Below, piece after piece: positions 1-64,000 of a stretch of 64,000 nucleotides of DNA. The position numbers and the translations under genes were made by a program. Source of the stretch: Bacteroidales bacterium. Its GTDB lineage: Bacteria > Bacteroidota > Bacteroidia > Bacteroidales > UBA932. The stretch lies in contig SUYL01000002.1 in NCBI GenBank assembly GCA_015060445.1, positions 62,001 to 126,000 on the forward strand, read 5' to 3'. The number at the start of each line of letters is the position of its first letter. Position 1 is the stretch's first letter. The notes beneath the pieces were generated by a model. That model worked only from the letters and a program-made list of their open reading frames with translations, made no database searches and was not told the DNA's origin.

Positions 1-476
1 AGTTCTTTTCTGGTATCTTCGCTCAAATCGTTTATAGCTTCAAGAGTGCTGGACTCCAGTTCCTCCATTTTACGTTTGATGCCATAGATTTCTTCGGAAA
101 TAACGGGTGTAATAAATACCATGCGTCGGACAGCTACAAATGCACGCATAATGCGTATGTTAATCTCAATGGCAACCTTGGATCTGAGAACGGAAGAAAG
201 CATTGCCACTCCCTCTTCAGTAAAGGCGAGTGTTCTATATCTATTACCCCCTCTTTTTGAGGTCGCAATTTGCGACCTTGAACTGTTTTCCAATAAGTTA
301 CACTCCTCATTTGTCAGTTCAAACATAAAATCTTCCGGGAATCTGTCAATATTTCTCCGTACAGATTCATTAAGTCTTTTTGTCTCTACTCCGTACATTT
401 TAGCCAGATCTCTATCAAGCATTACCTGTACACCTCTAATCTCATAAATGCAATTTCTTATCTCCTGCAATTCCAT
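1..476 (-). CDS. ORF6N domain-containing protein (3' end beyond window edge)
   Basis: Reverse strand reads MELQEIRNCIYEIRGVQVMLDRDLAKMYGVETKRLNESVRRNIDRFPEDFMFELTNEE..., the typical ORF6N N-terminal pattern; missing from the ORF track because it runs off the edge. Confidence 0.85.
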   Translation of the reverse strand, partial: MELQEIRNCIYEIRGVQVMLDRDLAKMYGVETKRLNESVRRNIDRFPEDFMFELTNEECNLLENSSRSQIATSKRGGNRYRTLAFTEEGVAMLSSVLRSKVAIEINIRIMRAFVAVRRMVFITPVISEEIYGIKRKMEELESSTLEAINDLSEDTRKE

Positions 477-692
477 ACTAAAATGATTTAGCAATTATGT
501 GCGCAAAGTGCAAAAAATATTCTTATTCCTATTTTTAAAAAAGAAAAACTTATGCCTGAAAAAGAAAATGTATGCGGTTTTTCACTTTTTTTGTATGAGA
601 ATTATAAATTTGATGTTACAAATCCACACCTTTTCCGTATTACTTGTGAAGGGAGGCGGAAAGAGGTGTTTTTCTCCCGACAGTTATTATAG

Positions 693-1205
693 ATGACAGC
701 GCAGGAACTGAATACAGAGTTTGTTGAGGTGAAGGATGCCGCATACAGGTATGCGGCGAGCATGCTCCATAACCGGGAGGAGGCGGAGGATCTGGTGCAG
801 GATCTGTACGAGAAACTCTGGGGGAGGAGACTCCTGGTGAGGAAGAAGGGGTTTGTGCCGCTGGTTATGGTGAGTGTGAGGAATATGTGTATGGATATTC
901 TCAGGGCAAGGAGGAGTGAAGAATTGTCGGGAAGAGAAGCGGAGGAGGAGTTCTTGTGGGAGGAGGAGAAGGAGAGGGAGGATATGGCGGCAATTGTGGA
1001 GAAACTGGTGGAGAGGTTGCCGCAGAGGGAGAGGGAGGCGTTCCATTTGAGGGTGGTTGAGGGGCTGGATTATGATGTGGTGGCCCAGATTGTTGGAGTT
1101 AATGAAAGTGCGGCAAGGATGGCCTGTTCAAGGGCCCGCAGTAAAATAAAGGAAGAACTGGTTAAAATTATGGATTATGGAGTGGAAAGAGAAAAGGACA
1201 GATGA
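693..1205 (+). CDS. RNA polymerase sigma-70 family (ECF) factor
   Basis: Sigma2 motif EEAEDLVQDLYEKLW and sigma4 region LPQREREAFHLRVVEGLDYDVVAQIVGVNESAARMACSRARSKI. Confidence 0.9.
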   Translation: MTAQELNTEFVEVKDAAYRYAASMLHNREEAEDLVQDLYEKLWGRRLLVRKKGFVPLVMVSVRNMCMDILRARRSEELSGREAEEEFLWEEEKEREDMAAIVEKLVERLPQREREAFHLRVVEGLDYDVVAQIVGVNESAARMACSRARSKIKEELVKIMDYGVEREKDR

Positions 1206-1521
1206 GGTTTTGCAGCAGTATGTTGCCGCGCAGAGGCGGCAGACTGTGGAGGTGAAACTGAAGGACCGCAGAGCCGGAGAAGGGCTGTTGTGGGGATTCA
1301 GACCGGCGGTTGTGGCAAGGTATTCGGTTGCGGTGGCGGCATCGCTGGTGTTGGGGTTGTTTCTTCTGCTCAATGAGCCCCAAAAGGTGTATGGTTATAT
1401 TAATGAGGTTCCCGTTACAGACAAGGCCCGGGCGGTGGAACTCTCGCAGCAGATGTTTGAGGATCTGGCCCTGGGGATGGCTCCGGCAGAGGATGCATTG
1501 GATAATTTGTTGAAATTGTAA
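1177..1521 (+). CDS. Small single-TM protein, candidate anti-sigma factor
   Basis: Overlaps the sigma gene by 29 bp; cytoplasmic N-terminus, TM segment YSVAVAASLVLGLFLLL, short periplasmic tail. Confidence 0.6.
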   Translation: MEWKEKRTDEVLQQYVAAQRRQTVEVKLKDRRAGEGLLWGFRPAVVARYSVAVAASLVLGLFLLLNEPQKVYGYINEVPVTDKARAVELSQQMFEDLALGMAPAEDALDNLLKL

Positions 1522-1533
1522 TTTTTTGATGAT

Positions 1534-2304
1534 ATGAAAAAGTTTGTAGGTTTATTGTTGTTGGTTGCAGGAATTTTTGGTACTGCATTTAAGGCAGATG
1601 CGCAAGGGCTGAAATTGGGTATCCAGGGGATTACTTTTGAACCCGATACTGTGGTTAAGGAGAGTGTAAATTTCCATTCGGCAATTTCTGTAAAAAAGAA
1701 GGAGAAGAGTACAGCCCTTTATATTGGTGGTTCAAAGAGGTCTTCTATAAGGTTGTTTGAGTATGGCTGGAACATGTTGGACAAGGAGATTCCGGGGGAC
1801 TGGTTTGAGATAAACAACTGGAAATCGCAGCAGGTTACAATAAATCCCTTTAATGTGAGCATTACAAATGCCAAGGGGAATGTAGGGCTTTCAATGGCCC
1901 TGGGTCTGAGGGCTAACAACTACAGGTTTGAGAGTGCTTATACAATGGAAGAGGTTGGTGGAGTGGTAAATCCTGTGCCTATTGAGGGGAGAATTAAGAA
2001 GACAAAGTTTACAACTGCAGCAATTCATATTCCGGCAGAGTTTACAATTGGAAAGCCATCCAGATTTGCCGTGTCAATGGGAGGTTTTGCAGATGTGGTT
2101 TTCAACTCCCATACCAAAATAAAATACAGGGGAGGGAGCAAGGATAAGGCGAGGGATTTCCCGGTTAACTTCCTGCAGTACGGATTCAGCGCAAGAGTAT
2201 CGTGCAAATATGTCTCCATCTACTGCAACTGGTATCCCGGTGGAATCTTCAAGAATGGCCGTGGCCCTAAAATGGATGTCTGGAGCATTGGTATAGGATT
2301 ATAA
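1534..2304 (+). CDS. Outer-membrane beta-barrel-like protein
   Basis: Signal peptide, alternating beta pattern, same operon as the sigma gene. Confidence 0.55.
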   Translation: MKKFVGLLLLVAGIFGTAFKADAQGLKLGIQGITFEPDTVVKESVNFHSAISVKKKEKSTALYIGGSKRSSIRLFEYGWNMLDKEIPGDWFEINNWKSQQVTINPFNVSITNAKGNVGLSMALGLRANNYRFESAYTMEEVGGVVNPVPIEGRIKKTKFTTAAIHIPAEFTIGKPSRFAVSMGGFADVVFNSHTKIKYRGGSKDKARDFPVNFLQYGFSARVSCKYVSIYCNWYPGGIFKNGRGPKMDVWSIGIGL

Positions 2305-2315
2305 TTTCTTGGAAT

Positions 2316-2795
2316 ATGAAAAGGTATATATTGCTTGTTATGGCTTTTCTGTGGTGCGGTTATGCCATTGGACAAAGCCAGGGTTTCATGGAGGTGTACC
2401 GGCAGGCAGGTCAGGTGCTCAAGGAGGGTGATGCCGGAATTACCACAACAGAGGTTTCGGGAAAAATGCTGCAGGAGTTGCTCCCTTCAAAGGCCAAGGA
2501 GAGTTTCCATGTGGTGAACAGGATAGACAATATCCGCCAGATAAAATTTGCCACTTCGTCGGGAAAAGAGTTGTACAACAGAATTGACTCCTTGGCGGTA
2601 AATGGGGGAATTTATGAACAGATGTCAATCATAAATGTTGACGGGCAGAGGGTTTCCGTTTACAAGGCACCGTATGGGACTCTCAAGAGTGAGTATCTGA
2701 TACTCATTTCAAAGGATGATGCGGCGTTGGTGTGTGATATTGTGGGGAATATAAGCATGAAGGATATAATGGGGCTACTGTACGGGAAGCAGTAG
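2316..2795 (+). CDS. DUF4252-like secreted protein
   Basis: Signal peptide; size and pattern resemble Bacteroidales DUF4252 proteins that occur with ECF sigma genes. Confidence 0.5.
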   Translation: MKRYILLVMAFLWCGYAIGQSQGFMEVYRQAGQVLKEGDAGITTTEVSGKMLQELLPSKAKESFHVVNRIDNIRQIKFATSSGKELYNRIDSLAVNGGIYEQMSIINVDGQRVSVYKAPYGTLKSEYLILISKDDAALVCDIVGNISMKDIMGLLYGKQ

Positions 2796-2862
2796 CGGGT
2801 TAATGTAGGTGAAATGATGTCCATATGGGGCCGGGAGGCTTGATATGGGCATCTTTTTTTTG

Positions 2863-2870
2863 TATATTCG
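2863..2870 (+). promoter_or_regulatory. -7 box TATATTCG of a Bacteroidota-type promoter
   Basis: TAnnTTYG followed by CAC, about 27 bp upstream of the peroxiredoxin ATG. Confidence 0.5.
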
Positions 2871-2896
2871 CACAAACTTTAAAAACGATTTCAGAT

Positions 2897-3568
2897 ATGG
2901 AAAACAATAACACTTGCTGGACAATGCCGCGCATTGGCGACCAGGCCCCTGAGTTCAGGGCAATGACTACACACGGAAAACTCAATTTCCCACAGGATTA
3001 TGCAGGAAAATGGAAAATACTTTTCAGCCATCCTGCAGATTTTACACCGGTATGTACAACAGAGTTCATCTCTTTTGCAAAGATGCAGAAGGAGTTTGAG
3101 GAACTCAATACACAGTTGGTGGGTCTCTCAGTGGATAGCCTCAGCAGCCATATTGCATGGGTTAGGAACATTGAGGAGAAAATTGAGTGGGACGGCAATA
3201 AAAATGTGAAGATAGGCTTCCCGATAATTGTAGATTTGAGCAAGGCGGTTTCAAAACTTTACGGTATGATTATGCCGGGAGAGGCCAACAATGCCTGTGT
3301 GAGGGCGGTATTCTTCATTGACCCTGCAGACAAGATACGTGCAATTATCTATTACCCGTTGGTACTTGGCCGCAATTTTGAGGAGATAAAGAGGGTGATT
3401 GTAGGGTTGCAGACTGCAGATAAGCATGATGTTGCCCTCCCTGCAAACTGGACTCCCGGTAAGGAGGTGGTTCTCCATTATCCTACCACCACAGAGGATG
3501 TTGAGAAGAGGTGTGCCGAGGAAGGGATTACCTGCAGCGACTGGTATTTGTGTACCAGGAATTTGTAA
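2897..3568 (+). CDS. Peroxiredoxin (1-Cys/Prx6-like)
   Basis: PADFTPVCTTEF active site; long C-terminal Prx6-type domain. Confidence 0.93.
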   Translation: MENNNTCWTMPRIGDQAPEFRAMTTHGKLNFPQDYAGKWKILFSHPADFTPVCTTEFISFAKMQKEFEELNTQLVGLSVDSLSSHIAWVRNIEEKIEWDGNKNVKIGFPIIVDLSKAVSKLYGMIMPGEANNACVRAVFFIDPADKIRAIIYYPLVLGRNFEEIKRVIVGLQTADKHDVALPANWTPGKEVVLHYPTTTEDVEKRCAEEGITCSDWYLCTRNL

Positions 3569-3635
3569 TGCAGTGGATATTTTTGGGGATTTTACGGTGG
3601 AGAGTCGTCTATAACGGGTGATAAAAGGAAAGCGT

Positions 3636-4817
3636 ATGAAAAATTTTGTAAAGACACTTCTTGTATGTGCTGCAGTGTTTGCAGTATCGTGCAGTTCCTC
3701 TGAACAGGAAACTCCGGAAATTCCGTTACAGCCTGAGCCTGATGTTGCACAGGAACTTGATGCCATAATGAAACGTTACAGTGCCGTAGGATTGGCGGTA
3801 GCAGTAGTGGATGAGGGGAAGATTGTTTATGAAAACACCTTGGGCTTTAAGGATCTTGAAGCAAAAACTCCATGGGAGAAAACAGATGTGCTGAGGATTG
3901 CTTCCATTTCAAAGTCTTTTGTTGCAACATCCATCCTTCAACTTGTGGAGCAGGGAAAATTGGGCCTTGATTCAGATGTCTCAGAGATTATGGGATTCGT
4001 TGTAAGGAATCCAAAGTATCCGGAGACTCCAATTACCGTAAGGATGCTGTTGTCGCATACTTCAAGCATGAGTGATGCAAACGGTTATTTCACTTTGGAC
4101 AATCTTAACAGGGAAACTTCCCGAACATGGGAAAAGGCATGGAACGGTTATGAGCCCGGGAGCAAATACCAGTATTGTAATTTGGGCTATAATACTCTTG
4201 GTGCCATTGTTGAGAAAGTGAGTGGAGAGAGGTTTGACAAATATGTCTCAGACCATATTTTAAAACCGCTTGGCGTTTATGCGCACCATAATGTGCATGA
4301 ACTGGATGCCTCAAGATTTGTAGGTATCTATACTTTCAATGCTTCCAACAGCTCCTATAAGAAATCTGATGCCTATCCTTCAATAGAAGATGCATTTGCA
4401 GATTACAGGATGGGATACTCTACCCCTGTTTTTTCACCAACAGGAGGGCTGAAGATTTCTGTGGGTGGTTTGGCCAAAGTTATGATGATGCATATGAATA
4501 TGGGTACACTTGGTGGAGTAAAAATTTTGACTCCCCAGAGTTGTGAAATGATGCAAAGTGAGATTACCCCTACAAACTATGAGGGGGAACGTTATGGCAT
4601 GGCCCTTCTCCGTACCAATGACCTGCTGGGCGGTCATAGGCTTGTAGGGCACGATGGGCTGGCTTTGGGGGCCCATACCGCAATGTTCTGGCATCCGGAA
4701 CAGAAGTTCGGTTTTGTAATAATGACCAACGGCTGTAATGCCAAAACAGACAAAGTGTTTGCAAATATCCTTTGTGAATCTGCGGAGTGTCTTTATAAGA
4801 ATATCATCAACAGGTAA
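3636..4817 (+). CDS. Serine hydrolase, beta-lactamase family (class C-like), lipoprotein
   Basis: Lipobox-like AVSCSS; SISK (SxxK) and YCNLGYN motifs. Confidence 0.88.
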   Translation: MKNFVKTLLVCAAVFAVSCSSSEQETPEIPLQPEPDVAQELDAIMKRYSAVGLAVAVVDEGKIVYENTLGFKDLEAKTPWEKTDVLRIASISKSFVATSILQLVEQGKLGLDSDVSEIMGFVVRNPKYPETPITVRMLLSHTSSMSDANGYFTLDNLNRETSRTWEKAWNGYEPGSKYQYCNLGYNTLGAIVEKVSGERFDKYVSDHILKPLGVYAHHNVHELDASRFVGIYTFNASNSSYKKSDAYPSIEDAFADYRMGYSTPVFSPTGGLKISVGGLAKVMMMHMNMGTLGGVKILTPQSCEMMQSEITPTNYEGERYGMALLRTNDLLGGHRLVGHDGLALGAHTAMFWHPEQKFGFVIMTNGCNAKTDKVFANILCESAECLYKNIINR

Positions 4818-4844
4818 AACGCAACGTTTATATGGTTATATGCA

Positions 4845-4880
4845 AGCCCCTGCTTCCTGAGAGTAGCAGGGGCTGTTTTT
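4845..4880 (+). terminator. Rho-independent terminator
   Basis: gcccctgct-tcctgagagt-agcaggggc followed by T-rich tract. Confidence 0.8.
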
Positions 4881-4985
4881 ATAAAGAAAATTAATAATTG
4901 GGAATCAAATATGCAAAAAATGTATAAAATTGATATATTTGAAGTTTGAAAACAGAAATTAGTAAACCAATTCAAGTTTAAAGGG

Positions 4986-5528
4986 ATGGACAATATAGGC
5001 AAATTGAGAGATGAATGGGGCGACAGGCTGCATCTGTTTGCATATTCATATGTCCATTCTCATGTGGTGGCGGAAGATCTGGTGCAGGATGTGTTTCTGA
5101 AGTTGCTGGAACATAACATTGATATATCTGAATACAACAATATTGGTTCCCTTTTATATACCATCCTGAAGAACAGGTGCCTGGATTACATTAAGCACAA
5201 GATGGTTGAGGAGAATCATATGCAGGATGTGGTTGATGCCAATTATCTTATGGCAAACAGGTATGCATTGGAGGATGAGTCCATTAAGATCATCACCGAC
5301 AATGAAATTCATAAAATTTTAAGGGATGCCATTGCCGCCCTTCCGGATACTACCAGGGATATATTCATTCTCAGCAAATTCAAGGATAAAAAATATCAGG
5401 AGATAGCAGACCTGTACGGGATATCTGCCAGACAGGTGGAGTATCATATTTTCAAGGCTATGTCACTGCTGAAAGAGAGGATGGGCAAATACTATCTTCT
5501 TGTCATTTTCTTTCCGGGGCTTTTCTAG
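4986..5528 (+). CDS. ECF RNA polymerase sigma factor, FecI-like
   Basis: VAEDLVQDVFLKLLEH and PDTTRDIFILSKFKDKKYQEIADLYGISARQVEYHIFKAMSLL; followed by fecR and susC. Confidence 0.92.
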   Translation: MDNIGKLRDEWGDRLHLFAYSYVHSHVVAEDLVQDVFLKLLEHNIDISEYNNIGSLLYTILKNRCLDYIKHKMVEENHMQDVVDANYLMANRYALEDESIKIITDNEIHKILRDAIAALPDTTRDIFILSKFKDKKYQEIADLYGISARQVEYHIFKAMSLLKERMGKYYLLVIFFPGLF

Positions 5529-5579
5529 TCTCATATTCATTTTTTTTGGGATTTTATATTGTATTGTCGTCTTATTATT

Positions 5580-6530
5580 ATGATGATGAGGGAAACTGTT
5601 TTAAAATTTATAGAAAGGAAGGCTTCTGCCCAGGAGCAGAGGGAGGTCCTTGCATGGATAGAGTCCAGTGAGGAGAATCGCAGAGAGTTTGCCAGGCTCA
5701 AGAATTTGAGTGTGGCAATGGATATAATAGCAATGGAGCATAAAGAGAAGAGGAGTTCATTAAAACGCCTCCTTTTCTGGACAGCAAGGGTTGCAGCCAT
5801 CCTGGTTGCCTCTGTTTCTGTATTCCTGTTGGGAGAATATGTGCAGGAACACAAATTCAGGAAGAGGGCATCGGAGCAGTTTACAGAGATTACTGCCCCA
5901 TATGGGGAGGTTCTCCACTTCAATCTTCCCGACGGTTCCAAAGTTATCCTTAACAGCGGGTCCACCCTCAAATTCTCAAAGTTGTTCAATGACGGGAGCA
6001 GGGATGTACAGTTGTCGGGAGAAGGATATTTTGAAGTGAAGAAAGATGATCAGCGTTTTAATGTGGTATATCCTATAGAGAACCCTATTTTTAAATTGAG
6101 TGTATTGGGTACAACTTTCAATATCTCTTCTTATCCCGACAATAAGAATGTAGTTACTACCCTGTATGAAGGGGCAATTGAGATTGAGGACCTGAATACT
6201 CAGGAGAATTTCCGTTTGAAACCCCGATATCAGCACATTTATGAAATGAGTACAGGTGTCTCTACAGTGGAGCCTTTTACAGAGACTTACAGGTGGACAG
6301 ACAAATATGTTGTAGCAAACGGTGAAGACATCTCAACATTTACCAGGAGACTGGAGGATATTTTTAATGTGAAAATCATAATTGACAATGATCTTGTAGG
6401 CAATTGCAGCTACAGCGGTGCCCTTTATGGAGGTTCCCTCCAGCAGATTCTTGACAACATGACTTATGTATCCCCTATAACATACTCAATCAAGGACAGC
6501 GGCAAGACCATCATTATTGAGGCCAAATAA
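5580..6530 (+). CDS. FecR family anti-sigma factor
   Basis: TM segment; FecR core PYGEVLHFNLPDGSKVILNSGSTLKFSKLF; C-terminal DUF4974-like region. Confidence 0.95.
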   Translation: MMMRETVLKFIERKASAQEQREVLAWIESSEENRREFARLKNLSVAMDIIAMEHKEKRSSLKRLLFWTARVAAILVASVSVFLLGEYVQEHKFRKRASEQFTEITAPYGEVLHFNLPDGSKVILNSGSTLKFSKLFNDGSRDVQLSGEGYFEVKKDDQRFNVVYPIENPIFKLSVLGTTFNISSYPDNKNVVTTLYEGAIEIEDLNTQENFRLKPRYQHIYEMSTGVSTVEPFTETYRWTDKYVVANGEDISTFTRRLEDIFNVKIIIDNDLVGNCSYSGALYGGSLQQILDNMTYVSPITYSIKDSGKTIIIEAK

Positions 6531-6558
6531 GACATAACACACTAAAATAATAATATCT

Positions 6559-9500
6559 ATGAAGTTTAACCTATTAAAAACAATTGGAGTTATAGTTCTA
6601 ACTCTTTGTTTGTCTGTCTTGTGTACAGAGTCCTATGCGCAAGATACAGGCAAAATTAAAATAACACTTGATGCAAACAACATGAGTGTTAAACAAATTC
6701 TGGATAAAGTGGAGAAAGATTACGGTGTGAGATTTTTCTACGACGAAAAGAATTTGAATGTAAATGATTCAAAAACTTTAAAACTCAGCAATGCAACCCT
6801 TGAGGAGTTTGTGAAAGCCCTTTTCAATGGCAAGGCCGAGTATACAACTTCTGCAGGTGGTGTTGTTACTTTGAGGAGAACTGCAGTGCAGGCAGACAAT
6901 GCTGTAAGACAAGTTACCGGTACAGTTTCAGATAATAGCGGAGAGCCTGTAATTGGTGCATATGTATTGATTCAGGGTACAACTGACGGTACATCTACTG
7001 ATGCTGACGGTAAATACCAGATAAATGCCCCTGCAAATGCAACCCTTGAGTTTTCACTTATGGGTATGAAAAACGTTGCAGTTGCTGTAAACGGCAAGGC
7101 AGTCATTGATGTTGTTATGGAGGAGGACTCTCAGATACTTGAAGATGTTGTAGTAACAGCAATGGGTATCAGGAAAGAGAGAAAGGCATTGGGATATTCT
7201 GTAACTGAGTTGAAGTCTGAGGAGATTTTGAAGAACAAGCAGACTAACGTTGTAAACTCATTGGCAGGTAAGATTGCCGGTGTGAATGTAACACAAGGTT
7301 CAGGTGCTGCAGGTGCAGGTTCTGCAATTATCATCCGTGGTGGTAACTCTGCAGATGAGAGCCGTGACAACCAGCCTTTGTTTGTAGTTGACGGTATCAT
7401 TTATGACAACTCGTCCCCTAATGGAGGAAACTCCGGTTCTGACGGTGTGACATCAAGTGCTACAACATTCTCTAACCGTGTTATGGATATCAACCCTGAG
7501 GATATTGAGAGCATGTCTGTTCTGAAAGGTGCTGCCGCTGCTGCCCTTTATGGCTCACGTGCTGCTGACGGTGTTGTCCTTATTACAACCAAAAGAGGTA
7601 CTGAAGACGGAACAGTTAAAGTTAACTTCTCATCAAAATATTCGTATTCACATGTTGCTTCAACTCCTGAGATTCAGTCGGAGTATGGAAGAGGTGTATA
7701 TAATATGAACGGATTGTTGTTGTTGGAAGGTGAGATGTCTTCATGGGGTGAGAGAATTAAGGGTAATGTATACGACAACGTTGCAGATTTCTTCCAGGGA
7801 AGTTCAGTTTTTGACAACAGTTTCAGCGTAGCCGGAGGCCATAAGAACGGCAATTACTATTTGTCTGCTTCACGATACGACCAGGAGGGTCTTATCCCTG
7901 GTACAGGATATGACAAGACCACTTTCCGTTTCAATGGCGAGCAGAAATACGGCAAACTTACTGTAGGTGCCAATGTATCATATACCGTTGCAAATACCGA
8001 CAAGACCCTTACTTCTGCCGGTTTGTACGATGGTGGCGGTAACGGTACCATGAATGCAATGTACGGTTGGCCACGCAGTGAGAATATGTCGCACTATTTG
8101 AATGAGGACGGTACAAAATATTACATGTTCCCTTCTCTTCTTCCTGAGAACCAGATGGAGAACCCATACTGGATTATCAACAAGAACAGGATGACCGACA
8201 AGAATGAGCGTACAACAGGTGCTGTAACAGCAAGTTACAAATTTGCCGAGTGGCTGGACTTGTCGTATAGGATGGGTGTTGACTCATATACCAATGATGC
8301 ATACACTTATATTGCTCCAGAAGGTAACGTGAGCAAGGTTTATCAGAACGGACGTTTGAGCAAATCAACAATCAAATACAATTATTTGAATACCAACCTG
8401 ATGTTGAACTTCCACAAGACTTGGGGAGACTTTGATGTGGCAGCCCTTGTAGGTACTGCAACAGAGAATACAGAGTATGAGACCAAAGTTATGTGGGGTC
8501 ATGATTTCAATGTGCCTGGAACAATATCATTTGAGAATATTCTTAAAGAGAACAGGGAGTTCAGTGAGAGAGTATCCCAGAAACGCCTTGTAGGTACTTA
8601 TGGTGAGATAAGGGCTTCATGGAAAAATATGGTATATTTGACTGTAACCGGCCGTAATGACTGGACCTCAACATTGCCTGTAAACAACCGCTCTTATTTC
8701 TACCCTTCTGTTTCAGGTTCATTTGTATTTACAGAAGTATTGCCTAAGAATGATATCCTTACATTCGGTAAAGTACGTGCTTCATGGGCAGAGGTAGGTA
8801 AAGATACAGACCCTTATGCAACCAATACATCAATGTGGGCAACCCAGATAGTTAACGGTAACTTTATTGGTATCGGTAACTATTGGGAGGCAGGTCACAG
8901 ATTCCTTAAACCTGAGAAACAGAGAGCATGGGAGGTTGGTGCAGAGTTGAAGTTCTTCAACGGAAGACTGGGAATTGACTATACCTACTACCAGTCAGAG
9001 ACACATAACCAGATTGCAGCACCTCGTCTTGCACAATCTACCGGTTACATCATGTTTGCAATGAACTCAGGTTCTGTAAAGAACAAGGGTATGGAGTTGA
9101 TGATTACCGGAACTCCTGTTGAGACCAAGAACTTCGGATGGGACATCACATTGAACATGGCCGGAAACCGTGGTACACTGGGTGATTTCATTGATGGTAT
9201 CAACTTTATGAAAGTTACCGATGCACAGGTTGGTGGTGTAATGTCTGCTTCAATTGCCAATGGCGGTGCATTCTTGGGTCTGATAGGTGAGAAATGGGTA
9301 AGGGAGAAAGATGAGAACGGCAAGGAGATTGCAGATGGCCGTTACCTTGTTGATCCTGCAACAGGATTGTACAAATTGTCGGGACAGGACAATGTTGTGG
9401 CAAACCGTGAACCTAAATTTACAGGTGGTCTTACAAATACATTCCGTTGGAAAGATTTGTCATTCTCATTCCTTTTGGATTTCCGCGTAGGTGGTGACAT

Positions 9501-9984
9501 TTACAACGGTACCCAGTATTATTTGACATCAAGAGGCCAGTCAATGAGAACTCTACAGAGAGATGCAGTTACAGTAGAGGGTATCAATGCTGTAACAGGG
9601 GAACCTTTCACACAGACATATAGAAGAGGTGAGACTTACATGATAGGTGGTCTTAACCGTTCAGGTGAGTATATGATTCAGGAGTATTGGAACAATTACT
9701 CACAGAACTCATACAACTTTATACAGGATGTAAACTGGTTGAAGTTGCGCTCAATCAACCTTACTTACAACTTTGGCAACCTTATCAAAGGTCAGAAGTT
9801 TGTTAAAGGGCTTACAGCTACATTTACTGCAAACAACCTGTTTACATGGACAAATTACGAGGGAGGAATGGATCCTGAGGTTGCTGCTGTAGGTAATGCC
9901 GGCGGTTCAGGTTCTGTAGGTATTGATTATTGCGGTGTTCCTGTACAGAGGTCATACTCTTTTGGTGTAAATCTTACTTTCTAA
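6559..9984 (+). CDS. SusC/RagA family TonB-linked outer membrane protein with N-terminal STN and carboxypeptidase-like domains
   Basis: STN domain, GTVSDNSGEPVIGAYVLIQGT, LFVVDGIIYDNSS plug, C-terminal barrel. Confidence 0.97.
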   Translation: MKFNLLKTIGVIVLTLCLSVLCTESYAQDTGKIKITLDANNMSVKQILDKVEKDYGVRFFYDEKNLNVNDSKTLKLSNATLEEFVKALFNGKAEYTTSAGGVVTLRRTAVQADNAVRQVTGTVSDNSGEPVIGAYVLIQGTTDGTSTDADGKYQINAPANATLEFSLMGMKNVAVAVNGKAVIDVVMEEDSQILEDVVVTAMGIRKERKALGYSVTELKSEEILKNKQTNVVNSLAGKIAGVNVTQGSGAAGAGSAIIIRGGNSADESRDNQPLFVVDGIIYDNSSPNGGNSGSDGVTSSATTFSNRVMDINPEDIESMSVLKGAAAAALYGSRAADGVVLITTKRGTEDGTVKVNFSSKYSYSHVASTPEIQSEYGRGVYNMNGLLLLEGEMSSWGERIKGNVYDNVADFFQGSSVFDNSFSVAGGHKNGNYYLSASRYDQEGLIPGTGYDKTTFRFNGEQKYGKLTVGANVSYTVANTDKTLTSAGLYDGGGNGTMNAMYGWPRSENMSHYLNEDGTKYYMFPSLLPENQMENPYWIINKNRMTDKNERTTGAVTASYKFAEWLDLSYRMGVDSYTNDAYTYIAPEGNVSKVYQNGRLSKSTIKYNYLNTNLMLNFHKTWGDFDVAALVGTATENTEYETKVMWGHDFNVPGTISFENILKENREFSERVSQKRLVGTYGEIRASWKNMVYLTVTGRNDWTSTLPVNNRSYFYPSVSGSFVFTEVLPKNDILTFGKVRASWAEVGKDTDPYATNTSMWATQIVNGNFIGIGNYWEAGHRFLKPEKQRAWEVGAELKFFNGRLGIDYTYYQSETHNQIAAPRLAQSTGYIMFAMNSGSVKNKGMELMITGTPVETKNFGWDITLNMAGNRGTLGDFIDGINFMKVTDAQVGGVMSASIANGGAFLGLIGEKWVREKDENGKEIADGRYLVDPATGLYKLSGQDNVVANREPKFTGGLTNTFRWKDLSFSFLLDFRVGGDIYNGTQYYLTSRGQSMRTLQRDAVTVEGINAVTGEPFTQTYRRGETYMIGGLNRSGEYMIQEYWNNYSQNSYNFIQDVNWLKLRSINLTYNFGNLIKGQKFVKGLTATFTANNLFTWTNYEGGMDPEVAAVGNAGGSGSVGIDYCGVPVQRSYSFGVNLTF

Positions 9985-10003
9985 AATTTAAAGGATAACA
10001 GAG

Positions 10004-12100
10004 ATGAAAAAAATATTATCAATAGCGTTGTCGCTAATACTAATTTTGGGTCTCTCTTCTTGTGAGAACTGGTTGGATGTAAATACCAATCCAAACAGCC
10101 CTAACAGTGAGAGTGCAACTGTTGAACTCAGATTGCCATGGCTGCAGTACTATTATGCTTATGCATGGGGTGTGGCAAGTGTGAGGACAAACGGCATTAC
10201 ACAGATTATTACTGAAACAACCAATAACTTGGGCCAGTTTGACTACAATAACCATATTTCCAAACTTGCAAAATGGGATCCTCACCAGGATGTAAACCTT
10301 ACTCCATACCAGCATTGGTTTGTGGGTGCTGCATGTAATATTCCAGACCTTATAAACAAGGCACAGGAGATAGGCTCGCCTCATTATGAAGCAGCAGCAT
10401 TGGTGATCAAATCTATGGGTTTCATTATGATGTCAGACCTTTTCAGTGAAATTCCTTACACTTATGCACTGTCATCTGACGTATCTCCATCTCCAGATAA
10501 GGGAGAGGTTGTGTATGAAGGATGTCTTAAAGATCTCGACAGGGCAATTGAGTTGTTCTCACAGCCTCAGCCGGCAGGTGTCACACCTCTTTCACAAGGT
10601 GATACATGGTGTGGTGGAGATGCTTCAAAATGGTTGAAACTTTGCTATGGCCTTAAAGCCCGCTGGTTGGGTAACCTTTCAAAAACAGACCTATATGACC
10701 CTGAGGCTATTCTGGCAGCAATTGACAAATCGCTCCAGTCTGTTTCCGATAATGTAAAGATGACACATGCAAATGTAGACAAAGGCTCAGACAAGAATGT
10801 TTTGGCAGGTCATACATATGGTACAAGCATTATCTGGAGAAACGCAGCATATAATGCAACTGAGAGACTTAACAGATATTATGTGAACCTTTTGACCAAC
10901 TTCAAGGGTTCAGGTGTAGAGGATCCACGTGCAGACAAACTTTTGCCTCATATGATGACAAGAGTTACCCTTACCCCAGATGAGTACTGGATTGCTGAGT
11001 GCGAGTGGAGAAGAGATGAGGGTGTGAATATCCAGGGTGTTGATGAGGGATGGAAAGAGAACAGGTTGGCAGGAGGTGCTCCTAATATCAGGGACCTTTT
11101 CACATATGCAAGCAAGGATGTTACCCTCTCTTATGCCAAGGCGGATATAGAGACATATTATGTATCGGTAGATGCTTTTATTGCAGCAGTAAAGAAATAT
11201 TATGGCGGTTTTGCGGATGCTGAAAGAGATGCAAAAATTACAGTTACTGACAATACAGTTGATGTGACTTACCGTACAGGTATGATGTATTGCGAGGAGG
11301 CAAACCCTATTTATGTAGAGGATATCAAGTATGTAAACCACGCTGCAGATAATGTAGCGGATGCATTTGGTCTTTCGGCTACAGATATGAGCTGCTACTA
11401 TTCAAAATCTGATGCATGGACCCGTGATATGGGTTATGTTCAGGGAACAGGTACTTTCTATGCAAGACCAGATTCAGACACTTATCTCCTTACATACCCT
11501 GAGATGTGTTTCCTTAAGGCTGAGGTATTGTTCAGGAAAGGAGACAAAGGCGGTGCATATGATGCCTACATTAAAGGTATCAGAGCTCACTTTGAGATGA
11601 TGAATGTAAAATTGAACCAGTGGATGGGTCTTGGTTGCGGTACCACAGAATTGGGCTTTGATGTTTCTATGGCATATGCTCCTATGGCGCAGGATGATAT
11701 TGAGGCATATATGAAGAGCAAGGCTGTGAAACAGTCTGCAGGCGAGTTGACAATGTCTGATATCATGATGCAGAAACTCATTGCCATGGGTTATGATTAC
11801 CAGAACTGGAACGATATGCGCAGATTTAACTACTACGCTGGCAATATCAACGATTATGGAGTAATCTACACTGAGATGAATGCGCCTGTTTACAGGACCG
11901 GTACAAACTCAACATTCTCTACAGATGACAAGAGTGACAGGTTCTATGTAAGACGTTTCATGCAGTGTTACTATGAGACTGACTTCAATACAGTTGAGAC
12001 AGAGAAACTTTGTCTTGAAATGTACGGACAGTATGGAATAACAGGATTGTATGATCCTAATATCTTCTCAATCCCTGTGTGGTGGGACTGGACTAAATAA
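10004..12100 (+). CDS. SusD/RagB family nutrient-binding outer membrane lipoprotein
   Basis: Lipobox LGLSSCENWLDVNTNPN; partner of the upstream susC. Confidence 0.95.
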   Translation: MKKILSIALSLILILGLSSCENWLDVNTNPNSPNSESATVELRLPWLQYYYAYAWGVASVRTNGITQIITETTNNLGQFDYNNHISKLAKWDPHQDVNLTPYQHWFVGAACNIPDLINKAQEIGSPHYEAAALVIKSMGFIMMSDLFSEIPYTYALSSDVSPSPDKGEVVYEGCLKDLDRAIELFSQPQPAGVTPLSQGDTWCGGDASKWLKLCYGLKARWLGNLSKTDLYDPEAILAAIDKSLQSVSDNVKMTHANVDKGSDKNVLAGHTYGTSIIWRNAAYNATERLNRYYVNLLTNFKGSGVEDPRADKLLPHMMTRVTLTPDEYWIAECEWRRDEGVNIQGVDEGWKENRLAGGAPNIRDLFTYASKDVTLSYAKADIETYYVSVDAFIAAVKKYYGGFADAERDAKITVTDNTVDVTYRTGMMYCEEANPIYVEDIKYVNHAADNVADAFGLSATDMSCYYSKSDAWTRDMGYVQGTGTFYARPDSDTYLLTYPEMCFLKAEVLFRKGDKGGAYDAYIKGIRAHFEMMNVKLNQWMGLGCGTTELGFDVSMAYAPMAQDDIEAYMKSKAVKQSAGELTMSDIMMQKLIAMGYDYQNWNDMRRFNYYAGNINDYGVIYTEMNAPVYRTGTNSTFSTDDKSDRFYVRRFMQCYYETDFNTVETEKLCLEMYGQYGITGLYDPNIFSIPVWWDWTK

Positions 12101-12130
12101 TTTAGGTTAACAAGTGTTGATGGAGTGGGA

Positions 12131-12161
12131 CCGGGCTGGAAAATTTTCCAGCCCGGTTTTT
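12131..12161 (+). terminator. Rho-independent terminator after susD
   Basis: ccgggctggaaaattttccagcccggttttt. Confidence 0.92.
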
Positions 12162-12335
12162 GTTATAGATAAGTATAGCCATTATCCCTGTAATTTATGG
12201 GCAGTTCATTTATATAGTCTCACAGGTAATGGTGATTGTACAAAAACCAAGAATATAATTCAGTTTATTTTGAACTTTTCTCCATAACGCTAGTTACATA
12301 AGTGAAATAGTTTTTTACCTGACGACAAACCGAGT

Positions 12336-12362
12336 GCAGAACTGTGCTTGCACGAGTTGTGC
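12336..12362. repeat. Intergenic hairpin gcagaac-t-gtgc-tt-gcac-ga-gttgtgc
   Basis: Two-tier stem read directly, one mismatch in the outer stem. Confidence 0.5.
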
Positions 12363-12577
12363 CGAGGTGCGAAGGAAGGATAAATGAAATTTAAACTTAG
12401 GTTAAGTCGGGCAGGCCCTGCAGCCAAAGGATGAGGTTGCGGAGCTTGTTTTTTGTGGTTTGCGGTGAGAGGAGGTGTCTGATACGTTGAAGGTTGTGTT
12501 TGCAGATAGCGTGAGTTTGCAGAAGGAGTTGAGGGCTGTGTGGCCGTGAAATAATTTTTTGGAGGGGTTTCCGCCAA

Positions 12578-12712
12578 GACGATGGCACGCTAAATCTTGT
12601 CTGGGGGTATATGTAGGCGGGGATGAGCGTGCCACTCGTGTGATTTCTTAGCGGGTGGCACGGGAAAGGTGGCTTGAGGGGGCGTACAGACGGGGTTGGG
12701 CGTGCCGTTGTC
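12578..12712. repeat. 135-bp structured element, 5' flank of RAYT-like gene (copy 1)
   Basis: Terminal stem gacgatggcacgc/gcgtgccgttgtc; internal hairpin 12628-12639/12651-12662; aligns without gaps to 13797-13931 (about 85/135 identical by hand). Confidence 0.8.
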
Positions 12713-12870
12713 ATGGCAAGAGGATGGGAGAGCAGGTGGCAAGCGTTAAGAAAATGTTTGTATATCAACAAATTATTTGCAATCTTTGTAGAGACTTCAT
12801 GTGTCCGCCTATATGGCCTGGGTGGAATTGGAGGGAAGGATTTGTATAGGCCAGACATTTCTTTTTTGCG

Positions 12871-13758
12871 GTGGAAAAGATTTTTTTCAATGGGGGAGAT
12901 GAGGCGTTTTATCACGTATGTACTGATGGTGCCTTGTTAGACTGGATGTTCCAGGATGATCGTGATTTTATAGCGGGTGTAAACCGTTCTGGCATTTGCA
13001 CTTTTTTGTCGGGAGCCATACAGGTGTCGTTTATGCTTATGGATAATCATGTCCATTTTGTCCTCAGAGGAACCATGCCTTCCTGTAAGGAATACATTAC
13101 CAAGTTTAAAAATCTCACAGGCAAGTATATTTCTTCCCGATATGGTGTTACCGGGCATATACATGCCTTGCCTACCCAAATCATCAGAATTGATACTCCC
13201 GACAGGTTGTTGGCAACATTGGCTTATCTCGACAGAAATCCGATTGTGGCAGGATGGCACAGGATGCCTGATGAGTACCCATGGGGTGTGTCCAGATTCC
13301 TCTTTAGAACGCAGGAGGATGCAGGGCAATACCGTAGGTTAGATACTTTTCCCAAACGTGAACAGTGGATGTTGTTGGGCACACACCATCAGTTGCCGCA
13401 GGATTGGCTGGTTGACGGCAACGGAATGCTCAACCCACGATGTTTTGTGGATATTCAATTTTTGGAGAGGCTTTACAGGACGCCTGCAAGGTATCTTTAT
13501 TTTCTTTCAAAGAAACTTGAGGGGGAGATGGACAATTATTTTTCATTTGGCTCTCGTACTTTTCTGCCTGATAAGGAGTTGAGGGTAATTGTCTGCAAAC
13601 TTGCCCTTCAGCTTTTTGGAGAATCTGATTTGAGGATGCTCACCGCGAATTCAAGGCTGAAGCTTGCCCGCAAGTTGAGGTATGAGTATGCTTCTTCGGT
13701 TAAACAAATTTCCAGAATGCTCCACATGGATCCGGAGATTCTAAAGGGGTTTGTCTAG
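12871..13758 (+). CDS. RAYT-like transposase (REP-associated tyrosine transposase, Y1_Tnp/HUH family)
   Basis: HUH motif in LMDNHVHFVL; Y1-type LATLAYLDRNPIVAGWHRMPDEYPWGVSRF; C-terminal HTH-like KLRYEYASSVKQISRMLHM. Confidence 0.88.
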   Translation: MEKIFFNGGDEAFYHVCTDGALLDWMFQDDRDFIAGVNRSGICTFLSGAIQVSFMLMDNHVHFVLRGTMPSCKEYITKFKNLTGKYISSRYGVTGHIHALPTQIIRIDTPDRLLATLAYLDRNPIVAGWHRMPDEYPWGVSRFLFRTQEDAGQYRRLDTFPKREQWMLLGTHHQLPQDWLVDGNGMLNPRCFVDIQFLERLYRTPARYLYFLSKKLEGEMDNYFSFGSRTFLPDKELRVIVCKLALQLFGESDLRMLTANSRLKLARKLRYEYASSVKQISRMLHMDPEILKGFV

Positions 13759-13796
13759 GTTGCCGTTCTGCTGTTCCGCCGTACCGCTACCGCTAA

Positions 13797-13931
13797 GACG
13801 ATGGCACGCTTAAAGTATCTTAAGGATGCTTGTGGCGTGGATTTTATGTGCCATTCGTAAGGTTTCTCTACGGGTGGCACGGTGAGTATTGGCTGGAGTG
13901 GGGTGTGGAGGGGATTGGGTGTGCCGTCATC
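13797..13931. repeat. 135-bp structured element, 3' flank of RAYT-like gene (copy 2)
   Basis: Same internal layout and length as 12578-12712; hairpin gtgccattcgt/acgggtggcac at the same offset. Confidence 0.8.
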
Positions 13932-13940
13932 TTGGGGGCG

Positions 13941-14020
13941 GGGGGATTGGGGCTTCGCCATTCCCCATACCGCTGTTGCGGGGGGATTTGGCCTCCGGCA
14001 TTCCCCACCCTCCTCGCCGG
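13941..14020. repeat. Tandem pair of 40-bp hairpin repeats
   Basis: gggggattggggcttcgccattcccca and gggggatttggcctccggcattcccca, 40 bp apart, 23/27 identical in the core. Confidence 0.7.
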
Positions 14021-14050
14021 AGGGGCCCTTGCAACAATTGGAAAAAACTC

Positions 14051-14080
14051 ACAGAGCGCCTGGCGGCACTCTGTTTTTTT
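14051..14080 (+). terminator. Rho-independent terminator downstream of the RAYT region
   Basis: acagagcgcc-tggc-ggcactctgt followed by T run. Confidence 0.85.
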
Positions 14081-14129
14081 GTACACCGTCCATCCCTTAT
14101 GCAAGCTTGCTTGCAACGGTCTGTCCGGG

Positions 14130-14168
14130 TACAAAAAAAAGCCCTCAAGCGTTGATTGAGAGCTTTTT
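14130..14168 (-). terminator. Terminator of tRNA-Ser
   Basis: Minus strand agctctcaatcaacgcttgagggct followed by TTTTTTT. Confidence 0.75.
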
Positions 14169-14178
14169 TCCGTTGTTG

Positions 14179-14265
14179 CGGTGAGAGGGGGATTCGAACC
14201 CCCGGTACGGTTACCCGTACGTCAGTTTAGCAAACTGGTGGTTTCAGCCACTCACCCATCTCACC
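14179..14265 (-). tRNA. tRNA-Ser (GCU)
   Basis: Minus strand GGTGAGATGGGTGAGTGGCTGAAACCACCAGTTTGCTAAACTG...GGGGGTTCGAATCCCCCTCTCACCG; anticodon GCT; long variable arm. Confidence 0.97.
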
Positions 14266-14435
14266 TTTCCGCCCAATGGGTATTTGTTTGCACAAACGTT
14301 TTGGGACTGCAAATATAGGTTAAATCTTTGTATTTGCAAATTTTATTTATGGTGCTATAATAAATATGCCCGGGTTATGCGGTTATGTCCGGATGGAATA
14401 TTTTGCAAACTCGGGCAATATTTTCAGGTAGACAG

Positions 14436-15392
14436 TTATTTTGCTATCTCTTCACGCATCAGGGTGTCGGCCTGGATGTTTTTCATTTTGTAGTAGTCCA
14501 TTACCCCCAGGTTGCCGGTGCGGAATGCCTCTGCCATTGCAAGAGGAATCTCGGTTTCTGCCTCAATAACTTTGGCGCGGGCCTCCTGAGCCTTGGCCTT
14601 CATCTCCTGCTCAAGGGCAACTGCCATTGCGCGGCGCTCTTCTGCGCGTGCCTGAGCAATATTCTTGTCTGCGTTTGCCTGGTCTATCTGAAGCACTGCA
14701 CCAATATTCTTTCCTATGTCAATGTCTGCAATGTCAATTGAGAGGATCTCAAATGCAGTTCCTGCATCAAGTCCTTTGGAAAGTACCAGCTTTGAGATTG
14801 AATCGGGGTTTTCAAGAACTGATTTGTGGCTCTCTGCAGAACCTATTGACGAAACTATACCCTCGCCTACGCGGGCAAGTACTGTCTCTTCTCCTGCACC
14901 TCCAACCAATTGTTTGATGTTTGCCCTTACGGTTACCCTTGCTTTAGCAATTAACTGTATACCGTCTTTAGCAACTGCAGTTACAGGGGGTGTGTTAATA
15001 ACTTTAGGGTTTACACTCATCTGTACAGCCTGGAAAACATCCCTTCCCGCAAGGTCAATGGCAGCGGCCATATTGAAGTTGAGGGTGATGTTTGCCTTGT
15101 CGGCAGAAATGAGTGCATTCACAACATTTGGTACGTTTCCTTTTGCAAGGTAGTGTGCCTCAAGTTCGTTGGCTTCCAGTTTGAGTCCTGCTTTGGTCCC
15201 TGTAATCATTGCCATTACAATGGTTCCTGGAGGTACTTTTCTCCAGCGCATAAGAACCAATTGTACAAGGGAGATCTTTACTCCCGATATCAATGCCTGA
15301 AACCATAGCGTTACAGGGAAGAACCATAGGAAAATCATCAGTGCAACCAATGAGATTCCTATCCAGATAAGCATAGCAATTGTATTTTCCAT
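14436..15392 (-). CDS. floA: Flotillin-like protein FloA
   Basis: N-terminal hairpin membrane segment and conserved FloA body ([39 protein letters not shown]). Confidence 0.95.
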
Positions 15393-15402
15393 ATTATTTG
15401 TT

Positions 15403-15867
15403 TTATATAGTTTTTACATAAATTTTGTTCTCTTCAATTTCAGATACTTCCACGGCTGTTCCCGCTTCAATTATTGTGTCTCTGGTAAATGCCTCAAGAA
15501 TCTCTTTGCCTATCTGCACTTTCCCTCCGGGAGCCAGACGGGATACGGTAACCCCCTTTTCGCCTGCAACCACCCCTTTCAGCTGGGGGGCAACATCTAC
15601 TTTGGAGTCAATATTTGTACTGAGACTCAGTTTTTTCCATGTTTTTGACCTTAGCATAAGGAGTGTGGTTACCACTACCAGCACAATATTTACGGCTATT
15701 GCAATTACTCCGGCTGTTGTACTTATGTATGAGAATGCTACCCAGCACGATCCAACCAGCGAGGCAATTCCGAGGATACCTGCAATGCCGAATCCCGGGA
15801 TTATAATCAGTTCTGCCCCCAAAAGCAGCAGACCTGCAATTATGAGTGTAATTACGAGCAGTGTCAT
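15403..15867 (-). CDS. NfeD family membrane protein (short form)
   Basis: Three TM segments and C-terminal OB-fold [31 protein letters not shown]. Confidence 0.9.
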
Positions 15868-15868
15868 A

Positions 15869-17737
15869 TTATTTGTTTTCCAATTTTTCTATTTCAACTC
15901 CACTTACCTGCCTGGCCAGCAGTGCATTTGCCAGGGCGTCAGCTTGTGATTTGTTTGCAAAAGGGCCAATGACATATTTCATTACGCCGTTGATGTTGGC
16001 CTTTGCAATGTCTCTGCTGGTGTTTTCCCTTATTGCCGCCAACGCCTCAGCCGGAAGTACATCGTATCCTCCAATGGTTACCCTGTAAATGGAATTGTCC
16101 TGTTTTTCAATGATTCTTGCATTCTTTGTCCCGACAGATTTTCCATCATTGTATGCAGTGATCATTGCTGTAGGGAACCCCTTTCTCCTGACAGTGTTGA
16201 GGTTCTTCAGGGCCTCTGCGTATGTGTGGAAGACTCCCACCGAGTATGTGTATTTTCCGCTGGAAACCTTCCTCTCAAACACCGGACTGAACCCTTTGAG
16301 TGACTTGAGGCTTGCCTTCTTGTTGGTAGTCATGAGTTGGATATGGTAAACCAGCCCTTTTGGAAGTTCGGAAAGGTCTGCAATTACAGCCACATCAGAA
16401 ATTTTGAATGAAAGGTCCATTGCCGGTTCAATTACCTCAAATGTGAGTTGTGGAGCCTCTCCCAGAGTGCTCTGGATAAAGGAGAACTCTGCTGGTTGTG
16501 TTTCCTGCACAATTGTTGCCGTTTCCTGAGGTTCAAAATAATCATGTTCAACTGTAATCCCTTGGGCAAGGAGTTCCAGTTCCATCTCCTGGAGTTTTTC
16601 CATCCCTTGGCTTATCTTTCCGTTGAGCGACAAAATCTCCTTTTCCAGCAGCAGCATGTCCGGCTCCATGGCCACCCTCTTAAGTGAATCTGTGGTTGCA
16701 GCGTATCTGGCCCTGCGGCTGTCAAGTGCCGCAATTGTCTGTCCAAGCCTCTCCTGCAGCCCCTTTATTTCCTGTGCTGCCTGTGTGTATTGCGGATGTT
16801 CATCTTTTGTCCTGCTGCCATTCTGAGGGGTGGAAGGGGTGCTTTTACCTGCACCTTCAGGCAGAGTTGATACCCTTGCGGCCTCATTTTGGGAAATCCC
16901 CTTCTTGAGCGGGAATACCTCGTGCAGGGTTACATATGCTGTAACTTCTCCCTCCTTATTCTCACGGTCCGATATGAAAACTGTGAAACTGTTGTCGGGA
17001 GTATCATAATAAAAGTAGTCATTTGCGGTTGAAGAGAATGGGAATCCGAGGTTTTGTGCGGTATCCCAGTCACCTGTCTCCTCATTCCATTGGCTTACGT
17101 AGAGGTCATATCCCCCCATGCCGGTATGGCCGTTTGAGGCAAAGTAGAGTTTTTTGCCGCAAGGGGAGAGGTGGGGGAGGATTTCATCACCGGCCGTTGT
17201 TATGTTCTCATTTGCTATCTGCGGGGCCGACCACAAAGTGTCATTGAGTTTTGTGGAGTGCATTATATTCCATGCACCGCTCTCATCCTGTGCGCTGAAA
17301 ACCATGACCTTTGCATCTGCAGGGAAGTTCATTGCATTGAATATCCCCTGTGCCCCCTCTTTTGTGTAGCCTGCAGGGGGAGTTTTCCAGGAGTTATCGC
17401 CGAACCCGGGCAAACTGAGGAAGAATGACGGCAACGGGAATACCTTTTTGGCAACAAGTGTCGGCTCCGATGCAAACTGGAGCATGCTTCTGCCGTTCTC
17501 ACTCTTTACCAACTGGGTATATACCTCCATGTTGAAGATGGAATCTGCTTCAGTTTTCAGTGTGGAATCAGGTCTGGCGGCAAGGATGCCGTTGCAGATC
17601 TGTATTGCCTTGTCAAATTCATATCTGCTGTGATGTCCGGCAGCCGTTTCAAGCTGATGCCGGTAATCCTGGGAATATCCGGTAGAAAATCCCAAAAGGG
17701 TTGGCAGCAATATATATAGGTATGTGCGTATTTTCAT
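15869..17737 (-). CDS. Envelope protein with PD40-like region, coiled coil and C-terminal SPOR-like modules
   Basis: Signal peptide; LSPCGKKLYFASNGHTGMGGYDLYVSQ; YSVGVFHTYAEALKNLNTVRRKGFPTAMI and KYVIGPFANKSQADALANALLA. Confidence 0.75.
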   Translation of the reverse strand: MKIRTYLYILLPTLLGFSTGYSQDYRHQLETAAGHHSRYEFDKAIQICNGILAARPDSTLKTEADSIFNMEVYTQLVKSENGRSMLQFASEPTLVAKKVFPLPSFFLSLPGFGDNSWKTPPAGYTKEGAQGIFNAMNFPADAKVMVFSAQDESGAWNIMHSTKLNDTLWSAPQIANENITTAGDEILPHLSPCGKKLYFASNGHTGMGGYDLYVSQWNEETGDWDTAQNLGFPFSSTANDYFYYDTPDNSFTVFISDRENKEGEVTAYVTLHEVFPLKKGISQNEAARVSTLPEGAGKSTPSTPQNGSRTKDEHPQYTQAAQEIKGLQERLGQTIAALDSRRARYAATTDSLKRVAMEPDMLLLEKEILSLNGKISQGMEKLQEMELELLAQGITVEHDYFEPQETATIVQETQPAEFSFIQSTLGEAPQLTFEVIEPAMDLSFKISDVAVIADLSELPKGLVYHIQLMTTNKKASLKSLKGFSPVFERKVSSGKYTYSVGVFHTYAEALKNLNTVRRKGFPTAMITAYNDGKSVGTKNARIIEKQDNSIYRVTIGGYDVLPAEALAAIRENTSRDIAKANINGVMKYVIGPFANKSQADALANALLARQVSGVEIEKLENK

Positions 17738-17799
17738 TGAAAATCCTTTAAAAAGCAATAACAAAGGTAGGAAATACTTTATATATTAGGAAAAAATAC

Positions 17800-17807
17800 T
17801 ACATTTG
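17800..17807 (+). promoter_or_regulatory. -7 box TACATTTG upstream of secDF
   Basis: TAnnTTTGCAC match. Confidence 0.5.
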
Positions 17808-17870
17808 CACGTTAATTTTGGAAGTAGTCCCTATTTTAACAAGATTTAATAAATTTAAAACTATATAAAT

Positions 17871-20800
17871 ATGCAAAGTAAAGGAGCCATTAAATTTGTG
17901 GCAATTCTAATTGCGGTAGCCTGTTTGTATTCATTGTCATTCACATGGGTTACCAGCCATCAGGAGAAAAAAGCGGCCGAGTATGCCGCTGCTGCAGTTG
18001 AGGCAGAGCAGTTGAAACCTGCTTTTGCCAATGTAAAGGATGTTGACAAGGCATTCTATTTAGATTCAATTGCCAAGGAGAGAAACAGATTCTACATTGA
18101 TTCAATCTCTTCAGAGAAAGTATTTTTGGGATTCACCTACAAAGAGGTAAAGGAGAAGGAGATCAACCTTGGTCTTGACCTTAAAGGTGGTATGAACGTT
18201 ATGCTGCAGGTTCAGTTGAGAGACCTTATAGTAGCACTTGCAGACGGCAACCAGTCACCTGAGTTTGTAGAGGCTTTGGCTTTGGCCCAGAAGAAGGAGT
18301 TGGAGAGCAGGGCAGACTTCATCACCCTTTTTGAGGAGAGTTGGAATGAGGTAGCACCCGGCAAGAGACTTTCAACCATCTTCGGTACTTTTGAGATGCG
18401 CGAGAAAATCAAACCTGAGACTTCAAACGAGGAGGTTATTAAAGTAATCCGTGAGGAGTCTGAGAGTGCAATTGCAAACTCGTTCAACGTTCTGAGAAAC
18501 CGTATTGACCGTTTTGGTGTAACCCAGCCAAATATCCAGAAACTTGGAAACAGTGGAAGAATCCTTGTAGAACTTCCAGGTGTGAAAGAGCCTGAGCGTG
18601 TAAGGAAACTGCTTCAGGGAACTGCTTCATTGGAGTTCTGGCCTACATTTGAGAACACTGAGGTTTATCCATATCTTGCAGAGGCAAACTCTATTCTTGC
18701 AACTCTTCTTGCAGATGAGGAGGCAGTTGCTGATACAACAAATGCAGGTGATGCAGTAGAGTCTCTTCTTGCAGCAGATTCACTTTCTGCAGATGCACAG
18801 GCTTATGCAAAACAGAATCCTCTGTTCTTCCTTCTTAACCCAAGCGTATATAACGGCCAGTTGATGCCTGGTGCTACAATTGGTAGGGCACACTACAGGG
18901 ATACTGCAAAAATCAACTCATACTTGAGAATGCCTCAGGTTCAGGCTGTACTTCCAGTGGAACTTGTTCCACTTTGGACAGTTAAGGCAGACCAGAACGA
19001 CCCTTCAGGCGTTATCTTTGATTTGGTTGCAATCAAATCATCTTCAAGGGACGGCAAGGCTCCACTTGATGGTGGCGCTGTAACCGATGCTCAGGTTTCA
19101 TACGGCAACACTGGCGGTGCTCCAGGTGTAAGCATGACAATGAATGCACAGGGTGCCACTACATGGCAGAGACTTACCGCTGACAATATTGGCAAATCAA
19201 TTGCAATTGTATTGGACGGTATGGTTTATTCATATCCTACAGTTCAGACTGAGATTGCAGGCGGCCAGTCATCAATTACAGGTAACTTTACCATTACAGA
19301 GGCTGAGGACTTGGCAAACGTGCTTAAGTCAGGTAAACTTCCAGCCCCTGCAACTATTGTTCAGGAGCAGGTTGTAGGTCCTACTTTGGGTAGCGCTTCA
19401 ATTCAGGCAGGTATGATTTCATTTGTAATAGCATTCGTACTTGTTCTTGTATATATGGTAGTGTTCTATGCAGGTGCAGGTGTTGCAGCGTGTGTTGCAC
19501 TTATCTGCAACGTATTGTTCCTGTTCGGTGCATTGGTTTCATTCGGCGCAGTACTTACATTGCCTGGTATCGCAGGTCTTGTTCTTACCCTTGGTATGGC
19601 TGTGGATGCAAACGTTATCATCTACGAGCGTGTAAGGGAGGAACTTAGAGCCGGCAAAGCATTGAGGGCTGCAATCAAGGACGGTTATGGCAACGCTTAC
19701 TCGGCAATTATTGACGGTAACCTTACCACAATCATTACAGGTGTTGTGCTGTTCCTGTTCGGTTCAGGTCCTGTACAGGGTTTTGCAACTACATTGGTAA
19801 TTGGTATCATTACATCGTTCCTTACTTCAGTATTTATCTCAAGACTTGTGTTTGAGGCACGCCTTGCAAGGAACAAGAACATCACTTTTGAGAGCGGTGT
19901 TTCAAGGAACTTCTTGCAGAACACCAAGATCAACTTCCTTAAAGCAAGCAAGACAACCCTTACAGTTTCAGCGATAGTTTGTGTTGTATGTTTGGGCTTC
20001 ATGTTTACCAAAGGATTTACATACGGTGTAGATTTTACTGGTGGTAGAACTTTCGTTTTGCGTTTTGACAAAGAGGTAACAGCTGAGGATATTCGTCAGG
20101 CAGCCAATGCAGAGTTTGGTGAGACCGTTGAGGTTAAACAGTTCGGAGGTGCAAGCCAGATGAAGGTTACCACAAAATACAAGATTACAGATAACTCTAC
20201 TGAAGTTGATGCAGAGGTTGAGGCAAAACTTTACAATGCATTGAAAGGCTTCTTTGCTGCAGATATGACATTGGAAGAGTTTACATCAACTCAAGATAAC
20301 CCTAACGGTATCATATCTTCAGACAAAGTTGGTCCTACAATTGCAAACGATATAAAGAGGGATGCAGTTATTGCAGTGATCCTTTCATTGCTTGCAATCT
20401 TCCTTTATATTGCTGCACGTTTCCGCTATTGGACTTGGGGTGCCGGTTCAGTGATAGGTCTTGCACACAATACAATAATTGTTATAGGTTTCTTCTCAAT
20501 CTTCTCAGGAATTCTTCCTTTCAGCCTGGATGTTGACCAGACATTTATTGCAGCAGTGCTTACTATCATCGGTTACTCAATCAACGATACAGTGGTTATC
20601 TTTGACCGTATCCGTGAGAACAGGGTATTGTATCCAAAACGTCCTTTGGCAGACAACATCAACTCATCTTTGAACTCTACTTTGGTTAGAACAATCAACA
20701 CTTCAGTAACCACATTGGTGGTAATGTTGGCAATTGCATTGTTCGGTGGTGAGGTTATCAGAGGTTTTGCAGTGGCAATTATCGTAGGTATCCTTGTAGG

Positions 20801-20882
20801 TACTTATTCATCAATGTTCGTTGCAACTCCATTGATGTACAGACTCAGCCAGAAGGCAGAGGCTAAAAAAGAGAATAAATAA
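17871..20882 (+). CDS. secDF: Protein translocase subunit SecDF (fusion)
   Basis: SecD GLDLKGGMNVMLQV and SecF FTKGFTYGVDFTGGRTFVLRF in one ORF. Confidence 0.97.
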   Translation: MQSKGAIKFVAILIAVACLYSLSFTWVTSHQEKKAAEYAAAAVEAEQLKPAFANVKDVDKAFYLDSIAKERNRFYIDSISSEKVFLGFTYKEVKEKEINLGLDLKGGMNVMLQVQLRDLIVALADGNQSPEFVEALALAQKKELESRADFITLFEESWNEVAPGKRLSTIFGTFEMREKIKPETSNEEVIKVIREESESAIANSFNVLRNRIDRFGVTQPNIQKLGNSGRILVELPGVKEPERVRKLLQGTASLEFWPTFENTEVYPYLAEANSILATLLADEEAVADTTNAGDAVESLLAADSLSADAQAYAKQNPLFFLLNPSVYNGQLMPGATIGRAHYRDTAKINSYLRMPQVQAVLPVELVPLWTVKADQNDPSGVIFDLVAIKSSSRDGKAPLDGGAVTDAQVSYGNTGGAPGVSMTMNAQGATTWQRLTADNIGKSIAIVLDGMVYSYPTVQTEIAGGQSSITGNFTITEAEDLANVLKSGKLPAPATIVQEQVVGPTLGSASIQAGMISFVIAFVLVLVYMVVFYAGAGVAACVALICNVLFLFGALVSFGAVLTLPGIAGLVLTLGMAVDANVIIYERVREELRAGKALRAAIKDGYGNAYSAIIDGNLTTIITGVVLFLFGSGPVQGFATTLVIGIITSFLTSVFISRLVFEARLARNKNITFESGVSRNFLQNTKINFLKASKTTLTVSAIVCVVCLGFMFTKGFTYGVDFTGGRTFVLRFDKEVTAEDIRQAANAEFGETVEVKQFGGASQMKVTTKYKITDNSTEVDAEVEAKLYNALKGFFAADMTLEEFTSTQDNPNGIISSDKVGPTIANDIKRDAVIAVILSLLAIFLYIAARFRYWTWGAGSVIGLAHNTIIVIGFFSIFSGILPFSLDVDQTFIAAVLTIIGYSINDTVVIFDRIRENRVLYPKRPLADNINSSLNSTLVRTINTSVTTLVVMLAIALFGGEVIRGFAVAIIVGILVGTYSSMFVATPLMYRLSQKAEAKKENK

Positions 20883-20900
20883 GGTTCACATATGAGACAA

Positions 20901-20937
20901 AAAAGAGGCGTTCCAATGGGATGCCTCTTTTTTTGTA
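20901..20937 (+). terminator. Terminator after secDF
   Basis: gaggcgttccaatgggatgcctc followed by T run. Confidence 0.88.
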
Positions 20938-21023
20938 CAGGATGGTTTTGTGTTTTTTAGTAAAAATCACTATTTTGTAACGATTTTTATAAAAATATTG
21001 TGATACCCTTAAAAAATGAAGTT

Positions 21024-22397
21024 ATGGAACTACCTTTTGCAGAATCCTGGAAAATCAAGATGGTTGAACCTATAAGGAAAAGTACCCGAGAGGAGCGAGA
21101 ACAGTGGATAAAGGAGGCGGATTATAATTTGTTCCAACTTAAATCGGAACAAGTATATATAGATTGTCTTACAGATTCAGGGACCGGAGCCATGAGTGAC
21201 CGCCAGTGGGCAGCAATGATGATGGGTGATGAAAGCTATGCCGGTTCTTCTTCATTCTTTCAGCTTAAAGAGACTATATCACGCCTTACAGGATTTGAAT
21301 ATGTCATTCCAACCCATCAGGGCAGGGCTGCTGAAAATGTCCTTTTCAGCCATCTTGTAAAGGCTGGAGATGTTGTTCCGGGCAACTCACATTTCGATAC
21401 CACAAAAGGGCATATAGAGAGCCGCAGGGCAACAGCGCTGGACTGTACTGTAGATGAAGCAAAAGATACGCAGTTGGAAATCCCTTTTAAAGGCAATGTT
21501 TCTCCCGATAAACTTGAAAAGGCATTGCAGGAGCACTCTGACAAGGTCCCTTTTATAATTGTTACCATTACAAACAATACGGCTGGGGGACAGCCCGTAT
21601 CAATGGAGAATCTTCGTAAGGTGCGGGAAATTGCAGACAGATATGGGAAACGGGTGATTTTTGATTCTGCCCGCTTTGTGGAGAATGCTTACTTTATAAG
21701 AACCCGTGAGGCAGGATACGCAGATAAGACAATCAAGGAAATTGTCCGTGAAATGTTCTCATATGCAGACGGTATGACAATGTCTTCAAAGAAAGACGGG
21801 CTGGTGAATATGGGTGGATTTATAGCAACATGCCATGAAGAGTGGTATGAGGGGGCAAAACGCTTCTGCATTCCATTTGAAGGTTATCTTACATATGGTG
21901 GAATGAACGGCCGTGATATGGCAGCACTTGCTGTAGGATTGGATGAAAATACGCAGCTGGACAATATTGAAACCAGAATACGTCAGGTACAGTATTTGGC
22001 TGCCAGATTGGATGAGTTTGGTATCCCTTACCAGAGACCGGTTGGAGGACATGCAATTTTTGTAGATGCAGATAAAGTCCTTTCAAATATTCCAAAAGAA
22101 GAGTTCCCGGCGCAAACTTTGGCCATTGAACTCTATCTGGAGGCCGGTATCCGAGGTTGTGAAATAGGGTATATTCTTGCTGACAGGGACCCCGTAACCA
22201 GAGAAAACAGATTTGGAGGGTTGGATCTTCTCCGTTTGTGTATTGCCCGCAGGGTTTATACCAACAACCATATGGATGTAATAGCGGTAGCCTTAAAGAA
22301 TGTTTATGACCGGCGCAATGAAATAAAACGTGGAGTAAAGATTGTTTGGGAAACAGAACTTATGCGCCATTTTACAGTAAAATTGGAGAGGTTATAG
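21024..22397 (+). CDS. tnaA: Tryptophanase (beta-eliminating lyase family)
   Basis: LTDSGTGAMSDRQWAAMMMGDESYAGS, PTHQGRAAENVLF, MTMSSKKDGLVNMGGF (PLP lysine). Confidence 0.92.
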   Translation: MELPFAESWKIKMVEPIRKSTREEREQWIKEADYNLFQLKSEQVYIDCLTDSGTGAMSDRQWAAMMMGDESYAGSSSFFQLKETISRLTGFEYVIPTHQGRAAENVLFSHLVKAGDVVPGNSHFDTTKGHIESRRATALDCTVDEAKDTQLEIPFKGNVSPDKLEKALQEHSDKVPFIIVTITNNTAGGQPVSMENLRKVREIADRYGKRVIFDSARFVENAYFIRTREAGYADKTIKEIVREMFSYADGMTMSSKKDGLVNMGGFIATCHEEWYEGAKRFCIPFEGYLTYGGMNGRDMAALAVGLDENTQLDNIETRIRQVQYLAARLDEFGIPYQRPVGGHAIFVDADKVLSNIPKEEFPAQTLAIELYLEAGIRGCEIGYILADRDPVTRENRFGGLDLLRLCIARRVYTNNHMDVIAVALKNVYDRRNEIKRGVKIVWETELMRHFTVKLERL

Positions 22398-22409
22398 CCT
22401 CTCCAATTT
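22380..22409. terminator. Bidirectional hairpin spanning the tnaA 3' end and abutting the rnr stop
   Basis: aaattggagagg-ttatag-cctctccaattt, 12-bp perfect stem. Confidence 0.8.
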
Positions 22410-24557
22410 CTATTTCTTTCTGGCAGACTTTTTCTTTGATGAAATCTTGTTCCATTCGGGGTCCCAAACCAGTGTGTAGTCTATGAGTTTCTGCTCCAGG
22501 TTGGTTTTGGAGACCTTTATCCTTACTTTGTCACCAAGAGTGAAGCGTTTGCGGGTGGATTTTCCAATGAGGCAGTAGTTCTTTTCATCGTATATGAAGA
22601 AGTCCTCCTTAATCTCGCGCAGCATAACCATCCCCTCTACTTTTGTAGGTTCAATTTCCACATACATTCCCCATTCGGTAATGCCGGATACCGAGCCCTC
22701 AAATTCCTGCCCAACCTTATCCTGCATGTACTCGGCAAGTTTGTATTTGATGCTGCTCCTCTCGGCCTCTGTAGCCAGGTGTTCCCTGTTTGAGGAGTGT
22801 TTGCACAACTCTTCCCACCGGTTCTTCTCCTCATTTTTCCCTTTGTCCAGATAATGGGTGAGGAGACGGTGTACCATCATGTCGGGATAACGGCGGATAG
22901 GGGAGGTGAAGTGGGTGTAGTACTCAAATCCCAGTCCGTAGTGCCCCACATTGTCTGTAGAGTATTTGGCCCTTGCCATTGAGCGGAGGGCAATTATTTC
23001 TATTGCGCCGCACTCGGGTTTCCCTTTTGCCTTCTCCAGCAGGGCATTCAGTTCGGTAGCCACCTCGCGGGCATTGTTCACCGGGCCCATCTGGTAGCCG
23101 AAATGTTTTACAAAATCCTTCAGGTTCCTTACCTTGTCATAATCGGGCTCGTCGTGGACCCTATATACGAATGTAGGCTCCTTCAGACGCAATCCTTTGG
23201 TTACACAGGTGGCAACCTCCTTATTGGCCAGGAGCATGAACTCCTCAATGAGCCAGTTTGCCTCCTTGCTTATCCTTTGTACCACATCTACAGGTTTCCC
23301 GGATGCATCTACAATAACCTTCATCTCGGGGCGCTCAAAACTTATTGAGCCGCTCTGGAATCTCTGTTCCCTCAATTTTCCTGCAATTGTGTGCAGGGTG
23401 AGGATTGCGCCTGCAACATCCTTGTCGGAGAAGGATTCCCCCTTCCTGCGTCGGGAAGAGACCTTTATGCTTTTGGTTGCAACTCCGCTGCCCATTTCTC
23501 CGAGGTATTTGAGGGTGTAGTCCCCGGCGGTGTCAATTACCTCCTGGGCCTGCTCATAGGAGTATCTGCGGTCTGAGTTTATTATTGTGCGGCCGAACCA
23601 CCTCTTTACCACCTTTGCAGTGGGGGTAACTTCAAAAACTGCGGAATAGGTGAGTTTGTCTTCCCCTGCCCTCAGTGAGCACAGGTTGTTTGAAAGCACC
23701 TCCGGAAGCATAGGTACAGTGCGGTCAACCAGATATACGGATGTACCCCTTTCGTAGGCCTCCTTGTCTATGATGTCGTGCGGCCTTACATAGTGGGTAA
23801 CATCTGCAATGTGTACTCCAATTTCATAATTCCCGTTCTCCAGTTCCTGCAGCGAAACAGCGTCATCAAAATCCTTTGCATCTGCCGGGTCTATGGTGAA
23901 TGTAAGTGTTCCGCGCATATCCTTGCGCCTTTTTACCTCTTTTGCATCTATCTCTACAGGAATCTTTGCGGCGGCCTCCTCCACTTTAGGGTCAAACCTG
24001 TACGGAAGGCCAAACTCTGCCAAAATGGCATGCATTTCTGTATCATTCTCCCCCGGTTCTCCAAGGATATCAATTATCTTCCCCACAGGTGCTTCTGAGT
24101 GCATGGGCCAATCTACCACCTGCACGGCAACCTTCTTCCACCCTGCATCCTCATCAATCCCATCCAGAGGAACCCTTATATCGTAAGGCATCACCCTGCT
24201 CTCCACAATTACCCAGCCTTGCTCTCCAAGTATCTGCAGTATCCCGATAAATGGTTTTGCACTTCTCTCCAAAATTGCCACAATCTCCCCTTCACTCCGG
24301 TGTTTGGCATCCTTTTTACGGGTAACGGCAACCCTTACCAGGTCTCCGTTGAGTGAGTGGAGCATCCTGTTTTGCGGAATGTAGATGTCATCTTCCCTGT
24401 CGGGAACAACAACAAATCCATACCCCTCACGGGTCATCTGCACTGTCCCCTCCACCATCTCAATTATTTTGCGGTTGGTGCTCCTTCTCCCCGCACTGCT
24501 GCGGGTTCTGCCATTTTTTTTGCCGGCATCCTTTTTACCTTTTCTCTTTTCTCTCAT
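22410..24557 (-). CDS. rnr: Ribonuclease R
   Basis: RNB domain (TIDPADAKDFDDAVS), S1 domain, Lys/Arg-rich ends. Confidence 0.96.
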   Translation of the reverse strand: MREKRKGKKDAGKKNGRTRSSAGRRSTNRKIIEMVEGTVQMTREGYGFVVVPDREDDIYIPQNRMLHSLNGDLVRVAVTRKKDAKHRSEGEIVAILERSAKPFIGILQILGEQGWVIVESRVMPYDIRVPLDGIDEDAGWKKVAVQVVDWPMHSEAPVGKIIDILGEPGENDTEMHAILAEFGLPYRFDPKVEEAAAKIPVEIDAKEVKRRKDMRGTLTFTIDPADAKDFDDAVSLQELENGNYEIGVHIADVTHYVRPHDIIDKEAYERGTSVYLVDRTVPMLPEVLSNNLCSLRAGEDKLTYSAVFEVTPTAKVVKRWFGRTIINSDRRYSYEQAQEVIDTAGDYTLKYLGEMGSGVATKSIKVSSRRRKGESFSDKDVAGAILTLHTIAGKLREQRFQSGSISFERPEMKVIVDASGKPVDVVQRISKEANWLIEEFMLLANKEVATCVTKGLRLKEPTFVYRVHDEPDYDKVRNLKDFVKHFGYQMGPVNNAREVATELNALLEKAKGKPECGAIEIIALRSMARAKYSTDNVGHYGLGFEYYTHFTSPIRRYPDMMVHRLLTHYLDKGKNEEKNRWEELCKHSSNREHLATEAERSSIKYKLAEYMQDKVGQEFEGSVSGITEWGMYVEIEPTKVEGMVMLREIKEDFFIYDEKNYCLIGKSTRKRFTLGDKVRIKVSKTNLEQKLIDYTLVWDPEWNKISSKKKSARKK

Positions 24558-24641
24558 AATTGATTAACTTTGCGGCCGTTTGGCGGTAAATTTGCATTAC
24601 AGCCAAAGAGATATAAATGAATAACAAAACTAATAAATAAA

Positions 24642-26144
24642 ATGGACAAAAAAGTACTTTTAATGATTCTGGACGGTTGGGGAATTGGAAAAAACGATTC
24701 AACCAACGCCATCTATACTGCCGGGCAACCCAATATTGATGCCCTTATGGCAAAATATCCACACTCGCAACTATCTGCAAGCGGAGAGGATGTAGGACTT
24801 CCTGCAGGACAGATGGGAAACTCTGAGGTGGGTCACCTTAATATTGGAGCCGGCCGCGTGGTTTACCAGGACCTTGTAAAGATAAACAAGGCTTGCCAGA
24901 ACAGGACTTTGTTGGAGAACAAAGAGGTTAAGGCTGTATATGACTATGCAAAAGAGAGCGGCAAGGCACTTCACTTTATGGGATTGCTTTCAAATGGTGG
25001 CGTACACAGTTCAATTGACCAGTTGTTTGCATTCCTGGATGTGGCTGCAGAGTACGGTTTGGATAAAGTATATGTACACTGTTTTATGGACGGCCGTGAT
25101 ACCGATCCTAAGAGCGGTAAAGGCTTTATCGAGCACTTGCAGGCCCACATGGCAAAATCTACAGGAAAGATTGCCTCTGTAATAGGCCGTTTCTACGCCA
25201 TGGATCGTGACAAGAGATGGGACCGCGTTAAGGTTGCATACGACCTCCTTGTAAACGGACAGGGTGAGGTTGTTGCAAATCCAGCAGAGGCTGTTGAGGC
25301 TTCATACGCTGCAGGTGTAACAGATGAGTTCATCAAACCGGTAAAAGTTGAGGGAACCGCTACAATTGCAGCAGATGATGCAGTTGTGTTCTTCAACTTC
25401 CGTAACGACCGTGCACGTGAGATTACCAGCGTACTTACCCAGGCAGACATGCCTGAGATGGAGATGAAGACAATGCCTTTGTACTACTGCTGTCTTACCC
25501 CATACGATGACAAGTTTACCGGTCTCCACATTCTGTTTGACAAAGAGAATGTACAGGAAACCCTTGGTGAGGTTGTTGCTGCTGCCGGCAAAAACCAGTT
25601 GAGAATTGCAGAGACAGAGAAATATGCTCATGTGACATTCTTCTTCTCAGGCGGACGCGAGGCTGCATTTGATAGGGAGGACCGTGTACTTGTAAACTCG
25701 CCAAAGGTTGCAACTTATGACCTTAAACCTGAGATGAGTGCCCCTGAGGTAGCATCTGAACTTATAAAGGTTCTTGATACCAAAAAAGAGGATCTTGTAA
25801 TCCTCAACTTTGCAAACGGTGATATGGTTGGCCATACCGGAGTGTATGAGGCAATCACCAAGGCTGTAACCACAATTGACGGCTTGGTAAAAGAGGTTGT
25901 TGATTCAGCAGTTGCCAACGGTTACACTGTACTTATTACAGCAGACCACGGAAACGCAGACAACGCTGTAAACGCAGACGGTTCACCAAACACTGCACAC
26001 TCACTCAATTCAGTACCTTTCATAGTTGTGGATGGTGATGTTAAAGAGGTTAAGGATGGTATTCTGGCAGACATTGCCCCTACAATCCTTAAACTTATGG
26101 GCATTGCCCAGCCAGAGTGCATGACAGGTACACCGCTGGTGTAA
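24642..26144 (+). CDS. gpmI: 2,3-bisphosphoglycerate-independent phosphoglycerate mutase
   Basis: [53 protein letters not shown]. Confidence 0.97.
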
Positions 26145-26169
26145 TGGTTGTTGATAAATAAATTTTATA

Positions 26170-26202
26170 GCCTTCCGCTTTGTGTTGCGGAAGGCTTTTT
26201 TG
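26170..26202 (+). terminator. Terminator after gpmI
   Basis: ccttccgctttgtgttgcggaagg followed by T run. Confidence 0.85.
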
Positions 26203-26207
26203 TTTAG

Positions 26208-26215
26208 TATCTTTG
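26208..26215 (+). promoter_or_regulatory. -7 box TATCTTTG upstream of dnaE
   Basis: TAnnTTTG match 33 bp upstream of ATG. Confidence 0.55.
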
Positions 26216-26247
26216 TAACTCCCACAATCTCAAAAGAACTATTGATT

Positions 26248-29200
26248 ATGGCATTTGCTCACTTGCACGTACATACGTATTATTCCATTCTGGATGGCCA
26301 GGCCAGTATAAAGGCCCATTTCAAGAAGGCGGCTGAGGATAACCAGCCTGCCCTTGCCATTACTGACCACGGCAATATGTTTGGTGTAAAGGAGTTCCTT
26401 AAGGTTGCCAAGGACTTCCCGGATGTGAAGCCAATAATAGGTTGCGAGGTGTATGTGAATCCGGAAGGGCGCTTCAACAAGAGGGGAAAGGAGGATCAGG
26501 GTGCATATCACCTGATACTTCTGGCAAAGAATCTGGCAGGTTATTATAACCTTGTAAAGATTGTCTCTACTGGTTGGACAGAGGGTTTTTACTATAAACC
26601 AAAGATTGACCGGGAGATTCTGGAGAAATACCATGAGAATCTGATCTGCTGTTCGGCATGTCTTGGAGGAGAGATACCAAAATACATAAATACCGGACAA
26701 TTGGAGAAGGCTGAGGAGACTGCCCTATGGTATAAAAATCTTTTTGGGGAGGATTATTATCTTGAGGTGCAGTTGCACCGGACGGAGATTCCCGGAATGA
26801 CCACAGAGGTGGCGGATTTGCAGGAGATTGCAAATGCGGAGATTTTCCGTATGGGCGAGCGCCTTGGCATTAAGGTGGTTGCCACCAATGATGCCCATTT
26901 TGCCCGCAAGGAGGATGGCCCTGCCCACGACCGTCTCATATGCCTTACCACAAATGCCAACTATGATGACCCCAACCGCATGAGATATACCCAGCAGGAG
27001 TATCTCAAGACTGAAGAGGAGATGAGGGGGCTGTTCCCTGGCCATCCTGAGGTTATTGAGAACACTCTTGAGATTGTGGAGAAGGTTGAGAAATACAAGA
27101 TAGACAGAGACCATGTGCTTCCGGTATTCCCAATTCCGGAGGAGTTTCCCGACAGTAATGAATACCTCCGTCACTTGGTATATAAGGGAGCGGAGAAGAA
27201 ATACAAAACCATTACCGACGAGTGCAGGGAGCGTATAGACTTTGAACTTGCTACAATTAAGAAGATGGGATTCCCGGATTACTTCCTTATTGTGCAGGAC
27301 TTCATTGCCGCCGCCCGCAATATTGGGGTATGGGTAGGTCCCGGACGTGGTTCGGCAGCCGGTTCTGTTGTAGCATATTGCTTGGGAATCACCAATCTGG
27401 ATCCAATAAAATATGATTTGCTGTTTGAGCGTTTCCTCAACCCTGACCGTATCTCAATGCCCGATATAGATGTTGACTTTGATGATGACGGCCGCGGGAA
27501 GGTTCTGCAGTATGTGGAGGAGAAATACGGCAAGGACCATGTTTCCCATGTGGTTACCTTTGGTACAATGGCCACCAAGAGTGCCATAAAGGATGTCGCC
27601 CGTATCCAGCAGGTCCCTTTGCAGGAGAGTGACCGTCTGGCAAAACTTGTTCCCGACAGTTTCCCTGAGCAGGTGGAGAAATATACTGATGAGAACGGCG
27701 AGGTGAAGGAGAAGACCAAGAAGGTGAAGGTGACTGTGGAAAACTGTGTGAAACTGGTACCCGAGATGAAGGAGGCGTATGAAAACTCTGATATCCCCGG
27801 TGTGCACGACACTCTGGAATATGCCCAGAAACTGGAGGGTACCGTAAGGAATACAGGTGTACATGCCTGCGCCATTATTATTGGAAGGGACAACCTTACA
27901 GAGCACATCCCTATCTGTATTGCCAAAGATAAGGAGACCGGTGAGGATATGTGGGTATCCCAATATGAGGGTTCCTTCATTGAGGATGTGGGAATGCTGA
28001 AGATGGACTTCTTGGGTTTGAGAACTCTATCAATACTTAAGGAAGCAGTATCCAATGTTAAGAAATCCAAAGGAATAGATATTGATATTGAAAGTATTCC
28101 TATAGATGATAAAAAGACATTTGAACTCTTTGGACGAGGTGATACGGTTGCAGTGTTCCAGTTTGAGTCGCCGGGAATGCAGAAATGGCTGAGGGAACTC
28201 CAGCCGAGCCGTTTTGAGGACCTCATTGCAATGAATGCCCTCTACCGTCCCGGTCCAATGGACTATATTCCTGATTTTGTTGCCAGAAAGAAAGGGGAGC
28301 AGGCTATTGAATATGATCTTCCGGAGATGGAGAGCATCCTGCAGGATACATATGGGGTAACCGTATATCAGGAGCAGGTGATGCTCCTGTCGCAGAAACT
28401 TGCCAACTTTACAAAAGGCCAGGCCGACGGACTCCGTAAGGCTATGGGTAAGAAACTCATAGACAAAATGATGGAGTTGAAGGTGAAGTTTATGGAGGGT
28501 GGAGCAGCCAATGGGCATCCGCAAGATACTCTGGAGAAGATTTGGAAAGACTGGACCGCATTTGCCCAGTATGCGTTCAACAAGTCCCACGCAACCTGCT
28601 ATGCATGGGTAGCGTATCAGACCGGATACATGAAGGCCCACTATCCTGCAGAGTTTATGGCTGCCAACTTGAGCAAGAACCTCAACAATATAGAGGAGAT
28701 TACCAAACTGATGGACGAGTGCCGCAGGTTGGGCCGAAGGGTGTTGGGACCGGATGTGAATGAGAGTGAACGGACCTTCTCTGTGAACAAGGCTGGAGAT
28801 ATCCGCTTTGGAATGGCCGGAGTAAAAGGTGTGGGAGGGGCTATTGTAGATTCAATAGTAGCATGTAGGGGAGACAAGCCTTTTGCGGGGGTATTTGATT
28901 TCATTGAGAGGGCTTCTGCCAGCGGCAATATCAACAAGAAGACTATAGAGTCTCTGGCCTATGCCGGTGCTTTTGATTCATTCCCGGAGATTCGCAGAGA
29001 CCAGTTCTTTACAGAGAATTCAAAAGGGGAAGTTTTCATTGAGTCACTCTGCAGATACGGGCAGAAACTGCAGTCAGACACTTTGTCGGGAGGAAACTCA
29101 TTGTTTGGAGACCTGGATGAAGGGTTCAAACCAACCCCTCCGGAAATTCCTGCTCCAAAAGAGTACAATAAGATGGAATTCCTCAAGAAGGAGAAGGAAC

Positions 29201-29889
29201 TGGTTGGTATGTATCTCTCTGCCCACCCTCTGGACATGTACAAATTTGAGATGGACCATTTTGCAAAGGTTTCACTTAAGGATGCGGCGGAAATGGCTGC
29301 GGCTGCCAGTACAGATGCTGCATTGCGCAAGAGGGAACTCTATATGGCAGGACTAATCACCTCAGTGAGCAGGATGGTTTCCAAGAAGAGTGGCAAGCCG
29401 TGGGTAAAATTCTCAATAGAGGATTATGACAGCAGTGTGGAGTTTGCCCTTTTTGGGAAGGATTTTGAAACTTTCATGCCATTTTTGGAGGAGGGACAGG
29501 CGATAATGTTCAAATGCCAGATAATGCCGCGGTTCGGATTTGGAAAAGAGGAGGAGAAAGGTCCCGACGGCAAGCCGCTGCCGGTGGAGTGTGAACTCAA
29601 GATGCGCAAAATCACCCTTCTGGCCAACACCAAGGAGGAATTTATAAAGAAACTCACCATAAATGTGCCAATAAAGAGGCTGTCTCCGGCATTCCGCAAG
29701 GAACTCCTCAAACAGTTGAAAGAGCACAAAGGGAAAAAGATGCTGGCCCTAAATCTGCTCGACTACGACAAAGGGTACTCGGTGGAATTCTTCTCCCGCA
29801 AGTTCAAGGTAGATGTGAATCCGGGGCTGCTGGACTTCCTTGCCCACCATAACCTTGAGTACAAAGTGGAGGCTGATGTGTATCTGTAA
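26248..29889 (+). CDS. dnaE: DNA polymerase III subunit alpha
   Basis: PHP domain [48 protein letters not shown]. Confidence 0.97.
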   Translation: [1213 protein letters not shown]

Positions 29890-29924
29890 AAGGAATGGCT
29901 CACAAGCCCCGTTTGTGAACAATA

Positions 29925-29957
29925 CCCCCCGCTGGAGTGTTCCGGTGGGGGCTTTCT
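29925..29957. terminator. Hairpin between convergent dnaE and thiL
   Basis: ccccccgctggagtgttccggtgggggctttctttc. Confidence 0.6.
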
Positions 29958-29959
29958 TT

Positions 29960-31048
29960 CTAATATCCCTGGGCCCTCAGAGTAATTTCAGCGCCCTCCG
30001 GGGTAATCAGTGAGGCACCGGCTTCAGGTTTGCACAGGTGCCCTATGATATCAACATTGGGGAACTCCTTATGGAAGCGTTCGTGCTCCTGAACCGGTAC
30101 TGCAAAGAGGAATTTGTAGTCGTCTCCGCCGTTGAGGGCTGCAGTAATGGCATCCATGTTCAGTTCGTCTGCCATTGCAAATGTCTGTGAGGCAATAGGA
30201 ATTTTTGCAAGGTAAATCTTTGCCCCCACATTATGCTCTTCACACAGTTCTTTTACAGCGGCAGCAAGTCCGTTGGTTATGAAGTAGCCACAGGCAGGGA
30301 AGAGTTTTGCCTCCTTGAACTGCTCTGTGGTTTTTGGGTTTATCTCAGGGCTGAGGTATTGGCTCAGGATGTATTTGTAGCGGCTCAAATCGGGCTGTAC
30401 ATATTCTGCAGCGCGTTCTGCAGGGATACGGTTGAAGGCTATCTTTTCCCTTTCAAGCACATGCAGCCCCATGTATGCAGCACCTACATTGCCTGTAAGG
30501 CACAACAGGCAGGTGTTGTCAACGGCAGGTACAGTGGCGGCTGTCTTTGCACTCTGCATGCCGCAGGCTGAAATTGCTATGTTGAGCCCGGTCATTGAGG
30601 CTCCCAAATCCAGCGACAATTGTGCGATATTGTGCTCTTTGCAGGCTGCCAGTACTCCGCCCCAGAATTCGGAGATATCCTCCACGCAGAATCTTGCAGA
30701 AAGCCCCAATGAAAAGGACAATCCCTGGGGGGTGTAACATTTTGCGTAGATACCACCCAGAGCCAGCAGTGCAGCCTTGTATCCCAGGTGCTTTAGAGGG
30801 GTGTATGTGAGGTCAAAATCAATACCCTCAAGCATGGTTTTCTGTACTGTAAGGAAATTGTTCACATCTTTGGTGCGTCCTGCTTTGTCGGGAATACGCC
30901 CTGCGAACATCTGTGATTTGGAGTTGTTGTATTGTGTACCTTCAAAAAGTCTCCTGATGAGGGCAACTTTGCCAATTTCACTTATTTGTGTCCTTTTTGG
31001 GGCAGAGTTGTTCTGTTGAGTACCTTTTTCTAGTGATTCTGTGTTCAT
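29960..31048 (-). CDS. thiL: Thiamine-phosphate kinase
   Basis: AIR synthase-like fold: DLTYTPLKHLGYKAALLALGGIYAKC, LDLGASMTGLNIAISACG, LNGGDDYKFLFAVP. Confidence 0.85.
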   Translation of the reverse strand: MNTESLEKGTQQNNSAPKRTQISEIGKVALIRRLFEGTQYNNSKSQMFAGRIPDKAGRTKDVNNFLTVQKTMLEGIDFDLTYTPLKHLGYKAALLALGGIYAKCYTPQGLSFSLGLSARFCVEDISEFWGGVLAACKEHNIAQLSLDLGASMTGLNIAISACGMQSAKTAATVPAVDNTCLLCLTGNVGAAYMGLHVLEREKIAFNRIPAERAAEYVQPDLSRYKYILSQYLSPEINPKTTEQFKEAKLFPACGYFITNGLAAAVKELCEEHNVGAKIYLAKIPIASQTFAMADELNMDAITAALNGGDDYKFLFAVPVQEHERFHKEFPNVDIIGHLCKPEAGASLITPEGAEITLRAQGY

Positions 31049-31085
31049 AACCGTGTATTTTTTTACAAAAATACCTAAAATGGTT

Positions 31086-31093
31086 TAACTTTG
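31086..31093 (+). promoter_or_regulatory. -7 box TAACTTTG, seven bases between box and sufB ATG
   Basis: tttaactttgcgctgcgATG. Confidence 0.6.
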
Positions 31094-31100
31094 CGCTGCG

Positions 31101-32537
31101 ATGAGTAAAAATAACGAGATAATTGAAAATATTGCCAATGCTGAATATCAGTATGGCTTTGAATCCAATATCAATCAGGAGTTTATCCCCAAGGGACTCA
31201 ATGAGGATATCATAAGGCTCATTTCTTCAAAGAAGGGGGAGCCCCAGTGGCTGCTGGAGTTCCGTCTGAAGGCTTTCGAGCGCTGGAAGAAGATGGAAAT
31301 GCCAAAATGGGCACACCTGGATATTCCCGAGATTGATTATCAGGATATAATCTATTATGCTGCACCGCAGCCAAAGAAGGAGGTTACGGAGATTGATCCG
31401 GAACTGGCGGAGACTTTTGAAAAATTGGGTATTCCGCTTCATGAGAGAAATGTCCTTGCAGGTATGGCGGTTGATGCAGTGTTTGATTCTGTGTCGGTGA
31501 AGACCACCTTCCGTGAGACATTGGCTGAGAAAGGGGTGATTTTCTGTTCTTTTTCAGAGGCAGTGAGGGATTACCCTGATCTTGTGAAGAAATATCTGGC
31601 ATCTGTGGTTCCTGTGGGTGACAACTATTTCTCTGCCCTCAACTCGGCAGTGTTCAGCGACGGGTCGTTCTGCTATATTCCAAAGAATACCCGCTGTCCT
31701 ATGGAACTGAGCAGTTATTTCCGTATAAATGCCAAGGGTACAGGGCAGTTTGAGAGGACTCTCATAGTGGCTGATGAAGGTTCTTATGTGAGTTACCTTG
31801 AGGGGTGTACCGCTCCGCAGAGGGATGAGAACCAGTTGCATGCTGCAGTTGTGGAGATTGTGGTGATGCAGGATGCGGAGGTGAAGTATTCTACAGTTCA
31901 GAACTGGTATCCTGGAGACAAGGAGGGTAAAGGTGGAATTTACAACTTTGTTACCAAGAGGGGTATCTGCAAAGGGGCAAACAGCAAACTGTTCTGGGCG
32001 CAGGTGGAGACAGGCTCTGCAATTACCTGGAAATATCCGAGCACCATTCTCAAGGGAGACAACTCCATAAGTGAGTTCTACTCTGTGGCTGTTACAAACA
32101 ATTACCAGCAGGCGGATACCGGTACAAAGATGATACATATTGGCAAGAATACCAGCAGCCGTATTGTGAGCAAGGGTATTTCTGCCGGAAAGAGCCAGAA
32201 CAGTTACAGGGGTCTGGTAAAGATTCTTCCTGGTGCCGAGAATGCACGCAACCACTCGCAGTGCGACAGCCTTCTCCTTGGAGACAAGTGCGGGGCGCAC
32301 ACTTTCCCTTATGTTGAGAGTGAGAATCCTACTGCGGTAGTGGAGCACGAGGCTACCACTTCAAAGATTGGTGAGGACCAGTTGTTCTATTGCCAGCAGA
32401 GGGGTATTAAGGCTGAGGATGCTGTAGGACTGATTGTTAACGGCTATGCAAAAGAGGTTATAAACCAGTTGCCTATGGAGTTTGCCGTTGAGGCGCAGAA
32501 ACTGCTTCAGGTTTCACTGGAGGGTAGTGTAGGTTAA
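31101..32537 (+). CDS. sufB: Fe-S cluster assembly protein SufB
   Basis: [33 protein letters not shown]-terminal [26 protein letters not shown]. Confidence 0.97.
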
Positions 32538-32551
32538 AAAATGTGCAGATT

Positions 32552-33199
32552 ATGTTCAGTATAGAAAACATATTGTTTACGTTGGGAGGCCAGGGAGTGA
32601 GTCTCCTTGAGCTGCTTGCAGTTACTGCTGGTCTTACATGTGTGTTTCTTGCCACAAGGGGCAGGGTACTAAATTTCTGGGTAGGATATCTTTATAATAT
32701 CCTGCTTTTCTTCATGTTCTTGCAGAAGCATCTGTACTCAAGCATGCTTGTCCAGCCCATATCGTTTATAATCAACTTTTTTGGGCATTACCGCTGGACC
32801 CATCCTGCGCAGGATGAGAAGGACCGCAAGGAGCAGTTGAAGATAACAGTACTCACCAATAAGGAAAGGGTTTCATTGCTGGGTATTGTATCAGTGTTCA
32901 CTGTATGCTGGGGTTTTTTGCTCAGCCAGTTGAATGTGTGGTGGCCGGATGTGTTCCCAATGGCAAGGGCTCCGTTCCTGGATGCTTTTGTTACAGCATT
33001 TATCCTGTTGGCGCAGTATCTTTCTGCCCAGAAGAAGATTGATTGCTGGGGAGCCTGGCTTGTTGTGAATGTTACCAACATTACTTTATACATAAAGGCG
33101 GGTCTGGTGTTCATGCCGCTTGTAAGTGCCGGTTATCTTATCCTTGCATTCTTTGGGTTTGCAATGTGGAGAAAACAGATGAAGGCACAGGAGATTTAA
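32552..33199 (+). CDS. PnuC-family vitamin/nucleoside transporter
   Basis: Multiple TMs; FWVGYLYNILLFFMFLQKHLYSSMLVQ and NFFGHYRWTH, PnuC-like. Confidence 0.85.
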   Translation: MFSIENILFTLGGQGVSLLELLAVTAGLTCVFLATRGRVLNFWVGYLYNILLFFMFLQKHLYSSMLVQPISFIINFFGHYRWTHPAQDEKDRKEQLKITVLTNKERVSLLGIVSVFTVCWGFLLSQLNVWWPDVFPMARAPFLDAFVTAFILLAQYLSAQKKIDCWGAWLVVNVTNITLYIKAGLVFMPLVSAGYLILAFFGFAMWRKQMKAQEI

Positions 33200-33211
33200 A
33201 TTGGAGAGATT

Positions 33212-33967
33212 ATGGAAAATTTGATTGAAATAAAAAATTTGCATGCCAATATCAATGGCAGGGAGATTCTAAAAGGTATTGACCTTGTTGTAAAACCTGG
33301 TGAGGTTCACGCCATTATGGGGCCAAACGGTTCAGGTAAAAGTACCCTTTCAGCAGTTCTTGCAGGTAAGGAGCATTATGAGGTAACAGAGGGTACAGTA
33401 ACCTTTATGGGACAGAATCTGCTGGAGATGTCTCCTGAGGAGCGCTCTTGGGCAGGCCTGTTTCTCGGATTCCAGTATCCTATAGAGATTCCCGGTGTTA
33501 CAAATGTGAACTTTATGAAAACTGCAGTGAATGAGCACCGCAGACAGAAGGGGTTGTCTCCCCTTACAGCAGCCGAGTACCTCAAATTGATGAGGGAGAA
33601 ACTGGCAATTGTGGAGATGGATCCCGCTTTCTCTTCAAGAGGGGTAAATGTGGGCTTCTCTGGTGGGGAGAAAAAGAGGAACGAGATTTTCCAGATGGCA
33701 ATGCTTGATCCTAAACTCGCTATCCTTGATGAGACAGACAGCGGTTTGGATGTGGATGCCCTCCGTATTGTGGCTACAGGTGTGAACAAACTCAAGAAGG
33801 CAGACAATGCTACAATTGTAATCACCCACTACCAGAGGCTATTGGATTACATTGTGCCTGATATTGTACATGTGCTTTACAAAGGAAGAATCATAAAGAC
33901 AGCCGGTAAGGAACTTGCCCTTGAGGTGGAGAACAGAGGTTATGACTGGCTTATAAAAGGTGAATAA
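33212..33967 (+). CDS. sufC: Fe-S cluster assembly ATPase SufC
   Basis: Walker A GPNGSGKST; FSGGEKKRNEIFQMAMLDPKLAILDETDSGLD. Confidence 0.98.
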   Translation: MENLIEIKNLHANINGREILKGIDLVVKPGEVHAIMGPNGSGKSTLSAVLAGKEHYEVTEGTVTFMGQNLLEMSPEERSWAGLFLGFQYPIEIPGVTNVNFMKTAVNEHRRQKGLSPLTAAEYLKLMREKLAIVEMDPAFSSRGVNVGFSGGEKKRNEIFQMAMLDPKLAILDETDSGLDVDALRIVATGVNKLKKADNATIVITHYQRLLDYIVPDIVHVLYKGRIIKTAGKELALEVENRGYDWLIKGE

Positions 33968-33985
33968 TTTATCGGGAAGAGGATT

Positions 33986-34978
33986 ATGGAGAACAATTAT
34001 ATTTATATTCCCGACAAATCCCAGGAGGAGTTCAGGTGCCGCGTACCCCTTAAGGATACCGACCAGGTATTTGTGGTTGACGGACAGGGGGAGAAGATGG
34101 GACTTTCGTTGGGCAGAGGGGAGATTCTTCCAAGGATGCTGCAGGTGATTCAGGTCAGGAGCAGCCATGCGGTGGAGGACCTTTCATATTCATCAGATTA
34201 TGTTTTGGGAGAGGGGGCACAGGCCAAGGTACTCCTTTGTTCACATACCCTCTCTATGGAGGATTTTGTCACCCATGAGAATGTGAATGTGAAACTTGCC
34301 CAGGGAGCAGTGCTGGATATGGTCGTTATGCAGAATGAGCATAACAAATCAAAGCACAGCACTTCGTTTAAAGTGGAGATGGAGGCAGGAGCAGTACTGA
34401 ACCTTAATGTTATAACTCTTCATGGAGGCGAGATTTCAAATGACATAGATGTGGCACTCAACGGAAAGGGGGGAGAGTGCAATGTAAACGGCCTTTATCT
34501 TGCCGATGGAAAGCAGAGGGTTTCCACCAGGGTTAATATCTGGCACAATGTCCCTGAGTGCCACAGTTCTCAGTTGTTCAAGGGAATTCTTGACGGAGAA
34601 TCTGTAACCCGTTTCAGCGGAAGGATTTATGTGGCAAAAGATGCACAGAAGACAGAGGCTTATCAGGCCAACAACAATCTGCTGGCTTCACGTACTGCCA
34701 AGGCATATACACAACCCCATCTTGAGATTTATGCAGATGATGTGAAATGTTCGCACGGGGCAACTGTGGGAAGCCTCAATGAGGATGAACTGTTCTATAT
34801 GCGCTCCCGTGGAATTGAGAAGAACGAGGCCAAACTTCTGCAGCAGCAGGCTTTTGCGTATGCTGTACTGGAGAAGGTGGCAAATGAGAGTTTGAGGGAG
34901 AGATTACACTCACTTATGGAGAGTCGCTTGAGGGGAGAATTTTCAGAGTGCTCAAATTGCAGTAAACATTGTTGCTGA
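33986..34978 (+). CDS. sufD: Fe-S cluster assembly protein SufD
   Basis: SufB/D core SRTAKAYTQPHLEIYADDVKCSHGATVGSLNEDELFYMRSRGI; Cys-rich C-terminus. Confidence 0.95.
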   Translation: MENNYIYIPDKSQEEFRCRVPLKDTDQVFVVDGQGEKMGLSLGRGEILPRMLQVIQVRSSHAVEDLSYSSDYVLGEGAQAKVLLCSHTLSMEDFVTHENVNVKLAQGAVLDMVVMQNEHNKSKHSTSFKVEMEAGAVLNLNVITLHGGEISNDIDVALNGKGGECNVNGLYLADGKQRVSTRVNIWHNVPECHSSQLFKGILDGESVTRFSGRIYVAKDAQKTEAYQANNNLLASRTAKAYTQPHLEIYADDVKCSHGATVGSLNEDELFYMRSRGIEKNEAKLLQQQAFAYAVLEKVANESLRERLHSLMESRLRGEFSECSNCSKHCC

Positions 34979-35063
34979 GCCCCTGTGGGAGGGTTGTTAA
35001 TTCTTTTGTTGAAAAGTATTATTTACACTTGCCCGTTGTAGGGTTAAAATGAAGTAACTTGCA

Positions 35064-35095
35064 AACCAATTACCGTTACCGGTAGTTGGTTTTTT
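35064..35095 (+). terminator. Hairpin plus T-tract between sufD and nrdJ
   Basis: aaccaattaccg-ttac-cggtagttggtt followed by ttttcttg; 12-bp stem with one G-U. Confidence 0.75.
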
Positions 35096-35130
35096 CTTGA
35101 GCAAAATAATACAATAATAAATATAACTAT

Positions 35131-37662
35131 ATGAGTATCAAGACCTACACTTACGAGGAAGCCTTGCAGGCCAGTGTCAACTTCTTTAAGGGAGACGAGT
35201 TGGCTGCGTCTGTATGGATCAACAAGTATGCAATGAAGGATTCATACGGCAACTTGTATGAGAAATCACCTGATGACATGCACCGCAGACTTGCACGCGA
35301 GTTTGCCAGAATTGAGAACAAATATCCTAACCCTATGAGTGAGGATGAGATATATGAATTGTTGAGGGATTTCAAGTATATTATTCCTCAGGGAGGCCCT
35401 ATGACAGGAATTGGCAATTCATATCAGATTGCATCCCTTTCAAACTGTTTTGTGGTTGGTCATGATACACCGGCAGATTCTTATGGCGGAATCATGAAGA
35501 TAGATGAGGAGCAGGTGCAGCTTATGAAACGCCGTGGCGGTGTAGGACACGACCTTTCACACATCCGTCCTCAGGGAAGTGCAGTGCTCAACAGCGCACT
35601 TACCTCTACCGGTGTGGTCCCTTTTATGGAGAGATACTCAAATTCTACCCGTGAGGTGGCTCAGGACGGCAGAAGAGGTGCCCTTATGCTTTCCATCTCC
35701 ATTAAGCATCCCGACAGCGAAAAGTTCATTGATGCCAAAATGGAGCAGGGCAAGGTTACCGGAGCAAACGTTTCTGTAAAGATTGATGACGAGTTTATGA
35801 AGGCTGCCCTTTCAGGAGAGCAGTACGAGCAGAAATATCCTGTTGATGCAGCGGAGCCTAAGGTGTCAAAAAAGGTCAATGCCCAGAATATCTGGAAAAA
35901 GATTGTTCACAATGCGTGGAAATCTGCAGAGCCTGGCGTATTGTTCTGGGATACAGTATTGAGGGAGTCTGTGGCAGACTGCTATGCTGATCTTGGTTAC
36001 AGGACAGTAAGTACAAACCCTTGTGGAGAGATTCCTTTGTGCCCTTATGATTCATGCCGCCTTATAGCACTTAACCTCTATTCTTATGTGAAGAATCCTT
36101 TCACTCCAGAGGCTGAGTTTGATATGAATCTGTTCAAAGAGCATTCAGGAAAGGCAATGAGGCTTATGGACGACCTTATTGACCTTGAGATGGAGAAGAT
36201 TGAGGCTATTCTTGACAAAATCAAGTCAGACCCTGAGACTGAGGATGTGAAGAGGACTGAACTTGACTTGTGGGAGAAGATAAAAAGAAAATCACTTGGC
36301 GGAAGACGTACAGGATTGGGTATCACAGCTGAGGGCGATATGTTGGCAGCCCTCGGCTTGAGATACGGTTCTGAGAAGGCAATAGATTTTGCAGTTGAGG
36401 TACAGCAGAATCTTGCAGTTGAGGCTTACAGGTCTTCTGTAAATATGGCATCTGAGAGGGGTGCATTCCCAATTTATGATACAAAGAGGGAGGAGAATAA
36501 TCCAATGATTGACCGAATCCGCAATGTGGATCCCGAGTTGTACAAACTTATGGCAAAAGTTGGAAGAAGAAACATTTCGCTCCTTACAATTGCCCCTACA
36601 GGCACCACTTCCCTCATGACCCAGACTACGTCGGGAATAGAGCCTGTATTCCTTCCATTCTATATAAGGAGAAGGAAAGTTAACCCTAATGACAAGAATG
36701 CGATAATCACCTTCAAGGATGATGTTGGAGATTGCTGGGAGGAGTATTATGTATTCCACCACAAGTTCCTTACATGGTGTGAGGTTAACGGTATTCCTGC
36801 AGAGGATGTGAAGAAGATGTCGGTGAAGGATGTTGAGACCCTTGTGGAGAGATCTCCTTACCACAGGGCAACTTCTGCAGATATTGATTGGGTTGCAAAG
36901 GTGAAGATGCAGGGAAGCATACAGAAATGGGTTGACCACTCAATTAGCGTTACTGTAAACCTTCCAAATTCCGTAACCGAGGAACTTGTTGCAAATGTTT
37001 ACAAGACTGCATGGGAGGTAGGCTGTAAAGGTGTTACCGTTTACAGGGACGGTTCAAGGGCAGGTGTTCTTGTATCTGCCAAGGATGAGAAGAAAGAGGC
37101 TGTTTCATTGAAACCGAAGGAGAGGCCAAAATCACTTGAGGCAGATGTTATCCGTTTCATGAACGGCAAGGAGAAATGGATTGCCCTTGTAGGAAAATTG
37201 AACGGTGCTCCTTATGAGATCTTTACCGGTCTTGTAGATGAGGACAGCCGCAATATCCCTAAATCAGTTGAGAGCGGATTCATAGTTAAGGAGAAGGATG
37301 TGAAGACAGGTCTTACCCGCTACGACTTCCATTTTGTAGATAAATATGGCTATACCAATATTGTTGGCGGTATTTCACACATGTTCAACAAAGAGTACTG
37401 GAACTATGCAAAACTTATTTCGGGTGTGTTGCGCCACGGTATGCCAATTGTAGATGTACTCAACCTTATCAACGGCCTCTCTTTGGACAGCGAGGCAATC
37501 AATACCTGGAAAAATGGTGTTGAGCGCAGTTTGAAACGCTATATTCCAGATGGTACCAAGGATGATACCGGAAAGAAATGCTCAAAATGCAATTCCAACA
37601 ACCTTGTATATCAGGAAGGATGTCTGGTTTGTATGAATTGCGGTTATTCAAAATGCGGTTGA
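35131..37662 (+). CDS. nrdJ: Adenosylcobalamin-dependent ribonucleoside-diphosphate reductase (class II)
   Basis: LSNCFVVGHD, STNPCGEIPLCPYDSCRL, APTGTTSLMTQTTSGIEPVF; C-terminal Cys cluster CSKCNSNNLVYQEGCLVCMNCGYSKCG. Confidence 0.95.
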   Translation: MSIKTYTYEEALQASVNFFKGDELAASVWINKYAMKDSYGNLYEKSPDDMHRRLAREFARIENKYPNPMSEDEIYELLRDFKYIIPQGGPMTGIGNSYQIASLSNCFVVGHDTPADSYGGIMKIDEEQVQLMKRRGGVGHDLSHIRPQGSAVLNSALTSTGVVPFMERYSNSTREVAQDGRRGALMLSISIKHPDSEKFIDAKMEQGKVTGANVSVKIDDEFMKAALSGEQYEQKYPVDAAEPKVSKKVNAQNIWKKIVHNAWKSAEPGVLFWDTVLRESVADCYADLGYRTVSTNPCGEIPLCPYDSCRLIALNLYSYVKNPFTPEAEFDMNLFKEHSGKAMRLMDDLIDLEMEKIEAILDKIKSDPETEDVKRTELDLWEKIKRKSLGGRRTGLGITAEGDMLAALGLRYGSEKAIDFAVEVQQNLAVEAYRSSVNMASERGAFPIYDTKREENNPMIDRIRNVDPELYKLMAKVGRRNISLLTIAPTGTTSLMTQTTSGIEPVFLPFYIRRRKVNPNDKNAIITFKDDVGDCWEEYYVFHHKFLTWCEVNGIPAEDVKKMSVKDVETLVERSPYHRATSADIDWVAKVKMQGSIQKWVDHSISVTVNLPNSVTEELVANVYKTAWEVGCKGVTVYRDGSRAGVLVSAKDEKKEAVSLKPKERPKSLEADVIRFMNGKEKWIALVGKLNGAPYEIFTGLVDEDSRNIPKSVESGFIVKEKDVKTGLTRYDFHFVDKYGYTNIVGGISHMFNKEYWNYAKLISGVLRHGMPIVDVLNLINGLSLDSEAINTWKNGVERSLKRYIPDGTKDDTGKKCSKCNSNNLVYQEGCLVCMNCGYSKCG

Positions 37663-37663
37663 T

Positions 37664-38446
37664 ATGATTCTATATCCGAATGCAAAAATAAATTTAGGTC
37701 TAAGTGTTTTACAAAAGAGGGAGGATGGGTTTCATAACCTTGAAACCCTCTTTTATCCTGTAAATGTACACGATGTGCTTGAGATTGTGGAAGGTAAGGA
37801 ACTCAGGATGTGCCAGTACGGCATAGAATATCCGGGAGACCCTATGGATAATCTCTGTATTAAGGCCTATAGGGCTCTGGCGGCAGATTTTGACATTCCT
37901 CCAGTAGAGATACACCTGTTCAAGAAGGTTCCTGTAGGGGCCGGACTGGGAGGAGGTTCCTCAGATGCGGCTTTTACCTTGCGTGCCCTTAATGAGATGT
38001 TCTCATTGGAACTTTCAGATGAAAAGTTGGCTGCATATGCGGCAACTTTGGGAAGTGACTGCCCTTTCTTTGTATATAACAGGCCAATGTTGGGCACCGG
38101 GCGGGGTGAAATTCTGGAGCCTGTTGAGGTTCCGGCGCTTGAGGGGTATGAAATAAAATTGGTTTATCCTCCATATTTTGTCTCAACGGCTGCAGCCTAT
38201 GGTGGGATTATCCCACGCAACAGATGGCTGGAAATGGGATGGGAAGCAGACTCAAGAAGTGTGATGGATATCCTCTCACAGCCGGTTGAAACCTGGAAAA
38301 ATTCTCTTGTAAACGATTTTGAGAAAACTGTATTTGCAAAAATTCCGGAACTGGCAGCATATAAGGAGGAACTGTATGCCCAAGGGGCTGTTTATGCTTC
38401 CATGAGCGGTAGCGGTTCCGCATTTTTTGGGATATTCCGGAAATAA
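37664..38446 (+). CDS. ispE: 4-diphosphocytidyl-2-C-methyl-D-erythritol kinase
   Basis: NAKINLGLSVLQKREDGFHNLETLFYPV; PVGAGLGGGSSDAA; MSGSGSAFFGIF. Confidence 0.95.
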   Translation: MILYPNAKINLGLSVLQKREDGFHNLETLFYPVNVHDVLEIVEGKELRMCQYGIEYPGDPMDNLCIKAYRALAADFDIPPVEIHLFKKVPVGAGLGGGSSDAAFTLRALNEMFSLELSDEKLAAYAATLGSDCPFFVYNRPMLGTGRGEILEPVEVPALEGYEIKLVYPPYFVSTAAAYGGIIPRNRWLEMGWEADSRSVMDILSQPVETWKNSLVNDFEKTVFAKIPELAAYKEELYAQGAVYASMSGSGSAFFGIFRK

Positions 38447-38461
38447 AAAAAGGTCCGTACT

Positions 38462-38505
38462 AAAAAGGGGTGCCCGCTACTACCTACAGGCCCCCCTTTT
38501 TTGTA
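38462..38505. terminator. Bidirectional terminator-like hairpin between convergent ispE and permease
   Basis: aaaaaggggtgcc...ggccccccttttttgtac. Confidence 0.65.
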
Positions 38506-38563
38506 CTAAAACCTAAACCTACACTTATAAGATGCAGAAGGTGTACAAAACGTTGCATATTTT

Positions 38564-39760
38564 TTAAAAAATTTTTTTCACCGGCAGGTAAGATATAAGA
38601 AATCCTATTAGGGAAACCCCAATGAAGGTGATTGCAATATCCTGAACCTGTATATCCACTGGGTATGCTGTAATCATGAAACTGCCTGGGAGAGAGATTA
38701 TTCCAAACTGTTTTTGGATAATGGCAGCAACTGTTCCTGCAATAGTTCCCAATGTGCAGCCTGTTATGGAGATGAGGGTCCCGTGCAAGTGGAATATCCT
38801 GCTTATCATCCCTTTTGTTGCCCCCATTCCCAGTAATGTTGCCATATCTTCCCTCTTGTCAGTTACAAGCATGCTCAGACAACTGAAAATGTTTATAGAT
38901 ATAATCCCTATTACAAAGAAAAGGATAAGGTAAACGGCAAATTTCTCTGCCTTCATCATTTTGTACAGGGTAGCATTCTGCTGCTGTTTGTCCTTTACAA
39001 TGCCGGTTGGAAGAATTTCCGAGAGTTTTTTTCCAACCTCCTTTACATTGCTTTCGGGGTGCAGGTATATTTCTACTCCGGAATATTCATTTTCGTCCCC
39101 ACCAAGCAATTTTCTGGCAGTACCGGCATCTGTGTATAATGCTTTTGGAATATCGTTTCCGTTACTTCTGAGAATTGCAGAAGGGAAGAGCCTTTCCATG
39201 TTTATTGAGGCAAGAGGATCTGTTATGGAGAATTCCCCCTCCTTTTTTGGAAAGAATGTTTCCAGGGGAGTTACAAACCTCACTCTGGCTCCCAGTTCCC
39301 TTGCAAGGTCTTCCCCTATGACGGCCTGCTTTATTTCCCCCTTGTGGAGTGTGGGTTTTCCCTCAATCAGATTCTCTGCCATGGCGTTCCACTTGAAATA
39401 CAGTGAATCTATACCTACAACTGTTGCTATGGCCTCATTCTTGCCATATTTGACATATACGTTATCTGAAATTATGGGACATGAATATGCCACCCCCTCA
39501 ATGAGTGATATCTTATCAAGAATTTGTGGCGGAACTTCCAGAGTCTTCCCTTTGGATGGGGATATTGTAAAATCGGCTTTGCAACTCTCATAGATTTCTC
39601 TAATTGAGTTGTCAAAGCCGTTATATACAGAAAGAATAAGTATAAGGGCCATGCTCCCTATTGCTATACCTGCAGCACTGACAATTGAAATAATGTTTAT
39701 TACATTATGCCTTTTTTTTGCAAACAGATATCTGAGGGCAATATGGAACTCTGTCCTCAT
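38564..39760 (-). CDS. ABC transporter permease, FtsX/LolC-E-like
   Basis: N-terminal ALRYLFAKKRHNVINIISIVSAAGIAIGSMALILILSVYNGF; C-terminal FtsX domain. Confidence 0.9.
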   Translation of the reverse strand: MRTEFHIALRYLFAKKRHNVINIISIVSAAGIAIGSMALILILSVYNGFDNSIREIYESCKADFTISPSKGKTLEVPPQILDKISLIEGVAYSCPIISDNVYVKYGKNEAIATVVGIDSLYFKWNAMAENLIEGKPTLHKGEIKQAVIGEDLARELGARVRFVTPLETFFPKKEGEFSITDPLASINMERLFPSAILRSNGNDIPKALYTDAGTARKLLGGDENEYSGVEIYLHPESNVKEVGKKLSEILPTGIVKDKQQQNATLYKMMKAEKFAVYLILFFVIGIISINIFSCLSMLVTDKREDMATLLGMGATKGMISRIFHLHGTLISITGCTLGTIAGTVAAIIQKQFGIISLPGSFMITAYPVDIQVQDIAITFIGVSLIGFLISYLPVKKIF

Positions 39761-39762
39761 CC

Positions 39763-40107
39763 TTATTTCTTTAGCAGTTCATCTATATGTTCTACATAAT
39801 CCAGGGTATTGTCTCTGTAGAAAGCAATTTCAGGAACAATCCTGAACTGTTTTGCAACCAGTCTGCCCAATTCTCCCCTTATCTGTTTTACGGAATTCTG
39901 CAGAATTTCCATGGCCTGATCTCCCTTTGCAGATGGGAAGATGCTCACATAAACCTTTGCAAAGGAGAGATCGGGGCTTACCCTTACTTCGCTAACGGTT
40001 ACCATTGCTCCCCCAAAAACAGCCATACCCTTGCTGCGTATAATCTCTGCAAGGTCTTTCTGCAACTGTTTCCCTATTTTCTGTTGTCTTGTGCTCTCTC
40101 CTTCCAT
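39763..40107 (-). CDS. rbfA: 30S ribosome-binding factor RbfA
   Basis: TRQQKIGKQLQKDLAEIIRSKG, VSEVRVSPDLSFAKVYVSIFP. Confidence 0.95.
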   Translation of the reverse strand: MEGESTRQQKIGKQLQKDLAEIIRSKGMAVFGGAMVTVSEVRVSPDLSFAKVYVSIFPSAKGDQAMEILQNSVKQIRGELGRLVAKQFRIVPEIAFYRDNTLDYVEHIDELLKK

Positions 40108-40117
40108 AATCAGATTA

Positions 40118-41407
40118 TTAGTTGAACTTTAAGATGAAGTAATTCTTTTTACCTTTCTGAACCAGAATATATTTGCCGTTTATCAATTGATCTTCTGCTA
40201 AAACACCGTTTACGTCTGTAAATTTCTCTTTGTTTATGCTCAGACCGTTTGCCTGGATCATTTTGCGGCATTCACCCTTTGAGGGGAATATATTTGATTC
40301 AACTGCAAGCATGTCAATAATGTTGCTGCCAAGTTTATCCTTTGATACCTCGTATTGTGGCACTCCGTCAAAAACAGAAAGGAAAGTCTGCTCATCAAGT
40401 TTCTTCAATGCTTCCTGGGTAGAGTTGCCGAACAGCATGTTTGAAGCCTCAACCGCTTTGTTGTACTCCTCCTCTCCGTGAACCATAATTGTAATCTCTT
40501 TTGCAAGGAGTTTCTGGAGACCTCTCATATGGGGAGCCTCTTTGTGTTCTGCTATTGCAGTCTCTATGGTTTGGCGGTCGAGCATTGTAAAGATCTTTAT
40601 ATATTTCTCGGCATCCTCATCTCCTACATTCATCCAGAACTGGTAGAATGTATATGGAGAGGTATATTCAGGGTTCAGCCATATATTGCCTTTCTCTGTT
40701 TTGCCAAATTTTCCACCGTCTGCTTTTGTGATGAGTGGACATGTAAGGGCAAACGCTTCGTTTCCTGTCTTTCTGCGGATAAGTTCGGTACCTGTGGTTA
40801 TATTTCCCCACTGGTCGCTTCCACCCATCTGGAGTTTGCAGTTCATGTGCTCATTCAGATAAAGGAAATCGTAACCCTGTACCAACTGGTATGAGAATTC
40901 GGTAAATGACATTCCCTCTCTTGCCTCTCCGCTCAAACGTTTCTTTACAGAGTCCTTGCTCATCATATAGTTGACAGTAATGTGCTTTCCAATATCGCGG
41001 ATGAATGAAAGGAATGAGAAATCCTTCATCCACTCGTAGTTGTTCACGAGCACTGCAGCATTCTCTTTATCTGATTCAAAATCCAGGAATTTTGAAAGCT
41101 GTTTCTTTATTGCAACTATATTGTGGTTGAGAGTCTCCTCGTCCAAAAGGTTTCTCTCTGCACTTTTCATGGAAGGGTCGCCAATCATTCCGGTTGCACC
41201 ACCAATAAGGGCATAAGGTTTGTGGCCGCAGTTCTGGAAATGTTTCAGCATCATAATGCTCACAAGGTGTCCTATATGCAGTGAATCTGCAGTAGGATCT
41301 ATACCTACATAGGCGGCGGTACACTCTTTCATCAACTGCTCCTCTGTACCTGGCATCATTGTATGGATCATTCCCCTCCAGGTAAGTTCTTCAACAAAAT
41401 TCTTCAT
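40118..41407 (-). CDS. tyrS: Tyrosyl-tRNA synthetase
   Basis: [18 protein letters not shown] (HIGH), [12 protein letters not shown] (KMSKS-like), C-terminal S4 domain. Confidence 0.97.
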
Positions 41408-41492
41408 TGTATTTATATTTTACGTTTAATAATCATTTATGGCCATGTGCTTGTGGCAAGCACAATGTATGCAAACTACAAAGGTAATATTT

Positions 41493-42065
41493 TTACTTGA
41501 AAAGGTTGTATTTCTTTCCTTTGTTATATAGAGTTTGCCGTGTAATCCCCAATAGACCTGCCGCAAGTGTCACATTCCCGTTGCATTTTTCAAGGGCCAT
41601 CTCCATCATCTTCCTCTCCATCTGCTCCAGGGTTTGCAATTCCCTCTCCATAGTATCTTTTTTGTTGAGTTCCAGAGAGAGTTTTCTCATCCGGAATGCA
41701 TTCTTTAAAGTGACAATAAATTTTTCATTGTTCCAGGGTTTGGGCACAAAGTCAAATGCCCCTGCATTTACCGCCTCCATACCAAAACTGTTCTGAGAAA
41801 AATTTGTAAGGACTATTATCTGTATCTCCTTTCCCGCGGAGGATATTTCCCTTATAAAATCAAGGTGCTCCTTCTGCTGGGAAACTGTATTTATTCCGGT
41901 GTCAAGTACAATGATGTCAACCTCCTTATCCTGTAGAATCTGCATGATCCTCTCCTTGTCAGACTCTGTAATTACCTCTTCAAATTCTTTTTGGACAAGA
42001 ATGGAGAGGGCTGAGAGATATCCCTTGTTTTTCTCCGATATGAGGACAATCCCTTTATTTTTCAT
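41493..42065 (-). CDS. Response regulator: receiver plus Fis-type HTH, no AAA+ domain (RegA/ActR-like)
   Basis: DIIVLDTG receiver, Lys in VPKPWNNEKF, C-terminal MEMALEKCNGNVTLAAGLLGITRQTLYNKGKKYNL. Confidence 0.88.
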   Translation of the reverse strand: MKNKGIVLISEKNKGYLSALSILVQKEFEEVITESDKERIMQILQDKEVDIIVLDTGINTVSQQKEHLDFIREISSAGKEIQIIVLTNFSQNSFGMEAVNAGAFDFVPKPWNNEKFIVTLKNAFRMRKLSLELNKKDTMERELQTLEQMERKMMEMALEKCNGNVTLAAGLLGITRQTLYNKGKKYNLFK

Positions 42066-42111
42066 AGTTTTTGCCTTTGTAAAAGATTGGTATTCTATAA
42101 TTTGCTGCAAA

Positions 42112-42128
42112 TGTAAAAATATTTTACA
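42112..42128. promoter_or_regulatory. Inverted repeat TGTAAA-N5-TTTACA, site 1
   Basis: tgtaaaaatattttaca. Confidence 0.6.
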
Positions 42129-42142
42129 AATAAACAAAATTG

Positions 42143-42159
42143 TGTAAAAAAAATTTACA
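42143..42159. promoter_or_regulatory. Inverted repeat TGTAAA-N5-TTTACA, site 2
   Basis: tgtaaaaaaaatttaca, 31 bp from site 1. Confidence 0.6.
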
Positions 42160-42278
42160 TAGCATTTTTTAAGCCCTCTTTCCGTAAAAAGAAGGGCCAG
42201 GAAATTTGCCGGTGTGGCTGTGTTGTGAATAATTGTTATATTTACTGCATGAAAAGGAATCTTATAAAAAATACTTAT

Positions 42279-43643
42279 ATGAAAACAAGACTTACCAGAT
42301 TTTTAGCCGTTGCGTTATTGCTCTTTTTTGTTGTACCGGCTTTTGCACAACTGCCCCAGAAATTGGCCGGGTTCACCAATATCAGCGGGATACAGGAACT
42401 GAAAATTTCAGACAGGATGGAGAATCCTTTCAAAGAGAAATATGTAATGTTTTTTGAGCAGCCCATTGACCATAGCAATCCGGCGAAAGGGACTTTCAAA
42501 CAGAGGGTGATTGTAGCGGTTGCAGATTATGATGCCCCTACAGTTATCATTACAGAAGGGTACGGCGCAGCATACGGTCTCAACCCAAGATACAGGGAGG
42601 AGGTCTCAAAACTGTTCAATACAAACATGGTGCTTGTAGAGCACAGATATTTCCTGGAATCTGTCCCTTTTATGCAGGATGATTCAACAATTACCCCGGA
42701 GACTCTGGACTGGAGTTATATGACTGCAGTGAACGAGGCAGCAGACCTTCATAATGTGAACCAGACGCTCAGAAAAGTGTTTAATGGTAAATGGATTGCT
42801 ACAGGTATAAGCAAGGGCGGGCAGACTGCAATGTTCTATACAGCATATTATCCGGAGGATCTGGATGTTTCGGTTCCGTATGTGGGGCCTGTATGTAAAG
42901 GTGTTGAGGATGGGCGCCATGAGCCTTTCCTTGCGGAGTATGCAGGTACTCCACAGGATAGGGAGATATTGAGAAATTTCCAGATTGAGTTCCTTAAGAG
43001 GAGACCAACAATAAAGCCTATGTTTGAGAAACTGTCGCAGCAGCAGAAACTCACCTACAAGATAGATATGGATGCAGTATATGACTATTGCGTACTGGAG
43101 TTCCCGTTTGCATTCTGGCAGTGGGGTATGAAAACCTCAACAGTGCCCGATCCAAAGAGCGCCACAGATGAGCAGATGTTCAATTTCCTTGTAAGGGTGA
43201 GCGGTCCGGATTATTTTGCGGAGGGGGGAGATTCTGCTCCGTTCTTTGTGCAGGCAGCAAAAGAGTTGGGCTACTACGGATATGATACCAGGCCTTTCAA
43301 GGGGCTTCTTACAATAAAGGATGCAGAGGGGTATCTGAACAAATTGTTCGTGCCGCAGAGCCAGACATTCAAGTTTGACAAATACCTTTATAAGAAACTG
43401 GTTAAGTTCCTTGCAACTACAGATTCAAAGATGATGTTCATCTATGGCCAGTTTGACCCTTGGAGTGCAGTTATGCCTGTTGCCCCTGTGAAAAATGAGC
43501 AGTTGAAGAAAAAAGGAAAAGGGAGGCAGACCATGAAACTTTATGTTGAACCGGGTGGAAGCCACAGGGCAAGGATTTCAACCCTCCCGGAGGAGATGAA
43601 ACAGGAGGCCATTGCCACACTTAAAGAGTGGTTGGAGTTATAA
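42279..43643 (+). CDS. Secreted serine peptidase (S28/PS-10 S37-like)
   Basis: Signal peptide; FFEQPIDHSNPAKGTFKQRV; nucleophile elbow GISKGGQTA; PGGSHRARISTLP. Confidence 0.85.
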   Translation: MKTRLTRFLAVALLLFFVVPAFAQLPQKLAGFTNISGIQELKISDRMENPFKEKYVMFFEQPIDHSNPAKGTFKQRVIVAVADYDAPTVIITEGYGAAYGLNPRYREEVSKLFNTNMVLVEHRYFLESVPFMQDDSTITPETLDWSYMTAVNEAADLHNVNQTLRKVFNGKWIATGISKGGQTAMFYTAYYPEDLDVSVPYVGPVCKGVEDGRHEPFLAEYAGTPQDREILRNFQIEFLKRRPTIKPMFEKLSQQQKLTYKIDMDAVYDYCVLEFPFAFWQWGMKTSTVPDPKSATDEQMFNFLVRVSGPDYFAEGGDSAPFFVQAAKELGYYGYDTRPFKGLLTIKDAEGYLNKLFVPQSQTFKFDKYLYKKLVKFLATTDSKMMFIYGQFDPWSAVMPVAPVKNEQLKKKGKGRQTMKLYVEPGGSHRARISTLPEEMKQEAIATLKEWLEL

Positions 43644-43644
43644 T

Positions 43645-44568
43645 ATGGAATTTAAGGAGATTACTTTACAGGACAAGGATTGGATGCGTCAGTTGCTCGG
43701 CTATTCAGATAACCGGGCAACTGAATTCAATTTTACCGTGCTATTCATCTGGAGGAAAATAATGAACTCCAGGGTGTGCAGGGTGGAGGATTTTTTTGTG
43801 GTGAAGTTCCACCCGCAGGGAGCACCGGATCCAATGTACATTTTCCCGGCAGGAAGGGGTACAGAGCAGCAGCTCAGGCACCTTCTCCAGGAGTGTATGG
43901 CAGATGCGCAGGCAGGAGGTCACCCATTCTGTATGGCATCTGTACAGCAGGAGCAGAAAGAGGTTCTGGAATCCCTTTTTCCCGACAAATTTTCATTTGA
44001 ACCTGTCCGCAACTCATTCGATTATATCTATTCTGCGGAGGACCTTACTTTCTTGCGGGGCAAGAAGTTCCAGAGCAAGAGAAATTTCATTTCCAGATTC
44101 AGGAAGCAGGAGGGGTGGAGTTATGAGACTGTCGGGAAGGAGAACCTGCATGAATGTTTGGAGATGAGTTTGAGGTGGTGTGCAAAATATGGGTGCGGCA
44201 AAGACCCTTCAATGCAGAGTGAGCACTGCTCGGTAAAGAATGCCCTTGACAATTTCCACGAACTGGGGCTGCAGGGCGGACTTCTGCGGCTGAATGGGGA
44301 GGTTGTGGCCTTTACCATTGCCGAGAAGACAAATTCAGATACCCTTCTGGTGCATATAGAGAAGGCTTATGCAGATATAGTTGGGGCATATCCGGCTATA
44401 GCAAATGAATTTCTGAGAAACACAATTGTTACAGATGAGGTTGAGGGGAAACTCTCTGTAACCTACATAAACAGGGAGGATGATGCGGGGGATTTGGGAC
44501 TCAGGGAGGCGAAGATGCAATATCATCCACTCTTTTTGCTTGAAAAATATATGGTTAAAGAAAAATAA
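43645..44568 (+). CDS. DUF2156-like (phosphatidylglycerol lysyltransferase C-terminal) GNAT-fold protein
   Basis: LRGKKFQSKRNFISRFRK; INREDDAGDLGLREAKMQYHPLFLLEKY. Confidence 0.85.
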   Translation: MEFKEITLQDKDWMRQLLGYSDNRATEFNFTVLFIWRKIMNSRVCRVEDFFVVKFHPQGAPDPMYIFPAGRGTEQQLRHLLQECMADAQAGGHPFCMASVQQEQKEVLESLFPDKFSFEPVRNSFDYIYSAEDLTFLRGKKFQSKRNFISRFRKQEGWSYETVGKENLHECLEMSLRWCAKYGCGKDPSMQSEHCSVKNALDNFHELGLQGGLLRLNGEVVAFTIAEKTNSDTLLVHIEKAYADIVGAYPAIANEFLRNTIVTDEVEGKLSVTYINREDDAGDLGLREAKMQYHPLFLLEKYMVKEK

Positions 44569-44569
44569 C

Positions 44570-44577
44570 TATATTTG
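44570..44577 (+). promoter_or_regulatory. -7 box TATATTTG upstream of gldE-like gene
   Basis: TATATTTGCAC. Confidence 0.5.
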
Positions 44578-44603
44578 CACCCTAAACCAATACATTTTAA
44601 AAT

Positions 44604-45641
44604 TTGGAACCTCCCAGTAGCATTACAATAGAACTTCTGGTTCTGTCATTTTCAATACTAGGTCTGATAACCTGTTCGGCCCTTATTTCCGGAAGTGAAG
44701 CGGCATTCTTTTCACTTACTCCGGGGCAGAGGGATGCGCTGAAACAGGAAGGTGATTCCAAAGGCGAGAGGGTGTTGTGGCTCCTTTCAGACCCTGATTA
44801 TCTTTTGGGTACCATACTCCAGGCAAATAATGTGGTAAATATCCTTATTGTACTCCTTTCAACAATGTTGTTGGGACGGCTGTTTGATTTTTCAGGCTAT
44901 CCTGTGCTGGAATTTCTTGTGAGCACCATATTGGTTACATTCTTCCTTCTCCTTTTTGGTGAGGTGCTTCCAAAAATAGTGGCAACCCATTTCCCTGTGC
45001 AGTTTGCAAAGACTATGGCGTTTCCAATCTCCATGCTGTATCCGGTAACAAAACCGTTCAACTACATGATGTCCAAATTCACATCAAAAATATCGGACAG
45101 CCTTGAACCAAGGGGGGAGGTTACCCTTGAGGAGTTGTCGGAGGCTGTGGATATAGCCGCTCCAACTGCGAGCCAGGAGAAGAAGATTCTTAAAGGTATA
45201 GTAAAACTTCCAACTACAAGTGTAGAAAAGATAATGAAGCCGAGGGTGGATGTGGTGGCCATTGATATTGATTCCACCAATGAGGAGGTGATAAGGATTG
45301 CCAATGAGTGCGGATTCTCCCGTCTTCCCGTTTATCAGGAGGATTTGGATGATATAAAAGGGTTCCTCTATATAAAGGATATGCTTCCGTATCTGGTGAG
45401 CAAACCTGGGGAATTCAATTGGAAAGATCATATTAGGGAGGCGTATTATGTTCCCGAGAGCAAAAAGATAAATGATCTTCTGGAGGAGTTCCGTAACAAG
45501 AAGATGCATCTGGCAGTTGTGGTTGATGAGTATGGTGGAACAGACGGCATTGTAACCCTGGAGGATATTCTGGAGGAGATAGTGGGGGAGATTGTTGATG
45601 AGAGCGACTTTGAGGAACTGGATCAGTTGAACAGGAAATAA
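44604..45641 (+). CDS. gldE: GldE-like CNNM/CBS-domain membrane protein
   Basis: CNNM TM domain (GSEAAFFSLTP) and CBS pair IMKPRVDVVAIDID...VVVDEYGGTDGIVTLEDILEEIVGEIVDE; followed by a PPTase gene. Confidence 0.85.
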   Translation: MEPPSSITIELLVLSFSILGLITCSALISGSEAAFFSLTPGQRDALKQEGDSKGERVLWLLSDPDYLLGTILQANNVVNILIVLLSTMLLGRLFDFSGYPVLEFLVSTILVTFFLLLFGEVLPKIVATHFPVQFAKTMAFPISMLYPVTKPFNYMMSKFTSKISDSLEPRGEVTLEELSEAVDIAAPTASQEKKILKGIVKLPTTSVEKIMKPRVDVVAIDIDSTNEEVIRIANECGFSRLPVYQEDLDDIKGFLYIKDMLPYLVSKPGEFNWKDHIREAYYVPESKKINDLLEEFRNKKMHLAVVVDEYGGTDGIVTLEDILEEIVGEIVDESDFEELDQLNRK

Positions 45642-45654
45642 AAGATAATCATAT

Positions 45655-46290
45655 ATGGGTCTGTATTTAAGAAAAGAACTTAAGAATGGCGCAGAGATTT
45701 CCGTTTGGGAAGTCACGGAATCTGAAGAAGAGTTATTGAAAATAATATCTATTCCCAATGAGGAACTGGAGGAACTGTTCATAACAAGGAGCGGTGCAAG
45801 ACGCAGGGAAAAACTTGCAGTGAGGGCTCTGCTCAATACAATCTTTGAGGAGAAGGTTTATCTTGGACATCATGATAATGGTGCCCCTTTTATCCAGAAC
45901 AATCTCACACACATAAGCATAACCCATACAAACAGGTTTGTGGCAATAATCACCCATCCTACAGAGGAGGTAGGTATTGACATTGAGAGCATTGAAAGGG
46001 ATTTTTCTGCAGTGGAGAAAAAGGCTCTCTCTGAGGATGAGATAGATGACCTTCAGGACAAGAACCGTAATCTCCAACTTGCAATCTACTGGTGTGCAAA
46101 GGAGGCGATATACAAGAGAATGAGCCAGCACGGAGTTGATTTTGCAAAGCAGATGGAGGTTGACAAGTTCAATCCAAAGGAAGAGGGTGACATAGAGGCC
46201 ACCTTTATAAACAAAGACGGTTCAGAGGAGGAGTTTGAACTGGAATATGAAGTTTTTGACAATCACGTAATGGTTTGGCTCGTAGGTTAA
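45655..46290 (+). CDS. 4'-phosphopantetheinyl transferase superfamily protein
   Basis: EVGIDIESIERDF and IYWCAKEAIYKRM. Confidence 0.92.
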   Translation: MGLYLRKELKNGAEISVWEVTESEEELLKIISIPNEELEELFITRSGARRREKLAVRALLNTIFEEKVYLGHHDNGAPFIQNNLTHISITHTNRFVAIITHPTEEVGIDIESIERDFSAVEKKALSEDEIDDLQDKNRNLQLAIYWCAKEAIYKRMSQHGVDFAKQMEVDKFNPKEEGDIEATFINKDGSEEEFELEYEVFDNHVMVWLVG

Positions 46291-46292
46291 TT

Positions 46293-48119
46293 ATGAAAAG
46301 GTTTGCTGTATTGCTGTTTTTGCTCTGCACATCACTTTGTGCAATTGCGCAGATAAATGAACTGCCCCGCTCAACTCCTGAGGAGCAGGGTGTCCCTTCA
46401 AAGGCACTTATAGAGTTGTTCGACTCTTTGCATTTTATGCCCGGAACAGACATTCACAGCATGATTGTCATGCGTCATGGCAAGGTGGTAGGAGAGTTCT
46501 ATCCGGCACCATTTGCCCCAGAGTACCAGCATACGCAGTATTCAAGTTCAAAAACCCTTGTTTCACTGGCCGCAGGTATTGCAATAGATGAAAACCTTCT
46601 GCACCTTACTGATAAGGTAGTAACTTTTTTCCCTGAATATCTTCCCGACAGCATCTCTGCCAATCTTGCACAGATGACACTCGAGGATCTCCTCACAATG
46701 AGATCCGGAATCAAGCCTGATTGGGGAATGCGCAGCAGGGGTACAGAGTGGATAAGGACATTTTTGTCTAAAGAGGTTAAGAATGTGCCGGGAGAAGTGT
46801 TTGCATACGATTCCATGGTTACATATATGATTTCTGCCATAGTGCAGAAAGTTACAGGCAAAACCGTTTTGGAATACCTGAAGGAGAAACTTTTTGCCCC
46901 AATGAACATACGCAAGGTGAACTGGGAGATAAGCCCTGAGGGGGTAAATACAGGTGGTTGGGGCCTGCATATTCAAAGTGAGTCTTTGGCAAAAGTGGGC
47001 CAGATGTGGCTTGATGGAGGTGTATGGGATGGCAAACAGCTTGTTTCAAAGGAGTGGATTGCCCAGATGAGTTCAAAACATGCAAATGGCGGGGACTACG
47101 GTTATGGTTATCAGGTATGGATGTGCAAATATCCAGGTGCAGTGAGGGCAGATGGAGCCCTTGGCCAGTATGTGATTGTAGTACCTGAGAAAGATGTGGT
47201 AATTGTCCTTACTGAGGCTTCATTTACAAATGGAAAACCTCAGAGAGGCCTTATTTGGGACAAATTCCTTCCACAATTGTCGGACTCACCGCTCCAGGCA
47301 GGAAAAGACTATGGGATTTTAAAGAAAAAACAGGCTTCATACAGTCTTGAACTTCCTGAGGGAAAAGGGAATTCCCCTATAATGAAGGAAATTGCAGAGA
47401 AGAGGATTTATGTGGGAAAGAATAAATACGGATGGAAAGAGGTGGTTTTCAGAATGAAGGGGGAGCAGTTCATTATGGATATATTGAAGACTGACAGCCT
47501 TTCATATTCCCAACCTGCAGGTTATAGGAGTTGGGCTACAGATACCATTGCCGGTTTTCCTCCTTATTCAATTAATCCTATAGGATGGGAGAAAGGATTG
47601 GAAGGTCCATTTTATGGCGCTGCAAGTTATGCGTGGGATAAGGATACGCTCAAAATGAAGATGCACTATGTAAACTGGGTGACATCACTTGATATGAAAT
47701 GGGTGTTCGACGGAGATAAGGCAATTCTCCATATTTCCAATAATTATACAAAAAACAAGGTTGAGACAATAGAGTGTACTATTGGAGAAGATGTAGCCGT
47801 GTTATTTGCCCATGTTCAGCAGAAACCTACTTTTGGAGGGAAACCTGCCGGTAATTTTGCCAAATGGGTGTATCAGAGAATAAAATATCCCCAGTCTGCA
47901 TCCAAGAGCCGCATTGAGGGGAAAGTTTTTGTCCAGTTTGTAATTGAGCCGGACGGGAAGGTTTCGAAGGTAAGGATTGTCAAAGGAGTTGAACCGTCTT
48001 TGGACCAGGAGGCTCTCAGGGTTATAAGAAGTTCCCCTAAGTGGGAGCCGGGTATTCAGGACGGCAAACCGGTAAGGGTAAGGTATACTTTCCCTATAGA
48101 ATTCAGGCTTAGCCGATAA
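46293..48119 (+). CDS. Serine hydrolase (beta-lactamase fold) fused to a C-terminal TonB-like domain
   Basis: SSKT (SxxK) and YDSMVTYM region; C-terminal GKVFVQFVIEPDGKVSKVRIVKGVEPSLDQEALRVIRSSPKWEPGIQDGKPVRVRYTFPIEFRL. Confidence 0.93.
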   Translation: MKRFAVLLFLLCTSLCAIAQINELPRSTPEEQGVPSKALIELFDSLHFMPGTDIHSMIVMRHGKVVGEFYPAPFAPEYQHTQYSSSKTLVSLAAGIAIDENLLHLTDKVVTFFPEYLPDSISANLAQMTLEDLLTMRSGIKPDWGMRSRGTEWIRTFLSKEVKNVPGEVFAYDSMVTYMISAIVQKVTGKTVLEYLKEKLFAPMNIRKVNWEISPEGVNTGGWGLHIQSESLAKVGQMWLDGGVWDGKQLVSKEWIAQMSSKHANGGDYGYGYQVWMCKYPGAVRADGALGQYVIVVPEKDVVIVLTEASFTNGKPQRGLIWDKFLPQLSDSPLQAGKDYGILKKKQASYSLELPEGKGNSPIMKEIAEKRIYVGKNKYGWKEVVFRMKGEQFIMDILKTDSLSYSQPAGYRSWATDTIAGFPPYSINPIGWEKGLEGPFYGAASYAWDKDTLKMKMHYVNWVTSLDMKWVFDGDKAILHISNNYTKNKVETIECTIGEDVAVLFAHVQQKPTFGGKPAGNFAKWVYQRIKYPQSASKSRIEGKVFVQFVIEPDGKVSKVRIVKGVEPSLDQEALRVIRSSPKWEPGIQDGKPVRVRYTFPIEFRLSR

Positions 48120-48140
48120 CTGTATATCAGTTACAGTTAT

Positions 48141-48180
48141 AACAAATAAGGTGTGTCAGATCTGACACACCTTATTTGTT
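48141..48180. terminator. Perfect 40-bp palindrome between convergent genes (bidirectional terminator candidate)
   Basis: aacaaataaggtgtgtcaga|tctgacacaccttatttgtt is its own reverse complement. Confidence 0.9.
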
Positions 48181-48208
48181 TGTATCAATTTCCGTGAAGG
48201 GCACATTC

Positions 48209-49858
<1,650 letters not shown>

Positions 49859-49873
49859 TTAACAGTCAAAAAA

Positions 49874-50143
49874 TTAGATGGTTGCCAAAATATCGCTCTG
49901 ACGCATGATGATGTATGATTTGCCGTCTGCGTGAACCTCTGTACCAGCATATTTGCCATAAAGTACGGTGTCACCAACCTTCACCTCCATTGGCTCATCC
50001 TTTTTGCCGGGGCCAACTGCCAGAACTTTACCCTCTTGTGGTTTCTCTTTTGCGTTGTCGGGAATAAACAATCCGCTTGCTGTTTTGGTCTCAGCCTCTT
50101 TAGGCTCAACCAGCACTCTGTCTGCTAATGGTTTAATGTTCAT
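49874..50143 (-). CDS. groS: Co-chaperonin GroES
   Basis: [38 protein letters not shown]. Confidence 0.99.
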
Positions 50144-50212
50144 AGTAATCTATTTTTTCAGTTTTATTTACAAATCAGCATTATGGAAGCAATCTGAATC
50201 CATACGGATAGG

Positions 50213-50258
50213 AGAAACGGCAAAATAAGTGCCAAAGGGGATTTCTGACAAAATGTCA
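50213..50258 (-). promoter_or_regulatory. groESL promoter region with palindrome over the -33 element
   Basis: Minus strand tgacatTTTGtcagaaatcccctttggcacTTATTTTGcc: TTTG-N20-TTATTTTG plus TGACA-TTT-TGTCA. Confidence 0.6.
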
Positions 50259-51872
50259 CTTCAAAAAAGTCTGAATGTACTTGTCCAGATTCATGCTCTT
50301 CTCCTCCAGGCCAAGTTTTTTCCTTATTTCACTGTTTATGATGTAGTGGCGGCTCATTTTGGTATATTCCCCCACATTTTTGCCATTGAGCCCTATGGCG
50401 TACAGGCAGCAGTATCCGAGTTCGACTTCTGTAAGGCCGCACCCCTTAAGGTGGCTTATGAATGCCGGATGGCTTGCCTCAAATGCAGAGACTGTAGAAT
50501 TCATAAAAGATTTCCTGTCTGACAACAGCATGTCAATGCCAGACTGGGCATTGCGGTCTATTTTGTCATTTTCCGATATATTTGCGGCCATTACTGTATT
50601 GAGCAACGCCAGACGCTCCCTTATTATCTCCCCAACTGGGGCACTCACCACCCAACTCTCTTCCAGAGTGGTTGCCAGGGCAGACTTCTCCTGCTCCAAC
50701 TGGCTGCACTGAAGACGGTATGTTTCATTCTCCAGTTTCCTGAGTTTGAGCCTGTACACCACATATGCAATCACCCCCACAAGGAGCATTATAAAGAATA
50801 ATCCGTAAAGGATAAGCCTCCTCTTCTCCATCTCCCTTTCCATTGCCTGCATCTGCAAATTGAACCTCTCCTCTATAAACCTGGCATCATTGCCCAGGAG
50901 TGCAATTTCAGATGAATCGGACATTTTCACATAATTGCGGTAGTACTCCAGCGCCTTCTCCTTGTGTCCAAGTTCTTCATACACCTTTGAAGCCACTGCG
51001 TAAAACCGTTCACCTTTGTGGGCAGTATATACTCCAAACTGTTCTATAGCCTCCAGCGCCCCCTCAATATCTCCTCCCATCAATGAAACCTCCGCTACAG
51101 AAAGCCAGTTTACATAGGTTGGAGGGACGTTGTTCCTGTATTTCAGCACAGCATCTGCCACGCTCCCTTTCTCTCCATACCTGGCCTCATACCTCATCCC
51201 GGATTCATGCAGCAGTGAGAACTGGTTTATATTGGATGTGTCGGCAACAGAGACCATCTCTTCCAGAATTTCCTCTGCACGCAACTGGTCATCCAATTCC
51301 AGGCATCCCGAAAATGCATTGGAAAGGGAACTGAAATATGAAATATGCTCCCCTTCTTCTCTGAAAGATTCCGCCGCTGAAAGCATAGCCTCCATATATT
51401 TGCCGTAATCCCTGAAAATTGCGTGGATTTCCCCTTTTGCATAGAGTGTCCGGGCCAGAAACAGCCGGTCACCGGAGTTGCTCCCCTCTACCAATCCCTT
51501 TACAAAACACTCCATTGCCCCCTCAGTATCTCCGTTTTCCATACATATCCTCCCATGGTAATACAAGGTTCTCAGTTTTTGGGAAGGAGTCCCTTTCTGC
51601 AGATAAAAGTCTATGGAAGGCTGGATTATGGAGAGATCTGTCACTGGAATGAAACTCCCCTCCATTGCTATTGCATGCAGCAGTGAATACTCCGCATTCA
51701 CCTCCTTGCTCGAGAGGGTCTCTGGTGGGATCTCCTGCAATGCCATAAGGGCATCATAAGGCCTCTGCCCAACATAAGATGAAATCTCATTGAGCATTTT
51801 TTCCACCTCTCCATGTGATGAACATGAAAAAAGGAGGATGAGTGCAATTGCCGGAAAAAGGAGCAGTTTCAT
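50256..51872 (-). CDS. TPR-containing, membrane-anchored LuxR-like HTH regulator
   Basis: Lipobox-like FSCSS; TPRs; TM LILYGLFFIMLLVGVIAYVVYRLK; C-terminal LTEVELGYCCLYAIGLNGKNVGEYTKMSRHYIINSEIRKKLGL. Confidence 0.75.
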   Translation of the reverse strand: MKLLLFPAIALILLFSCSSHGEVEKMLNEISSYVGQRPYDALMALQEIPPETLSSKEVNAEYSLLHAIAMEGSFIPVTDLSIIQPSIDFYLQKGTPSQKLRTLYYHGRICMENGDTEGAMECFVKGLVEGSNSGDRLFLARTLYAKGEIHAIFRDYGKYMEAMLSAAESFREEGEHISYFSSLSNAFSGCLELDDQLRAEEILEEMVSVADTSNINQFSLLHESGMRYEARYGEKGSVADAVLKYRNNVPPTYVNWLSVAEVSLMGGDIEGALEAIEQFGVYTAHKGERFYAVASKVYEELGHKEKALEYYRNYVKMSDSSEIALLGNDARFIEERFNLQMQAMEREMEKRRLILYGLFFIMLLVGVIAYVVYRLKLRKLENETYRLQCSQLEQEKSALATTLEESWVVSAPVGEIIRERLALLNTVMAANISENDKIDRNAQSGIDMLLSDRKSFMNSTVSAFEASHPAFISHLKGCGLTEVELGYCCLYAIGLNGKNVGEYTKMSRHYIINSEIRKKLGLEEKSMNLDKYIQTFLK

Positions 51873-52090
51873 GCAAAAAAATACATATATGCTTATAAAG
51901 GTAATAAAGATGAATATACCAACCAAATAAAAATGCATGAAAACAAAAGGAAAACACAATGTTAAACATCCTGTGGAAATTAAAATCAATATTTTTGTAA
52001 TCCACTGATTTCCCGACAATTGAAGATGTGCATTTTTTTTGATGTAAAACTATATAATTTGTAACTTTATACCGGACAAACCATGGAACC

Positions 52091-54664
52091 ATGAACAAAG
52101 TACTGAAGGCCATTGCCGCCATTTTCATCATCTTGCCAGCCACCATCAACCTTTCTGCGCAAACAGACAAGGTAAGGGTGGACGCATTCCATGATTTCTC
52201 CAGACTGCTCTCTCCTGAGAAGGTTTATCTGCATACCGACAAGGATATATACGGGGCAACAGATACCATATGGATAAGCGGCTATGTGGAAAACGCCTCA
52301 TATCTGAGTGAATTTGCCGAATCCAACTACATATATGTGGAACTGCTGTGCGACATCCCTACAAAGGAACTCACAAGTTGGAGCAACAGTTCCCAACTCA
52401 GGCATGAAGTTATAGTACGCAAGAAACTGCGCCGCAACGGCAGCACATTCCAGGGGCACATTGTTATCCCTGAAATGAAATCTACCGGAAAGGCCATCCT
52501 TAGAGGATATACATACTGGATGCTCAACAACCCTGTAGAATACATGTTCTACAAGGAACTGGACATAGTAAACCCCATGAAGGACAAATGCCTCTCCATG
52601 ATAAAGGATAAAAGCATCAGCCTCAGGGATGCCTATGCACTGCTGGGTGAAACTCCCCCTCAATACAGGAAGGGAACCGCTGTGGCATCCGGGGAAATTA
52701 TATATGATGTGCAGTTCCTTCCCGAAAGCGGAAACTGGATAGCCGGCACCAATGCTGCCATATATACAAAGGGTATAGGTCCCGACGGTTTGGGGAGGGA
52801 GGTACATGGAGAAATAATATCCCCGTCGGGGAAGATTATTGCCAGGTACAGTACAAACAAGGAGGGGTTTGGAAAAGCAATTGTAAAGAATCTCCCTTCC
52901 GGTACGCTTCACGCAACCATTAAGGACAAATCTGGGAATATGTTAGGGACCACCCAACTCCCGGCACCTCTGGAACAGGGCGTTTCAATAAACGGCACAC
53001 TTTCCGGTACGGCCCATGATCATGATCTGAAGATGCGCTTTGCCATTGACGTTTCCCCCCAGTTGCTCCGCAATACCCTTACAGCAGTGGTACACAACGG
53101 TTCCGAAATCTATTACCGGAAAGGGATAGGTTCAGGCCAAAGCCTCTTCTCCCTTTCTCTGGGGTCGCTTTCTCCCGGAATACATTCCATTTCCGTGGTG
53201 GACGGCAAGGGGAATGTTTATGCAGAACGGCCGTTCGTCATATTGCCTTATGAGGAGGAACAGGCCAGGATAACCACGGACAAACAGCATTACGGCAAAC
53301 GGGAAAAGGTAACGTTAACGGTATCTGTTCCGGAGGGGATTATGGATACAACAGGAAACTTCTCAATTTCGGTTACCGACGCAGGGCTTGTGGAGGAGCG
53401 GGAGAAGGGAAATATAAAATCATACATGCTCCTCAAGAGTGAACTCAAAGGATACATAGAGAATATTGAGAGTTACTTTGACACATCCGTTCCATACCTT
53501 GCCAGGATGGAGAAGGCCGACATGCTCATGCAGACCCAGGGGTGGAGGTATTATGACCTGCAGGCTATCATGCAGGGGAAGACAGAAACCCCAGTATTCG
53601 GCAGAGAGTACGTACAGACAATTTCCGGTAAAATACAGGGACTGTTCAGGTTGTCCAGGAATGCATATGTTTCGTTCCTTGCCCCTTCAATAAATTTTGC
53701 AACTATGGGACAGGTAGACTCCGGACATTTTGTCCTCAGGGATATAGATTTCCCTGAAGGTACCCGTTTCATTGCCATGGCAGCGGGCAAAAACGGCAAA
53801 AGCCAAAGCCATACCCCTATAATGGACGGAGACATATTTGCCCCTATTTACAAATATCCGGTAAAACCTGAAAAGGTGGAATACAGCAGACTTTTGGGTG
53901 AGACACTGGAAAAGAGATATTACAATAATGAGGGCAATGACCACGCAATGGTCTTCAGCCTGAGTCCGGTAATTGTAACGTCACAGTACATTACACCGCG
54001 CAACTCCCCTTCACCTTCTCCAAACATCCCTTTGAAGAGGACAAGTTTCAGGGATGAGGTTGCAATGAAACCATACAGCAACACTTATGACATTGCTTCA
54101 TACGTGGCTGCCTCTTTCCCGGGGGTAAGGAGAGACCCAAGGACAGGAATGCTGGCCGGTCACCGCACCGCAACCAACTGGAGCATAGTTGAAGTGTATT
54201 TGAACGGCATATACATTCCTGCAAACGAAGTGTACAACACCAATCTTTTGCAGATGCCCCTCTCAGAGGTGGAATCCATTGCTTATGTTACAGGATTTGA
54301 GGCAACGATGTATCAGCCAATACACCGCATGTTCAGCAACTATCCGTATCCGGTTCTGATGATAAGGACAAAAATTGGGGCAAGAACCCATTTTGTTTCA
54401 GCAAATGTGGATGTTTCAACACCAATAGGATGGCAGAAACCTGCCAAATTCTACTCTCCAAAATATGGTACGCAAAAGAATGACATTAAAGAAGACAACA
54501 GGCTTACCGTATATTGGAATCCTTCCCTTGAATTTGACAAACACGGCAAAGCCAGTGTTACATTCTATACAACAGACTCAGACACCGCCTACAGGGTAGA
54601 GGTGGAGGGGCGTTCCTCAATGGGAGAATACCATTATTGCACAAAGATTCTGGAAAGGAAATAA
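52091..54664 (+). CDS. MG2/macroglobulin-like secreted protein with TonB-plug-like C-terminal region, no barrel
   Basis: SPEKVYLHTDKDIYGATDTIWISGYV (MG2-like); IVEVYLNGIYIPANEV...LSEVESIAYVTGFEATMY (plug-like). Confidence 0.75.
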   Translation: MNKVLKAIAAIFIILPATINLSAQTDKVRVDAFHDFSRLLSPEKVYLHTDKDIYGATDTIWISGYVENASYLSEFAESNYIYVELLCDIPTKELTSWSNSSQLRHEVIVRKKLRRNGSTFQGHIVIPEMKSTGKAILRGYTYWMLNNPVEYMFYKELDIVNPMKDKCLSMIKDKSISLRDAYALLGETPPQYRKGTAVASGEIIYDVQFLPESGNWIAGTNAAIYTKGIGPDGLGREVHGEIISPSGKIIARYSTNKEGFGKAIVKNLPSGTLHATIKDKSGNMLGTTQLPAPLEQGVSINGTLSGTAHDHDLKMRFAIDVSPQLLRNTLTAVVHNGSEIYYRKGIGSGQSLFSLSLGSLSPGIHSISVVDGKGNVYAERPFVILPYEEEQARITTDKQHYGKREKVTLTVSVPEGIMDTTGNFSISVTDAGLVEEREKGNIKSYMLLKSELKGYIENIESYFDTSVPYLARMEKADMLMQTQGWRYYDLQAIMQGKTETPVFGREYVQTISGKIQGLFRLSRNAYVSFLAPSINFATMGQVDSGHFVLRDIDFPEGTRFIAMAAGKNGKSQSHTPIMDGDIFAPIYKYPVKPEKVEYSRLLGETLEKRYYNNEGNDHAMVFSLSPVIVTSQYITPRNSPSPSPNIPLKRTSFRDEVAMKPYSNTYDIASYVAASFPGVRRDPRTGMLAGHRTATNWSIVEVYLNGIYIPANEVYNTNLLQMPLSEVESIAYVTGFEATMYQPIHRMFSNYPYPVLMIRTKIGARTHFVSANVDVSTPIGWQKPAKFYSPKYGTQKNDIKEDNRLTVYWNPSLEFDKHGKASVTFYTTDSDTAYRVEVEGRSSMGEYHYCTKILERK

Positions 54665-54682
54665 AGAAGAGGAAGGTTTTAT

Positions 54683-54690
54683 TATATTCG
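54683..54690 (+). promoter_or_regulatory. -7 box TATATTCG upstream of tadA
   Basis: TATATTCGCAC. Confidence 0.45.
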
Positions 54691-54709
54691 CACAAAAATA
54701 TAGAGTGTA

Positions 54710-55153
54710 ATGGAGACTTCTGACATTAGAGTGCAGTACATGAAAGAGGCCCTTAAGGAGGCTGTAAAGGCCGGAGAGCGTGATGAGGTTCCAATTGGGG
54801 CGGTAGTGGAGTGCGGAGGCAGAATCATAGCAAGGGCGTACAACCTTACCGAGACGCTCAATGATGCAACTGCGCATGCTGAGATGCAGGCCATAACTAT
54901 GGCCACATCTGCAATAGGGGGGAAATATCTCGACAAATGTACTTTGTATGTAACTGTAGAACCATGTCCCATGTGTGCTGCGGCACTCGCCTGGTCCCAG
55001 ATAAAGGGGGTAGTGTATGGGGCATCTGATGACAGGAGGGGATTCTCAATATATACCCCTTCATTGATGCACCCCAAAACTGAAGTAATTGGGGGAGTTA
55101 TGGCAGAGGAGTGCAGCAAACTGGTAAAAGATTTCTTTAAAAGTAAAAGATAA
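54710..55153 (+). CDS. tadA: tRNA-specific adenosine deaminase / nucleoside deaminase
   Basis: HAEMQAI and PCPMCAAAL zinc motifs. Confidence 0.88.
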   Translation: METSDIRVQYMKEALKEAVKAGERDEVPIGAVVECGGRIIARAYNLTETLNDATAHAEMQAITMATSAIGGKYLDKCTLYVTVEPCPMCAAALAWSQIKGVVYGASDDRRGFSIYTPSLMHPKTEVIGGVMAEECSKLVKDFFKSKR

Positions 55154-55620
55154 TGGAAGGATTATTGGGCTTGGGCCTTGTAGGATTGTTTATTGGGTGT
55201 TTCCTGGCAGCAACAGTTATCCCCTTCAGTGCAGAGATACTTCTGGTAGGGGCTCTTCTGGCCGGTTGTGACCCTTTGGCAACATTTTGTGTGGCCACAT
55301 TGGGCAACAGTCTGGGAAGCCTTACCTCATATGGAGTAGGATATCTGGGAAAATGGGAGTGGATTGAGAAATGGTTTCATGTGTCAAGGGAGAAACTTGA
55401 GAAGCAGAAGGGTAAAATAGACAAGTACGGACCATTTATGGCAATGCTCTGCTGGCTCCCCTTCATAGGTGATGTATTTGCAATAGGGCTCGGTTTCTAC
55501 CGTATCAGTTTTGTAAAATGCACCATATTCATTTTTATAGGCAAAGCGTTGCGGTTTGGAGTGTGGACACTCCTGTACATTGCGTATGGGCAGGCTTTCC
55601 TCGATTTTTTGGATGTGTGA
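55153..55620 (+). CDS. YqaA/DedA-family membrane protein (SNARE-associated-like)
   Basis: FSAEILLVGALLAG, GNSLGSLTSYGVGYLGK, FLPFIGD-like WLPFIGDVFAIGLGFYR. Confidence 0.88.
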   Translation: MEGLLGLGLVGLFIGCFLAATVIPFSAEILLVGALLAGCDPLATFCVATLGNSLGSLTSYGVGYLGKWEWIEKWFHVSREKLEKQKGKIDKYGPFMAMLCWLPFIGDVFAIGLGFYRISFVKCTIFIFIGKALRFGVWTLLYIAYGQAFLDFLDV

Positions 55621-55631
55621 TTTTTTTTGCA

Positions 55632-55639
55632 TAACTTTG
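55632..55639 (+). promoter_or_regulatory. -7 box TAACTTTG of tRNA-Gln
   Basis: TAACTTTGCAG 10 bp before the tRNA 5' end. Confidence 0.6.
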
Positions 55640-55648
55640 CAGTCTCAT

Positions 55649-55719
55649 TGAGATATGGTGTAATGGTAGCACTACAGATTTTGGTTCTGTCTGTCAAGGT
55701 TCGAATCCTTGTATCTCAA
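55649..55719 (+). tRNA. tRNA-Gln (UUG)
   Basis: tgagata acceptor pairs tatctca; anticodon loop ttttggt; ggttcgaatcc T-arm. Confidence 0.95.
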
Positions 55720-55722
55720 CAT

Positions 55723-55749
55723 AAAAAGGGGCTTCAGGCCCCTTTTTTG
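55723..55749 (+). terminator. Terminator after tRNA-Gln
   Basis: aaaaaggggcttcaggccccttttttg. Confidence 0.9.
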
Positions 55750-55778
55750 TTATATTTGCCTCAACAAAATCCATCATT

Positions 55779-56750
55779 ATGAAGAGTCCACGTTATATAA
55801 TTGCACTTATAGCATTGGCAATATCAGCCTTGATGTTCTCCAACGCCTGTTCAAACAATGTAAAAGACGCTGCTCCAGTAGAGTTTCCTGCGGTAAAAGT
55901 ACCCGCATATATCAATGACAATGCTCTGGCTGCATCATACATGGTTGAGAATTACTGGAATGGATTCTTCAAGATTGAAAACCCTTCCAAGGAGCCTTCT
56001 TCCGCGGTGCATGGTGTAGATTCCGTTTCCTTTGAAAACGCATTTGGAATGTATGCGCAACTGCTTGCCATGACAGACAGGGGCAAGGGGGAAAAGTCTT
56101 TGCGCAAACTTTTTGGCAACCTGGATACCCTTGCCCTAAAAGGGGAGAGAAAGCCGCTTTTAAGGGTGATGTCACTCATGGAGCACTATTTCTATAACCC
56201 AATTTCCCCCGTATTGGATGAGGAGATCTATCTTGCGGCACTCAACTGTATAATGGCATCTGCGAGTCTGTCTGATTTGGACAAGATGCAGTATGATTAC
56301 CAGCACCGTATCTGTTCCATGAACAGGGTGGGTACCCCGGCGGCAGACTTTACATTCAGGGAACTGCTTGCTTCAGGCAATTTCAGGGAGAGGAACCTCT
56401 ACAACATAAAAGGGGAATATACATTGCTTTTCTTCAATAATCCCGACTGCAGTTCCTGTGTGGAGATACTCCGGACAATAAAGGATTCCCCTCTGGAAGA
56501 ACTGGTTGGGAAGGGTGAACTGCAGGTACTTGCAATGTATATAGATGAAGATCTTGAGGCATGGAAGAGGAACAGGGAGAAATATTCAAAGGGGTGGATA
56601 TATGCCTATGATCCCCAGTTGGTTCTGAGGGATAACGGAATATATGGGCTAAGGGCCATTCCAAGCCTGTATCTTCTTGACAAAGAAAAACGGGTGCTCC
56701 TTAAAGATGCACCCGTTGAAAAGGTAATTGCCTACCTGATGAGGAGATAA
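55779..56750 (+). CDS. DUF5106/thioredoxin-like lipoprotein
   Basis: Lipobox MFSNACSNN; thioredoxin-like YTLLFFNNPDCSSCVEILRTI; IPSLYLLDKEKRVLLKDAP. Confidence 0.8.
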   Translation: MKSPRYIIALIALAISALMFSNACSNNVKDAAPVEFPAVKVPAYINDNALAASYMVENYWNGFFKIENPSKEPSSAVHGVDSVSFENAFGMYAQLLAMTDRGKGEKSLRKLFGNLDTLALKGERKPLLRVMSLMEHYFYNPISPVLDEEIYLAALNCIMASASLSDLDKMQYDYQHRICSMNRVGTPAADFTFRELLASGNFRERNLYNIKGEYTLLFFNNPDCSSCVEILRTIKDSPLEELVGKGELQVLAMYIDEDLEAWKRNREKYSKGWIYAYDPQLVLRDNGIYGLRAIPSLYLLDKEKRVLLKDAPVEKVIAYLMRR

Positions 56751-56757
56751 TCTCAAG

Positions 56758-58452
56758 TTATTTTATCTCCATAATGGCCTCGGAGATATTTATCATGAAG
56801 TCTCCCACGTGTTCACACTCGTTTACAAGGTCCATATAATAGACACCGGTAAGGTAATTGTATGTCTTGTTCTCAAGGTTGAGCAGATGCTCTTCCTTAA
56901 GGTTGTTGCGGTATTCATTGATGTCTGTTTCAATGTCCTGCGCATTTGCTATGTCATTGATCTGGGTGTAACCTTTCTTGAGGTTGAAGATCATGGCATC
57001 AAATCCCCTTTCAAGAAGTTCAATCATGTAGTTGAGTTTCTTTATCATCTGCTCGTCAAACTTCATGTTGTGGATATTCCTGCGCTGCAGAATGCGGGCG
57101 ATATTGAAGCCTGAGTCACCCACGCTCTCCAATTCGCTGATGATTTTGTACATAGCCTGTATCCTTCTTCCGGACTCGTCGCTTATCACACCATCTTTAA
57201 CCTCATTGAGGAATTTTGCAATCTCAAGTTCTATACGGTCTGTAACCTGCTCATAGTGCTCAAGTTTCTTGTACAGGGCATCAAATTTCTCAGGATCGGT
57301 CTCATTGATGGCACTCTTGGCATAAACGTATTGCCTGCGGCAGATGTCTGCGTAGTGTACAATCTCTTCCTTAGCCTGGTTAAGTGACAACTCGGAAGTG
57401 CTCAGCATACCGCCATGAATATATTGCAGACGGAATACCTCCTCGTCGTTCTTGTTCTTGATGATTTTTGTAACCAGTTGTGCAATCTGATTGGTAAACC
57501 ACACCAGGATAAGGGTATTGCCGATGTTGAACAGTGTATGTACCATAGAGATTGCATAAAGGGTAGAGTTGGGTGAAGCACCTGCAACAAGAGGGTTGTC
57601 CAAACCCATCCCCATTATTATTTTTGATACTATGGCAAGGAACGGATGGAACAGCGCAAGTACCCATACAACACCGAATACATTGAATACGGAGTGAGCC
57701 ATTGCTGCTCTCCTTGCAGAAACATTGGCAACGGAAGCGGCAATGTTTGCTGTAATTGTTGTACCTATATTTTCGCCAAGAACCATTGCTGCACCCATCT
57801 CAAAAGGAATCCAACCGTTGTTGCACATTACAAGGGTAAGGGCCATGGTTGCACTTGAAGACTGGAGAACTATGGTAAGGATTGTACCTATAAGCACGAA
57901 CATGAGAATGGAGCCGAACCCGTAATTGGTCCACTGCTGCAGAAATGCAAGCACTTCAGGTGAACTCTGGAGGTCAGGAACTGAATCTTTTAGGAAACTC
58001 AATCCCAGGAACAGCAAAGCAAAACCTATGATAAGTTCTCCTATTGATTTCTTTTTCTTGGCCTTGCACATCATGAAGGCAAAACCGAAACCTATAAGTG
58101 GAATTGCAAGTATTGCAATGTCTGCCTTAAAGCCAAGCAGAGAGATGAGCCATGCGGTAAAAGTAGTACCTATGTTTGCACCCATAATTACGCCAATTGA
58201 CTGAACCAAAGAGAGCAGTCCGGCGTTAACAAAACTTACTACCATAACGGTAGTTGCGCTTGAAGATTGGATTACGGCTGTAATGAAAAGACCTGTAAGG
58301 ATTCTGGAAACGGAGTTGGAGGTCATTGCAGCCAGGATATTCCTCAATTTGTCTCCTGCAACCTTCTGTAGGGCCTCACTCATGAGTGTCATACCGTAAA
58401 GGAACAAACCCAGGGAACCAAGAAGGGTAAGAATGTTGAAAATGGCGTCCAT
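56758..58452 (-). CDS. Na/Pi cotransporter family protein with C-terminal PhoU-like domain
   Basis: Duplicated QSSSATT repeats; C-terminal helical PhoU-like region. Confidence 0.93.
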   Translation of the reverse strand: MDAIFNILTLLGSLGLFLYGMTLMSEALQKVAGDKLRNILAAMTSNSVSRILTGLFITAVIQSSSATTVMVVSFVNAGLLSLVQSIGVIMGANIGTTFTAWLISLLGFKADIAILAIPLIGFGFAFMMCKAKKKKSIGELIIGFALLFLGLSFLKDSVPDLQSSPEVLAFLQQWTNYGFGSILMFVLIGTILTIVLQSSSATMALTLVMCNNGWIPFEMGAAMVLGENIGTTITANIAASVANVSARRAAMAHSVFNVFGVVWVLALFHPFLAIVSKIIMGMGLDNPLVAGASPNSTLYAISMVHTLFNIGNTLILVWFTNQIAQLVTKIIKNKNDEEVFRLQYIHGGMLSTSELSLNQAKEEIVHYADICRRQYVYAKSAINETDPEKFDALYKKLEHYEQVTDRIELEIAKFLNEVKDGVISDESGRRIQAMYKIISELESVGDSGFNIARILQRRNIHNMKFDEQMIKKLNYMIELLERGFDAMIFNLKKGYTQINDIANAQDIETDINEYRNNLKEEHLLNLENKTYNYLTGVYYMDLVNECEHVGDFMINISEAIMEIK

Positions 58453-58527
58453 TTAAATATATTTTTTGTTTATAATACAAATATAGTTTTAAAAAATGAA
58501 CAGATAAAGAAAGAGTGAAATAATTCT

Positions 58528-58535
58528 TATCTTCG
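58528..58535 (+). promoter_or_regulatory. -7 box TATCTTCG
   Basis: TATCTTCGCAAC upstream of 58573. Confidence 0.45.
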
Positions 58536-58572
58536 CAACAATTCCTTAACAATTTTACTTATTTTATACCAT

Positions 58573-61500
58573 ATGAGGTTTTTGAGTATACTATCTGCAG
58601 TTTCCCTTGTGTTGGTCTCTTCTTTTGGGAATGTAGCCTTTGGACAGTTTGTATCCAGTGGTGGGGTCCCATCCAAAGTGAAGTGGATGCATGTTTCAGG
58701 AGAAACATATGATGTGGTTTATCCTGCGGGGATGGACTCACTTGCCAAAAGATACCTTTGGCTGCTGGAGCAGAACAAGGGGGCTGTGATGCTCGGCCTT
58801 GGAGGGATAAAGCCAGCAAAGGTGCCTGTAGTGCTGTATAATATGAGTGTAAGGAGCAACGGCACAGTAGTGTGGGCACCAAAAAGGATGGAACTTTTTA
58901 CAATGCCATACCTTAACGGATATGCGCAGAGGTGGGACCAGCAACTTGCAGTTCATGAGTCGCGTCATGTGGGTCAGATGACCCATTTCACAAAGGGGAT
59001 ATACAAACTGGGGAGTCTGCTTGTAGGGCAGCAGGCCCCTTCGCTGGGAGTGGCAATATACCCTTCCCGATGGATGCTGGAGGGGGATGCTGTTGTAGCA
59101 GAAACTGAGTTGACCAACACAGGAAGGGGAAGGAATGCGGAATTTATGGAGTATTACAGGGCGGCTTTTCTGGAGGGTGATGTAAGGAAATGGGAGAAAT
59201 GGAAACAGGGATCATATAAATACTACACCCCCAACCTGTATGCTTTAGGGTATCTTACCAACAGCACCATAAGATACAGGACAGGCAAGTACGGTTATGC
59301 CGGAGAGGTGTTTGACGGATTTGTGAAGAATTTCTACACTCCGTTTGCAAGGGATGTCAGTTATAATGCATCTGTTGGGGATGTCCCACGCCGTTTCTTC
59401 AGACAGGGAAGGGAGATGATGACCGCCTTCTGGAGGGAGGAACTTCCAAAAAGGGGGCTCCTTACCCGGGGAACACCGCTCCTGGAGAGCCGGGAGAAGG
59501 GGTATCAGGAGTACATTTCCCCGGTTGCAATTGGCAGGGACAGCATACTTTATTTGAAATATTCTTTCAATAACCCGGCAGAACTGGTTCTGATTGATTC
59601 CGGAAAGGAAAAGTTGGTAAGGGGATTTGCCGCCAACGTAAACCAGATAAGGAGGGCAGGGGACATACTCTATTTCGTTGAGCAGAAAAAGAATCCCAGG
59701 TGGAGCAATGAGGTCTTTGGTGTATTGTACAGTTACTCCCTCACCGACGGCCGCATATCCAGGGTGGGAAGGAGAACCTATTGTGGCTATCTGCAGGTTG
59801 ACGATGCAGGTTCCCGCCTTTCTGCAGTTGAGTACAATAAAGGTGGAGGTTCCTCGCTTGTAATTATGGATGCTTCCAATGGCAGGATGCTGCAGAGGAT
59901 TGCCGCTCCATATGACGGAGAATTTACCGCAAGTGCATGGGCCGGTGGAGATCTGTATGCAACGGTGGTGGATGACAGGGGGCTGGGACTGTTCAGATAC
60001 ATAAACGGGAGATGGGAAACTGTAATTGGGGAGCAGTCCGCTTCCATCTCCAATTTGAATGGAGTGGGGGATGACCTCTATTTCCTCTCAGATATGGATG
60101 GGGTCAGAAATGTATATATGTTCAATGCTGCTTCAGGAGGATTGAAACGTGTTACCAATGAACGTTATGGGGCAACGGAACCCCTTATAAGTAATGGAAC
60201 CGTTTATTATTCTGCGTTGGAACTGGGGGGGCGATTCCCGGTGAAATTGGGGCTGGACACTTTGCCCGATTGCCGCTCACAGTTAACACCTGAGGTTGTG
60301 GATGGCAAACTTACAGGTGCTTACAAGTATTTTGTGGCTGAGGAACTCTCTGCTCAGGCCCGTAGAGCGTTGGCTGAAAATGATATGTTGGCAGAAGAGG
60401 ATGAGGTACTGGAGCGTAACGGTACATCCATTGTAAAGTATTCAGAGACTGAGGAGGAGTTTGCAGCAAGGACTGTACCTGAAAAGTACAGCAAAGGGGG
60501 ACATCTGTTCCGTTTCCATTCGTGGGCTCCATTCTATTATGATGTTGAGAGAATTATGGAGGCAGATTATGACAAACTGTATGAGGTCCTGGCTCCCGGC
60601 GTTGCCGCTTATTCCCAGAACACGCTCGGTACTGCTGTCTCCATGTTGGGCTACTCCTATAGGGAGGGGATGCATGCGGGACATTTGAGGATGAAATATA
60701 CGGGCTGGTATCCTGCGCTGCAGTTTGGAGCCGACATAAACAATGAGAAGAGGTATAGGGTTAAGGTAGTAAGGGAAGGCAACAAGGCAAGCACAGTTGT
60801 TGAAAGGGTTGACAAACCTCTGGTTGAATTGTCTGCCCTGGCATATGTTCCCCTCGATCTCTCGTCACACGGGTGGAACAGGGGCCTTGTGCCGCAAATG
60901 GAATGGGATTTCAATAACAATGGGTATTATGACTCTTCAAAGGGGAAATATCTCCATTCAAATACACTTACAGCCACCCTGCAGTTTTATCAGATGAGGG
61001 AGATGGCCCATTCGGGCATTTTCCCTAAATGGGGGTTCGGAGGTGTTGCCAGGTGGAGGACAGCACCTGGCGGAGGAGAGAATTTTGGGAGTGTCTCTTC
61101 GGTATATCTTTATGGCTACATTCCTGGAGTTGCTCCAAAGCATGGGATAAAGTTCTCTTTCACCGCACAGAAGCAGAATGTTGAGGGGAAGAACTACTAT
61201 TTGTCAAATCTTGTAAATATGCCGCGCGGGTACAATGATGATGTATATGGGGAGAAATATTTTATGGCAAGTGCCGATTATGCCCTGCCGGTATATCTGG
61301 GGGATATCCATATATGGAGGCTCGCATATTTCAAGAGGATGCAGATTATTCCGTTTGCAGATTATGCAGTGTGCCGCAGGGCCCAGGGTGCCAATGGCGG
61401 TATGAGTTCTACAGATATGTATTCATATGGCTCAGCAGTGATGTTCGATTTTGCCCCGTTTTCAATAGGGTTGGAGGTGAGCCTTGGAATACAGTACTCA

Positions 61501-61575
61501 TACAACGGCAACAATGGCAATATTCCTGTTGACAGGAACACATTCAAGGTACTTGTGTCAACTTCACTGTTCTAA
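58573..61575 (+). CDS. Large secreted/outer-membrane protein with HExxH motif, propeller-like repeats and C-terminal barrel-like region
   Basis: Signal peptide; LAVHESRHVGQMTHF; repeats such as YFLSDMDGVRNVYMFNAASGGLKRVTN; ends in aromatic STSLF. Confidence 0.7.
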   Translation: MRFLSILSAVSLVLVSSFGNVAFGQFVSSGGVPSKVKWMHVSGETYDVVYPAGMDSLAKRYLWLLEQNKGAVMLGLGGIKPAKVPVVLYNMSVRSNGTVVWAPKRMELFTMPYLNGYAQRWDQQLAVHESRHVGQMTHFTKGIYKLGSLLVGQQAPSLGVAIYPSRWMLEGDAVVAETELTNTGRGRNAEFMEYYRAAFLEGDVRKWEKWKQGSYKYYTPNLYALGYLTNSTIRYRTGKYGYAGEVFDGFVKNFYTPFARDVSYNASVGDVPRRFFRQGREMMTAFWREELPKRGLLTRGTPLLESREKGYQEYISPVAIGRDSILYLKYSFNNPAELVLIDSGKEKLVRGFAANVNQIRRAGDILYFVEQKKNPRWSNEVFGVLYSYSLTDGRISRVGRRTYCGYLQVDDAGSRLSAVEYNKGGGSSLVIMDASNGRMLQRIAAPYDGEFTASAWAGGDLYATVVDDRGLGLFRYINGRWETVIGEQSASISNLNGVGDDLYFLSDMDGVRNVYMFNAASGGLKRVTNERYGATEPLISNGTVYYSALELGGRFPVKLGLDTLPDCRSQLTPEVVDGKLTGAYKYFVAEELSAQARRALAENDMLAEEDEVLERNGTSIVKYSETEEEFAARTVPEKYSKGGHLFRFHSWAPFYYDVERIMEADYDKLYEVLAPGVAAYSQNTLGTAVSMLGYSYREGMHAGHLRMKYTGWYPALQFGADINNEKRYRVKVVREGNKASTVVERVDKPLVELSALAYVPLDLSSHGWNRGLVPQMEWDFNNNGYYDSSKGKYLHSNTLTATLQFYQMREMAHSGIFPKWGFGGVARWRTAPGGGENFGSVSSVYLYGYIPGVAPKHGIKFSFTAQKQNVEGKNYYLSNLVNMPRGYNDDVYGEKYFMASADYALPVYLGDIHIWRLAYFKRMQIIPFADYAVCRRAQGANGGMSSTDMYSYGSAVMFDFAPFSIGLEVSLGIQYSYNGNNGNIPVDRNTFKVLVSTSLF

Positions 61576-63380
61576 TCTCCGTTTGCACCCAAACCTTTGA
61601 TAACAAGGTCAGCCATCTTCTTCCCCACAATTTCTTCAATCTCCTCCCTGGAGGCGGACTTTATCCTCTTTACGCTCTTGAAGTGCTGGAGGAGTTTCTG
61701 CTGAGTGGCTTCTCCAACTCCCTTTATCTGTGTCAGTTGTGATGTTATCTGGTTTTTGGTTCTGCGGTTGCGGTGGTGTGTTATGCCAAAGCGGTGGGCC
61801 TCATCCCTCAAATGCATGAGGAGTTTCAGGGCCGGGGAGTTCTTGTCGAGGAACATTGGTGTGGGGTCGCCCGGGATGATTATCTCCTCCAGCCTTTCAG
61901 CAATGCTTATTACATCAACTCTCCCAATGAGCCCCAGATCATTAAGGGCATCATAAGCAAAATGGAGTTGGCCCCGTCCTCCGTCTATAAGTACAAGTTG
62001 CGGTATGTCACCCCCCTCGTCAAGCAGACGGGAGTAGCGTCTGTGCACTACTTCGTACATTGATGCATAGTCATTGGCCCCAACCACGGTCTTTATGTTG
62101 AAATGCCTGTAGTCCCGTTTGCTCGGTTTGCCGTTGCGGAATACCACACAGGCGGCAACAGGATTGGTGCCCTGGGTGTTGGAGTTGTCAAAACACTCTA
62201 TATGCAGCGGCAGGTGTTCCAGATTGAGAGCCTCCTTGAGGGCAAGAAGGGTGCGGTTTTTCCCCTCCTGGGGATCCTTTATCTCCTCCTGCTTCATCTT
62301 CTGGAACATGAATGCCTTTGCATTTTTGGTACAGAGTTCCAGCAGGCTCAGTTTGTCGCCTTTGAGCGGGATATGTATGTTCTTCCCAAAAGAGAGGTTG
62401 TCGGGAAGAAATGGGACCAGAATTTCCCCGGCATACCGGTTGGTCTGTTGCAGGATCCCGTATATCTCCTGCATGAAACGGGTAAGGACACTCTCCTTCT
62501 CCTCCTCTATGTTGAGTTTGAAGTGCAGATTCAGTGCCCGCACTATACATCCTCCGTTGAGGCGGAAAAAGTTGCCGAATGCGTTTCCTTTCTCCATTAC
62601 AATGGAGAATACATCTGTATCTGTGATGCTGGGATGCACAATGAGGGATTTGCTGTAGTGGTTCTGGAGCATATCCATCTTCTCCTTGTATTCCTGTGCC
62701 TTTTCAAATTCCATGCTGGCGGCATGGGCCTGCATCTGTTTGCGGTATTCCCTAATAAGTTCTCCAGTATTGCCACGCAATATTTCCTTTATGCTGGCAA
62801 TTTGTGCATTGTATTCCGTTTCCGAAATCTCCCCAATACATGGGCCATAGCACTTCTTTATGTGTATATTCAGGCAGGGTTTGAATTTCCCGGCCTCTAT
62901 GGCCTGGGGCGTGAGTGCCAGTTTGCAGTTCCTGAGCCTGTATAGGGAGTTGATAAGGTCAAGCAGGTTATGGGCATGCTGCACAGAACTGTATGGCCCG
63001 AAATACTGCGAGCCGTCCCTTACAAATCTTCTGGTGAGGAATATGCGCGGAAAGGGTTCGTTCTTTATGCATATCCATGGGTAACTTTTCCCATCCTTGA
63101 GCAGGATATTGTATTTTGGCTGGTACTGTTTTATGAGATTGTTCTCAAGCAGAAGCGCATCCTGTTCACTTTCCACAACGGTATGCTGTATATCCGCTAT
63201 CTTTGAAACCAGCACTCTGGTTTTGGTGGTAAGTTTATCCTCACTTACAAAATATTGCTGTACCCTTTTGCGCAAACTCTTGGCTTTGCCAATATATATG
63301 ACAGTACCTGTGCTGTCCAGGAATCTGTACACTCCGGGCTCCAGCGGCAGTATTGATATTTTCTCTCTGATGCTTGTCAT
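61572..63380 (-). CDS. uvrC: Excinuclease ABC subunit C
   Basis: GIY-YIG GVYRFLDSTGTVIYIGKAKSLRKRV; UVR and RNase H-like C-terminal region. Confidence 0.97.
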   Translation of the reverse strand: MTSIREKISILPLEPGVYRFLDSTGTVIYIGKAKSLRKRVQQYFVSEDKLTTKTRVLVSKIADIQHTVVESEQDALLLENNLIKQYQPKYNILLKDGKSYPWICIKNEPFPRIFLTRRFVRDGSQYFGPYSSVQHAHNLLDLINSLYRLRNCKLALTPQAIEAGKFKPCLNIHIKKCYGPCIGEISETEYNAQIASIKEILRGNTGELIREYRKQMQAHAASMEFEKAQEYKEKMDMLQNHYSKSLIVHPSITDTDVFSIVMEKGNAFGNFFRLNGGCIVRALNLHFKLNIEEEKESVLTRFMQEIYGILQQTNRYAGEILVPFLPDNLSFGKNIHIPLKGDKLSLLELCTKNAKAFMFQKMKQEEIKDPQEGKNRTLLALKEALNLEHLPLHIECFDNSNTQGTNPVAACVVFRNGKPSKRDYRHFNIKTVVGANDYASMYEVVHRRYSRLLDEGGDIPQLVLIDGGRGQLHFAYDALNDLGLIGRVDVISIAERLEEIIIPGDPTPMFLDKNSPALKLLMHLRDEAHRFGITHHRNRRTKNQITSQLTQIKGVGEATQQKLLQHFKSVKRIKSASREEIEEIVGKKMADLVIKGLGANGD

Positions 63381-63423
63381 ATATATTTGGTGCAAGTAAA
63401 TGCAAATTTCCAAAAAAATTACA

Positions 63424-63431
63424 TATCTTTG
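63424..63431 (+). promoter_or_regulatory. -7 box TATCTTTG
   Basis: acaTATCTTTGtaag upstream of 63449. Confidence 0.5.
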
Positions 63432-63448
63432 TAAGAATTGTGGTCCTT

Positions 63449-64000
63449 ATGAGTACAAAATTAGTCAATAAATCTCAAGTAAAAAGTGCACTTAAAGTTA
63501 ATGGTGTTGCAGGAAACGTGTTGGCAGGTGCTTTAATGCGTATTCTTGGGCTCAATAAGTTGAATGACATATACAAAGGGATATATCAGTATCAGGGGGT
63601 TGATTTTGCGGACAAACTTCTTGAGCACCTGAATGTATCTTGTGACTGTCTTCCCCACGAACTTGAATATCTTCCCAAAGAGGGGCCTTTCATAATAGTG
63701 TCCAACCATCCTTTTGGGGCTATAGACGGCATTATAATGTTGAGCATAATAGCAAAACGGAGGCCGGATCTGAGAATCCTTACCAATTTCATTTTGTCGT
63801 ACATACCTAATCTGGAGGAGTATTTTTTTCCTGTTAATCCTTTTACAGACCGTCCCGGGATGAAGAGCAGCATCAGGGGGTTGAAACTGGCCAAGGAGCA
63901 TTTGGCAAAAGGAGGTGTACTGGGGTTGTTCCCGTCGGGAGAAGTCTCCTCAAACAGAAACAGGGACAAGGTTGTTAAGGATATAGACTGGCAGCTTTCC
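63449..64000 (+). CDS. PlsC-like 1-acyl-glycerol-3-phosphate acyltransferase / hemolysin-type acyltransferase (truncated by window edge)
   Basis: MSTKLVNKSQVKSALKVNGV...IIVSNHPFGAIDGIIML...LGLFPSGEVSS; no stop in window. Confidence 0.85.
   Translation, partial: MSTKLVNKSQVKSALKVNGVAGNVLAGALMRILGLNKLNDIYKGIYQYQGVDFADKLLEHLNVSCDCLPHELEYLPKEGPFIIVSNHPFGAIDGIIMLSIIAKRRPDLRILTNFILSYIPNLEEYFFPVNPFTDRPGMKSSIRGLKLAKEHLAKGGVLGLFPSGEVSSNRNRDKVVKDIDWQLS

Follow-up and report, generated by a model that had tools for sequence, protein, structure and literature searches.

A low-copy, probably REPtron-like unit in Bacteroidales: a RAYT-like gene between two direct tandem-dimer elements

The window, which is the whole stretch of 64,000 nucleotides that was analysed, very probably contains a low-copy REPtron-like unit of Bacteroidales, in which a vertically kept RAYT gene sits between two direct copies of its cognate element and would act in trans on these and on solo copies at other genomic sites. 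The two elements, upstream element U and downstream element D, are tandem dimers of a 73-nt hairpin unit that is found again in related genomes, with an arm motif that differs between groups of genomes.

The RAYT gene and its two flanking elements

The gene (12871..13758, + strand) encodes a RAYT-like (TnpA-REP, class 2 TnpAY1) Y1/HUH protein of 295 aa, assigned by the motifs in an alignment of its relatives. The window protein carries NHVH (His60 and His62), Tyr119 and Trp138, and when 40 relatives from whole genomes were aligned, both histidines of NHVH, Tyr119, Asn123 (forming Y-x-x-x-N) and Trp138 proved invariant, which bears out the protein assignment of the initial annotation; the Pro that follows Asn123 in the window protein is missing in some members. 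On its own, the window protein gave no hit in Pfam and matched the NCBIfam model REP_Tyr_transpos with an E of 0.0064 and 16 bits, far under the cut-off of 80; among the 40 relatives, 33 matched this model at E<=0.01 (best 6.7e-9) and 16 matched Y1_Tnp. The C-terminal stretch, conserved in the alignment, appears helix-turn-helix-like, and a search for such a domain in Pfam gave no hit. AlphaFold, run on the single sequence of the window RAYT, returned a pLDDT of 42, and sequence searches of the PDB found no relative.

The initial annotation took RAYTs to be single-copy, a view that does not hold for the window's own genome (G000), which has six divergent RAYT-like genes, the other five being 25-31% identical to the window RAYT, a low similarity of the kind that marks RAYT copies within one genome; some relatives carry twelve. 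The clade nearest to the window RAYT (E<=1e-60) was found in 13 of the 399 genomes of the family and, own genome aside, in none of the 395 genomes drawn from the order, and a scan of viral contigs brought up distant relatives only. Orthologues at the same site, recognized by the tRNA-Ser(gct) and FloA-like genes, are 85% identical in G165, a yak-caecum Bacteroidales MAG, and 67% identical in G164, and in both genomes the orthologous RAYT is flanked by elements of the U/D type. The dN/dS of the RAYT is 0.10-0.17, which shows that purifying selection maintains the gene. The RAYTs of two other loci, L085 and L110, have in-frame insertions of ~45-60 residues at the same position, after the HUH/Tyr core; insertions derived from an inserted element have been reported for subclass 2.4.

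The flanking sequences had been described as two collinear 135-bp copies of about 85/135 identity, and an exact count gave the same figure, with 12578-12712 and 13797-13931 aligning free of gaps at 85/135. A gapped alignment widened the homology to ~146 nt per copy (about 12572-12717 and 13791-13936), so that 135 bp proved too short a length for an element that starts at a CCAAG foot. By sequence alignment, U (about 12572..12717, + strand) is a 146-nt tandem dimer of a 73-nt unit, with arms at 12581-12590, 12627-12636, 12654-12663 and 12700-12709 and feet at 12574-12580 (CCAAGAC) and 12710-12716 (GTCATGG). The 146-nt D (about 13791..13936, + strand) lies in the same orientation as U, begins ~31 nt past the RAYT stop codon and has its arms at 13800-13809, 13846-13855, 13873-13882 and 13919-13928. 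Since the element begins at the CCAAG foot, the terminal stem noticed earlier comprises 17 pairs, one of them mismatched in copy 1, instead of 13; the internal hairpins and the alternative pairing of 12583-12591 with 12626-12634 were all found in the sequence. The 700-nt flanks of the RAYT gene gave a direct-repeat score of 104, against 28 for inverted repeats and 30 for shuffled flanks, and the other 34 of the 35 window ORFs of at least 200 aa, which served as controls, had direct flank scores of 35.5 or less.

An internal repeat was first hinted at by the runner-up match to copy 1 within the window, 64/135 identical, which is copy 1 against itself at a displacement of 73 nt. Twenty-three copies of the element form a nearly ungapped 146-column alignment, and the best internal self-match lies at a 73-nt shift in 23/23 of them, which shows the element to be a 73-nt unit repeated once in tandem. 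This unit consists of an arm, a ~37-nt spacer and an inverted arm, and is present twice in every copy (23/23). One motif recurs in all four arms and the element ends in a CAAG...CTTG foot, the GTAG/GTGG foot of REPs being absent from the alignments. The multi-stem form proposed earlier is thus more fittingly seen as two 73-nt hairpin units in tandem; with four arms of one motif, a nested fold is not the sole option.

The predicted RNA folds of U and D are strong (-71.5 and -52.7 kcal/mol), and a search of Rfam over the elements gave no match. The earlier claim of covariation had been drawn from the two window copies, between which no pair is altered on both sides and only wobble-compatible single changes and mismatches occur; covariation as such stands, the compensatory changes emerging once homologues are added. 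Across the 23 copies, nested pairing holds for 90.1% of cells and 13 pairs show a change in both partners, sliding the partners lowers pairing to 29-45%, and the covariation score of the nested fold exceeds 500/500 shuffles, a test in which related sequences may beat shuffles without any structure. As judged from these alignments, the compensatory changes support the pairing. Side-by-side pairing holds in 89.5% of cells, with 283/345 Watson-Crick pairs versus 290/345 in the nested fold, and so the two folds fit equally well and are indistinguishable by sequence, given that all four arms carry one motif. At three loci of other RAYT families (L018, L022 and L041), the outer and inner stems are unrelated in sequence, which favours nesting at those loci.

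Other features border the unit. A conserved stretch containing GTCGGGCAGGCCCTGCAG adjoins it as a single copy at 12390-12454 of the window; in L069 it occurs both before and after the RAYT (1584-1634 and 2958-3020) and singly at the RAYT-less site of G154 (L071 about 3740-3800), and a search for 12390-12454 as a genomic repeat yielded one exact and one 2-mismatch match, so it is not one. Two copies of a palindrome-rich tandem repeat of ~40 nt (GGGGGATTGAGGCTCCGCCATTCCCCACTCCGCTGCC) occupy 13938-14007 of the window, and G154 has a long array of the same repeat in the same place (L071 about 3990-4400). The tRNA-Ser segment by the RAYT is inverted relative to the FloA-like gene in G164 and G158 (L073 about 5480-5620 versus window 14178-14348).

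Dispersed copies and the arm-motif switch

BLAST of U against its own genome returned U and D only, the solo copy being too diverged; this third, RAYT-less copy, at C55, was caught by a gapped pattern. A covariance model trained on seven copies found three copies in G000 and otherwise noise, the score of the solo copy being partly circular as it was one of those seven. The same model found nine copies in G165, six in G164, five in G158, one in G154 and none in three further genomes; where the RAYT lies in G155 it found a monomer of 73 nt. Solo copies number one in G000, seven in G165 and four in G164, and the five copies of G158 are present although no RAYT was found in that assembly, which is 89% complete. 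The tRNA-Ser site contains one element but no RAYT in G158; in G154 it lacks both and is occupied by unrelated sequence. Most of the element-carrying genomes are metagenome-type assemblies of 84-89% completeness, and so the copy numbers are lower bounds and the absence of the RAYT from G158 is uncertain. Neither a mobility event nor a clean empty/filled site was seen among the genomes compared. The weaker hits in G154 belong to other RAYT types, being L044-like and L110-like elements, so more than one family has solo copies.

Other genomic copies, orthologous loci with the element and covariation, whose absence the initial annotation had named as counting against it, were thus all found. Of the two identities it offered, that of cognate REP/MITE-like elements is supported by the orthologous flanks, the solo copies and the common arm motif, and that of a structured RNA is disfavoured for U. 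Beside the solo element of G000 (L129 about 1689-1720) lies a piece of an element that resembles the one of another RAYT family, the L044-like TTCCTGCAATTC...GAATTGCAGGAAC, and beside the solo element of G154 (L142) lies a whole copy of the same L044-like element, so that solo elements of two RAYT families cluster in both genomes.

The arms are of the GGCAC type in 12/12 copies of G000, G165 and G154 and of the GGCGC type in 11/11 copies of G164 and G158, and wherever a RAYT is present the arm type is that of its flanks. Column 132 of the alignment is correspondingly T in 12/12 copies of the first group and C in 11/11 of the second (Fisher 7e-7 for column against genome group, ignoring relatedness); its paired columns change accordingly except in two cases in G158, and arm 3 conforms less strictly. 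Such a genome-specific motif could partly reflect common ancestry of the copies within a genome. A comparison independent of the copies within one genome is offered by the solo copy lying 3' of the same 336-aa gene, which is GGCAC in G000, G165 and G154 and GGCGC in G164. Between G164 and the other three, the adjoining gene has 0.10-0.18 synonymous differences per site, whereas the solo elements are ~30% different; the G164 copy was therefore either replaced (by conversion or a new insertion) or inserted independently into the same stretch, and under either origin its arms match the flanks of the resident RAYT. In G164, the likeness of U to D is 93% and exceeds that of either one to its orthologue, which likewise speaks for homogenisation. 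The switch from GGCAC to GGCGC across the copies of one genome amounts to a natural experiment on RAYT specificity, and a simple cleavage assay can cross-test two orthologues of the enzyme, 67% identical, against the two classes of motif.

Paired direct elements are not confined to this locus. They were found with a score of at least 50 at 40 of 60 related RAYT loci, a comparison in which shuffled flanks top out at 37, and around none of the 34 control genes (the other window ORFs of at least 200 aa). The element sequences differ between loci and are alike within one (154/161 at L044, 183/198 at L051), at several loci a single motif recurs in four arms whose orientation alternates, and the window's closest relatives keep the outermost CAAG...CTTG even at loci such as L109, L085 and L110, whose arms are wholly different. 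Long, C-terminally extended RAYTs have been reported without REP-like partners (PMC6006769); here, in gut Bacteroidales, clear partners accompany long RAYTs at two thirds of the examined loci.

Predicted promoter and leader of the RAYT gene

Between U and the gene lies a promoter-like sequence, TTTG-N20-AATCTTTG (12757..12788, + strand), which we take to resemble the Bacteroidetes promoter consensus and whose spacing is identical in the orthologues L069 and L084. As this predicted promoter sits 3' of U, U would lie outside the predicted RAYT mRNA, and so a DNA-level role appears likelier than an RNA one for the element.

The RAYT mRNA would probably start 3' of U and carry a 5' leader (12804..12855, + strand) that, judging by covariation, can form an H-type pseudoknot, with stem S1 at 12805-12809/12821-12825 and stem S2 at 12814-12819/12848-12853. 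This leader is common to 15 loci (the window, L009, L069, L084, L085, L109, L110, L113, L117, L118, L119 and L121-L124) whose RAYTs are 42-85% identical to that of the window, with the consensus stems CCACC/GGTGG (S1) and GGCCT/AGGCC (S2). Pairing holds in 96.9% of cells, five pairs differ in both partners and all 500 shuffles score lower, counts that lean towards structure since the excision and register of the leader were set by hand. Plain compensatory changes include GGTC/GACC in L124, GCCC/GGGC in L009, CCGCC/GGCGG in L084 and CCACT/AGTGG in L117. Across 71 sources, the leader model scored above 15 bits at RAYT leaders only, all of them training loci or duplicates of these; Rfam gave no match at 12804-12855.

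Two other candidate readings of the leader were rejected: a small upstream ORF (MCPPIWPGWNWREGFV), whose start and frame are lost in L085 and L110 with the stems kept, and a pairing of the leader's CCACC with the start region ATGGTGG, which is lost in L113 and L117. The pseudoknot is possibly autoregulatory and may limit translation; for ISPpu9, a structured 5' UTR of the transposase is reported to regulate it (PMC8450116). RAYTs are the best-known domesticated bacterial transposases, and the covarying leader points to a way in which the RAYT may be held at a low dose. In another RAYT subfamily (L042, L044, L046, L048 and L051), the start codon is directly preceded by another short, conserved leader, ~CGGCCACTAGAGGCGC.

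Proposed mechanism, rival explanations and known systems

On the REPtron-like reading, the RAYT would be a domesticated Y1 HUH endonuclease acting on the flanking copies and on a small solo population. By analogy with IS200/IS605 and REP biochemistry, replication would expose single strands in which the arms fold into hairpins, and we infer that the RAYT would read the arm motif and the foot, nick alongside by means of Tyr119 and move or copy the element at a low rate. Such mobilisation, or conversion, could homogenise the copies of one genome, so that a change of specificity would spread to all of them, and the RAYT gene itself would not multiply. More tentatively, the unit may represent a Bacteroidales-specific RAYT branch with obligate 73+73-nt dimers, a CAAG/CTTG double foot, an enzyme and copies that switch motif together, and expression limited by the pseudoknot. 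No low-copy miniature mobile-element system of the form seen in the window turned up in the open-access papers searched.

A Y1 HUH protein between structured ends of the same orientation, with direct and inverted scores of 104 and 28, is also what an IS200/IS605-type insertion sequence would present, with U and D as its left and right ends and U-RAYT-D transposing as a whole, and the G154 site without the unit would fit this as well. We consider it unlikely, as G000 holds no near-identical second gene next to its five others of 25-31% identity, it is the end elements that are dispersed as solo copies and not the whole unit, and the gene is under purifying selection at the orthologous site in three species; IS200/IS605 enzymes, moreover, have Y-x-x-x-Q where Y-x-x-x-N is found here.

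It is very unlikely that U and D are duplicates of a functional RNA (a small RNA or a structured untranslated region) to which the RAYT is incidental, even with the strong predicted folds and compensatory changes in its favour, given that U lies 5' of the predicted RAYT promoter, that the four arms of all copies shift motif together as a protein site would, that unrelated elements of the same plan accompany different RAYTs, and that Rfam holds no match. The 97% identity of the solo copy between G000 and G165 could also be cited for an RNA, but the neighbouring gene has 0.08 synonymous differences per site between these genomes, so that this identity needs no special constraint. Hardly credible, finally, is that these are independent miniature elements served by another transposase and adjacent to the RAYT by chance: the low copy numbers and the persistence of copies in G158, where no RAYT was found, would agree with it, but G158 is just 89% complete and has one copy at the RAYT site, RAYT-specific paired flanks recur at 40/60 loci in many genera, and a G154 solo copy of the L110 type has GATGCGAAC, as do the flanks of another G154 RAYT.

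The REPtron-like reading is closest to the systems of E. coli, Pseudomonas and Stenotrophomonas (PMC2817692, PMC3116915, PMC8266576, PMC8049555), in which inverted pairs of REPs, the REPINs, are mobilised by RAYTs that are single-copy and inherited vertically (PMC8049555, PMC3116915) and the GTAG of the REP contributes to recognition and to the choice of cleavage site (PMC8266576). Shared with them are the Y1 HUH protein with Y-x-x-x-N, RAYT-specific flanking palindromic elements with solo copies elsewhere, vertical inheritance, and inverted arms around a variable spacer. The present system differs in having CAAG...CTTG instead of GTAG, 1-9 copies per carrying genome instead of ~100 or more, an element that is always a 73+73-nt dimer, a protein of ~295 aa instead of ~165, and several divergent RAYTs per genome. 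It would work in a REPtron-like manner and, lacking GTAG and having few copies, dimeric elements and a longer protein, is a variant and not a canonical member.

TIRYTs are RAYT-like genes with long flanking inverted repeats and no REPs (PMC3733652), most of which fall in TnpAY1 subclass 2.1, where no REP-like structure was found (PMC6006769). They resemble the window's unit in their long RAYT-like proteins with NHVH and a C-terminal extension and in long flanking repeats, some self-complementary, with few or no dispersed copies; the flanks here are direct (score 104) where theirs are inverted, and consist of four-arm dimers accompanied by solo copies that coevolve in trans. TnpAY1 subclass 2.6 of Bacteroidetes, described as having 'atypical secondary structures' (PMC6006769) and compared here by description only, shares the phylum, non-GTAG structures by the gene and copies elsewhere, and has a median protein length of 179 aa versus 295 aa here.
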